Virus record (IMG/VR): IMGVR_UViG_3300017749_002634
Coordinates: 1 to 32,346 of that record
DNA length: 32,346 nucleotides
Source of the DNA: a virus
Direction: 5' to 3' (one strand)
The stretch's first letter is position 1. The number at the start of each line of letters is the position of its first letter. Below the pieces are notes generated by a model. That model searched no databases, was not told the DNA's origin, and saw nothing but the letters and a program-made list of their open reading frames with translations. The translations under genes and the position numbers were made by a program. Shown piece after piece: positions 1-32,346 of this stretch.

Positions 1-30
1 GTGCATGAGATGATACACGCAAAACTTGTA

Positions 31-59
31 TAGACACATATCACTCTAGATGCTATAAT
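31..59 (+). promoter_or_regulatory. Early sigma70 promoter of the YhhQ-like gene
   Basis: The -35 box TAGACA (31-36) and -10 box TATAAT (54-59) are separated by 17 bases, and TGC directly before the -10 makes it an extended -10. The expected transcript starts near 66, leaving a leader of about 28 bases with a full AGGAGGT ribosome site at 83-89. Unlike four other early promoters in this window, it makes a normal leadered mRNA. Confidence 0.8.
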
Positions 60-93
60 GCACACAACATTAAACAAAACCTAGGAGGTATTA

Positions 94-696
94 ATGTTCA
101 AAGACGTAGACAAATCAATGCTGTTGAAATTAGTGGCACTGCACGTGATAGTGATCACAGTTTCAAATGCGTTAGTGGCAATCCCAGTAGAAATACTTGG
201 TGTTAAATTAACGTGGGCGGCATTCACTTTCCCATTGGTAGTAATCGCAACAGACTTGACTGTGAGACTATTGGGAAAAACAATAGCAAGACAAACCATC
301 GCGGCGGCTTATCCATTAGCAATAATCGGATCAATTGCAGTTGTCTTGGCAGAAGGAGCACCGGGATCGGTCGCAGTAAGAATTGGTTTCGCAAGTGCCA
401 CTGCTTATGCAATTGGTACTATGCTTGACGTGTATGTATTTCAATACATCAGAGAAGGGTTCAAGAACAATTGGTGGTTGGCACCAGCGGTATCAACTAT
501 CGCGGCTAACATCATTGACACCTACACTTTCTTTGCAGTTGCATTCAACAACAGTGCCAACGAATACATGGCGGCAAACTGGGTTGAGATTGCAGGATCG
601 CAAACAGTGTTAAAAATAGCAGTAGGACTTGTTGTGTTCTTACCAGCATACGGATTGTTGCTGAATAGATTGCAAAAGACTTACAAATTAAAATAG
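94..696 (+). CDS. yhhQ: Queuosine-precursor transporter, YhhQ/VUT family
   Basis: Predicted inner-membrane carrier for the 7-deazaguanine precursors preQ0/preQ1, which are salvaged for queuosine in tRNA or, in some phages, for deazapurines in DNA. The 200-aa protein is mostly hydrophobic helices and matches remembered family signatures: FPLVV..TDLTVR near residue 50, a G..LDVYVF segment near 112, WWLAP near 128, and a C-terminal FLPAYG.LLN. E. coli YhhQ is about 220 aa, so this is full length. The ATG sits 4 bases after AGGAGGT and behind an extended -10 promoter, so the start is firm and expression is probably early. No queuosine enzymes are visible here, so whether the product feeds tRNA or DNA is open. 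Confidence 0.9.
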   Translation: MFKDVDKSMLLKLVALHVIVITVSNALVAIPVEILGVKLTWAAFTFPLVVIATDLTVRLLGKTIARQTIAAAYPLAIIGSIAVVLAEGAPGSVAVRIGFASATAYAIGTMLDVYVFQYIREGFKNNWWLAPAVSTIAANIIDTYTFFAVAFNNSANEYMAANWVEIAGSQTVLKIAVGLVVFLPAYGLLLNRLQKTYKLK

Positions 697-697
697 T

Positions 698-781
698 ATG
701 AAAAATAAAGTTTATTACGGCGCAGGAATATTTGCAGTTATACTTGCAGTTGTGTCTGTGATAGCATTTACATTACTGTAA
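698..781 (+). CDS. 27-aa single-helix membrane peptide
   Basis: A short frame starting one base after the transporter stop and probably translated by coupling, since no clear ribosome site of its own is seen. The peptide has a short charged N-terminus (MKNKVYYGAG) followed by about 17 hydrophobic residues, so it should span the membrane once. I do not recognise it. Its position between the transporter and a strong hairpin supports it as the last gene of this small early unit. Confidence 0.5.
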   Translation: MKNKVYYGAGIFAVILAVVSVIAFTLL

Positions 782-786
782 ACATG

Positions 787-808
787 ATGGGGGAGTTCGC
801 TTCCCCAT
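787..808. terminator. UUCG-loop hairpin between convergent genes
   Basis: ATGGGGGAG (787-795), loop TTCG (796-799), CTTCCCCAT (800-808): a 9-bp stem with one G-T wobble and a cUUCGg-like loop. It lies between the plus-strand unit ending at 781 and the minus-strand gene whose stop codon begins at 810. No good T-run follows on either strand, so it may act as a bidirectional terminator or as a 3'-end stabiliser. Confidence 0.65.
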
Positions 809-981
809 TAACCCAGTTCAACACAACAACTAAACTTCTCCATTAAGAAATAGTGATATATCAAAAGTCCTATGATGATTCCTTCTAGCCAGGCTATGTA
901 GGCAGATATGATTGGATACTTGCGAATGAAGTTTATTTTAAATTTCCAGAGTGCTTTGAAAAATCTTTTTATTATGACCAT
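808..981 (-). CDS. Small membrane protein, 57 aa
   Basis: Starts at an ATG inside the last codons of the upstream gene, with a 10-base overlap, and ends inside the TTCG hairpin. A basic N-terminus (MVIIKRFFKALWKFK) is followed by a hydrophobic stretch at about residues 28-46, so one membrane span is likely. I do not recognise a family. Its opening resembles the 40-aa product at 11887-12009 (both begin MV.IKR), which also starts inside the end of an upstream gene. It is the last gene of the late unit that starts at 2801. Confidence 0.6.
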   Translation of the reverse strand: MVIIKRFFKALWKFKINFIRKYPIISAYIAWLEGIIIGLLIYHYFLMEKFSCCVELG

Positions 982-1445
982 GGTCTACTAGCAACCAAGG
1001 CACCACCGTTTGCAACCAATGTGGATGAATCGTTGTTACCAGCAGTGTAAAGTGTAGCCAACCTATCTTTATTTTTTGTGTTCAATGCTCTGTAGTAATT
1101 GGCATTGGTATCTGCCGCCGCTAAACCTTTTCTTTTAGATGTAGCAATCCTTAATTTTTCTTCTTGTCTTTGTCTTTTGAAACCGTTTGATCCTGAATAT
1201 CTAGGTATGCAGTAAACCAAATCACCTTCTACAAGTCCTGCGGCTGTCAATGTGTCACCACCGTGATCTGTTTGATTGATTGATTTGTCTTTGTCTGCAT
1301 GTATTTCTGCATACATGGCAGTAATAATCTCTTGACCTTCTACAGCCTGAGCCAATGCAGTTAAACCATTCATCGTGGTAGTACCCATTGTGACCGTTAG
1401 ATCAAATTTTACACCCGTTAAACCTTTACACTTGATTGTTGCCAT
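972..1445 (-). CDS. Unknown protein, probably virion-associated, 157 aa
   Basis: The N-terminal part is rich in Thr, Ala and Gly, with alternating hydrophobic residues that suggest beta structure. A basic linker follows (KRQRQEEKLR near residue 90), then an Ala/Asn/Thr-rich C-terminus. There are no signal peptide, membrane helices or catalytic motifs. It lies 9 bases downstream of the 448-aa gene behind a T4-type late promoter, and that timing is the only hint that it belongs to the particle. I do not recognise the family. Confidence 0.75.
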   Translation of the reverse strand: MATIKCKGLTGVKFDLTVTMGTTTMNGLTALAQAVEGQEIITAMYAEIHADKDKSINQTDHGGDTLTAAGLVEGDLVYCIPRYSGSNGFKRQRQEEKLRIATSKRKGLAAADTNANYYRALNTKNKDRLATLYTAGNNDSSTLVANGGALVASRPWS

Positions 1446-1454
1446 ATACTATAC

Positions 1455-2801
1455 TTATTCCAATGAGAAGGTCATTAAACCGTTAGGTTTTCTATTTGTT
1501 TGATAATTTCTGTCATCGAACAGGGTGGTTCCTGTGAACTGTGGTGGCCAAACTGACCTAAATCCTGTGACAGTGATTTTGTCCTCAACAAGTTTTGTGG
1601 TTGTGTACAATTGAATCAGTGGTGACGTATTCAACAGTTTTAGTCCTGCTTCTTGAATATTAATTTTTTTATCTGTGTTCAAAGAATCTTTCACCAATTT
1701 TGCTAATCCTGAAAGTGCATGGAAACCCAAAACACTCTGAGCATTACCTCGTTTGTATTGTGTTAATTGCATCAGCAACTGTCTTTGTTTGTTGGAAATA
1801 TTTTTACCTGCCAATGATGATCTCAATGCGTTGGCTGTATCCTCTTTGATGATGTTTCTCTGCAATCCTAAAACAATTGGTCCTTCAAGTGCAGAATAAC
1901 TGGACACCATTTCTATCATTTCAACAGCATTTTTATACTGTTCCAGCATTGCTTGATCGCCTGCTGTTTTCTTTTTACGCAGTGCTGTTATACCTGCCAT
2001 TAAATTCTTAACACTGGGTTTAGCACCTTTACCGCCTTTGCTGGATATACCAATCGCAACACCTTTTTGAGGACGCAGTAGACTGTCAATTAATCCTTCG
2101 TTTTTGTTTTGTGGGAAAATTATTTTGCACGTTTTCCATGCTTGATTTTCTAACAAGAACTTTCGAGCCTCTTCGGCTTGTGGCCCAACATCCATGCCGT
2201 GCCATATTGCAATAGGTCCGTATACTTCTCCTAAATCATCTTGAACAGCAGGTTGCATTTTTGGATCTAATGCAAAACTAGGCAAAGATTCAGGCATCAT
2301 CTCTATTCCTGTTTTTATTTCAGGTTCTTTGATTTGATTGATTATTTCGCTTGGGTTTCTGTATTCTACATTGGTCGCAATCAAATCAGCCGGCTTCAAT
2401 TTGTAACTGGCTTTCATGGAAGATGGCTTGTTAAGTTGATAGCCTATAGTTTGAAAGTCTGTGTTTTTCCACTGTTGTGTTCCTGTGTTTGTTCTAAAGT
2501 ACCTTCCATAATACACGTCTTGATTGCGTTCATTTTTAAATTGTGCAATACTAAAAGCCAATGCTCCTGTAGGCTGATTGAACCAATATATTTGATTAAT
2601 TTTGTTTTCACCTTGGAAATTAGACAGTGCAGTCTTCATTGCAGTGGCATCTTGAAATGCGGGCTCATTGAAAGGGAAATTAGTAATTTTTTGAAAGTCT
2701 AAGAACTTGTTAGAGTCCTTTGTGTGAAAGAACTTCTCGCCAGGAGTTCTATACAATATACCTCGTGAAACCTCATCAATTTTAAATTCTCTGTAACGCA
2801 T
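1455..2801 (-). CDS. Unknown late protein, probably structural, 448 aa
   Basis: First gene of a three-gene minus-strand late unit. The start ATG at 2801 lies only five bases beyond a GATAAATA late box, so the leader must be extremely short. The sequence is soluble with mixed alpha/beta character. The N-terminal 170 residues are aromatic-rich (YYGRYFR, WFNQPTG); the middle (about 250-360) is Lys/Ala-rich and probably helical; a hydrophobic, beta-like tail ends with FDDRNYQTNRKPNG. No enzyme motif is visible and I cannot name the family. Late expression suggests a virion or internal head protein, which is inference only. Confidence 0.75.
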   Translation of the reverse strand: MRYREFKIDEVSRGILYRTPGEKFFHTKDSNKFLDFQKITNFPFNEPAFQDATAMKTALSNFQGENKINQIYWFNQPTGALAFSIAQFKNERNQDVYYGRYFRTNTGTQQWKNTDFQTIGYQLNKPSSMKASYKLKPADLIATNVEYRNPSEIINQIKEPEIKTGIEMMPESLPSFALDPKMQPAVQDDLGEVYGPIAIWHGMDVGPQAEEARKFLLENQAWKTCKIIFPQNKNEGLIDSLLRPQKGVAIGISSKGGKGAKPSVKNLMAGITALRKKKTAGDQAMLEQYKNAVEMIEMVSSYSALEGPIVLGLQRNIIKEDTANALRSSLAGKNISNKQRQLLMQLTQYKRGNAQSVLGFHALSGLAKLVKDSLNTDKKINIQEAGLKLLNTSPLIQLYTTTKLVEDKITVTGFRSVWPPQFTGTTLFDDRNYQTNRKPNGLMTFSLE

Positions 2802-2806
2802 AGCAA

Positions 2807-2814
2807 TATTTATC
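2807..2814 (-). promoter_or_regulatory. T4-type late promoter box (minus)
   Basis: Reads GATAAATA on the minus strand, close to the T4 late consensus TATAAATA that is read with the phage late sigma factor gp55. It lies five bases before the ATG of the 448-aa gene. A divergent plus-strand box lies at 2820-2827. Confidence 0.55.
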
Positions 2815-2819
2815 GAATA

Positions 2820-2827
2820 GGTAAATA
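2820..2827 (+). promoter_or_regulatory. T4-type late promoter box (plus)
   Basis: GGTAAATA on the plus strand, ten bases before the ATG at 2838. The first bases deviate from TATAAATA. It is back-to-back with the minus-strand box at 2807-2814, forming a compact divergent late promoter region. Confidence 0.4.
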
Positions 2828-2837
2828 TGCATTTAGT

Positions 2838-3101
2838 ATGCGAATGGCTCGTAAAACTAAAAAAACAATCCGCTGGACCTTAGATGGTGGTGATGCCTTT
2901 CAGGTAGTAGAACTAGTCAAGTTCATGGAAGATGCTCTCAAAAAACCCAATCAACGTTATCAAATAAAGATTAAAATCAAAGAATGGGATAATCGTGCTT
3001 GTAGGAATTTTGAGAAACAAATCTTGAATGAATCTCACTGGGACAATTTGAATTTTAGATACAGTAAATTAAGTAAGAGTTTTCTGTTTACTAGAAACTA
3101 G
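2838..3101 (+). CDS. Small basic protein, unknown, 87 aa
   Basis: A Lys/Arg-rich protein (MRMARKTKKTIRWTL at the start) with a short acidic and hydrophobic helix in the middle. No family is recognised. A second ATG at 2844 would give the start MARKTKK and is equally possible; neither has a clear ribosome site. It diverges from the 448-aa late gene and probably uses the plus-strand late box at 2820. Its stop codon shares the palindrome CTAG (3098-3101) with the stop of the convergent gene on the minus strand. The high charge would suit nucleic-acid binding. Confidence 0.6.
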   Translation: MRMARKTKKTIRWTLDGGDAFQVVELVKFMEDALKKPNQRYQIKIKIKEWDNRACRNFEKQILNESHWDNLNFRYSKLSKSFLFTRN

Positions 3102-3403
3102 TTGAAAAAATTTTGACCACTGACGCCATCTAGTTCTTTTTCTGTCCATGTCTCTCCTTCGATCCTAAGTTTTTTATTTTTAGGTACCCAATCAGGACTT
3201 GGCTTATCATAATCTTCAGGTGTGATTTCGTTCCATAGTTTTTCAAACAATGCTCCTTCTTCCAACATGAATCCATCTTCAGTTTCTCCGAAGTAATTTT
3301 TAATATTTGTGCAACCTTTTAAGACTTTTTCTCTGTTGAATTCAATCATACGTTGATAGTCCCAGTACGGCTTTTGCTCATTGTAATCTTTTTTACTAAT
3401 CAT
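3098..3403 (-). CDS. Unknown acidic protein, 101 aa
   Basis: Last gene of the early operon that starts at 4277. I chose the ATG at 3403 (MISKKDYNEQ), four bases after the upstream stop. An ATG at 3421 inside the upstream gene would add six residues. The protein is rich in Trp, Tyr, Glu and Lys, with no membrane segment and no motif I recognise. Its stop overlaps that of the convergent plus-strand gene. Confidence 0.65.
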   Translation of the reverse strand: MISKKDYNEQKPYWDYQRMIEFNREKVLKGCTNIKNYFGETEDGFMLEEGALFEKLWNEITPEDYDKPSPDWVPKNKKLRIEGETWTEKELDGVSGQNFFN

Positions 3404-3407
3404 ATTG

Positions 3408-3722
3408 TTATTTAGACTCATCAGCAACTTCGTTGTCTGACTGTTTAACTATGTTGTTTGGTTTTGCAATGGGCAGTCCACCCTTATTAAACCATCTATG
3501 ATCCTCGGATTCATAAACGTGACTGAAAAAATTATTACCATCTAAACCTTTAATAGTAATTCTTCTTTTTAAAATTTTACCTTTGTAAGTTGTACCGTCT
3601 TTGTTTATTAATTTTAAGTTTCCGTATAGATTGCCGTAAATTCTGTCATTGTCCATGTTGCTCACAATGTATATTGGTTTGTCTTCTGTAACCTTGCCCG
3701 GTGTTGCGTCGTCTTTTGCCAT
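3408..3722 (-). CDS. Unknown small protein, 104 aa
   Basis: A charged soluble protein with beta-type alternation (residues 16-60: IYIVSNMDNDRIYGNLYGNL, then RRITIKGLDG) and a polar tail. No known domain is recognised. It follows the 2OG oxygenase-like gene by 15 bases with an AAGGA ribosome site, so it belongs to the same early transcript. It could be a small accessory protein of unknown role. Confidence 0.7.
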   Translation of the reverse strand: MAKDDATPGKVTEDKPIYIVSNMDNDRIYGNLYGNLKLINKDGTTYKGKILKRRITIKGLDGNNFFSHVYESEDHRWFNKGGLPIAKPNNIVKQSDNEVADESK

Positions 3723-3737
3723 TAAGTTAAATCCTTT

Positions 3738-4277
3738 CTAATACCATAAATCAGCCGCCACAACATATCTGTCTTCTTTACTTTTTAATATGCCGGGTCT
3801 GTGCCAATAGTTGCTTGGGTAAATCACCCATTGTCCAATTCTTGGAGGCTCCATATGTCTTGCTTTTTCTTCTGGTCCTTCCATTGCAAATTCTGTTCCA
3901 CACTCATCTAAAACTTCAGGCAAGTGTGCGTAATACACTCCACTAAATGATTCTACTTCTTTGTTGTGATGATGGTGATGCCATAGATTGTCTCTTGGTT
4001 CTTCAAATTTCAAACTTGTTTGATAACTCCAACTCTGTACATTTTTAATTTTTAATTCTTTGCCTGCGTACATAAAACAACTCATGATGAAACTCATTTT
4101 CAACTTCATCCATTGAGGACTGTTGAGTCCCATCACATTGATATTTGTTTGATACTTGGGCGAATTAGTGAAATATTTTCCGTCTTTAATCAGTTGTGCA
4201 ACATCTTTGCAGACAATTTCTCGGTCATCTGCCGTGATGTGTTGATTCCAGTCGTACCATTTTAAGTTTGGCTTCAT
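3738..4277 (-). CDS. Putative 2OG-Fe(II) oxygenase (PF13759-like)
   Basis: Likely a 2-oxoglutarate- and iron-dependent hydroxylase of the phage-common type with unknown substrate. Residues 99-105 (WHHHHHN) lead into SGVYYAHLP at 112-120, the usual metal-ligand region and core strand. The G.WVIYPS..WHR.G segment gives the distal His159, and Arg170 is the candidate 2OG carboxylate binder. The run of five histidines makes the first ligands ambiguous. At 179 aa it is the normal size for these single-domain proteins. It is first in an early operon with a strong sigma70 promoter at 4300-4328 and a GAGGAAC ribosome site. A second, diverged member of the family lies at 6901-7503. Confidence 0.75.
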   Translation of the reverse strand: MKPNLKWYDWNQHITADDREIVCKDVAQLIKDGKYFTNSPKYQTNINVMGLNSPQWMKLKMSFIMSCFMYAGKELKIKNVQSWSYQTSLKFEEPRDNLWHHHHHNKEVESFSGVYYAHLPEVLDECGTEFAMEGPEEKARHMEPPRIGQWVIYPSNYWHRPGILKSKEDRYVVAADLWY

Positions 4278-4299
4278 TGTTGTTCCTCAGTAATATTTC

Positions 4300-4328
4300 A
4301 GTATAGCATCAGTTCTCACTGTTGTCAA
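4300..4328 (-). promoter_or_regulatory. Early sigma70 promoter of the 2OG oxygenase operon
   Basis: On the minus strand: TTGACA (4328-4323), 17 bases, TGC-extended TATACT (4305-4300). The transcript should start near 4293, giving a leader of about 16 bases with a GAGGAAC ribosome site. It faces away from the plus-strand small-gene unit. Confidence 0.8.
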
Positions 4329-4350
4329 TGCCAGAATTATATACGTATAG

Positions 4351-4358
4351 AATAAATA
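4351..4358 (+). promoter_or_regulatory. T4-type late promoter box
   Basis: AATAAATA on the plus strand, a near match to TATAAATA. A start near 4364 would leave the AAGGAG ribosome site and the ATG at 4375 in the leader. A weak sigma70 alternative (TTGTCA near 4322 with TATAGA near 4346) overlaps the divergent early promoter. Confidence 0.45.
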
Positions 4359-4374
4359 AAAAAAAGGAGAGTTT

Positions 4375-4650
4375 ATGGCAAAAGAAAGAATATTCAAATT
4401 TACTGATAAAACTGCTGAAGCAGAAGATCAAGTAAAAGAGATCACGGCAATGAGTTTCAAAAAGGCAGTCAAAAGTTTCCAGGGTGGAACTAAAGCACAA
4501 CAAGTTGAAGTAGAATGGACAACCAAAAAAGGTGAAGAATTCTATGCAGTGCAAAAATTACCATTGGGTAGAAAAATTAGACAAGCGGCACTTATAGAAA
4601 AGAAAAGAGCGGCTTTAAGAGCGGCTAGAGAAAAGGCGATGAGTAGATAA
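4375..4650 (+). CDS. Conserved small basic phage protein, 91 aa
   Basis: A Lys/Ala-rich soluble protein. The N-terminal half has a beta-type stretch (QVEVEWTTKKGEEFYAVQKL near 48-67) and the C-terminus is a strongly basic helix with repeated AALRAAR. This resembles small conserved proteins of marine T4-like phages as I remember them, but I cannot give a function. AAGGAG lies 6 bases before the ATG. It is first in a run of small basic genes, each touching the next, that leads into hemC. A basic helical tail suits DNA or RNA binding. Confidence 0.75.
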   Translation: MAKERIFKFTDKTAEAEDQVKEITAMSFKKAVKSFQGGTKAQQVEVEWTTKKGEEFYAVQKLPLGRKIRQAALIEKKRAALRAAREKAMSR

Positions 4651-4823
4651 TGGCAATCAAACACAGAATAAAATTTAAAGAAACAACTGCTCAAAGAATA
4701 GCACAAATGCAAGACTCTGGCAAAGATTCAGGTATGTATGCGGCTATGTATGATTTCTTATCAAGTCCTAACTATCCGGAAAATAAAAAAAGTAAAAAAG
4801 TAAAAAAAGAAGCAGGAAAATAA
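4650..4823 (+). CDS. Small basic protein, 57 aa
   Basis: Starts at TAATG, overlapping the upstream stop by one base. The sequence begins MAIKHRIKFKETTAQRI and ends with a Lys-rich tail. Its centre, GMYAAMYDFLSSPNY, is mildly hydrophobic. No family is recognised. The tight coupling and shared basic composition place it with the neighbouring small genes. Confidence 0.65.
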   Translation: MAIKHRIKFKETTAQRIAQMQDSGKDSGMYAAMYDFLSSPNYPENKKSKKVKKEAGK

Positions 4824-4824
4824 T

Positions 4825-4971
4825 ATGGCAAAACTAGCGAAAAATTTTATAGCTCACGAACGCACTCCGAAGAAAACAAGTCAAGCCGGAAGAAGGAACA
4901 AATGTAAATTGAGCTCAATGAATAAATCAAAAAAACGCAGTCTTAAATTTAAAGTGGGACAAGGAAAATAA
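4825..4971 (+). CDS. Very basic 48-aa protein, conserved in T4-like marine phages
   Basis: Begins one base after the upstream stop. About a third of its residues are Lys or Arg, including HERTPKKTSQAGRRNK at 11-26. I recall short proteins with the same HERTPKKTS core in cyanophage T4-like genomes; they have no assigned function. The charge suggests nucleic-acid or internal-head association, which is inference. Confidence 0.65.
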   Translation: MAKLAKNFIAHERTPKKTSQAGRRNKCKLSSMNKSKKRSLKFKVGQGK

Positions 4972-4973
4972 TC

Positions 4974-5162
4974 ATGGCCGGTGTAAAAGCAAGAGGAATC
5001 ATTACTCATCATATGTCACGTCATCACAATGATAGAGAAATTAAACCTTGTAAATACATTGGCGAAGGAAAAGGCAAAGGCATAATGGTTGCTCAGTACA
5101 AAGACACTGGTGACCTTGTTGTTGATCAATCTGGCAATCCTATTCCTTGGAGCAGAGCATAG
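4974..5162 (+). CDS. Small protein, 62 aa, unknown
   Basis: Starts two bases after the upstream stop. It has a His/Arg-rich N-terminal half (HHMSRHHNDREIKPC) followed by a Gly/Lys segment and a short beta-like C-terminus (GDLVVDQSGNPIPW). The His/Cys content could bind a metal, but the spacing fits no known finger. It ends four bases before the hemC start, so the two are probably coupled. Confidence 0.65.
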   Translation: MAGVKARGIITHHMSRHHNDREIKPCKYIGEGKGKGIMVAQYKDTGDLVVDQSGNPIPWSRA

Positions 5163-5166
5163 ACTG

Positions 5167-6036
5167 ATGCAGATAGAGGTTGTCAAAGTAGGCAGTAGAC
5201 AATCCCCACTTGCTAGGATCCAGGCAGACAATGCCATATCAAGAATAGACTACCCCGCAGAAATAATCACAATGTTAGAGGTTGCAGACGAAGACCTCAG
5301 TCGTCCTGTGCATGAAATGGGAGGCAAAGGTATGTTCTGTACCAAATTGGAAAAAGCACTCATCAATCAACAGATACACTGTGCCATACACAGTGCAAAA
5401 GATTGTGCCACTATCGAAACACCAGGCACAGAATTGTTGGGAGTGGTTTACAGAGGCGATCCAAGAGATTGTGTGATAGGCGAACACAATCTACACGAAC
5501 TGCCATCTGGTTCAAGAATAGGAACTTCCGCTCCAAGAAGAATAGAAGCAATCAAGTTGATCAGACCAGACTGTCATGTGGTTGAAGTGAGAGGCAATGT
5601 GAACACAAGACTGAACAAACTGCGTGACAAACAAGTGGACGCATTGATACTGGGACAGAGTGTGATTGATCGTATGTCGTTGGATGTTCCACATCATACC
5701 ATTTCAGAAGAAGTTATACTGCCTGCCGCAGGCGCCGGCAAAGTTGTTGTGCAAGTGCGATCAGATGATACACAAAACAAAGCGATATGGTATCCTGCAA
5801 TTGATTGGTTGGCATCACAAGAGTTGTGGATTGAACGTGGTGTGTTGAGAGCAGTGGAAGGTGACTGTCACACAGCAGTTGGAGTCAGAGCCAGAGTGCA
5901 TGAAGATGTTCAAAAATTAGAATTGAGAGCAACCAGTATCATAGATGATGTGTTGGAATTTTTCAAACTGGAAGGCGACCTCACAGATGCTCCTGCCATG
6001 ATAGAAGAAATCAGCATCAAAATCGCACATAACTGA
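5167..6036 (+). CDS. hemC: Hydroxymethylbilane synthase (porphobilinogen deaminase)
   Basis: Joins four porphobilinogen molecules into hydroxymethylbilane, the linear precursor of heme and other tetrapyrroles, in the cytosol. Visible hallmarks are GSRQSPLA at 9-16, GGKGMF at 52-57, the catalytic Asp79 in HSAKD, the Arg pair 124-125 in GTSAPRR, RGNVNTRL at 142-149, and Cys234 in EGDCHTAVG, which carries the dipyrromethane cofactor. All key residues are kept and the length (289 aa against about 310) is near normal, so it should be active. I chose the ATG at 5167 because the family N-terminus begins there; the upstream ATG at 5089 lies inside the previous gene. It probably shares the transcript of the small basic genes and is a host-derived metabolic gene. 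Confidence 0.95.
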   Translation: MQIEVVKVGSRQSPLARIQADNAISRIDYPAEIITMLEVADEDLSRPVHEMGGKGMFCTKLEKALINQQIHCAIHSAKDCATIETPGTELLGVVYRGDPRDCVIGEHNLHELPSGSRIGTSAPRRIEAIKLIRPDCHVVEVRGNVNTRLNKLRDKQVDALILGQSVIDRMSLDVPHHTISEEVILPAAGAGKVVVQVRSDDTQNKAIWYPAIDWLASQELWIERGVLRAVEGDCHTAVGVRARVHEDVQKLELRATSIIDDVLEFFKLEGDLTDAPAMIEEISIKIAHN

Positions 6037-6071
6037 TATTACAAATTTGCACATCACGTATGTGTCAAACG

Positions 6072-6079
6072 CATAAATA
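6072..6079 (+). promoter_or_regulatory. T4-type late promoter box
   Basis: CATAAATA on the plus strand, 36 bases after the hemC stop. A start near 6086 would give a leader of about 70 bases to the gene at 6156. The leader can fold by pairing CGTTC (6085-6089) with GAACG (6121-6125). Confidence 0.6.
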
Positions 6080-6155
6080 CTTTTCGTTCAGGCACTGGCC
6101 CGGAAGTAGCATAAGCGAAGGAACGCACCTAAACTTTAACAGAGGGAGGGTGACA

Positions 6156-6353
6156 ATGATCGGACGATTCACCCATTTATTTAAAAAACGAGCAGAGAAG
6201 AGTGCTATGCGTAAGAAAGTAGAAGCAATGTTCTCCAGCAAGGAAGAAGTTAATATAAATGGAAACGGCACATCTGGATACACAGTCAAAGCAGGTGCCA
6301 ACAAAGGCAAAATTTTAGGACACGTATCCAAAAAATCTACCAACAATTGGTAG
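6156..6353 (+). CDS. Small conserved basic protein, 65 aa
   Basis: A strong GGAGGG ribosome site six bases upstream decides this start over an ATG at 6060 that lies before the late promoter. A basic N-terminal helix (MIGRFTHLFKKRAEKS) is followed by a Gly-rich segment, GYTVKAGANKGKILGHVSKK at 42-61. I recall the AGANKGKILGHV type of tail in other marine T4-like phages, without a function. It has its own late promoter, so it may be a small virion or host-takeover protein made late. Confidence 0.7.
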   Translation: MIGRFTHLFKKRAEKSAMRKKVEAMFSSKEEVNINGNGTSGYTVKAGANKGKILGHVSKKSTNNW

Positions 6354-6374
6354 AGTTTCCAAACAGCAATACAA

Positions 6375-6434
6375 GGGCAAATTGGGGGGATTGAACCCCC
6401 CAATAACTGCTCTGTTAACACGTCAAATCTGCCC
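6375..6434 (-). other. tRNA-like element with acceptor and T arm but no anticodon arm
   Basis: Read on the minus strand, GGGCAGATT (6434-6426) pairs with AATTTGCCC (6383-6375) through 9 bp including one G-T wobble. Next to the 3' strand is a perfect T arm: GGGGG (6400-6396), loop TTCAATC, CCCCC (6388-6384). The 25 bases between the 5' strand and the T arm are too few for D and anticodon arms. No CCA is encoded. It could be a decayed tRNA, a small stable RNA or a plain hairpin; all flanking genes are on the plus strand. The surrounding 187 bases (6354-6540) hold no gene. Confidence 0.35.
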
Positions 6435-6499
6435 ATACACGGGCCATGTATGCAGAATGCACTCACAGTACTCTGAGCACTTTACTGACACAAAATACT

Positions 6500-6507
6500 G
6501 GTAAATA
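6500..6507 (+). promoter_or_regulatory. Possible T4-type late promoter box
   Basis: GGTAAATA on the plus strand, 33 bases before the ATG of the 39-aa gene. It has the same form as the box at 2820-2827. A start near 6514 would leave the GGGAG ribosome site in the leader. Confidence 0.4.
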
Positions 6508-6540
6508 CTTGTCTTAATAACTCACAAAGGGAGATAGGCT

Positions 6541-6660
6541 ATGAAGGCAATACTAACCATAATCACATCCGTGATTGGAAAAATAAAATCGTTTTTTGTT
6601 AGGATCTACAACAGATTGGAAAAATTTGTTGACAGAATCGTCAGCGGTTTTAAGCACTAA
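6541..6660 (+). CDS. 39-aa amphipathic peptide
   Basis: AAAGGGAG lies about eight bases before the ATG. The peptide (start MKAILTIITSVIGKIKSFF) alternates hydrophobic runs with Lys/Arg/Asp every three or four residues, so it should form an amphipathic helix that lies on a membrane. No family is recognised. A hairpin follows directly after the stop, so it looks like an independent late unit. It might disturb or coat the host membrane, but this is inference from composition alone. Confidence 0.55.
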   Translation: MKAILTIITSVIGKIKSFFVRIYNRLEKFVDRIVSGFKH

Positions 6661-6686
6661 CTAGACAGCAACTTGAAGTTGCCTAG
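6661..6686 (+). terminator. Hairpin directly after the 39-aa gene
   Basis: GCAAC (6668-6672), loop TTGAA, GTTGC (6678-6682), flanked by CTAG at 6661-6664 and 6683-6686 that can extend the stem with an internal bulge. No T-run follows, so termination is uncertain; it may protect the mRNA 3' end. Confidence 0.35.
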
Positions 6687-6812
6687 ATAAATCAACAAGG
6701 TTCCCCGCACTGCTGGTTCTAAGATTTAGCATTTCGAAATTCGATTGCTTCTTGTTCCACGGTGCTGAGGAACTGTTGAGACCCATCAGGCGTCCGCTTA
6801 AAAAAATGATTT

Positions 6813-6868
6813 AACGCTGTCGCGTTTCCGCTTCGCGGAATTGAATTTTCGGCGCTACCGCTTTGCGG
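6813..6868. repeat. Cluster of three GC-rich short hairpins
   Basis: AACGC/TGTC/GCGTT (6813-6826), TTCCGC/TTC/GCGGAA (6826-6840) and CCGC/TTT/GCGG (6858-6868) follow each other in 56 bases. The segment is far richer in GC than its surroundings. It sits in the 240-base gap 6661-6900, where I see no convincing gene. The pattern resembles small palindromic elements, but I find no second copy in the window. Confidence 0.5.
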
Positions 6869-6900
6869 CTGTCTACGACCTACGCCTGTTAAGTACACAT

Positions 6901-7503
6901 ATGCAAAGCATTCAATTTCCAAATCTAGGTTATGTGGAACAAACTGTAACAGATGACCAAATTAGTTTGTTAAACAAATGGGTAGCAAACATTGATCACC
7001 AAACAGCATTAATTGATCACTCTCATGTAGGCACAATCACAAACGAATACAAGATCAAAGATGAGGATGTCAAACAAGAACTGTCCAAAATACTTGGTCC
7101 AATGTGTGAACAATATTGTAAAGATATGCATTACAAAGTAGAAAACAAACCTATCGGACTTAAAACTGCTTGGTGCAACGTTCAACAATCTGGAGAATAT
7201 TTTGCGGCACACACTCACAACGGAGTATTTTCTTTTGCATTATGGTTAGAAGTTCCTTTCACACAAGATGATGAACGTGCATGGAGAGAAGCACGTGGCA
7301 AATCAGGCAGAGAAACTGCGTCATTTCAATTCCATTATACTGATGCATTAGGACGTATCACTCCTGAAGTACTTGAAGTTGATGCTACATGGGAAAATAA
7401 AATTATATTGTTTCCCGGAGAGATGATGCATTCTGTTACACCTTATTATTCCACACAAGACAAAAGAATAGTTGTGTCAGGAAATATTGACTATCTAAAT
7501 TAA
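6901..7503 (+). CDS. Putative 2OG-Fe(II) oxygenase (PF13759-like), second copy
   Basis: A 200-aa single-domain protein with the features of phage 2OG-Fe(II) oxygenases: AAHTHNG at 102-108 (metal His104 or His106), a following hydrophobic strand FSFALWLEVPF, ILFPGEMMHSV at 169-179 with the distal His177, and Arg189 for 2-oxoglutarate. The target is unknown. The ATG at 6901 opens with IQFPNLGYVEQ, which fits the usual start of the family; the longer frame to 6841 runs through the GC-rich hairpins and is rejected. No good ribosome site or promoter is seen directly upstream. The stop codon overlaps that of the convergent DnaE-like gene in the sequence TTAA. Confidence 0.75.
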   Translation: MQSIQFPNLGYVEQTVTDDQISLLNKWVANIDHQTALIDHSHVGTITNEYKIKDEDVKQELSKILGPMCEQYCKDMHYKVENKPIGLKTAWCNVQQSGEYFAAHTHNGVFSFALWLEVPFTQDDERAWREARGKSGRETASFQFHYTDALGRITPEVLEVDATWENKIILFPGEMMHSVTPYYSTQDKRIVVSGNIDYLN

Positions 7504-9131
7504 TCTTCCAACCAATTTTGAAACGAATGGAGTTCTACATCTTGACATTCCACATAGTCTGAATTGTTATGATGTTTAATTTTACCTCTACCAGAAATTA
7601 CATCTCCATCTCTATGACTGAATGGTTTTTTAACTGTGATGTCTATGTATTGTCCAGGACCTATTCCTAGTGTAACAAATGTTACGTACTTTCCATTTTT
7701 ACCTTTGAAAACTCTGCCATTGGCAATAACTCCGGCAAACTGAACATAATCTAGATACTGTTGTTGGACATGACATTTAGGAATAAATCCTCTTCTCCAC
7801 CAGCCTGGTTCATTGTCGATGCCCCAACGTTCTGCTTCTGTATTGTACACCCAACGTCTATACGAACCTTCACAATGTTTTAAACAAGCCTCCCAAAACT
7901 TTTTAGGATTGTGTGCCTTTTGATATGCTAGTGCCCAAATCAATCTGCCCAAGTTGACCGCATGGGCTCTACATAAACCAAATCCAGACAGTGTCATTAG
8001 TGTGTTAATTGCTTCTTGTTTGCGTGGATGTTTGCCCAATCTATTTACGAACTCTATAATTTTTTCATCGTTCTTTTTAGCAAATGCTCTGCGGTACATA
8101 TCTGCTTCATACATATCGATACCAATAATATTTGAAATAATTTCAATAGCATCGTCTTCGAACACAATAGAATCTTGTACGCCTTCTTTAGTCCAGTCAT
8201 TAAACATAGATGCTTTTTGTCTGCCAGTCATCGCCACAGGTCTTATCATAGCAGTAGCAAACACACAGTCGTAAACACTTTTAGGTTGTATTGCTCTAAA
8301 CAATCTACGCATGGCTGGTGACTCACCTTGTGTTACTCCTAACACATCTCCCCTACTCAATAACTTTGATGTTGCTTCGTCTTCAATAGGATAATCTGTT
8401 AAGTTCATACTAGAATCTATTTCTAATAACTGACTTAATCCTCTGTTAGAAAGTATGTCAACTTTTAGATGTTCTAAATCTTCTACTTCATATTTGTCTA
8501 GCAGTATTTGATTGTCAGCAGAAATTAAACTTTTAGGTAACTGTCTATCGAACATTATGATTCCGCCACAATGTTTAGATATACATCTTTTTTTACCTAA
8601 CAGTTTTTGTTCTATGCGTTTTGCTTCAATAGGATCGATATCGTAATCTTCATACTTAAATTTGCGTGGCAGTTTGCCTTTTGCACCCAATCGCTTTGCC
8701 GCTTCGCGTTTTGCTGACTTGGGTTGATACTTGACATAGTTAGATATCCTTGCTGTCTTGCCCGGCCATTTTTTAAAAATACGTTGCATCACTTCTGCTT
8801 GTTTGTGATGTTCGAAGTCTATGTCCACATCAGGTAAATCATCTCGTAGTGGATTCATAAAACGTGCAACCGGTATGTTCCACTGTACTGGGTCAACATC
8901 TGTTATACCCAGCAGATAACACACAAGACTAGATCCTGCTGAACCTCTTGTCATGTGTTTTAAATCTGATGTGATGTCTATGATGTCACAAATTTTTAAA
9001 AAGTATTCTGTGAATCTTTGTTTAAGAATTAATTCAAATTCTTCTGCTAGTCTTTTTTGGTACACTTCACTGTTGGGCATCTGCCTTTTAAAACGTTCCG
9101 TGAGCCTTTGTATATTTTCTAAATCATTCAT
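7500..9131 (-). CDS. DnaE-like family C DNA polymerase protein without PHP domain
   Basis: Resembles the palm, fingers and OB parts of the bacterial replicative polymerase alpha subunit. Visible landmarks: RGSAGSSLV..LLGITDVDP at 62-81, PDVDIDF at 100-106 with the first two catalytic Asp, KHCGGII near 186, the third Asp225 in LKVDIL, SGFGLCRAHAVNLGR, and a C-terminal OB fold (AGVIANGRVFKGKNGKYVTFVTL). At 543 aa it is half the usual length of about 1,160; the N-terminal PHP nuclease and part of the palm are absent. A late box lies at 9156-9163 and GAGAGG precedes the ATG. It may be an auxiliary polymerase, a repair enzyme or a non-catalytic factor. A second mini-DnaE is at 14239-14799. Confidence 0.85.
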   Translation of the reverse strand: MNDLENIQRLTERFKRQMPNSEVYQKRLAEEFELILKQRFTEYFLKICDIIDITSDLKHMTRGSAGSSLVCYLLGITDVDPVQWNIPVARFMNPLRDDLPDVDIDFEHHKQAEVMQRIFKKWPGKTARISNYVKYQPKSAKREAAKRLGAKGKLPRKFKYEDYDIDPIEAKRIEQKLLGKKRCISKHCGGIIMFDRQLPKSLISADNQILLDKYEVEDLEHLKVDILSNRGLSQLLEIDSSMNLTDYPIEDEATSKLLSRGDVLGVTQGESPAMRRLFRAIQPKSVYDCVFATAMIRPVAMTGRQKASMFNDWTKEGVQDSIVFEDDAIEIISNIIGIDMYEADMYRRAFAKKNDEKIIEFVNRLGKHPRKQEAINTLMTLSGFGLCRAHAVNLGRLIWALAYQKAHNPKKFWEACLKHCEGSYRRWVYNTEAERWGIDNEPGWWRRGFIPKCHVQQQYLDYVQFAGVIANGRVFKGKNGKYVTFVTLGIGPGQYIDITVKKPFSHRDGDVISGRGKIKHHNNSDYVECQDVELHSFQNWLED

Positions 9132-9155
9132 TATTCGCCTCTCTGCCTAAAATAA

Positions 9156-9163
9156 TATTTATG
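9156..9163 (-). promoter_or_regulatory. T4-type late promoter box
   Basis: CATAAATA on the minus strand, 24 bases before the ATG of the DnaE-like gene and just downstream of tRNA-Val. The implied leader keeps a GAGAGG ribosome site. Confidence 0.55.
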
Positions 9164-9177
9164 ATTTGTGTACGGAT

Positions 9178-9253
9178 TGGTGGGTAGTAAAGGACTCGAA
9201 CCTTTGACCCCCTCGGTGTAAACGAGATGCTCTACCAACTGAGCTAACCACCC
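9178..9253 (-). tRNA. tRNA-Val(UAC) with encoded CCA
   Basis: Complete cloverleaf on the minus strand: acceptor GGGTGGT/ACTACCC with one G-T pair, D arm GCTC-AGTTGGTA-GAGC, anticodon stem TCTCG/CGAGG with loop TTTACAC (anticodon TAC), T arm AAAGG-TTCGAGT-CCTTT, discriminator A, then CCA (9180-9178). It reads GUA codons, which are frequent in AT-rich genes. It lies eight bases after the helicase stop on the same strand and may be cut from that transcript. Confidence 0.97.
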
Positions 9254-9260
9254 TAATAGT

Positions 9261-10718
9261 TTAAGATTCGTCGTCTAAATTAGTTAAGAATTCTCTTAAT
9301 TTTGTTGAATCTGTTTTAGGTTCAATTCTTCCTATGCTATCACCTTTTGTTGGGTCTGGTGGAGTAATAGGTTTGCCTGCTTCTACACTGTTGTCTGTGA
9401 GATCAGGAGTTACAGTTGTGCCCTGTTTAATTGAATTGTATATTGTACTTTTACGCTTGTCAAATTCTTGATACTCTGAATCATCTGCAAGATCTCTGAT
9501 ACGCAAACTGTCCATATCAAATTCTAAATCAATTTTCATTCCAACACCACTTGATGATCTTGTTTTCATCAATTGTATTTGATATCTTCCACGTTCTCTC
9601 ATTGCTCTACTTGTAAAAATACCAAACACGTTGTCAGCAGTTTGTATTTTACTTAATCCACCACTGATGTGCGAATGATCAAATTCTATTTCTTCTACAG
9701 CACCTCTGTTCAACTGTGCCGCTGTTACAAACACTGTGTTCAATTCCATTGACAAGTTACGTAGTTCTTCAGAAACAAATTTGTCTTTGATAAACAAATC
9801 GCTCGGAGAAACCTTTCTACTGTTTGGCATCATCAAATCTAGATAGTCTACAAGCAATACATCAACTTTACTGTTTGTTTTAATTTCATATTCTTTGATG
9901 TAAGACCTTACATCATTTGCATTTTTACCACTAGGCATATATTTGATTTGGAATTTTCCTGCTTTTTTTCCAATCATTTTTACTTTCATTTCTACACCAT
10001 CTAAGTCTTTAAATATTTCTTTTGTAGGAATATCTGTAAGCATAGAATCTAATCTCATAGCAACCAACGATTCACTCAATTCAAATGTTAGATACACAAC
10101 ATTCATTCCTTCTAGTGCAAAGTTACAACCTAAGTTTGCAAGGAATAAAGACTTACCTGCACCAGAACCACCTGCAAATATATTCAACTCACCTTTGTTG
10201 AATCCACCAAAGAGTCTTCTGTCTAAAGATTCCCAACCTGTTTTGACCTGACCATTCTGATCTTTCAATCCTAACAGTCTTGATTTCGGATCTTCAAAGT
10301 AATCTGTTCCTATGTCCTTGTGCAGTCCTATTTGTACTGCGTCTTTGACCAACACTTCAACAGGACCATATTCACCTTTTTCAAGCATATCTGCACTTTT
10401 TAAGATTGCTCTTTCTAAACTTTTGTGTCTAGTAAACGTCTCAAAATCTTCTAGTAACCAATCATAGTGCGATTCATTGAGTCCTGTAGGAACTTTTAAA
10501 TTAGATTTGCAACTGGAGTTTACAATTTCTTCTGTGGGCAATGCATTATGTTTACCAACATATTCATCTACGAACTGTGCCGCATCTTGCAATTTTCTAT
10601 CAAACAGTGTGTGATCAAATATAGACTGACAACGTACAAATGTTTCTGCGTCAGCCAACATCATTTCTAGATATACTTTTTGTATATCATAGCCGTATTC
10701 TTTATTTTGCTTTACCAT
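9261..10718 (-). CDS. gp41: Replicative DNA helicase, DnaB/T4 gp41 type
   Basis: Hexameric 5'-3' helicase that unwinds the fork and works with the primase encoded upstream. An N-terminal helical domain (about 1-130) is followed by a RecA fold with Walker A GGSGAGKS at 183-190, the ELSESLVAMR helix near 213, Walker B LLVDYLDLMM near 296, and the AAQLNRG segment that carries the sensor Gln. The length (485 aa) matches T4 gp41 (475). I chose the ATG at 10718, not that at 10742, because a perfect sigma70 promoter places transcription start one base before the 10718 ATG. The gene overlaps the carbamoyltransferase by 17 bases, so it can also be read from the primase transcript. The polar C-terminal tail of about 60 residues is probably disordered. 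Confidence 0.93.
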   Translation of the reverse strand: MVKQNKEYGYDIQKVYLEMMLADAETFVRCQSIFDHTLFDRKLQDAAQFVDEYVGKHNALPTEEIVNSSCKSNLKVPTGLNESHYDWLLEDFETFTRHKSLERAILKSADMLEKGEYGPVEVLVKDAVQIGLHKDIGTDYFEDPKSRLLGLKDQNGQVKTGWESLDRRLFGGFNKGELNIFAGGSGAGKSLFLANLGCNFALEGMNVVYLTFELSESLVAMRLDSMLTDIPTKEIFKDLDGVEMKVKMIGKKAGKFQIKYMPSGKNANDVRSYIKEYEIKTNSKVDVLLVDYLDLMMPNSRKVSPSDLFIKDKFVSEELRNLSMELNTVFVTAAQLNRGAVEEIEFDHSHISGGLSKIQTADNVFGIFTSRAMRERGRYQIQLMKTRSSSGVGMKIDLEFDMDSLRIRDLADDSEYQEFDKRKSTIYNSIKQGTTVTPDLTDNSVEAGKPITPPDPTKGDSIGRIEPKTDSTKLREFLTNLDDES

Positions 10719-11712
10719 GTTCCTTATTATACCACATTTCATTTACGTTGTCAATGTGATTGTTGTATTTGGCGGCAACTGCTCCTATACAACTACCTGG
10801 GTCTCCAGGATTTTTTGGCACCCATATATCGTCCCAAACGTTTTCCAATTTGTGTCTAGCAGTTTGGTTTAATGCACATCCTCCTACCAAAACAATGTTT
10901 GATGTTTTGATGTTCATCTGTATCCATGAACTTGCACACATTAATACTTGTTCAAAAATGTGTTGAGTGGTTGCGGCGATGTCAGCCATGTCTTCTTCTG
11001 TTTTTAATTCTGGTCTCCACCAATTACAACCTCTGTGTAGATTTACTCTTGTTTTAAAAGGCATTCTAGATTCAATTATTTCTTCCATAAAAAATCTATA
11101 ATTTTTTCTCCAATTACCTTTTTTGGCAAGTTGTTCTAATTTGTGTTCTTCTGCGTTTGCTTTGAATCCACATCTTTGTGTCATCGCTGAATAAAACAAA
11201 CCAATACTGTGAGGATATTTTTGTGTGTATTTTTTTTCAAGTTTATTCCCATGCCCATGCCATATAGTAAATGTTTCAAACTCTCCTATTGAGTCAAGCA
11301 CCACAACTGCCGCATCTTTAAACGGCGATGAATAATATCCATATGCCGCATGACTGTGATGATGATCTATATACTCAATCGGTACATGGTGAATACCTGA
11401 TTTACTTAAAAATTTCTTAATGTTGTTTTCTTTATAGTTCCAACCTTGACCTGCTATAAATTGTCTTACAGTTTTCTTTAAAGGTTTTTCATAAAAATAT
11501 ATTTTTGCAGGGTAGGCCCATTTAGGATTTGACCTTACCTCAGCCATTAATTTAGGACACAGTGTGGGATCTCCTGGAATACCACTAAAGTCTTTTGACA
11601 TCCCTGCCCATTTTAATTTTAATTTATAGTGATCAGTTAGTCCTGCTACCTTCCACTCCATCACTGCCAAACTGGCATCATGATTATTTCCTGTGATTCC
11701 CCAAACTATCAT
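10702..11712 (-). CDS. Carbamoyltransferase, NodU/TobZ-like N-terminal domain
   Basis: NodU-type enzymes carry a carbamoyl group from carbamoyl adenylate to sugars or antibiotics; phage versions may modify nucleotides or glycans. The ASKHA-type fold is visible: GITGNNHDAS at 5-14, the metal-binding DHHHSHAA at 116-123, FYSAMTQRCGFKANAEEHK at 173-191, VGGCALNQ at 276-283 and PGDPGSCIGA. At 336 aa it lacks the separate C-terminal domain of full-length NodU (about 560 aa), which holds the carbamoyl-phosphate-using site in part of the family. Its start overlaps the upstream 58-aa gene by ATGA. The helicase promoter lies inside its last codons. The acceptor cannot be told from sequence; the nearby sugar cassette or DNA bases are candidates. 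Confidence 0.85.
   Translation of the reverse strand: MIVWGITGNNHDASLAVMEWKVAGLTDHYKLKLKWAGMSKDFSGIPGDPTLCPKLMAEVRSNPKWAYPAKIYFYEKPLKKTVRQFIAGQGWNYKENNIKKFLSKSGIHHVPIEYIDHHHSHAAYGYYSSPFKDAAVVVLDSIGEFETFTIWHGHGNKLEKKYTQKYPHSIGLFYSAMTQRCGFKANAEEHKLEQLAKKGNWRKNYRFFMEEIIESRMPFKTRVNLHRGCNWWRPELKTEEDMADIAATTQHIFEQVLMCASSWIQMNIKTSNIVLVGGCALNQTARHKLENVWDDIWVPKNPGDPGSCIGAVAAKYNNHIDNVNEMWYNKEHGKAK
10726..10754 (-). promoter_or_regulatory. Consensus early promoter, predicted leaderless start of gp41
   Basis: TTGACA (10754-10749), 17 bases, TATAAT (10731-10726) with TG one base before the -10. The ATG at 10718 follows after seven bases, so transcription should start at or one base before it. The promoter lies within the 3' end of the carbamoyltransferase gene. 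Confidence 0.8.
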
Positions 11713-11885
11713 TTTTTAATTACCCATGCTCGATGATAATAATCATCAATATTTTTTTGTATAAGTGCTACGGCTAAATCTTCTGCTGTTATTTTTGCCA
11801 TTGGCCCATATTCTTTTTTTGTTTTCAGGTCCAAAGTTTCTTTGTTGTTTGGATCTGTGTGAGTCCCTTCTACTACGTAATACAT
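11709..11885 (-). CDS. Unknown small protein, 58 aa
   Basis: Starts two bases after the stop of the 40-aa gene and ends in an ATGA overlap with the carbamoyltransferase. The sequence opens MYYVVEGTHTDPNNKE and contains an amphipathic helix (AKITAEDLAVALIQKN at 30-45). No membrane segment or known family is seen. An AGG directly before the ATG is the only ribosome-site hint, so translation is probably coupled. The unbroken chain of overlaps from the primase to the carbamoyltransferase supports it as real. Confidence 0.65.
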   Translation of the reverse strand: MYYVVEGTHTDPNNKETLDLKTKKEYGPMAKITAEDLAVALIQKNIDDYYHRAWVIKK

Positions 11886-11886
11886 C

Positions 11887-12009
11887 CTATTTGTATATAA
11901 AGGGATCTCTTTTTTGTAACTCTTTAATTCTCTTTTTGTATTTGTATTTTTGAACTATTGTTCTAAATGGCGATAGCAAAATTTGAATCACTCGTTTTAT
12001 GAAAACCAT
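11887..12009 (-). CDS. Small basic membrane-associated peptide, 40 aa
   Basis: Starts inside the last codons of the primase gene with a 13-base overlap. A hydrophobic N-terminal half (MVFIKRVIQILLSPFRTIV) precedes a strongly basic tail (KYKYKKRIKELQKRD). This suits an amphipathic or membrane-anchored peptide. The opening and the overlapping start resemble those of the 57-aa protein at 808-981. No family is recognised. Confidence 0.55.
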   Translation of the reverse strand: MVFIKRVIQILLSPFRTIVQKYKYKKRIKELQKRDPFIYK

Positions 12010-13001
12010 TTTTTCATCCTCAGTTTTATTTTTAGTTGTGACTGTTCTGCAAACTTGACTATTGAGTACAAAGTATGCAGTCTGCCGTATTTAATTATCG
12101 CATCATTGACATCTTTGACATCTGAATGCCAGTTGGGCATACTCACACTCCACCCGCTTTCCATGGCTTGTTCAACAAGTTTTACTCCTGCTTCATCTCT
12201 GTCAGGCATCACAATGACGTGTTTGCCTAGACTGTTCAATAGTATTTCTTGTTGCTGTTTAACTTCACTGCCCAGTAGTGCTACACCATCAATACTTAAA
12301 GCATCAATGGGGCCTTCTACTGCGATAATAAATTCTCTGTCATCATTCTGATTGTCGATGTTGAACACATATCCAGGTTGTTGTTCAGATATGTATTTTA
12401 CTTTTCCATCTGTTACTTTTCTTGCTGTATAACCTACGATATCTGATCTGTAATAGAACGGAATTATAAGCCTATCTCTGTATGCTGAATTCGGAGTCCA
12501 ATAAAAATTGTAATCTACTTTTGCTAGTTTTCTTTTTTCTAAATATTCTAACACCTTGACATAGTTTTCATCTAGCCCTGATGGCTCTAGTGCTTTGTAG
12601 TCTGTCCAATCTTGTAGCAGTTTTGCACCTTCAGGAAGTGCTTTTGATTCAAATTTTGGTAATTGAATTATTGGAGTTTGCCCTGTTGTTTCTTCTTTTA
12701 ATTTTAAAACGTGCAATGCTAATTTAGTAATAATATCATCAGGAGTATTCATCCATCTCATTAATTTACGTAATCTGTAAGATAAATTTCTGCCAGGTTG
12801 CCAACTTGCTGTGTAACCACAGTTGAAACAGTGATAACTAATTCCTCCATCACCATTTGCAATTAACCCACCCCGTTGTCTGGAGTCTGCTGTTGTGCCT
12901 TGATGTGAACAACACGGAGCATTGAAAGACATCCATCCACTAGGAGTTTTCTTTCTTTTAAAAGGCAAGTGTTGCAATAATGTGTCGTAAACAGAATTCA
13001 T
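11997..13001 (-). CDS. gp61: DNA primase, T4 gp61 type
   Basis: Makes the RNA primers for lagging-strand synthesis and forms the primosome with the gp41-like helicase encoded downstream. The N-terminal zinc-binding domain has C30/C31, H33, C58 and C61. The Toprim catalytic domain has AVEGPIDAL (Glu229) and VMPDRDEAG (Asp267, Asp269). The length of 334 aa agrees with T4 gp61 (342). The opening SVYDTLLQHLPFK fits the usual start of these primases. A sigma70 promoter at 13009-13037 ends seven bases before the ATG, so the early mRNA is predicted to be leaderless. It heads the unit primase, two small genes, carbamoyltransferase, helicase. Confidence 0.93.
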   Translation of the reverse strand: MNSVYDTLLQHLPFKRKKTPSGWMSFNAPCCSHQGTTADSRQRGGLIANGDGGISYHCFNCGYTASWQPGRNLSYRLRKLMRWMNTPDDIITKLALHVLKLKEETTGQTPIIQLPKFESKALPEGAKLLQDWTDYKALEPSGLDENYVKVLEYLEKRKLAKVDYNFYWTPNSAYRDRLIIPFYYRSDIVGYTARKVTDGKVKYISEQQPGYVFNIDNQNDDREFIIAVEGPIDALSIDGVALLGSEVKQQQEILLNSLGKHVIVMPDRDEAGVKLVEQAMESGWSVSMPNWHSDVKDVNDAIIKYGRLHTLYSIVKFAEQSQLKIKLRMKKWFS

Positions 13002-13008
13002 TTACGTT

Positions 13009-13037
13009 ATTATATTTTATATTTTGGTAAAAGTCAA
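13009..13037 (-). promoter_or_regulatory. Early promoter, predicted leaderless start of primase
   Basis: TTGACT (13037-13032), 17 bases, TATAAT (13014-13009), then seven bases and the ATG at 13001. It fills the whole gap between the upstream gene's stop (13038) and the primase. Confidence 0.8.
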
Positions 13038-13847
13038 TTAATTTCGAATTAAAATTTTGGTGATGTCGTCTGTGTAATTCGCAGTTGGGTCTGCTTTATC
13101 TGTGGTGTGTTTTATTCTTAAGTAACTAAAAACTCCATTGAAGTTGACATATTTTAATGTGTCTACTGAATCAACAGATACTGTTGCTACATCTGACCAA
13201 TTAGTTGAACTGCTGACTTGTGAATCTAAAGTTGCTTGAATTGTAATATCACCATCTGCGTCATCAAGATAAAATGCCGCTGTGTGCAATGCTTCATTGC
13301 CGTTTATTGCCGGCTCGGCAGTGATTGCCTCAGACAAAAATACAGCACTGTCTGTGTCTTCTTGGCTCAATGATGTAACACTGTAACTTTTTAATGGCCC
13401 AGGTATTTCGCTGGCATCCAAGTAAACCGAACCTTTGCTTTCAAAGTGAGAATTACTGTATGTCAATGTTCTTTCATTGCTTGAGTTGTTTACAAGTTCT
13501 ATTGTGTAATTTAAAAACTGTGATTGTAGGTTAAGCAGTTCATTTTCTGTCAAAGTCACTGTGAACATTCCAACGTTGCTTGGAGTTGTAGTTTCAATAA
13601 TTGTAGCGTCTTTTTCTACTACTAAACGTGTTTTTTCGTCAAACATTTTAAATGCAGGTGTGTATGTGTTTAATATAGACACGGGTTTCTGATCTGCATT
13701 GATCACTTGAAAAGATATTTTATTATCTATTCCTCTGTAAATGTTTAGTCGTCTTGAATACAAGGCTCTATACTCCGTTACGTTTCCTGCCACATCTGCG
13801 GTAAGCAGTACACTACTATTTAATAAATATCTCTGAACTAATTGCAT
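13038..13847 (-). CDS. Probable virion protein with BppU-like N-terminal domain, 269 aa
   Basis: The first 130 residues are beta-rich. The segments YSRRLNIYRGIDNKISFQV (near 30-48), a FKMFDEKTRLVVEKDATI stretch and NELLNLQSQFLNYTIEL resemble immunoglobulin-like baseplate upper protein domains and a conserved family of marine T4-like phages that I recall. The C-terminal half is Ser/Thr/Asp-rich and looks like a second beta domain (FYLDDADGDITIQATLDSQ). There are no catalytic motifs. A GATAAATA late box 12 bases before the ATG agrees with a structural role. Exact position in the particle is unknown. Confidence 0.7.
   Translation of the reverse strand: MQLVQRYLLNSSVLLTADVAGNVTEYRALYSRRLNIYRGIDNKISFQVINADQKPVSILNTYTPAFKMFDEKTRLVVEKDATIIETTTPSNVGMFTVTLTENELLNLQSQFLNYTIELVNNSSNERTLTYSNSHFESKGSVYLDASEIPGPLKSYSVTSLSQEDTDSAVFLSEAITAEPAINGNEALHTAAFYLDDADGDITIQATLDSQVSSSTNWSDVATVSVDSVDTLKYVNFNGVFSYLRIKHTTDKADPTANYTDDITKILIRN
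13822..13829 (+). promoter_or_regulatory. Possible T4-type late promoter box inside the divergent gene
   Basis: AATAAATA on the plus strand, lying within the first codons of the minus-strand 269-aa gene and 40 bases before the ATG of the plus-strand gene at 13870. It overlaps divergently with the box at 13860-13867. Confidence 0.35.
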
Positions 13848-13859
13848 AACTTTTTAGAA

Positions 13860-13867
13860 TATTTATC
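13860..13867 (-). promoter_or_regulatory. T4-type late promoter box
   Basis: GATAAATA on the minus strand, 12 bases before the ATG of the 269-aa gene. It is the same form as the box in front of the 448-aa gene at 2807-2814. Confidence 0.6.
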
Positions 13868-13869
13868 AT

Positions 13870-14238
13870 ATGTTAAGAGACGAAATAGAATCTAAATTTC
13901 CCTACATTTCTGTCGTAGAATACGGTGGCAAGGAGTATGTTGGTGTCATAAACAACCAAGATCACTCGGTTACAAGTGTCTATGTATACACAGATTTACA
14001 CACGGAAGAACAAAAAAAATACTTTATTGAGACTTGCGAAACGTGGTGGTGGGAGTCAAACAGGATGATTCCTATCAGTATTTTTATGCGTGAGGAGATG
14101 GAAAAATTTAAAAGCATTATCATGATAATGGCAACAAAAGATGTACGTGTTGTGATTGGACCATGCACTAATCTTAATACACTTGCTATGAAACGCACTA
14201 AAAGAAAATCAGTCCAGTTAGTTAGAAAACCAAAATAA
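13870..14238 (+). CDS. Conserved marine T4-like phage protein, 122 aa, unknown
   Basis: A soluble alpha/beta protein. The opening EIESKFPYISVVEYGGKEYVG, the core VYVYTDLHTEEQKK and the triple Trp in CETWWWESNRMIPI match, as I remember, a conserved unknown family in cyanophage T4-like genomes. The tail is basic (MKRTKRKSVQLVRKPK). It stands alone on the plus strand between minus-strand genes and abuts the mini-DnaE gene tail to tail at TAATTA. Probably expressed late. The function is unknown. Confidence 0.75.
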   Translation: MLRDEIESKFPYISVVEYGGKEYVGVINNQDHSVTSVYVYTDLHTEEQKKYFIETCETWWWESNRMIPISIFMREEMEKFKSIIMIMATKDVRVVIGPCTNLNTLAMKRTKRKSVQLVRKPK

Positions 14239-14799
14239 TTATTGATTATTGAGTTGTTCGCAAATTAAGTTCATATGAACTACTACTGCAACTGCATATG
14301 ATGTTGCATGACTTTTTTTAAAGAAATATCCTTCAGTTGGCTTTATCCAGACTTCTTTCATTATCTCTTCCCAGGATTTATTAACTAGATATCTTTTGCT
14401 TGGTCGTATAATTGCTAATACAGCCGCAAGTTGTTCTATATTTTGAGGTTTCAGTTTTTTTAATATTTCACTGTGACCATTTAAATGAAATACCTGATCA
14501 CTAAAATCTTTTGCTTCTAATAGTTCCCACATCGGAGTTTTTGTCATCAGTTCCACTAGATGTTTTTCATTTTTTACTTTTTCATAGATGCTTACATTTA
14601 ACAAGTCTATTTTAAAGTAGCCTCGATCTTCTGCTAGTTTGTAATCAATTGTGCTGATATTGTCTAATGGATTGTGAGGTACTTCAGTAAAGTAAACACC
14701 TGTGTTGTGTTTTTTACCTGTATCTAATTTTGCAACTCTGTGTTTTAATTTGTTTAATATGTTATTTCTATCTGCAAAGTCTATATCTATATCAGGCAT
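14239..14799 (-). CDS. Mini DnaE-like protein with family C catalytic motifs, 186 aa
   Basis: The protein begins with the polymerase motif PDIDIDF (Asp3, 5 and 7), then has KHNTGVYFTEVP, a third candidate metal ligand Asp65 in GYFKIDLLN, an AAVLAIIRPSKR segment and KKSHATSYA at 161-169. In order, these correspond to the palm Asp pair, the HAGG-like region, the third palm Asp and the K.HA.AY motif of DnaE, compressed into 186 residues. There is no PHP, thumb or OB domain. I recall a similar protein in cyanophages without an assigned role. It overlaps endonuclease III by 8 bases and closes the nine-gene operon. It may be a repair gap-filler or a regulator; activity is unproven. Confidence 0.75.
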   Translation of the reverse strand: MPDIDIDFADRNNILNKLKHRVAKLDTGKKHNTGVYFTEVPHNPLDNISTIDYKLAEDRGYFKIDLLNVSIYEKVKNEKHLVELMTKTPMWELLEAKDFSDQVFHLNGHSEILKKLKPQNIEQLAAVLAIIRPSKRYLVNKSWEEIMKEVWIKPTEGYFFKKSHATSYAVAVVVHMNLICEQLNNQ

Positions 14800-15472
14800 T
14801 TACAACCTCTCTTAATTTGGATTTAGGAATGTTTATGTGTCTTTTATCACACACTTCATCTATAACACAAACATAACATTTTGGTTTTTTACTTGTACAC
14901 ACTCTTTTTGCATGAGTAATTAATTGCATATGTGCGGCATATTTGTATTTGTCAGGAGTTGTATCATTGACTATGATTGAACTTTTACTTTCATCTAGCG
15001 TGTTTGTCCAACCCAATCTCCATAGCAGTCTAAACACATGAGTATCAACTGCTATGTTTGGAGCCCCCCAAACAAATCTCATCATGATGTCTGAACTTTT
15101 TCTGCCAATGCCTGGCAAGTTCATAAGTTCTTTTTGTGTTTGCGGAACTTTGCCATTGTATTCCATCAATAGTTTAGAACTTGTTGCAAGTATGTTTTTT
15201 GATTTTGCATTGTGTAATCCTGCAGGACGTATTGCTTCTATAATTTCTTCCCTTGACAGTTTGATCATTTTTTCAGGAGTATCTGCTAATGCAAATAATT
15301 GTTTACAAGCAATCGCTGTTCTTTTGTCTTGGCTTTGTGCTGAAAGCATCACTCCTATTAAACTAGTAAATGCTTCTTTGTGTATTTTTGCCGCTGGCTT
15401 TCTGTTAGAATATTTGGGCCAGTAATCGCCTAATTTTTTGTAGATATATTCAATTTGTTGCTTTGTTTTCAT
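14792..15472 (-). CDS. nth: Endonuclease III-like DNA glycosylase/AP lyase
   Basis: Removes oxidised pyrimidines and cuts the abasic site in base-excision repair. The helix-hairpin-helix motif LPGIGRKSSD (119-128) contains the catalytic Lys125, and AVDTH holds the catalytic Asp143. The 4Fe-4S cluster ligands are Cys192, 199, 202 and 208 with the canonical spacing C-X6-C-X2-C-X5-C. The length of 226 aa is normal (E. coli 211). The start overlaps the rpiB stop by 23 bases. Its place between rpiB and the mini-DnaE suggests repair synthesis as part of the early programme. Confidence 0.95.
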   Translation of the reverse strand: MKTKQQIEYIYKKLGDYWPKYSNRKPAAKIHKEAFTSLIGVMLSAQSQDKRTAIACKQLFALADTPEKMIKLSREEIIEAIRPAGLHNAKSKNILATSSKLLMEYNGKVPQTQKELMNLPGIGRKSSDIMMRFVWGAPNIAVDTHVFRLLWRLGWTNTLDESKSSIIVNDTTPDKYKYAAHMQLITHAKRVCTSKKPKCYVCVIDEVCDKRHINIPKSKLREVVNA

Positions 15473-15917
15473 ATAATTTTTTTACTCGCCTTGTGTGCCT
15501 TCCTTTTAAAAATTTTGTTGTAAAGAATGCTTTACACATTGCCTTTGCAGTATTAAAATTTGTAACATCTGCTCCTATACATAATACATTCATATCGTTG
15601 TGTTGTCTAGCCTGTTTTACATCAGAAACACTTTTACATACAACTGCTCTGACTTTTTGAAATCTATTTGCCTGAATAGCCATACCAAAACCACTTCCAC
15701 ATATCAATATGCCTCTATCACAAATAATCATATTATCTGCAACTTTCATTGCAATATCATTATAATCTGTTCTCTTTGGTTTGTGTACTCCTGCATCTTG
15801 AAACACTGCTATTTCAAATTTACTTTCGCCTTCTATATCATCTGGGCAAAGCCATGCTGAAAGTTTTTCTTTCAATTCGTAACCTCGATGATCTGCACCT
15901 ATAATTAAATCTGTCAT
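15450..15917 (-). CDS. rpiB: Ribose-5-phosphate isomerase B
   Basis: Interconverts ribulose-5-phosphate and ribose-5-phosphate, supplying ribose for nucleotides. The RpiB signature is complete: GADHRGYELKE at 7-17 (Asp9, His10), the Cys73 loop ICGSGFGM, QANRF, RQHNDMNVL at 104-112 and GRHTRRV at 139-145. The length of 155 aa is standard. It overlaps the zinc-motif gene upstream by ATGA and nth downstream by 23 bases. Carried inside a replication and repair operon, it probably shifts host carbon flow towards nucleotide synthesis during infection. Confidence 0.93.
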   Translation of the reverse strand: MTDLIIGADHRGYELKEKLSAWLCPDDIEGESKFEIAVFQDAGVHKPKRTDYNDIAMKVADNMIICDRGILICGSGFGMAIQANRFQKVRAVVCKSVSDVKQARQHNDMNVLCIGADVTNFNTAKAMCKAFFTTKFLKGRHTRRVKKLYENKATN

Positions 15918-16594
15918 AGTCCTGATTGCCTCACAATTTCTTTTACTATTTCCACATCAGCCGGAGACCTTTTGAACCTAATTGACCAATGTTGTGGATT
16001 TAGTACATAACTTACAATTTGTAATTGTTCTTCGTTCATATTTTTTAGCATTGCTTTTCCCGACGGACAGTTTAATATAAGCCACGGAGAAATTTTACCA
16101 TCTTTTATTTCTTGTGTTGCTCTATTTAGACTGGCGTATTTGAAGTAATGATTCCACGGAGCACCTTTCTCATCAGACCATTCCATCATATTTTTTACGG
16201 ATCTTTTTACAGCGTCTTCTACCCTCTCTTTTAAGATAACATCTAACGCATATGTTTGATATAATTCTTCTCTGCACCAATGATCTAATTTAACTCCTGA
16301 AGTAACAACGTAATCAATAAATTTTTCTGGATATAATGGTTTTACATTGCTGAGGAAACTTCCAAACTTTACAAAAGCAGTGTAATAAGGACTTTTGCAA
16401 AACTGTTGATATGTTTTAGGTTCTTGTTGATTTTGACAAAGTTCATAAAATCTAATGTATGTTTGATAACCTAATTGAACTCTACGCTCATCTTTTTGTG
16501 TGAATCTTCTTTTTTGTTCACACATATGTACTGCTAAGGTTTTTTCACGTGTGAATTTTGCACCACAATGTGGGCAGGTGTATACTTCGCTCAT
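15914..16594 (-). CDS. Zinc-motif protein conserved in T4-like marine phages, 226 aa
   Basis: The N-terminus carries a short zinc motif (Cys7, Cys10, His23, Cys25), followed by a helical, basic body with RFYELCQNQ, YQQFCKSPYYTAFVKFG near 62-78, VTSGVKLDHWCREELYQTY near 101-119 and ISPWLILNCPSGK. I recall close relatives in cyanophage T4-like genomes at the same place near uvsW, always without a function. Nucleic-acid binding is a fair guess from the zinc motif. It overlaps both neighbours by four bases. Confidence 0.8.
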   Translation of the reverse strand: MSEVYTCPHCGAKFTREKTLAVHMCEQKRRFTQKDERRVQLGYQTYIRFYELCQNQQEPKTYQQFCKSPYYTAFVKFGSFLSNVKPLYPEKFIDYVVTSGVKLDHWCREELYQTYALDVILKERVEDAVKRSVKNMMEWSDEKGAPWNHYFKYASLNRATQEIKDGKISPWLILNCPSGKAMLKNMNEEQLQIVSYVLNPQHWSIRFKRSPADVEIVKEIVRQSGL

Positions 16595-17070
16595 AGTATT
16601 TTCTTAATGGCCTCTTTGCTCATACCCATTTGCTCTGCATATGCTTTAACATCTTTTGCAGTATTAATTTTCGATAACAATTCTATTTCGTCTTCTTTCA
16701 AGTTTGGAAAAACCTCTTTTAAGAATTTAGCAGTTTTATTTTTTCCTGCACTATCTTTGAATTTGTATCCTATCCACTCATGCCATTTGATTGTTTTGTC
16801 ATCATCTTGAGTTGCACACAACAGTAGCCAAAGCAGTTTTTTGTGTTTGCTTAATGTAAAAAAGTTTTTATTGTAGTACTCATTTGTTTTTAAAATTGTT
16901 AATTCTTGTTTTGCTTTTGTGCCTTTTATAGCACTGGCATATCTATTAAGCAAATAAAAACTTACTTGCTTTTTTTCATCATCAGATAAGTCATCCCATA
17001 CGTTTGTTGCTTTCATATCGATAGCCGCAAGTATGTCTTTAATTGGTAATCTATTATTCTTCGTAGCCAT
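16591..17070 (-). CDS. Conserved T4-like phage protein, 159 aa, unknown
   Basis: A helical, Lys-rich protein starting MATKNNRLPIKDILAAID, with FYLLNRYASAI near 40, TNEYYNKNFFTLSKHKKLLWLL near 62-83 and an acidic to basic C-terminal helix pair. The NR..S and hydrophobic-helix pattern faintly recalls the clamp-loader small subunit gp62, but I cannot defend that name. I used the ATG at 17070; a TTG at 17079 is less likely. It overlaps the upstream gene by 17 bases inside the uvsW operon. Confidence 0.75.
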   Translation of the reverse strand: MATKNNRLPIKDILAAIDMKATNVWDDLSDDEKKQVSFYLLNRYASAIKGTKAKQELTILKTNEYYNKNFFTLSKHKKLLWLLLCATQDDDKTIKWHEWIGYKFKDSAGKNKTAKFLKEVFPNLKEDEIELLSKINTAKDVKAYAEQMGMSKEAIKKIL

Positions 17071-17323
17071 ATAATTCAAGTAATACTATATACTTCTCCC
17101 ATGCTTTTTGCAAGCCTTTATGTTTCCAACACATCTCTACTGCTCTTTCAGTCATATAATGCTGTCTACGTTGATGTTCTTCTTCAATAGTTGCTTTGTT
17201 TGATTTAGAAATCAAAACTTTTGGTCCTCTGCCATTAGTTTGTCCGTAAACTGTTTCCCCACCATCTGGGGAAGTAAAGATCATTACATCTTCTTCTTTT
17301 TTCTTTTTTATTTTATTAGGCAC
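17054..17323 (-). CDS. Conserved small phage protein, 89 aa, unknown
   Basis: A basic N-terminus (MPNKIKKKKEED) precedes a short beta segment, VMIFTSPDGGETVYGQTNG, and a C-terminal helix with MCWKHKGLQKAWEKYI. It resembles small proteins next to uvsW in other marine T4-like phages as I remember them. It starts on the last base of the preceding stop codon. No function can be given. Confidence 0.7.
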   Translation of the reverse strand: MPNKIKKKKEEDVMIFTSPDGGETVYGQTNGRGPKVLISKSNKATIEEEHQRRQHYMTERAVEMCWKHKGLQKAWEKYIVLLELYGYEE

Positions 17324-17829
17324 TACAATAATTCTGTGTAATCAATAGTTTCACACTGTCTACTAATATCTTTTACAAAAAATGCACAATGTGGTTTCTT
17401 ACCTTCTGTAATTGGCACACTTAATAATTGATTGTTTTTGATCTTAGGAAAGTACCATTTTACATCGTTGTAAAAGTTTGTGACTTTTATTGATCCAAAG
17501 TCTGCTTTGAATCCTGTCAATGGATTGAATAAAAATGCTTCAAATCCTCTTTCTCCTAAACTAGTCAACGGAACTACGTCTACACTTGCACTGTTTTCTT
17601 GATCGCCTACTGCTATATTCCAATCTAAAGGCATTGTAAGTTCGTGTCCATCTATTTCTAATACTATTGCAGGACAACTGAAAGATTCAACATATATCAT
17701 TGGTAAAAAGAAAAAATCAGGCTCTTTAGGATTACTATTATCAAGCACTGAAAATCTCATATCTTCGTTAACGTGATCAGGCAATTTATTCATTTCATAT
17801 GCTATATTGTCTAATGTTAATATTCTCAT
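17323..17829 (-). CDS. Conserved T4-like phage protein, 168 aa, unknown
   Basis: An acidic beta-rich protein. Segments such as LTMPLDWNIAVGDQE (near 65-79), VVPLTSLGERGFEAFLFNP, VKWYFPKIKNNQLLSVPI and CAFFVKDISRQCETI match a conserved family beside uvsW in cyanophages, from memory. There are no enzyme motifs. The ATGA overlap with uvsW implies coupled translation, so it may act with UvsW in recombination or replication restart; that is inference. Confidence 0.75.
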   Translation of the reverse strand: MRILTLDNIAYEMNKLPDHVNEDMRFSVLDNSNPKEPDFFFLPMIYVESFSCPAIVLEIDGHELTMPLDWNIAVGDQENSASVDVVPLTSLGERGFEAFLFNPLTGFKADFGSIKVTNFYNDVKWYFPKIKNNQLLSVPITEGKKPHCAFFVKDISRQCETIDYTELL

Positions 17830-19283
17830 TTTGTATAATCAACCTTTTCTACTGTGAAAGGATAGTTTGCTTCTTTATAAAACTTTTTCCTTTGTGTTAA
17901 ATGTCTTTTCGCAAATTTACAAGTTGACGTTATATCCCAAATTTGCACAAAGTCTTTGTCTTTTGCCTTACGTATGCCTCTTCCGATTGATTGAATTACT
18001 CTTATAAATGATTTGCCTGGTTCGATTAAAATTAAATTAAAAATTCTTGGAATGTTAATGCCCACACTTGCTACACCATATGTTGCAATTAATACTTTGT
18101 TGTTGGCTTCACTAATTTCTTCATACTGATCTTTTCTGTCTTGTAACTTTGTTTCACCTCTGATAAATGTGCTGTTAGGTATTAGTTCTTGAAGTTTTTC
18201 TCCTGCTGTAATTCTATCCACAAGTACTAATGTGTTACCTGTTTGTGATATTTTGTCTATTAGTTTAGAAATGTATTCTATTCTTATTGAATTTGTAACT
18301 AAAAATTTTAGTTCTTCTTGATAGTTCTTGTGTACAAGTGTGTCAATCATTTGTACAACATTTACATGACAATTACTTAATACACCTTTTTCCTGTAATT
18401 CTTTTGCACTTATTTGATTTATTACAGGACCAATGCCCGCCAGTATTGCTTGAAACTCGAATTGTTCTTTAGGCACAGTGCCTGTTAATCCCCATCTTAA
18501 TGGAGCATGGTTTAAATGTTGTGTGAGAAGTTTTTTTAAAACTTCTGCTTTTGCTTGATGTACCTCGTCAATAATAACTGTTTTAACTCCATGTAAGAAT
18601 TCATCTAGTGTTACTCTTGCATCGCCATCTTTACTTTTCTTATCAAGGATATTTAAACTTTGCCATGTGCAGATTGTGTGTGTTTTGTTTAATTCTTTAC
18701 GATCACCAAAGTAAACTCCAACGTCGAGACCAACAATTTTATAATCTTCTTCTGTCTGTGTAACAAGACTTTTGTTTGGAACAATTACTAATGTTCTGCC
18801 AACTGGTTCACACAATTTAGATAGACACGCAGTGATAATTGTTTTCCCGGCACCTGTAGCAACCTCTTGCAAACTCTGTGGATTTTTTAGAAAATTATTA
18901 ATAACATCTATTTGATAATCACGTAGTTCAATGTTTTGTCCTTCTGCAACGTGTCCTTTGGGCCATACTTTATCTGCTAGATAATCTTTATCAACAGTTG
19001 AAAACTGCAAATCAACTTTTTCTCTTTGATCTTCCACTTCATCTATTTCTACACCGTTTTGATGTAGTAAATTAATTATAGTATCCAGATGATTAACAAA
19101 TCCGTTTCCTCCTAATCCAAAGAAACCAATTTTCCCGTCCCATCTGCCCAGTTTAAACTGAGGCAAGTATCTCGCATACGGAACTTGAAATTTTAATTTG
19201 TTTGCAATTTTTCTACGGATGTCCACAGGAAGATTGTGTATCTTTACATTTACTTCGTCGGCAATAGTTATTTTACACTTCAT
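17826..19283 (-). CDS. uvsW: UvsW-type SF2 helicase
   Basis: ATP-dependent helicase and annealing enzyme of T4 recombination that unwinds R-loops and branched DNA, switching replication from origins to recombination-dependent initiation. A UvsW-like N-terminal domain (1-110) with QFKLGRWDGKIGFF near 42-55 is followed by the SF2 core: LRDYQ, Walker A ATGAGKT at 142-148, DEVHQ at 239-243, GLTGT near 275 and QSIGRGIRK near 440. The length of 485 aa is close to T4 UvsW (about 500). The gene is second in the operon behind the leaderless promoter at 20561-20589 and overlaps both neighbours by four bases. Confidence 0.95.
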   Translation of the reverse strand: MKCKITIADEVNVKIHNLPVDIRRKIANKLKFQVPYARYLPQFKLGRWDGKIGFFGLGGNGFVNHLDTIINLLHQNGVEIDEVEDQREKVDLQFSTVDKDYLADKVWPKGHVAEGQNIELRDYQIDVINNFLKNPQSLQEVATGAGKTIITACLSKLCEPVGRTLVIVPNKSLVTQTEEDYKIVGLDVGVYFGDRKELNKTHTICTWQSLNILDKKSKDGDARVTLDEFLHGVKTVIIDEVHQAKAEVLKKLLTQHLNHAPLRWGLTGTVPKEQFEFQAILAGIGPVINQISAKELQEKGVLSNCHVNVVQMIDTLVHKNYQEELKFLVTNSIRIEYISKLIDKISQTGNTLVLVDRITAGEKLQELIPNSTFIRGETKLQDRKDQYEEISEANNKVLIATYGVASVGINIPRIFNLILIEPGKSFIRVIQSIGRGIRKAKDKDFVQIWDITSTCKFAKRHLTQRKKFYKEANYPFTVEKVDYTK

Positions 19284-20554
19284 ATTTTTTCAATACTATA
19301 AATCATATCGTTCCAGTATCCATCTTCTTTGTCATAATGTATTGTAAGGTCATATTGATGAATCAATTTGTCTATCTTATTATAGTGCCTAACTGATCCA
19401 AGACTGATAACACATTCTGGTTCCCAAACTTCTTTCAACAAGTCCTTTGGAATTTTCTTATTATTAATATACACTATTTTTGTGTTAATATCAAGTTTAT
19501 TATTAAGATTTTGTGACTTTACGTAATCATTAAAATGTCTACCCTCTTTCCTATTTTCTTTTCTAAACATTACCGAAATTTTTTCTATTGGAATAATATT
19601 TTTGGTTAAATTATGGAACTGTACCAACTGATCCAACGGTTCCTTATCATCCAAAATTACAAGCAATGGAAACCGTTGCAACTCTAATAAAGTTTCCAAT
19701 ACTTCGTTGATTGGGTGTTGTTTTTTATTAATTTGTATAAATGAGTGATTACGGCTTAATATTTTTTTTGTTAGTGGTTTTAAGTTCTGTGTTGAAGATG
19801 TTAAATCCTCTTTATCAAAATGCACTAAACCTATTTGATCCCTCTTGTCATGATACAAAAATAAGTTTTCTAATGTAGGGTCTCCGATTTTATCTACTAC
19901 AGATTGTGCAATAAATTCAGGCGTATTTTTTATTTGTAATCCATAAATTCCTGGTATATGTTTTTCAGGAGCATTACGATAGCCATCTATCTGATTGTAT
20001 ATGTCTAATAATTCAGACTGGATGTCTTTAATGTGTCCTTTAAACAAGTCAATAGTTTTGTATACTATGGTTTCGTTGTATGGGAAAATGTGTTTGTAAT
20101 TGTCTGATTTGTAACCTTCTGATGGAAAAAGTATAAATTTTTTTATTTCAGTAATCAGTTTTGAATACTTCATGTTAAAAGGAAATCTAACAACTAAACA
20201 TTTACCAGTATCTGAAAATGCTTGATAACCGGCACCACTTAAATTATCTTGATAATTTTCTATTGCAATATATTCGCTTCTATCTATTTTTCTTAATGGT
20301 CTTCTAATATTATTGATGCTAGACGGCAAGTCTATATTTCTGTCTAAAAAATCTTTTTGATAGCCATTAGTTAATATCTTTTTGACAACTGCGTATTGCC
20401 TATCAGACAATGCCTTGGCTCTGAAAGTGGATTGAGCAATACTTAATAAAAGTTTTTTATCTTTTTCTGCGATTTCAATAGCGGGTGTAAACTCTTCTTC
20501 TATGAGTAGTCCACACATAAGTTCTAAACAGTCTTCTATATTGATAATACGCAT
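19280..20554 (-). CDS. Unknown 424-aa protein leading the uvsW operon
   Basis: I do not recognise this protein as a whole. Near residues 35-62 it has LLLSIAQSTFRAKALSDRQYAVVKKIL; the ALSDRQ type of helix occurs at the front of several phage replication ATPases and helicases. The remaining 360 residues are charged alpha/beta sequence without Walker boxes. A repeated local theme (LVVRFPFNMKYSKLITEIKKF, and later VVYKTIDLF) hints at a DNA-binding helicase-accessory fold. The ATG at 20554 lies six bases after a perfect -10 box. Overlap with uvsW (ATGA) suggests the two work together. It could be a loader, an anti-recombinase or an inhibitor of a host system; none is shown. Confidence 0.75.
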   Translation of the reverse strand: MRIINIEDCLELMCGLLIEEEFTPAIEIAEKDKKLLLSIAQSTFRAKALSDRQYAVVKKILTNGYQKDFLDRNIDLPSSINNIRRPLRKIDRSEYIAIENYQDNLSGAGYQAFSDTGKCLVVRFPFNMKYSKLITEIKKFILFPSEGYKSDNYKHIFPYNETIVYKTIDLFKGHIKDIQSELLDIYNQIDGYRNAPEKHIPGIYGLQIKNTPEFIAQSVVDKIGDPTLENLFLYHDKRDQIGLVHFDKEDLTSSTQNLKPLTKKILSRNHSFIQINKKQHPINEVLETLLELQRFPLLVILDDKEPLDQLVQFHNLTKNIIPIEKISVMFRKENRKEGRHFNDYVKSQNLNNKLDINTKIVYINNKKIPKDLLKEVWEPECVISLGSVRHYNKIDKLIHQYDLTIHYDKEDGYWNDMIYSIEKI

Positions 20555-20560
20555 ACCAAT

Positions 20561-20589
20561 ATTATATGGGATTTTGGTTAAAATGTCAA
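20561..20589 (-). promoter_or_regulatory. Consensus early promoter, predicted leaderless start of the uvsW operon
   Basis: TTGACA (20589-20584), 17 bases, TATAAT (20566-20561), six bases, then the ATG at 20554, which should be the first transcribed triplet. The -35 region lies in the 3' end of the gene above. Confidence 0.85.
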
Positions 20590-21414
20590 TCGTGAAAAAG
20601 GCAATCCTTTGGCGATTTCTTCAGCAGTCCATTCAGTGTATGCATAATCGTTGAGCCATTGCGTTTTGTCAATTATCTGTGGATTTTCGATGGTACTAAT
20701 TTCCTTATTTGCAACAGGATATGCTAAACTTTCAGGACCTACAAATGCGTGTGTTCCATTGAGTACAGCATGAATTCCTGGATTGCTACTGTAACTTACC
20801 ACTGCGTGTATATTTTGAAATGCTAGATCAAAATCATCATATGTATTTGGAATTTGCTTTGGATGTTGTAAGACTACATTTTTATATACTGCAAAGACGT
20901 CTTGTACTGGACATCTTGGGTGTGGTCTAATTATAATTTTTCTGTCACTGTACTTTCGTATTTCATGGATCATTCTATCCAAATAGATTTGTAAGGTAGG
21001 TTGGTTCCTCCACTGATGGCTTTGATCATGCTGACAACAAATTAAGATATCGTCACCTTTTTTATTATCTTTTATCTCTAATCCAAGTTGTTTTGCTCTG
21101 TCGTTATTGTTTCCTGATGGTCCAAAATATCCTAATCTATTAATGCCGTTTATACCGACCTTCCAAGTTTTATTTCTTTTGATTCCGCCTACCTCTAAAA
21201 ATAAAACATTTTTCTTCTGCTGAATACTGGATTCATAAATTTGTCTGTTAGGCTTCATTCTCCCATGCCATAACATACTCCAAAGCACAGGAACGTCACA
21301 ATCTAATGTGTCATTTACAACTGTGTGTCCTAGTTTTTGTAAACCCTCAGACACAGCGTCAAAAACAGTGACACTGTTTAAAGAACCATGTTTGCGTTGT
21401 AATCCAAATTTCAT
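20578..21414 (-). CDS. Capsule-polysaccharide transferase-like protein, paralogue A
   Basis: Resembles the GT-B-like, KDO-transferase-type capsule synthesis proteins (PF05159-like). The N-terminal half ends with DILICCQHD near 140; the C-terminal half has LDRMIHEIRKYSDRKIIIRPHP near 165-186 and an AVVSYSSNPGIHAVLNGTHAF segment near 220-240, the usual sugar-nucleotide side of such enzymes. Two further paralogues lie at 22224-23204 and 23201-23995. At 278 aa each is shorter than a classical two-domain transferase. It shares a 16-base divergent gap with the plus-strand glycosyltransferase. It may glycosylate phage particles, phage DNA or the host surface. Confidence 0.7.
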   Translation of the reverse strand: MKFGLQRKHGSLNSVTVFDAVSEGLQKLGHTVVNDTLDCDVPVLWSMLWHGRMKPNRQIYESSIQQKKNVLFLEVGGIKRNKTWKVGINGINRLGYFGPSGNNNDRAKQLGLEIKDNKKGDDILICCQHDQSHQWRNQPTLQIYLDRMIHEIRKYSDRKIIIRPHPRCPVQDVFAVYKNVVLQHPKQIPNTYDDFDLAFQNIHAVVSYSSNPGIHAVLNGTHAFVGPESLAYPVANKEISTIENPQIIDKTQWLNDYAYTEWTAEEIAKGLPFSRLTF

Positions 21415-21422
21415 TGTAAATA
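21415..21422 (+). promoter_or_regulatory. Possible late promoter box of the plus-strand glycosyltransferase
   Basis: TGTAAATA on the plus strand inside a 16-base divergent gap; the ATG at 21431 follows after eight bases, so any leader would be two or three bases long. Confidence 0.3.
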
Positions 21423-21430
21423 CCTATATT

Positions 21431-22258
21431 ATGACCAAATATTCCGTTGTTACCACATTTAACCAAAATGGATATAATGTGTATGCTAATAAATTTATCA
21501 AAAGTTTTAACGACAAGGTGGATAAGCGAATACCTCTTGTTGTGTATGCTGAGGATTGTCAGCCTGTCGGAGACGATAGAACATTAATTTTTGATGCCAA
21601 GCAAACTCTTGTAAAGTTAAATGATTTCAAATCTAAATGGAGCAGTGTTCCAAAAGCAAATGGCAAGTGTCCTCCAGAAATAAAAGCAAGAAGACCTAGG
21701 GACTGGCACAAAGAATTTAAATGGGACGCAATTAGATTTGCAAATAAAGTTTATGCTATATTTCATGAAGCAAAAAGAACTGACGCAGATGTTTTAATTT
21801 GGATGGATGCTGACAGTATAGTTCACAGTCCTGTAACACAAGAAGACTTTGAAAGACTATTACCAACTTCTTTTACTTTACATTATTTAGGTAGAGGAAA
21901 AAAATGGCCCGAGTGCGGATTTTATGGATTAAATTTGAAGTCAGCAGAATGTCAAAATTTTTTACAACAATTTGAACGAATGTACGAAGATGCTGACAAA
22001 GGAATTTTTACATTGGAAGAATGGCATGATTCTTTTGTGTTTGATGTTGTGTTAAAAAGACATCGACAATCTTTCCCTCAAAGTCCTATAAAAGATTTTA
22101 GCGGACACTTAATAAGTGGCGAAGGACATCCTTTAATTAATTGTGAACTTGGTGCTTACTTTGACCATTTAAAAGGTGATAGTAGAAAAGAAAAAGGAAG
22201 TAGTTTACCTAAAGATTTAAAAGTTAAGCGGGTTGAGACGTACTGGAAGCAGATTTAG
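21431..22258 (+). CDS. GT-A type glycosyltransferase, 275 aa
   Basis: The opening MTKYSVVTTFNQNGYNVYAN and the DAD at 126-128 (in LIWMDADSIV), which would bind the metal and nucleotide sugar, mark a GT-A fold. The segment LHYLGRGKKWPECGFYGLN follows in the usual acceptor-loop position. I chose the ATG at 21431; the longer frame to 21308 is antisense to the start of the neighbouring gene. It is the only plus-strand gene among the sugar genes and its 3' end overlaps the next minus-strand gene by 35 bases. This placement suggests a later insertion or separate timing. Confidence 0.8.
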   Translation: MTKYSVVTTFNQNGYNVYANKFIKSFNDKVDKRIPLVVYAEDCQPVGDDRTLIFDAKQTLVKLNDFKSKWSSVPKANGKCPPEIKARRPRDWHKEFKWDAIRFANKVYAIFHEAKRTDADVLIWMDADSIVHSPVTQEDFERLLPTSFTLHYLGRGKKWPECGFYGLNLKSAECQNFLQQFERMYEDADKGIFTLEEWHDSFVFDVVLKRHRQSFPQSPIKDFSGHLISGEGHPLINCELGAYFDHLKGDSRKEKGSSLPKDLKVKRVETYWKQI

Positions 22259-23204
22259 TTGCCCATTTTCTCATATGAAGCCAACATTGTCCATTTTTAA
22301 CTTCTTCTAAAGTCCAGTGCATTTGTGCTAATCTTTCAACAAATAATTGTCTATCGAAAGATTTATGATCTTCTATTTCATTAAATTGATGATGTGCAAC
22401 AGTACTTGCTTGAGCTCTAGAGGCATCTGTCAAAAATGTAGGAATGCCTTCAATAACACTTGCACACGTCGGACTACTGTTGTGTCCTACCAACGAATGT
22501 GCTGTATGAAAATCTTCTTGCAATGATTTTGTTTGGCTAATAAAAATATCTGAAAACGTAGTTGGATCACCTTTCATCCATTGTGCCAACACGTGTCTGT
22601 GTGTTGTAGTATTTTTATCACCGGGATGAAATCTTATTAAAATTGTGCGTTTAGTGTGCATTCTTATCTGTGTTACAGTTTCCTTTATCCATTCCTGTAC
22701 ACCTTTGCCATCCATACTCCAACCACCATCACGCTGACAACAAAGAAGGATATGACCTTCTTTTTGATTTAATCTCCATGGTTTTAATTCTATGTTCAAG
22801 TCTTTTGATATCTTTTTCCATCTTTCTGGATCGGGATGGACATTGCAATATTCTGCTGTGCCAGGAAAAATTCCGTCGTAACCGTATCGTAAATAACCTC
22901 TTAATTGTGCAGGATCTTTCCACAAAAATAAACTGCTGTCTACAATGATGCATCTTTTTCCTTTGCGTATTTGATTTTCAAATATGTTTTTTCTTAAATT
23001 AAGATGCGGAGTATTTTTACTGCTTTTGTGTACGAAGCCTTGTATAACCGCAACATCGGCTTCAATTATTTGTTTAGAACTTGTAACTAATCCTTTGTCA
23101 CCACAACGATTTACTCCTTCTATAAAATTTCTAATGATCATAGGTTTTTGTGGATTTTTATTTCCAGGTGGAATAACCTTCATGTAAGATATTACTGTAA
23201 TCAT
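22224..23204 (-). CDS. Capsule-polysaccharide transferase-like protein, paralogue B
   Basis: A second copy of the family at 20578-21414, here 326 aa. Shared landmarks are HILLCCQRDGGW near 151, IKETVTQIRMHTKRTILIRFHPG near 173-195 and SLVGHNSSPTCASVIEGIPTFL near 238-259, the last two aligning closely with paralogue A. The N-terminal region (MITVISYMKVIPPGN) is its own. It overlaps paralogue C by ATGA and the plus-strand glycosyltransferase by 35 bases at the 3' ends. It is the last gene of the cassette read from 25633. The donor and acceptor are unknown. Confidence 0.7.
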   Translation of the reverse strand: MITVISYMKVIPPGNKNPQKPMIIRNFIEGVNRCGDKGLVTSSKQIIEADVAVIQGFVHKSSKNTPHLNLRKNIFENQIRKGKRCIIVDSSLFLWKDPAQLRGYLRYGYDGIFPGTAEYCNVHPDPERWKKISKDLNIELKPWRLNQKEGHILLCCQRDGGWSMDGKGVQEWIKETVTQIRMHTKRTILIRFHPGDKNTTTHRHVLAQWMKGDPTTFSDIFISQTKSLQEDFHTAHSLVGHNSSPTCASVIEGIPTFLTDASRAQASTVAHHQFNEIEDHKSFDRQLFVERLAQMHWTLEEVKNGQCWLHMRKWATKSASSTSQPA

Positions 23205-23995
23205 TTTAAATTATACATTTCAATTATTTTTAAAGCAGTACCTTCATTAAGTTCTGGCACTGTGTATTGACAATAAGATAACCATTTTAGCCAATGTCTT
23301 ACTTGATCTGCGTTTGGTCTGTATGCTTGTTCAATGCGTCCTAAATCTTTTAACGTTACATAATCAGCGGCTGTCGGAGCAGTAGCAAACGCAGGAACTC
23401 CATAACATACTGATTCTATTGCGGCAATTGATTGGTAGGTAACAACAGCATACACGTTATCTTTATCTAGTTGAGAAAATAAACTTCCGCCACCAACTCT
23501 TTCTCTTCGTAAACCTTTGTCTCTAATAATAATAGGTCTATCTGTGTGTTGTCTTAATTTTGCAGTTGTTTCGTCTATCCATTGTTGTCTTGTAATGCCG
23601 TAAAACTTGCAAGGCTTTTCACTTGGAGTTACCAGTAAAATACTTCGTCCTTGTGGCTTCCAACCATTAAAAATTACTTCCGGATGTCTTTGTGATAAAC
23701 GTCTGTATCTGTCATCAGGTACATCACGTACCTGTGTGTTTTGCACATTATTCTTTACTAGTCTATGATAATGCTTACGTTTGGATAAGTTACCCACATA
23801 TCCCGTGTCTATGTAGTAAAAAGTTCTTTCGTCTTTCCAACATTTATGAATATATTTGCCTTTAGTCATACCACGCAACACAACAGGATTGTCAACGCTT
23901 GTTTGTTGAACTTTGTCCCAGGTGCTGTATTCTGCTTCAGTGCCTTTCATAAAATCTTTTATGATGGCATCTTCGTGGTCCAGTGCGTAGATCAT
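23201..23995 (-). CDS. Capsule-polysaccharide transferase-like protein, paralogue C
   Basis: Third member of the family, 264 aa. It keeps SILLVTPSEKPC near 132, IDETTAKLRQHTDRPIIIRDKG near 151-172 (with Asp-Lys in place of the His-Pro of paralogues A and B), and AVVTYQSIAAIESVCYGVPAFA near 192-213. The loss of the HP pair may mean altered or lost activity. The N-terminus (MIYALDHEDAIIKDFMKG) is short. It overlaps the 76-aa gene upstream by one base and paralogue B downstream by four. Confidence 0.7.
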   Translation of the reverse strand: MIYALDHEDAIIKDFMKGTEAEYSTWDKVQQTSVDNPVVLRGMTKGKYIHKCWKDERTFYYIDTGYVGNLSKRKHYHRLVKNNVQNTQVRDVPDDRYRRLSQRHPEVIFNGWKPQGRSILLVTPSEKPCKFYGITRQQWIDETTAKLRQHTDRPIIIRDKGLRRERVGGGSLFSQLDKDNVYAVVTYQSIAAIESVCYGVPAFATAPTAADYVTLKDLGRIEQAYRPNADQVRHWLKWLSYCQYTVPELNEGTALKIIEMYNLK

Positions 23996-24225
23996 TAATC
24001 TTTATTCTTTGCGGCGGCTTTTATTTCTTTATCTGTCCAGTGAGGCTTTCCTGATTTCTCCATTGAACCCAAATTGTAAGCGGCACCGGGTGCAACTTTT
24101 TCTATCTTGCCTCCCTTTTCTAAGAACTTTTTCATTTTTTCTTCAAGTTCTTTTTGCTTTTCTTGAGGGGTCTTTTCGATCTCTCCTGAAACATACGCTC
24201 TGTTAATTCCCATATGTCTTGGCAT
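23995..24225 (-). CDS. Small charged protein, 76 aa, conserved in marine T4-like phages
   Basis: Begins MPRHMGINRAYVSGEIE, then a Lys/Glu coiled-coil-like helix (KQKELEEKMKKFLEKGG near 23-39) and a polar tail ending in WTDKEIKAAAKNKD. I recall small phage proteins with the same opening and KGGKI motif; they have no known role. It sits between two sugar-transfer genes and starts directly after the upstream stop with GGAG as ribosome site. It might be a regulator rather than a sugar enzyme. Confidence 0.7.
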   Translation of the reverse strand: MPRHMGINRAYVSGEIEKTPQEKQKELEEKMKKFLEKGGKIEKVAPGAAYNLGSMEKSGKPHWTDKEIKAAAKNKD

Positions 24226-24915
24226 TTATTCTCCTTTGTTATTCATCATTTGATTTAAGTAATCTTTCCAAACATCACCGTATTCGCAGTCTCTGTAATT
24301 TTTAAACCAAGGACCGCCTTCTGTGTAATGAATTGCTTTAGGTGTTCCATCGGCTGGTTCTTGATACCATCCGACCAACCAATTCCATTCTGGATTCAAT
24401 GCACCCACTTCTTCATCTTTAAGCCATGCAAATCTATGAAAGTATGCTCCATCATAGTTTGGGTTGTTCACTAAATCTACTGATAATTTTTCGTTTGATG
24501 GATGTCCACAGTTGTACAATACCATTGAACTCCAATTTTTACATGGATACAAAGTTTGTTTTTGACCATCCATTTTTATTCCAGGCTTTGGTGTGTAATC
24601 ATGTTGTACGCACATCACAGCATACTTGTTGTCTGCCTGTGCAAATAATTCTTTTACGTCTTTTAAAAATACAATGTCCGAATCGCAAAACAATGCCCAA
24701 CCATCATAGTTTGCCAATGCAGGAACTAAAAATCTCGTGAATGTAAATTCTGTTGATGCAAGTTTATCTTCCCCACGCCAATACCATTTGTCTTGACGTA
24801 GATTATTTTGATTTAATGGAATAACTTCTGCATCTGTGCTGTGCTTGTATATCGAGTACTCGCACACTTGATAAGCAATATCTTCTCTCGTATCATAACC
24901 TACAAATATTTTCAT
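24226..24915 (-). CDS. GT-A type glycosyltransferase (GT8-like), 229 aa
   Basis: Transfers a sugar from a nucleotide donor to an unknown acceptor. It opens MKIFVGYDTREDIAYQVCEY, the standard first strand of GT8-like enzymes. DSD at 78-80 in WALFCDSDIVFL is the metal-binding motif, followed by KNWSSMVLYNCGHP and IHYTEGGPWF, which supply further donor-site residues. I chose the ATG at 24915, one base after the epimerase stop; the longer frame would run back into that gene. The set epimerase, GT and capsule-like transferases forms the distal half of the cassette. Confidence 0.85.
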   Translation of the reverse strand: MKIFVGYDTREDIAYQVCEYSIYKHSTDAEVIPLNQNNLRQDKWYWRGEDKLASTEFTFTRFLVPALANYDGWALFCDSDIVFLKDVKELFAQADNKYAVMCVQHDYTPKPGIKMDGQKQTLYPCKNWSSMVLYNCGHPSNEKLSVDLVNNPNYDGAYFHRFAWLKDEEVGALNPEWNWLVGWYQEPADGTPKAIHYTEGGPWFKNYRDCEYGDVWKDYLNQMMNNKGE

Positions 24916-24916
24916 A

Positions 24917-25633
24917 CTATAATTTAACCTCAAATCCGTGTTTGTCTAGGAACTTCTGAACAGTCCATTTAGGATTCCATCCTAGTTTTTTCATTTCGCT
25001 TGGGTCTGCTTTTGACGTTTGTCTCTCTAAAATAGATCCAGGTTGCACTGGTAAATTAGGAGCAATTTTTCTTATTTCAACATTTTCTCCTGTGCCGATA
25101 TCGATTGAACCTACATAATCGCTCTTGATTAATATTTCTATAGCATCACATAAGTCTTCAATGTGTACAAAATCTCTACTGTGTTCAGTTACGTATTCCA
25201 ACGTGCCCATTAAGAGTTTATCAAAAAACATACCTTGTCTATTTGTTTCGCCATACACAGTGTGGAATCTCATTGCTACCTTATTGTTGTGTGGAATGGC
25301 CTCTATAACGTTCTTAGACGCCGCGTAAGGGTTCAACCAAGGCTCATACTGACTGCTTGAACTGGCAAACAAAACACGTGTGTTTGCGTAGTGTTTTAAA
25401 ATTTTATGCGTGGCAATGACGTTGTTATCCCAATAGTGTTTTGGATTTTCCATAGATTTTCTCACTCCACCTACCCCGGCTAAATGAATTACTAAATCTA
25501 CTTCTGGTAATTTGGCATTTAAAATATTGCCATTATCTTTGATATCAAGACCAATTACTGTGTGGTTATTTAAAAGTCGTTTGTGTAGATACTGTCCTAT
25601 AAAACCTTTATGTCCTGTTAGCAAAATATTCAT
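24917..25633 (-). CDS. NAD-dependent nucleotide-sugar epimerase/dehydratase, 238 aa
   Basis: Short-chain dehydrogenase fold that converts nucleotide sugars. The NAD-binding GHKGFIG is at 7-13, LAGVGG at 51-56, the Ser-rich SSSSQY at 91-96 and the catalytic Tyr103/Lys107 in YAASK. RFHTVYGETNRQGMF follows as in GalE-type enzymes. It is shorter than the usual 310-330 aa, with a reduced C-terminal substrate domain. The ATG at 25633 is supported by the family N-terminus and by a perfect promoter whose -10 ends six bases before it; this replaces a longer frame running into the cupin gene. Confidence 0.9.
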   Translation of the reverse strand: MNILLTGHKGFIGQYLHKRLLNNHTVIGLDIKDNGNILNAKLPEVDLVIHLAGVGGVRKSMENPKHYWDNNVIATHKILKHYANTRVLFASSSSQYEPWLNPYAASKNVIEAIPHNNKVAMRFHTVYGETNRQGMFFDKLLMGTLEYVTEHSRDFVHIEDLCDAIEILIKSDYVGSIDIGTGENVEIRKIAPNLPVQPGSILERQTSKADPSEMKKLGWNPKWTVQKFLDKHGFEVKL

Positions 25634-25639
25634 TGCTTC

Positions 25640-25668
25640 ATTATAACTTACACTTTGACTTTTGTCAA
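25640..25668 (-). promoter_or_regulatory. Consensus early promoter, predicted leaderless start of the epimerase
   Basis: TTGACA (25668-25663), 17 bases, TATAAT (25645-25640), six bases, ATG at 25633. It occupies the only real gap in the long run of overlapping genes from uvsX to the capsule-like genes. Confidence 0.85.
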
Positions 25669-25673
25669 TAAAA

Positions 25674-26024
25674 TTAGGATTTGGTTCCAACTGTTCTACG
25701 TTCAATATCATCGTGGTTGAACTCTGCCCAATACAATTCAAAAGCAATGCCGTCTTCAACTCCTTCGAATTGATGAAACTTGCCTGGCTTAACAGTGGTG
25801 TAATCGCCTGCGTTTAATACTGTTTCATCAACAAGACCACTTTGTTCTGCGTCTTGCCATACCCGTACTATCATTTTTCCAGACTCTACAAAAAATCCGT
25901 TCCATTTATATTTGTGCTGATGTTCTGAACATTTGTATCCTGCTTTGAACTCAATACGATGAAATTCTAACACTCCATTTGCATGAATTAATTCTGTTTT
26001 GCCCCAAATTTTTCCTGCTTTCAT
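25674..26024 (-). CDS. Cupin-fold protein, mannose-6-phosphate isomerase type II-like, 116 aa
   Basis: A single beta-barrel domain with the two cupin motifs: CSEHQHKYKWNGFFVESGKM near 33-52 (His36, His38 and the later Glu as metal ligands) and GDYTTVKPGKFHQFEG near 74-89 with the distal His. Related small cupins act as sugar isomerases, epimerases or binding domains in glycan pathways. The start TAATG overlaps the upstream methyltransferase stop by one base. It is the last gene before the internal promoter and probably prepares or modifies a sugar for the transferases. Confidence 0.8.
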   Translation of the reverse strand: MKAGKIWGKTELIHANGVLEFHRIEFKAGYKCSEHQHKYKWNGFFVESGKMIVRVWQDAEQSGLVDETVLNAGDYTTVKPGKFHQFEGVEDGIAFELYWAEFNHDDIERRTVGTKS

Positions 26025-26635
26025 TATTTGCTCCTTGCACAAAAGTAAAATTGTTTTGTGTCAAATTCACTTTCAATGTTGTCTGGATAAACTCTATCTA
26101 TGGATTCTATAATAAAATGTTTTTCTAAAGACTTAATCATGTTAGTAACTGTTCTGTATTTTGAACTGTAATTTGACTTTAATTTATCTGAGTATACATT
26201 TACATATTCGTCTTCGCTTTTTAGTGTACAAGGTGATCTTAAAAATAATTTTTTTGTGTTCAATGATCCATAAATTTTTTCAACAACTTCATCTTCAAAA
26301 ATAAAAGGCAACATACCTGCACAAATTATATTGTCTACTTTAGGTAAAGTGGTTAAATCATCTTCATAAACATTAAAATCACGTGCTTGAATCTTGCTGT
26401 GTAAATTTTTTATTAAATGTGTTGCAAAATCGTATCCGTGGTATTGATTGAAGTCTGTAAGTTCGACCAAACAGTTTAATAATGCTCCGTCACCACAGCC
26501 TAAATCAAGTAATGAATCTCCTGAAAGTCTAGGAACAAGGTACTGTAATTCATGTAAACGTCTTTGTTTTATAGTGCCATACTCTGGATAATGTGTTTGT
26601 GTTGTCCAGAATTCTTTAGCAACACTCTTACTCAT
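26024..26635 (-). CDS. SAM-dependent methyltransferase, class I, 203 aa
   Basis: Motif I is SLLDLGCGDGALLNC at 41-55, the SAM-binding loop, followed by the acidic strand HGYDFATHLI and the post-I region YEDDLTTLP. IICAGMLPFIFEDEVVEKI gives the motif IV/V region. The rest (RTVTNMIKSLEKHF and a C-terminal strand pair) fits a small-molecule or sugar methyltransferase. The substrate cannot be read from sequence; the sugar cassette around it makes a glycan likely. It overlaps the FkbM-type gene by eight bases. Confidence 0.85.
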   Translation of the reverse strand: MSKSVAKEFWTTQTHYPEYGTIKQRRLHELQYLVPRLSGDSLLDLGCGDGALLNCLVELTDFNQYHGYDFATHLIKNLHSKIQARDFNVYEDDLTTLPKVDNIICAGMLPFIFEDEVVEKIYGSLNTKKLFLRSPCTLKSEDEYVNVYSDKLKSNYSSKYRTVTNMIKSLEKHFIIESIDRVYPDNIESEFDTKQFYFCARSK

Positions 26636-27386
26636 ACGAAACGTCCTTGTGTTTGTATGCTCTATCTCTGTGGAATTCTTTGTAAACTTCGTAGCCTAAG
26701 TCTGTCATAAGGGTAGCAATTTTATCATCAGTCCACCCGTATTTTGCACCAGATTGATTCCATTCAACAACTATAAGAGGTTTTGCTCTTTTTATCATTT
26801 CCGTTGCACCAACGATTGTTTCCCACTCAGAGCCTTCTATATCTAAATGAATACAATCAGGATTAACTCCTAATGAATCTAATTTAATTTTAGGTATATC
26901 ACCGTTTGGCTCTATGTAGTTTGCTCCTAAATTTTTACGTCCTTTAAAATCAGGTGCAACCATTTTTACAGGGTCGTTGTCGTTGCCTAATGCAGTTTGA
27001 AATTTAAACACATTTGTTTCAGGACAGTTATTAATTAAACACACAAACCATCTGTGGTCTGGTTCAAATGTAATTACTTTTTCAAACATTGTACTGTAAA
27101 GTTTTGGATAAAGTCCTGCATTACCACCTGCTTGAATTATTAATTTTCTTTTGTTTTGTGGTAGCATTTTTATTATTTCATTTGGAAAATGAATAATGTT
27201 GGTAGAGCCGTCACTCCAAGCGGCCCTTTCATTTTTATGGAAAAATTCCCAAGTTAATATATCTTCTCTGGGCCATAACCATTCTCCTTGCATGTATGGT
27301 CCTGCTCTATATTCTAAATTATTTGCGTTTAAAAAGTCATTTGCTCTTTTAGTTGAATCTACTGGGTATATAAATTTATTTTTCAT
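26628..27386 (-). CDS. FkbM-family methyltransferase, 252 aa
   Basis: O-methyltransferase of the FkbM type, common in phage and bacterial glycan clusters. The SAM loop is IQAGGNAGLYPK at 84-95, the acidic strand is VITFEPDHRW at 104-113, and the family signature is IHLDIEGSEWE at 179-189. VVEWNQSGAKYGW near 206 closes the fold. The extra N-terminal 75 residues (MKNKFIYPVDSTKRA) are not typical. Both ends overlap neighbours, by eight bases and four bases. It probably caps a sugar hydroxyl. Confidence 0.88.
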   Translation of the reverse strand: MKNKFIYPVDSTKRANDFLNANNLEYRAGPYMQGEWLWPREDILTWEFFHKNERAAWSDGSTNIIHFPNEIIKMLPQNKRKLIIQAGGNAGLYPKLYSTMFEKVITFEPDHRWFVCLINNCPETNVFKFQTALGNDNDPVKMVAPDFKGRKNLGANYIEPNGDIPKIKLDSLGVNPDCIHLDIEGSEWETIVGATEMIKRAKPLIVVEWNQSGAKYGWTDDKIATLMTDLGYEVYKEFHRDRAYKHKDVSYE

Positions 27387-27970
27387 TTTGAATCTATTGT
27401 GTTAGTTCCTGCGTCCCAAATTTGTGTAACTGGTTCTATGTTGTCTTTGTGTTCTATTTTTTTAGCCGCAAACCAAAGTAAAACATCGTTTGTTGCCCAC
27501 TTTCCTTTGTTTGCGTCTGCAACATTATTTATGGACCAACCTTTTTTATGACTTAGATATGAATCCAATAATTGAAATCCATTTTTTTTAATAAATGTTG
27601 TAATTGCAACAGGATCTGTAACGTGTATCCCGTGTCGCCAATAACCATGTACAGGACTTACACCTATGAAGTGTCCACCAACTTTTACTAATTTTAAAGC
27701 ATTGCTCCAAGCCGTGTGGGCGTCCCAAATATGTTCTATTGTGCCAAGATTAAAAACAGTTTCAAATTTTTGATGTAATTCAGTCAAGTCACTTGTTAAA
27801 TCTGCATAATCTCCGCCATCAGGGTCTATGGTTTTGTAATCATCTACTTTAAAATATTCTTTTGCACTTATTGTCATATTAGTTGCTTGGTTGCCTAGCA
27901 TTAAGAATGGACTTTTATAATATGCTCGATATTTTTCGTAATTTTTTAAATGTTTGTTTATTATTGTCAT
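27383..27970 (-). CDS. Methyltransferase-like protein with weak SAM loop, 195 aa
   Basis: The C-terminal Rossmann part looks like class I methyltransferases: YKTIDPDGGDYADLT near 46-60, then FETVFNLGTIEHIWD near 69-83 in the place of motif IV/V, and KLVKVGGHFIGVSPVHG near 93-109. The first loop, FLMLGNQATNM, lacks the usual DxGxGxG, so SAM binding is uncertain. It starts at ATGA overlapping the upstream glycosyltransferase stop. It may be an active sugar methyltransferase with an unusual loop or a degenerate partner of its two neighbours. Confidence 0.7.
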   Translation of the reverse strand: MTIINKHLKNYEKYRAYYKSPFLMLGNQATNMTISAKEYFKVDDYKTIDPDGGDYADLTSDLTELHQKFETVFNLGTIEHIWDAHTAWSNALKLVKVGGHFIGVSPVHGYWRHGIHVTDPVAITTFIKKNGFQLLDSYLSHKKGWSINNVADANKGKWATNDVLLWFAAKKIEHKDNIEPVTQIWDAGTNTIDSK

Positions 27971-28614
27971 ATCCAATATTCCTGTACTAAAGGGTTATCT
28001 TTTTGTAAGTGAGGTTTTTTATTTTTGCCTGCGTATATAGTAAACGTGGGTGTTGTTAATGGATTTTCTTGTGCAATCATATGATGTTGCCAGTTTACAA
28101 ACTGTCCAACTTCATCATCCATAAATTTCATATTTGTTAATGATGCCTGTGTGTATGCTTGGTCACCAATTAGGTTGCCTTTATGATATTTAGACATAAT
28201 TGTCTGTGTATTACGTTTGAAATTTTCGTATATGAATGAATAGTCACCTTCCCAACTCATTATACTGCTGTTTGCATTTCCGCTTGTAGGTTTTACACTT
28301 TTAATCATATAAAAGTTTTTGTAATCTAGTTGATCTAAAATATATTCAAAATTATTGCAAATGATAATATCTAAATCCAAATAAAATACAGGACCATTAA
28401 ATAGATTAGGTCTAAACAATTCTATTTTACTCCACCAACCTATCCAATCGTTTTTTAATGGAATGGTTTCAATAGGAAGACTTATATTAGATAGGCAATG
28501 CAACTTATGTGGCTTGGTGTAGTTTCTTGCAATCATATTCTTTAATTTTATAACGTAGTCATGTGAATATGTTGTTTTTTTACTTTTGTGATATACACAA
28601 ACAAAATTAATCAT
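27967..28614 (-). CDS. GT-A type glycosyltransferase, 215 aa
   Basis: A compact glycosyltransferase. The first strand is MINFVCVYHKSK, WIGWWSKIELFRPNLFNGPVFYLD leads to DLD at 80-82 in YLDLDIII, the metal-binding motif, and LIGDQAYTQAS near 149 supplies the downstream acidic loop. NWQHHMI is likely in the donor site. The family is seen beside capsule and phage sugar genes. It overlaps the cytidylyltransferase gene by eight bases and the methyltransferase by four. Confidence 0.8.
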   Translation of the reverse strand: MINFVCVYHKSKKTTYSHDYVIKLKNMIARNYTKPHKLHCLSNISLPIETIPLKNDWIGWWSKIELFRPNLFNGPVFYLDLDIIICNNFEYILDQLDYKNFYMIKSVKPTSGNANSSIMSWEGDYSFIYENFKRNTQTIMSKYHKGNLIGDQAYTQASLTNMKFMDDEVGQFVNWQHHMIAQENPLTTPTFTIYAGKNKKPHLQKDNPLVQEYWI

Positions 28615-29596
28615 TGTTTTCCCATTCGTTACAACTGTATACGGAGTTAGGATAATATCTAATGTTGTTATTAGAAATAAGATTTTGCAAATAAGATTTC
28701 ATATCAAAGTTTTCTGTAATATCTTTTAATTCAATTGGTAGGTTTGTTATGTAGTAAGGAGGTTTGTGCCATGTCTCTCCGTTGGGTATTTTTTGTTTGT
28801 GTATTGTTGCTTCTATAATATCATTATGGGTATATTTTTTAAACTCTATACGTTCACCATCAGGTATACTAAATTCACTTAATCTAGTAATTGTTTCACC
28901 TTTTTTATAATGCACATTATTTGTTAAAAATATATCTTTGTAAGGAATGCATAAGCAAGGAATACAAGTGAAGCCTAATTCTTTCATTGCTTGAAGTCTG
29001 TTATTACCATCAACAACTATGTTAAGTTCTTTGTGTGTACCTACAGTAATAGGAGTGGAAAATATTTGTTCTTTTTTAATTTTAAATTTTAATTTTGCAA
29101 CTTTATCTGTATTATAATCTTCGTAAATGCTTAAACTATCCATAGGAAGCATTTTTAAATTATTAATATGTTCTATGTCTTTTCTGTCGTCGTTTATAAT
29201 TCTTTGTTTTATTTCAGTGCTTGATATACCTTCTGTTCTAGGAAAAAGCATCAATCTTATATTTTGTTCTTTGAGATAAAGTAAAGCATTTGTTCTGTCT
29301 CCACTGTGAACGTAATCATCTCCTTGCACAACTATATCAGGTTTTATTTTTGACCATAAATTTCTTTGATCAACATCGCTGTATTGTACAATTTCATCCA
29401 CAAACGGTAATGCTTTTATTTGTTTTTCTCTTTCTACAAAGTTTAAAGTTGGATACTTGCCTTTAGACTTTTTAACAGATTCGTCATCTTGAACACCAAC
29501 AATCAGATAATCGCCTTGTTGTTTTGCTCTTGTTAGTATGTTTATGTGACCCAAATGTAATGTGTCGAACACACCAGAAGTCATTACTTTAATCAT
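28607..29596 (-). CDS. Cytidylyltransferase fused to a ParB-like domain, 329 aa
   Basis: The first 135 residues are a TagD/GCT-type nucleotidyltransferase: SGVFDTLHLGHINIL at 7-21 with the HLGH motif, and FPRTEGISSTEI at 118-129, the RTEGISTT signature of glycerol-phosphate cytidylyltransferases. Residues 190-220 (VVDGNNRLQAMKELGFTCIPC) match the ParB/sulfiredoxin-like nucleotide-binding core (VDG.HRL.A). The remaining C-terminus (ERIEFKKYTHNDIIEATIHK) is unassigned. This fusion is unusual. ParB-like domains can hydrolyse CTP or phosphorylate small molecules (as in SbnI), so the enzyme may both phosphorylate and activate a polyol. The ATG at 29596 overlaps the upstream gene by eight bases. 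Confidence 0.8.
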   Translation of the reverse strand: MIKVMTSGVFDTLHLGHINILTRAKQQGDYLIVGVQDDESVKKSKGKYPTLNFVEREKQIKALPFVDEIVQYSDVDQRNLWSKIKPDIVVQGDDYVHSGDRTNALLYLKEQNIRLMLFPRTEGISSTEIKQRIINDDRKDIEHINNLKMLPMDSLSIYEDYNTDKVAKLKFKIKKEQIFSTPITVGTHKELNIVVDGNNRLQAMKELGFTCIPCLCIPYKDIFLTNNVHYKKGETITRLSEFSIPDGERIEFKKYTHNDIIEATIHKQKIPNGETWHKPPYYITNLPIELKDITENFDMKSYLQNLISNNNIRYYPNSVYSCNEWENND

Positions 29597-30215
29597 TCTT
29601 TTTCCAGTAATCCTTCCATCTTTGTATTTCATGAGGCTTGTCGAAATCGTCTGTTTCGTCATCAATATTTGTCCAATTTGTTTCGCACAGGTACTGTGTA
29701 CGTTTTACAGTTTTCCTTACGGGTGGAGAATTTAAATTCCATTTGCCAGTCTGGTATGCATACAAGTCCCATGACCAACATCGATTTATTTTCTTGTTCC
29801 AGTATGCTTCGCAAACTAATTTTAGCCAATGCCAAAACTGTGTATCAGACTTAAATGCCCAAAATTCACCATACTTTTTCAAGGCGTTTCCTCTTTTTCT
29901 TCCATAGTAATTTGTTGTTCCATTCAAAATAGTTTTTATTGCATTTTCTGAATAATACACGTCACCATATAACCAAATGTCTCCTTTAAGTTCTTCACAT
30001 CCTAGTAGACAACCTAAATCATTGCCTTTCATTGTGTTTACAAATTCGTTGTATTGAGGATACATTCCTTTTTCTGCAACAGTGACCCATATGTCTGTTT
30101 GTCCATTTTCTTTTAAAATCCTTACAGTTCTATCAACTAACTTTTCACCTTGTATGACAATAGAGTGTCTATTAAAAGTTTTTGCTGTTCCACCAGCCAT
30201 TATGATTATTCTCAT
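29589..30215 (-). CDS. MobA-like nucleotidyltransferase (NTP transferase), 208 aa
   Basis: The N-terminal strand and loop MRIIIMAGGTAKTFN is the nucleotide-binding start of sugar-phosphate nucleotidyltransferases and MobA-like proteins. IQGEKLVDRTVRILKENG follows, and DIWLYGDVYYS near 75 gives the acidic metal-binding motif. The C-terminal half is rich in Trp and Lys and not typical. Together with the cytidylyltransferase next door it probably makes an NDP-linked sugar or polyol for the transferases. It overlaps both neighbours. Confidence 0.8.
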   Translation of the reverse strand: MRIIIMAGGTAKTFNRHSIVIQGEKLVDRTVRILKENGQTDIWVTVAEKGMYPQYNEFVNTMKGNDLGCLLGCEELKGDIWLYGDVYYSENAIKTILNGTTNYYGRKRGNALKKYGEFWAFKSDTQFWHWLKLVCEAYWNKKINRCWSWDLYAYQTGKWNLNSPPVRKTVKRTQYLCETNWTNIDDETDDFDKPHEIQRWKDYWKKND

Positions 30216-30922
30216 ACGTCAGTCCTTGTGTAACTGTTTTTACTTTTTTTACTCTTGTCTAACCAGTACTTGGGATTGATTCTACACAAACTGTATTTTG
30301 TTTTCGTAAGTGCAACCGACTGTGCATTTACATGAACATCTGCTGGCAACATACCTTTATTTTTTGTAAATGCAATTAAAGATTTTGCACCTTGTGGCTT
30401 TATTATATAAGCATGAAGTCCTTTAATGCATTCTTTGTCGTAGTATTGAAACGCATTCTTTGACGTCGATGCTATTTTTTTAGGTTGATGTGTAATTACA
30501 TCATAATTTTCAAATTTTTCTAGATGGTCTTCGTAAACTGTAGATGTTCTACTGTATGCGTCTAGGTTGCATAGTTCGGAAAATTTGTCTACAATATCCT
30601 TAGGTATAGGACGCATGAACAATGCATCATGTTCCAATATCATTATGGGTTCATTTAATTCAATGCACTTCAACCAAAGTGAATAGTGTGAGCAAAAGCA
30701 ACCTCTTACTCCTTTTGTATCTCTTGTAAATTTTAATTTTGGAAATGGTCGCAAACCAAATTTTTTGTATGTTGGTGCAACATCATCAAGTTGTACTGCG
30801 TCAAATTTTGCGATATTTAAATTGATTTTTTTGCCTGATGCAATACAATCTTCAGCCAACTCCTCCGAAAAGGACCTGCCTTTCATTGTTATTACAAATG
30901 CTTTATGATCATATTGTTGCAT
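30212..30922 (-). CDS. Glycosyltransferase family 25 (LPS-type), 236 aa
   Basis: GT25 enzymes add galactose or related sugars to LPS or proteins. The family signature is GVRGCFCSHYSLWLKCIELNEP at 71-92 (GC..SH..LW), with the metal-binding EHD at 97-99 in MILEHDALF. HAYIIKPQGAKSLI follows as in the family. It is the first sugar gene behind uvsX and two small genes, and overlaps the upstream gene by 14 bases, so it is read on the recombination transcript. Confidence 0.88.
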   Translation of the reverse strand: MQQYDHKAFVITMKGRSFSEELAEDCIASGKKINLNIAKFDAVQLDDVAPTYKKFGLRPFPKLKFTRDTKGVRGCFCSHYSLWLKCIELNEPIMILEHDALFMRPIPKDIVDKFSELCNLDAYSRTSTVYEDHLEKFENYDVITHQPKKIASTSKNAFQYYDKECIKGLHAYIIKPQGAKSLIAFTKNKGMLPADVHVNAQSVALTKTKYSLCRINPKYWLDKSKKSKNSYTRTDV

Positions 30923-31367
30923 CTTCCATTCCCGCGACTCTTAACTTTGTAATATTAGTTATCTGCCATTGTTTTTGGTCGAGGGCTTTAGTGATACCAA
31001 GCCACTTGTTTCTTAGAAGTGCAAATTCATTAATAATTTTTTCATAGTCAACCACATCTGACTCACCGTCGACATATTTTTCAACATCTCTGCTAGACAA
31101 TGCACGTTGATAGTTTTCTAAATATTTTTTAAAGTGTTTACTACGAAGTCTTCGTAATTCAATATTTAAATATTGAAGTATTGCTTCTATTTCTTGTAAT
31201 TGATTAAATCTTTGTTCAACAATACCGGGCATAGAGGCACTATTTTTCTCTAAATTGCCTTTTATTCTACACTCAAACCTTGCTTGGTCTAATTCCTGTT
31301 CATAGTGTGCAACAGCATTAGGAATTTGACCAATGTCTCTGGCAACTTTTTGATACCAGCCACTCAT
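30909..31367 (-). CDS. Conserved T4-like phage protein, possibly UvsY-like, 152 aa
   Basis: A helical protein. EQELDQARFECRIKGN (near 23-38), VEQRFNQLQEIEAILQYLNIELRRLRSKHFKKYLENYQRAL (near 50-90) and the tail WQITNITKLRVAGMEDATI form a pattern I recall in cyanophages next to uvsX. The tail faintly resembles the C-terminal NI.....R..AG motif of the recombination mediator UvsY (T4, 137 aa), and size and position agree. I list this as a hypothesis only. A long coiled-coil middle would suit assembly on ssDNA. Confidence 0.75.
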   Translation of the reverse strand: MSGWYQKVARDIGQIPNAVAHYEQELDQARFECRIKGNLEKNSASMPGIVEQRFNQLQEIEAILQYLNIELRRLRSKHFKKYLENYQRALSSRDVEKYVDGESDVVDYEKIINEFALLRNKWLGITKALDQKQWQITNITKLRVAGMEDATI

Positions 31368-31368
31368 T

Positions 31369-31584
31369 CTAATAATCCTCGTCTTGTTCGTCTAAATCTA
31401 GATAATAGTTTATTGCTTTATCTAAATCTTCATCTGAACCAAGGGCTTCTTTAAATGCATCGTCTTCAACTCCATAGTCAGCCATTATATCAAGATATTT
31501 TTCTGCTAACACGTCAATCTGTTTTTTATCAGCGTGTGCTTTAAAAAATTCCCACAGTTCTGTTAATAATCTTCCGTCGATCAT
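31369..31584 (-). CDS. Small acidic protein, 71 aa, conserved beside uvsX
   Basis: Helical and highly acidic (ending DLDEQDEDY). The opening MIDGRLLTELWEFFKAHADKK and the core ADYGVEDDAFKEALGSDEDLDKAINYYL match a small unknown family next to uvsX in cyanophages, from memory. It overlaps uvsX by four bases and ends one base before the next start. Its acidity suggests a DNA mimic or protein partner, which is speculation. Confidence 0.75.
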   Translation of the reverse strand: MIDGRLLTELWEFFKAHADKKQIDVLAEKYLDIMADYGVEDDAFKEALGSDEDLDKAINYYLDLDEQDEDY

Positions 31585-32346
31585 TCAACAGTCTCCTCTT
31601 TAGTTTCTATAATTGTTTCTTCAGACAAGTTTGCAAAGTCAGTCATTACTTTATCAAGTAAATCTCCGCCACCTTCCCATACTTTTCGATATTCTTTTGT
31701 TTCTGTGCCTTTTGAATCAACATATTTCAGTCTGTTACCATCTTTAACTAAAAGACCTTTTTTCTCAAACAAATCAACAAGTCCTGAGTAAGGATTCATT
31801 CCAGTTTCATATGGAATTTTGACTTGTACGCCTTCAAAAGGTTTAGCATATCTAGTTTTCATAACTTTACAGCCTGCTCTGATACCACGCACTTCGCTGA
31901 TTTTGTTACCTGCTTCATCTTCTTTTAGTTTTAATTTTTTCATTGCTACAACAATACTTGAAGCATATATAAATCCTTGTCCACCACTAATCTTGTCATC
32001 TGGATCAAACATATCCTGCGATGCATATGTGTGGTTAGTACATACAAGTCCTACATTGTGCGAACCAATCATGTTCACAGTATTACGTACAAGTGATGTA
32101 AGTGCCTTAGGTTTTCTACCCATGTCACCTTTCATATCACCTTTTTGAAACTGATCAACATCAGTTGGAGTCAACAACATACCCAACGAATCAATTACAA
32201 ACAATACTTTTGGTCTGTCTTCTTCATTCATCGCTCTGTAGTCATCCATAAAAGTTGACACTGTTTTAGCAACGTCATCAATCATGCTCATATTAAGTTT
32301 TAATAATTTCTTTTCATCAGTGTCTACGTCTAATGCTTTCAACCAA
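31581..32346 (-). CDS. uvsX: UvsX recombinase (RecA family), C-terminal part
   Basis: The gene runs off the window end; about 255 C-terminal residues are present. UvsX forms filaments on ssDNA and drives strand exchange for recombination-dependent replication. Visible are Walker B VLFVIDSLGML, the loop region GDMGRKPKALTSLVRN, GLVCTNHTY, the DNA-binding loop DDKISGGQGFIYASSIVV, and the UvsX-like C-terminal RAGCKVMKTRYAKPFEGVQVKIPYETG. Walker A lies outside the window. The acidic tail (ETIIETKEETVE) is typical. It is the head of the operon that continues into the sugar genes. Confidence 0.95.
   Translation of the reverse strand, partial: WLKALDVDTDEKKLLKLNMSMIDDVAKTVSTFMDDYRAMNEEDRPKVLFVIDSLGMLLTPTDVDQFQKGDMKGDMGRKPKALTSLVRNTVNMIGSHNVGLVCTNHTYASQDMFDPDDKISGGQGFIYASSIVVAMKKLKLKEDEAGNKISEVRGIRAGCKVMKTRYAKPFEGVQVKIPYETGMNPYSGLVDLFEKKGLLVKDGNRLKYVDSKGTETKEYRKVWEGGGDLLDKVMTDFANLSEETIIETKEETVE

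Follow-up and report, generated by a model that had tools for sequence, protein, structure and literature searches.

What does a phage do with a protein in which a nucleotidyltransferase is joined to a domain of the ParB/sulfiredoxin (ParB/Srx) type, and on what compound would such a chain act? The question is raised by an open reading frame in IMG/VR virus record IMGVR_UViG_3300017749_002634, of which positions 1 to 32,346 were analysed; this whole stretch of 32,346 nucleotides is referred to here as the window. The ORF occupies positions 28607–29596, as an earlier note on this DNA had it, and lies on the minus strand, which that note omitted. It starts with an ATG at 29596, ends at 28607, and encodes 329 amino acids with no internal stop. 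The motifs HLGH (residues 14–17), RTEGISST (residues 120–127) and VDGNNRLQAM (residues 195–204), to which the earlier note had drawn attention, are all present in the translation.

The fusion is not a sequencing artefact, because the full-length single ORF recurs in six independent IMG/VR contigs (L001, L002, L003/L009, L007, L008 and L010). Two of these relatives are 100% identical to the window protein and the remaining four share 81–82% identity with it, while two further IMG/VR contigs end inside the ORF. All of the fusion-bearing contigs belong to one phage lineage. Between the window and the 81–82% relatives dS is near saturation and dN is low, with dN/dS of approximately 0.02–0.04 for the N-terminal domain and 0.05–0.17 for the C-terminal half; both halves are therefore maintained by purifying selection.

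A cytidylyltransferase-like domain makes up residues 1–134 (29195–29596, minus strand). Residues 6–132 match the Pfam family CTP_transf_like (PF01467; E value 4.6e-19; 69.4 bits against a cut-off of 21), in keeping with the earlier description of this part as TagD-like. Its matches in the PDB are ethanolamine-phosphate cytidylyltransferase (PDB: 3elb; E value 4e-27), in two repeats, and TagD (PDB: 1coz; E value 4e-20). Among the NCBIfam models the top match is rfaE_dom_II, heptose-phosphate adenylyltransferase (E value 3e-26; 92 bits), and TagD scores approximately 80 bits (E value 2e-22). Both scores fall far under the respective equivalog cut-offs (for TagD, 79.8 bits against 165.4), so that no NCBIfam model names the domain, and identity with TagD itself is not claimed.

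The N-terminal domain was aligned with TagD, three cyanophage proteins and E. coli HldE. The catalytic HxGH motif is represented by HLGH (29546–29557, minus strand), in which H14, G16 and H17 are invariant with TagD and HldE. The RTEGISST motif (29216–29239, minus strand) has R120-T121 in common with TagD, in contrast to E. coli HldE, which reads NFEDGCSTT at this site, and to the cyanophage proteins, which read R-[IV]. Because the RT pair is kept as in TagD, unlike in HldE and the cyanophage proteins, the alignment favours CTP as the nucleotide. With TagD (CTP:glycerol-3-phosphate cytidylyltransferase) and ethanolamine-phosphate cytidylyltransferase the phage domain shares HxGH, RTEGIS(S/T)T and its length. 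It differs from them in the kinase-like module that follows and in the sequence PFVD at residues 64–67, which does not match (R/K)(Y/W)VD, the dimer-interface signature of cytidylyltransferases (PMC4470507).

The C-terminal half (residues 138–329; 28610–29185, minus strand) matches the Pfam model ParB_N below threshold (E value 0.078; 13.5 bits against a cut-off of 26.3), and a closer relationship emerges with SbnI, the free L-serine kinase of staphyloferrin B synthesis in Staphylococcus aureus. A single-sequence phmmer search retrieved SbnI from the PDB with an E value of 3e-5. With a profile of five sequences SbnI was again first (E value 2e-7), followed by SerK, the ADP-dependent serine kinase of Thermococcus (E value 0.32), with ParB far behind. 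The NCBIfam models ranked in the same order, i.e., SbnI (E value 3e-9), SerK (E value 1e-6) and Noc (E value 0.0078). Through this sequence-profile homology to the solved SbnI and SerK structures, the C-terminal part is assigned the ParB fold that the earlier note had supposed. The SbnI equivalog cut-off of NCBIfam was not reached (36 bits against 350), and the phage module is thus a relative of SbnI, not its orthologue.

For a comparison between profiles, a set of SbnI-family proteins was gathered from plasmids, one of them adjoining a siderophore gene of the IucA/IucC type, the setting in which SbnI is expected. In hhalign the phage family matched this set with a probability of 97.5% (E value 8e-12); the 175 aligned columns begin at the first strand of the ParB fold and extend as far as the C-terminal IRxY...Y motif. 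To exclude the ParB core as the sole driver of the match, a profile was built from only the C-terminal part of SbnI proteins; the phage sequences scored 14–21 bits with it, and none of 1000 shuffles exceeded 7.6. The C-terminal half can accordingly be described more specifically than as ParB-like, since it is a homologue of SbnI from end to end. No helix-turn-helix or C-terminal dimerisation domain of the ParB/Noc clamp was found by Pfam at E values up to 0.1. AlphaFold2 models built from shallow alignments of five and eight sequences had pLDDT values of 36 and 41, respectively, and were set aside.

The kinase activity of SbnI requires Glu20 and Asp58, as related in PMC9641203 with reference to Verstraete 2018. 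Counting positions along the printed alignments places Glu159 of the phage protein (29120–29122, minus strand) opposite SbnI Glu20 and SerK Glu30, and Asp196, within VDGNNR (residues 195–200; 28997–29014, minus strand), opposite SbnI Asp58 and SerK Asp69. The invariant columns of the SbnI alignment include E159, D196, G197 and R200, and the C-terminal P-x-G and IRxY...Y motifs of SbnI are likewise kept. Other positions have changed. The His of the phosphate-binding motif DGxHR of SbnI and SerK is replaced by Asn199, and DGNNR is found in all of the fusion homologues, as opposed to DGVHR in SbnI. The W-x-H of SbnI near the pocket reads N-x-H, with Trp replaced by Asn two residues before the conserved H229, and the middle region is approximately 65 residues shorter than that of SbnI. 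With SerK only the core of approximately 80 residues aligns.

The gene stands in a co-directional run on the minus strand that carries glycan-type genes. Upstream, and sharing 8 bp with it (AATGATTAA), is a gene for a possible sugar-nucleotidyltransferase-like protein of 208 amino acids (29589–30215; phrog_33187, E value 9e-6; weak NCBIfam match, 0.002), preceded by a glycosyltransferase of family 25 (30212–30922; PF01755, E value 1e-19). On the downstream side the fusion gene overlaps again, by AATGATTAA, with a gene for a glycosyltransferase-like protein of 215 amino acids (27967–28614; phrog_1962 glycosyltransferase, E value 1e-22). The run, which comprises three methyltransferase-like genes in all, includes an FkbM-type methyltransferase (26628–27386; PF05050, E value 1e-7; TIGR01444, E value 1e-11), a methyltransferase (26024–26635; PF08242, E value 3e-7), a cupin (25674–26042; PF07883, E value 2e-7; phrog_7851, E value 6e-13), an NAD-dependent nucleotide-sugar epimerase/dehydratase (24917–25759; PF01370, E value 3e-22; phrog_540, E value 7e-43) and a GT8-like glycosyltransferase (24226–24933; PF01501, E value 1e-5) with a homologue in Pelagibacter phage Mosig. 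Gene order and gene overlaps are conserved in every relative contig long enough to show them. Genes of the glycan type in pelagimyophages have been argued to modify the O-chain of the host (PMC7029224). No dedicated phosphotransferase was recognised next to the fusion gene. At the end of the glycan block (22224–23995, minus strand) lie two conserved ORFs with no Pfam or PHROGs match, and the missing transferase for a CDP-activated product could be among them.

Nucleotidyltransferases of this superfamily have repeatedly become joined to the kinase that acts one step earlier, as in HldE, NadR and RibF, and in NadR and RibF the nucleotidyltransferase is N-terminal, as in the phage fusion. Because a kinase-like half, a CTP-type half and a glycan operon match this pattern, the reading that fits best is that of a bifunctional kinase/cytidylyltransferase encoded in a phage operon for glycan modification, with serine as its default substrate, which we regard as marginally probable. 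The design itself is already known, and what is new, as far as our searches reach, is the fold of the kinase that takes part in it: the kinase parts of HldE, NadR and RibF are of the PfkB, P-loop or flavokinase type, whereas that of the phage has the ParB/Srx fold.

To our knowledge, every characterised kinase of the SbnI/SerK sub-family acts on free serine. Since SerK moreover rejects threonine and homoserine (PMC5120207), this makes serine the default acceptor. We infer the following two-step reaction, including both activities and the way they are coupled, the compound acted upon and the eventual fate of the product. The C-terminal SbnI/SerK-type module would use ATP (or ADP) to phosphorylate a small free alcohol at its hydroxyl, by default converting L-serine into O-phospho-L-serine. 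The N-terminal domain, of the type found in TagD and ethanolamine-phosphate cytidylyltransferase, would then condense the phosphate ester with CTP to a CDP-derivative and PPi. The CDP-derivative is expected to be CDP-serine or a close relative, and neighbouring transferases would place the phospho-substituent on a glycan of the host surface or of the virion. We tentatively propose that one chain produces CDP-serine, or the CDP-activated form of a different amino-alcohol or hydroxy acid, from the free compound, CTP and ATP or ADP, and that this serves to decorate surface glycans with phosphoserine-type groups. The earlier note had suggested phosphorylation followed by activation with CTP, and this part of its idea gains from the full-length homology to SbnI and the retained catalytic Glu and Asp; for the polyol that it named as substrate there is no specific support, free serine being what the nearest kinases use.

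Several features count against the bifunctional reading, namely, the DGNNR and N-x-H replacements, the loss of approximately 65 residues, PFVD and the top score of rfaE_dom_II, and in addition the lack of a recognised adjoining phosphotransferase and of any description of a phosphoserine cytidylyltransferase or of CDP-serine in the literature searched. The changes near the pocket may leave room for an acceptor other than serine. The same two-step enzyme could then use ethanolamine, glycerol, a hydroxy acid or a sugar phosphate, an alternative that we consider rather unlikely. It would account for the replacement of Trp and His by Asn and for the shortened middle region, and the N-terminal domain does resemble cytidylyltransferases for ethanolamine-phosphate and glycerol-phosphate, but the substrate range of the known sub-family kinases, including the discrimination shown by SerK, speaks for serine.

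A second alternative gives the C-terminal half no catalytic role and makes it a nucleotide- or serine-binding regulator of the transferase domain, e.g., a sensor of CTP or ATP. Domains of the ParB fold, which bind CTP, ATP or GTP, are frequent fusion partners of other domains, and the change of GxHR to GNNR likewise favours this alternative. However, the catalytic Glu and Asp are both kept, the C-terminal region of SbnI is retained although it is superfluous for a bare ParB-type sensor, and kinases are the best matches. Regulation explains less than the bifunctional reading, because that region and the catalytic Glu would be unnecessary, and we judge it improbable. For the sensing of CTP, which the earlier note had offered as its other option, no positive support was found, the kinases scoring well ahead of the ParB and Noc models.

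Least probable is a role of the N-terminal domain in an ADP/GDP-heptose-like pathway, as in cyanophage clusters, with the C-terminal half acting on a sugar phosphate: besides the rank of rfaE_dom_II, it can call upon the related cyanophage nucleotidyltransferase, which adjoins cupin, epimerase, phosphoheptose isomerase and carbohydrate kinase genes, and upon the report of rfaE in pelagimyophages (PMC7029224), but the phage domain keeps the RT pair, which E. coli HldE lacks and which reads R-[IV] in the cyanophage proteins, the scanned ORFs of the window include no recognisable phosphoheptose isomerase or PfkB-type kinase, and the SbnI/SerK family does not consist of sugar kinases.

If the bifunctional reading is correct, the ParB/Srx fold, mostly known for DNA segregation, joins the kinases fused to this nucleotidyltransferase superfamily and gains another biosynthetic use. 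SbnI is encoded among siderophore genes and SerK is a stand-alone archaeal enzyme of cysteine synthesis, whereas the phage module is encoded in a glycan operon and sits behind a cytidylyltransferase. The significance of the fusion lies in this meeting, within one chain, of two rarities: a free-serine kinase module of the SbnI type away from siderophore and cysteine metabolism, and a cytidylyltransferase to which it may pass its product directly. Should the substrate be serine, a CDP-activated amino acid and a phosphoserine-type glycan decoration are predicted, and a marine phage may thus make an unusual activated building block for sugars of the cell surface or the virion. In a large survey devoted to fusions of the ParB-CTPase fold (PMC12704722), neither cytidylyltransferase nor nucleotidyltransferase is named in the main text, and nothing relevant on a cytidylyltransferase with ParB in phages was found in the literature searched.

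Scans of IMG/VR, including DNA patterns joining RTEGISST to DGxxR, revealed no second fusion lineage, and the other viral TagD-like proteins found there are without any kinase module. The other hits to the DNA patterns were rejected, as they contain no such fusion in frame. Among INPHARED phages and PLSDB plasmids the fusion is absent and only the N-terminal domain is present. No relative was found in bacterial genome contigs with exact 7-residue patterns; since such patterns would miss distant relatives, fusions in bacteria are possible. Distant DGNNR and DGAHR hits (L030–L035) were rejected as unrelated ParB-like proteins. Two of these loci (L034, 4340–5107; L035, 5818–6585) encode a different phage ParB-like protein of 256 amino acids, which carries DGNNR and, in its C-terminal part, a segment similar to a phosphatase loop (CERGQSRSA).

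The window, a phage contig, encodes UvsX, UvsY, a DnaB-like helicase, a primase and DNA polymerase. Large phages, PA5oct and SCTP-2 among them, have the nearest relatives of the helicase and of the phrog_11058 protein, and two genes of the glycan island have relatives in Pelagibacter phage Mosig. No match to a defence system was obtained. A homologue of porphobilinogen deaminase (HemC) is encoded at 5089–6036 on the plus strand (PF01379, E value 1e-54). Its ten matches in the phage collection are all below 60% identity, at 29–36% among the matches listed, and hemC has been reported from a deep pelagimyophage group (PMC7029224). Two separate ORFs (7500–9131 and 14239–14799, minus strand) match DNA polymerase and are divided by genes for the helicase, a carbamoyltransferase and the primase, which suggests that the polymerase is split. 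The carbamoyltransferase, of the NodU/NolO type (10702–11712, minus strand), overlaps the helicase ORF and lies outside the main glycan block.
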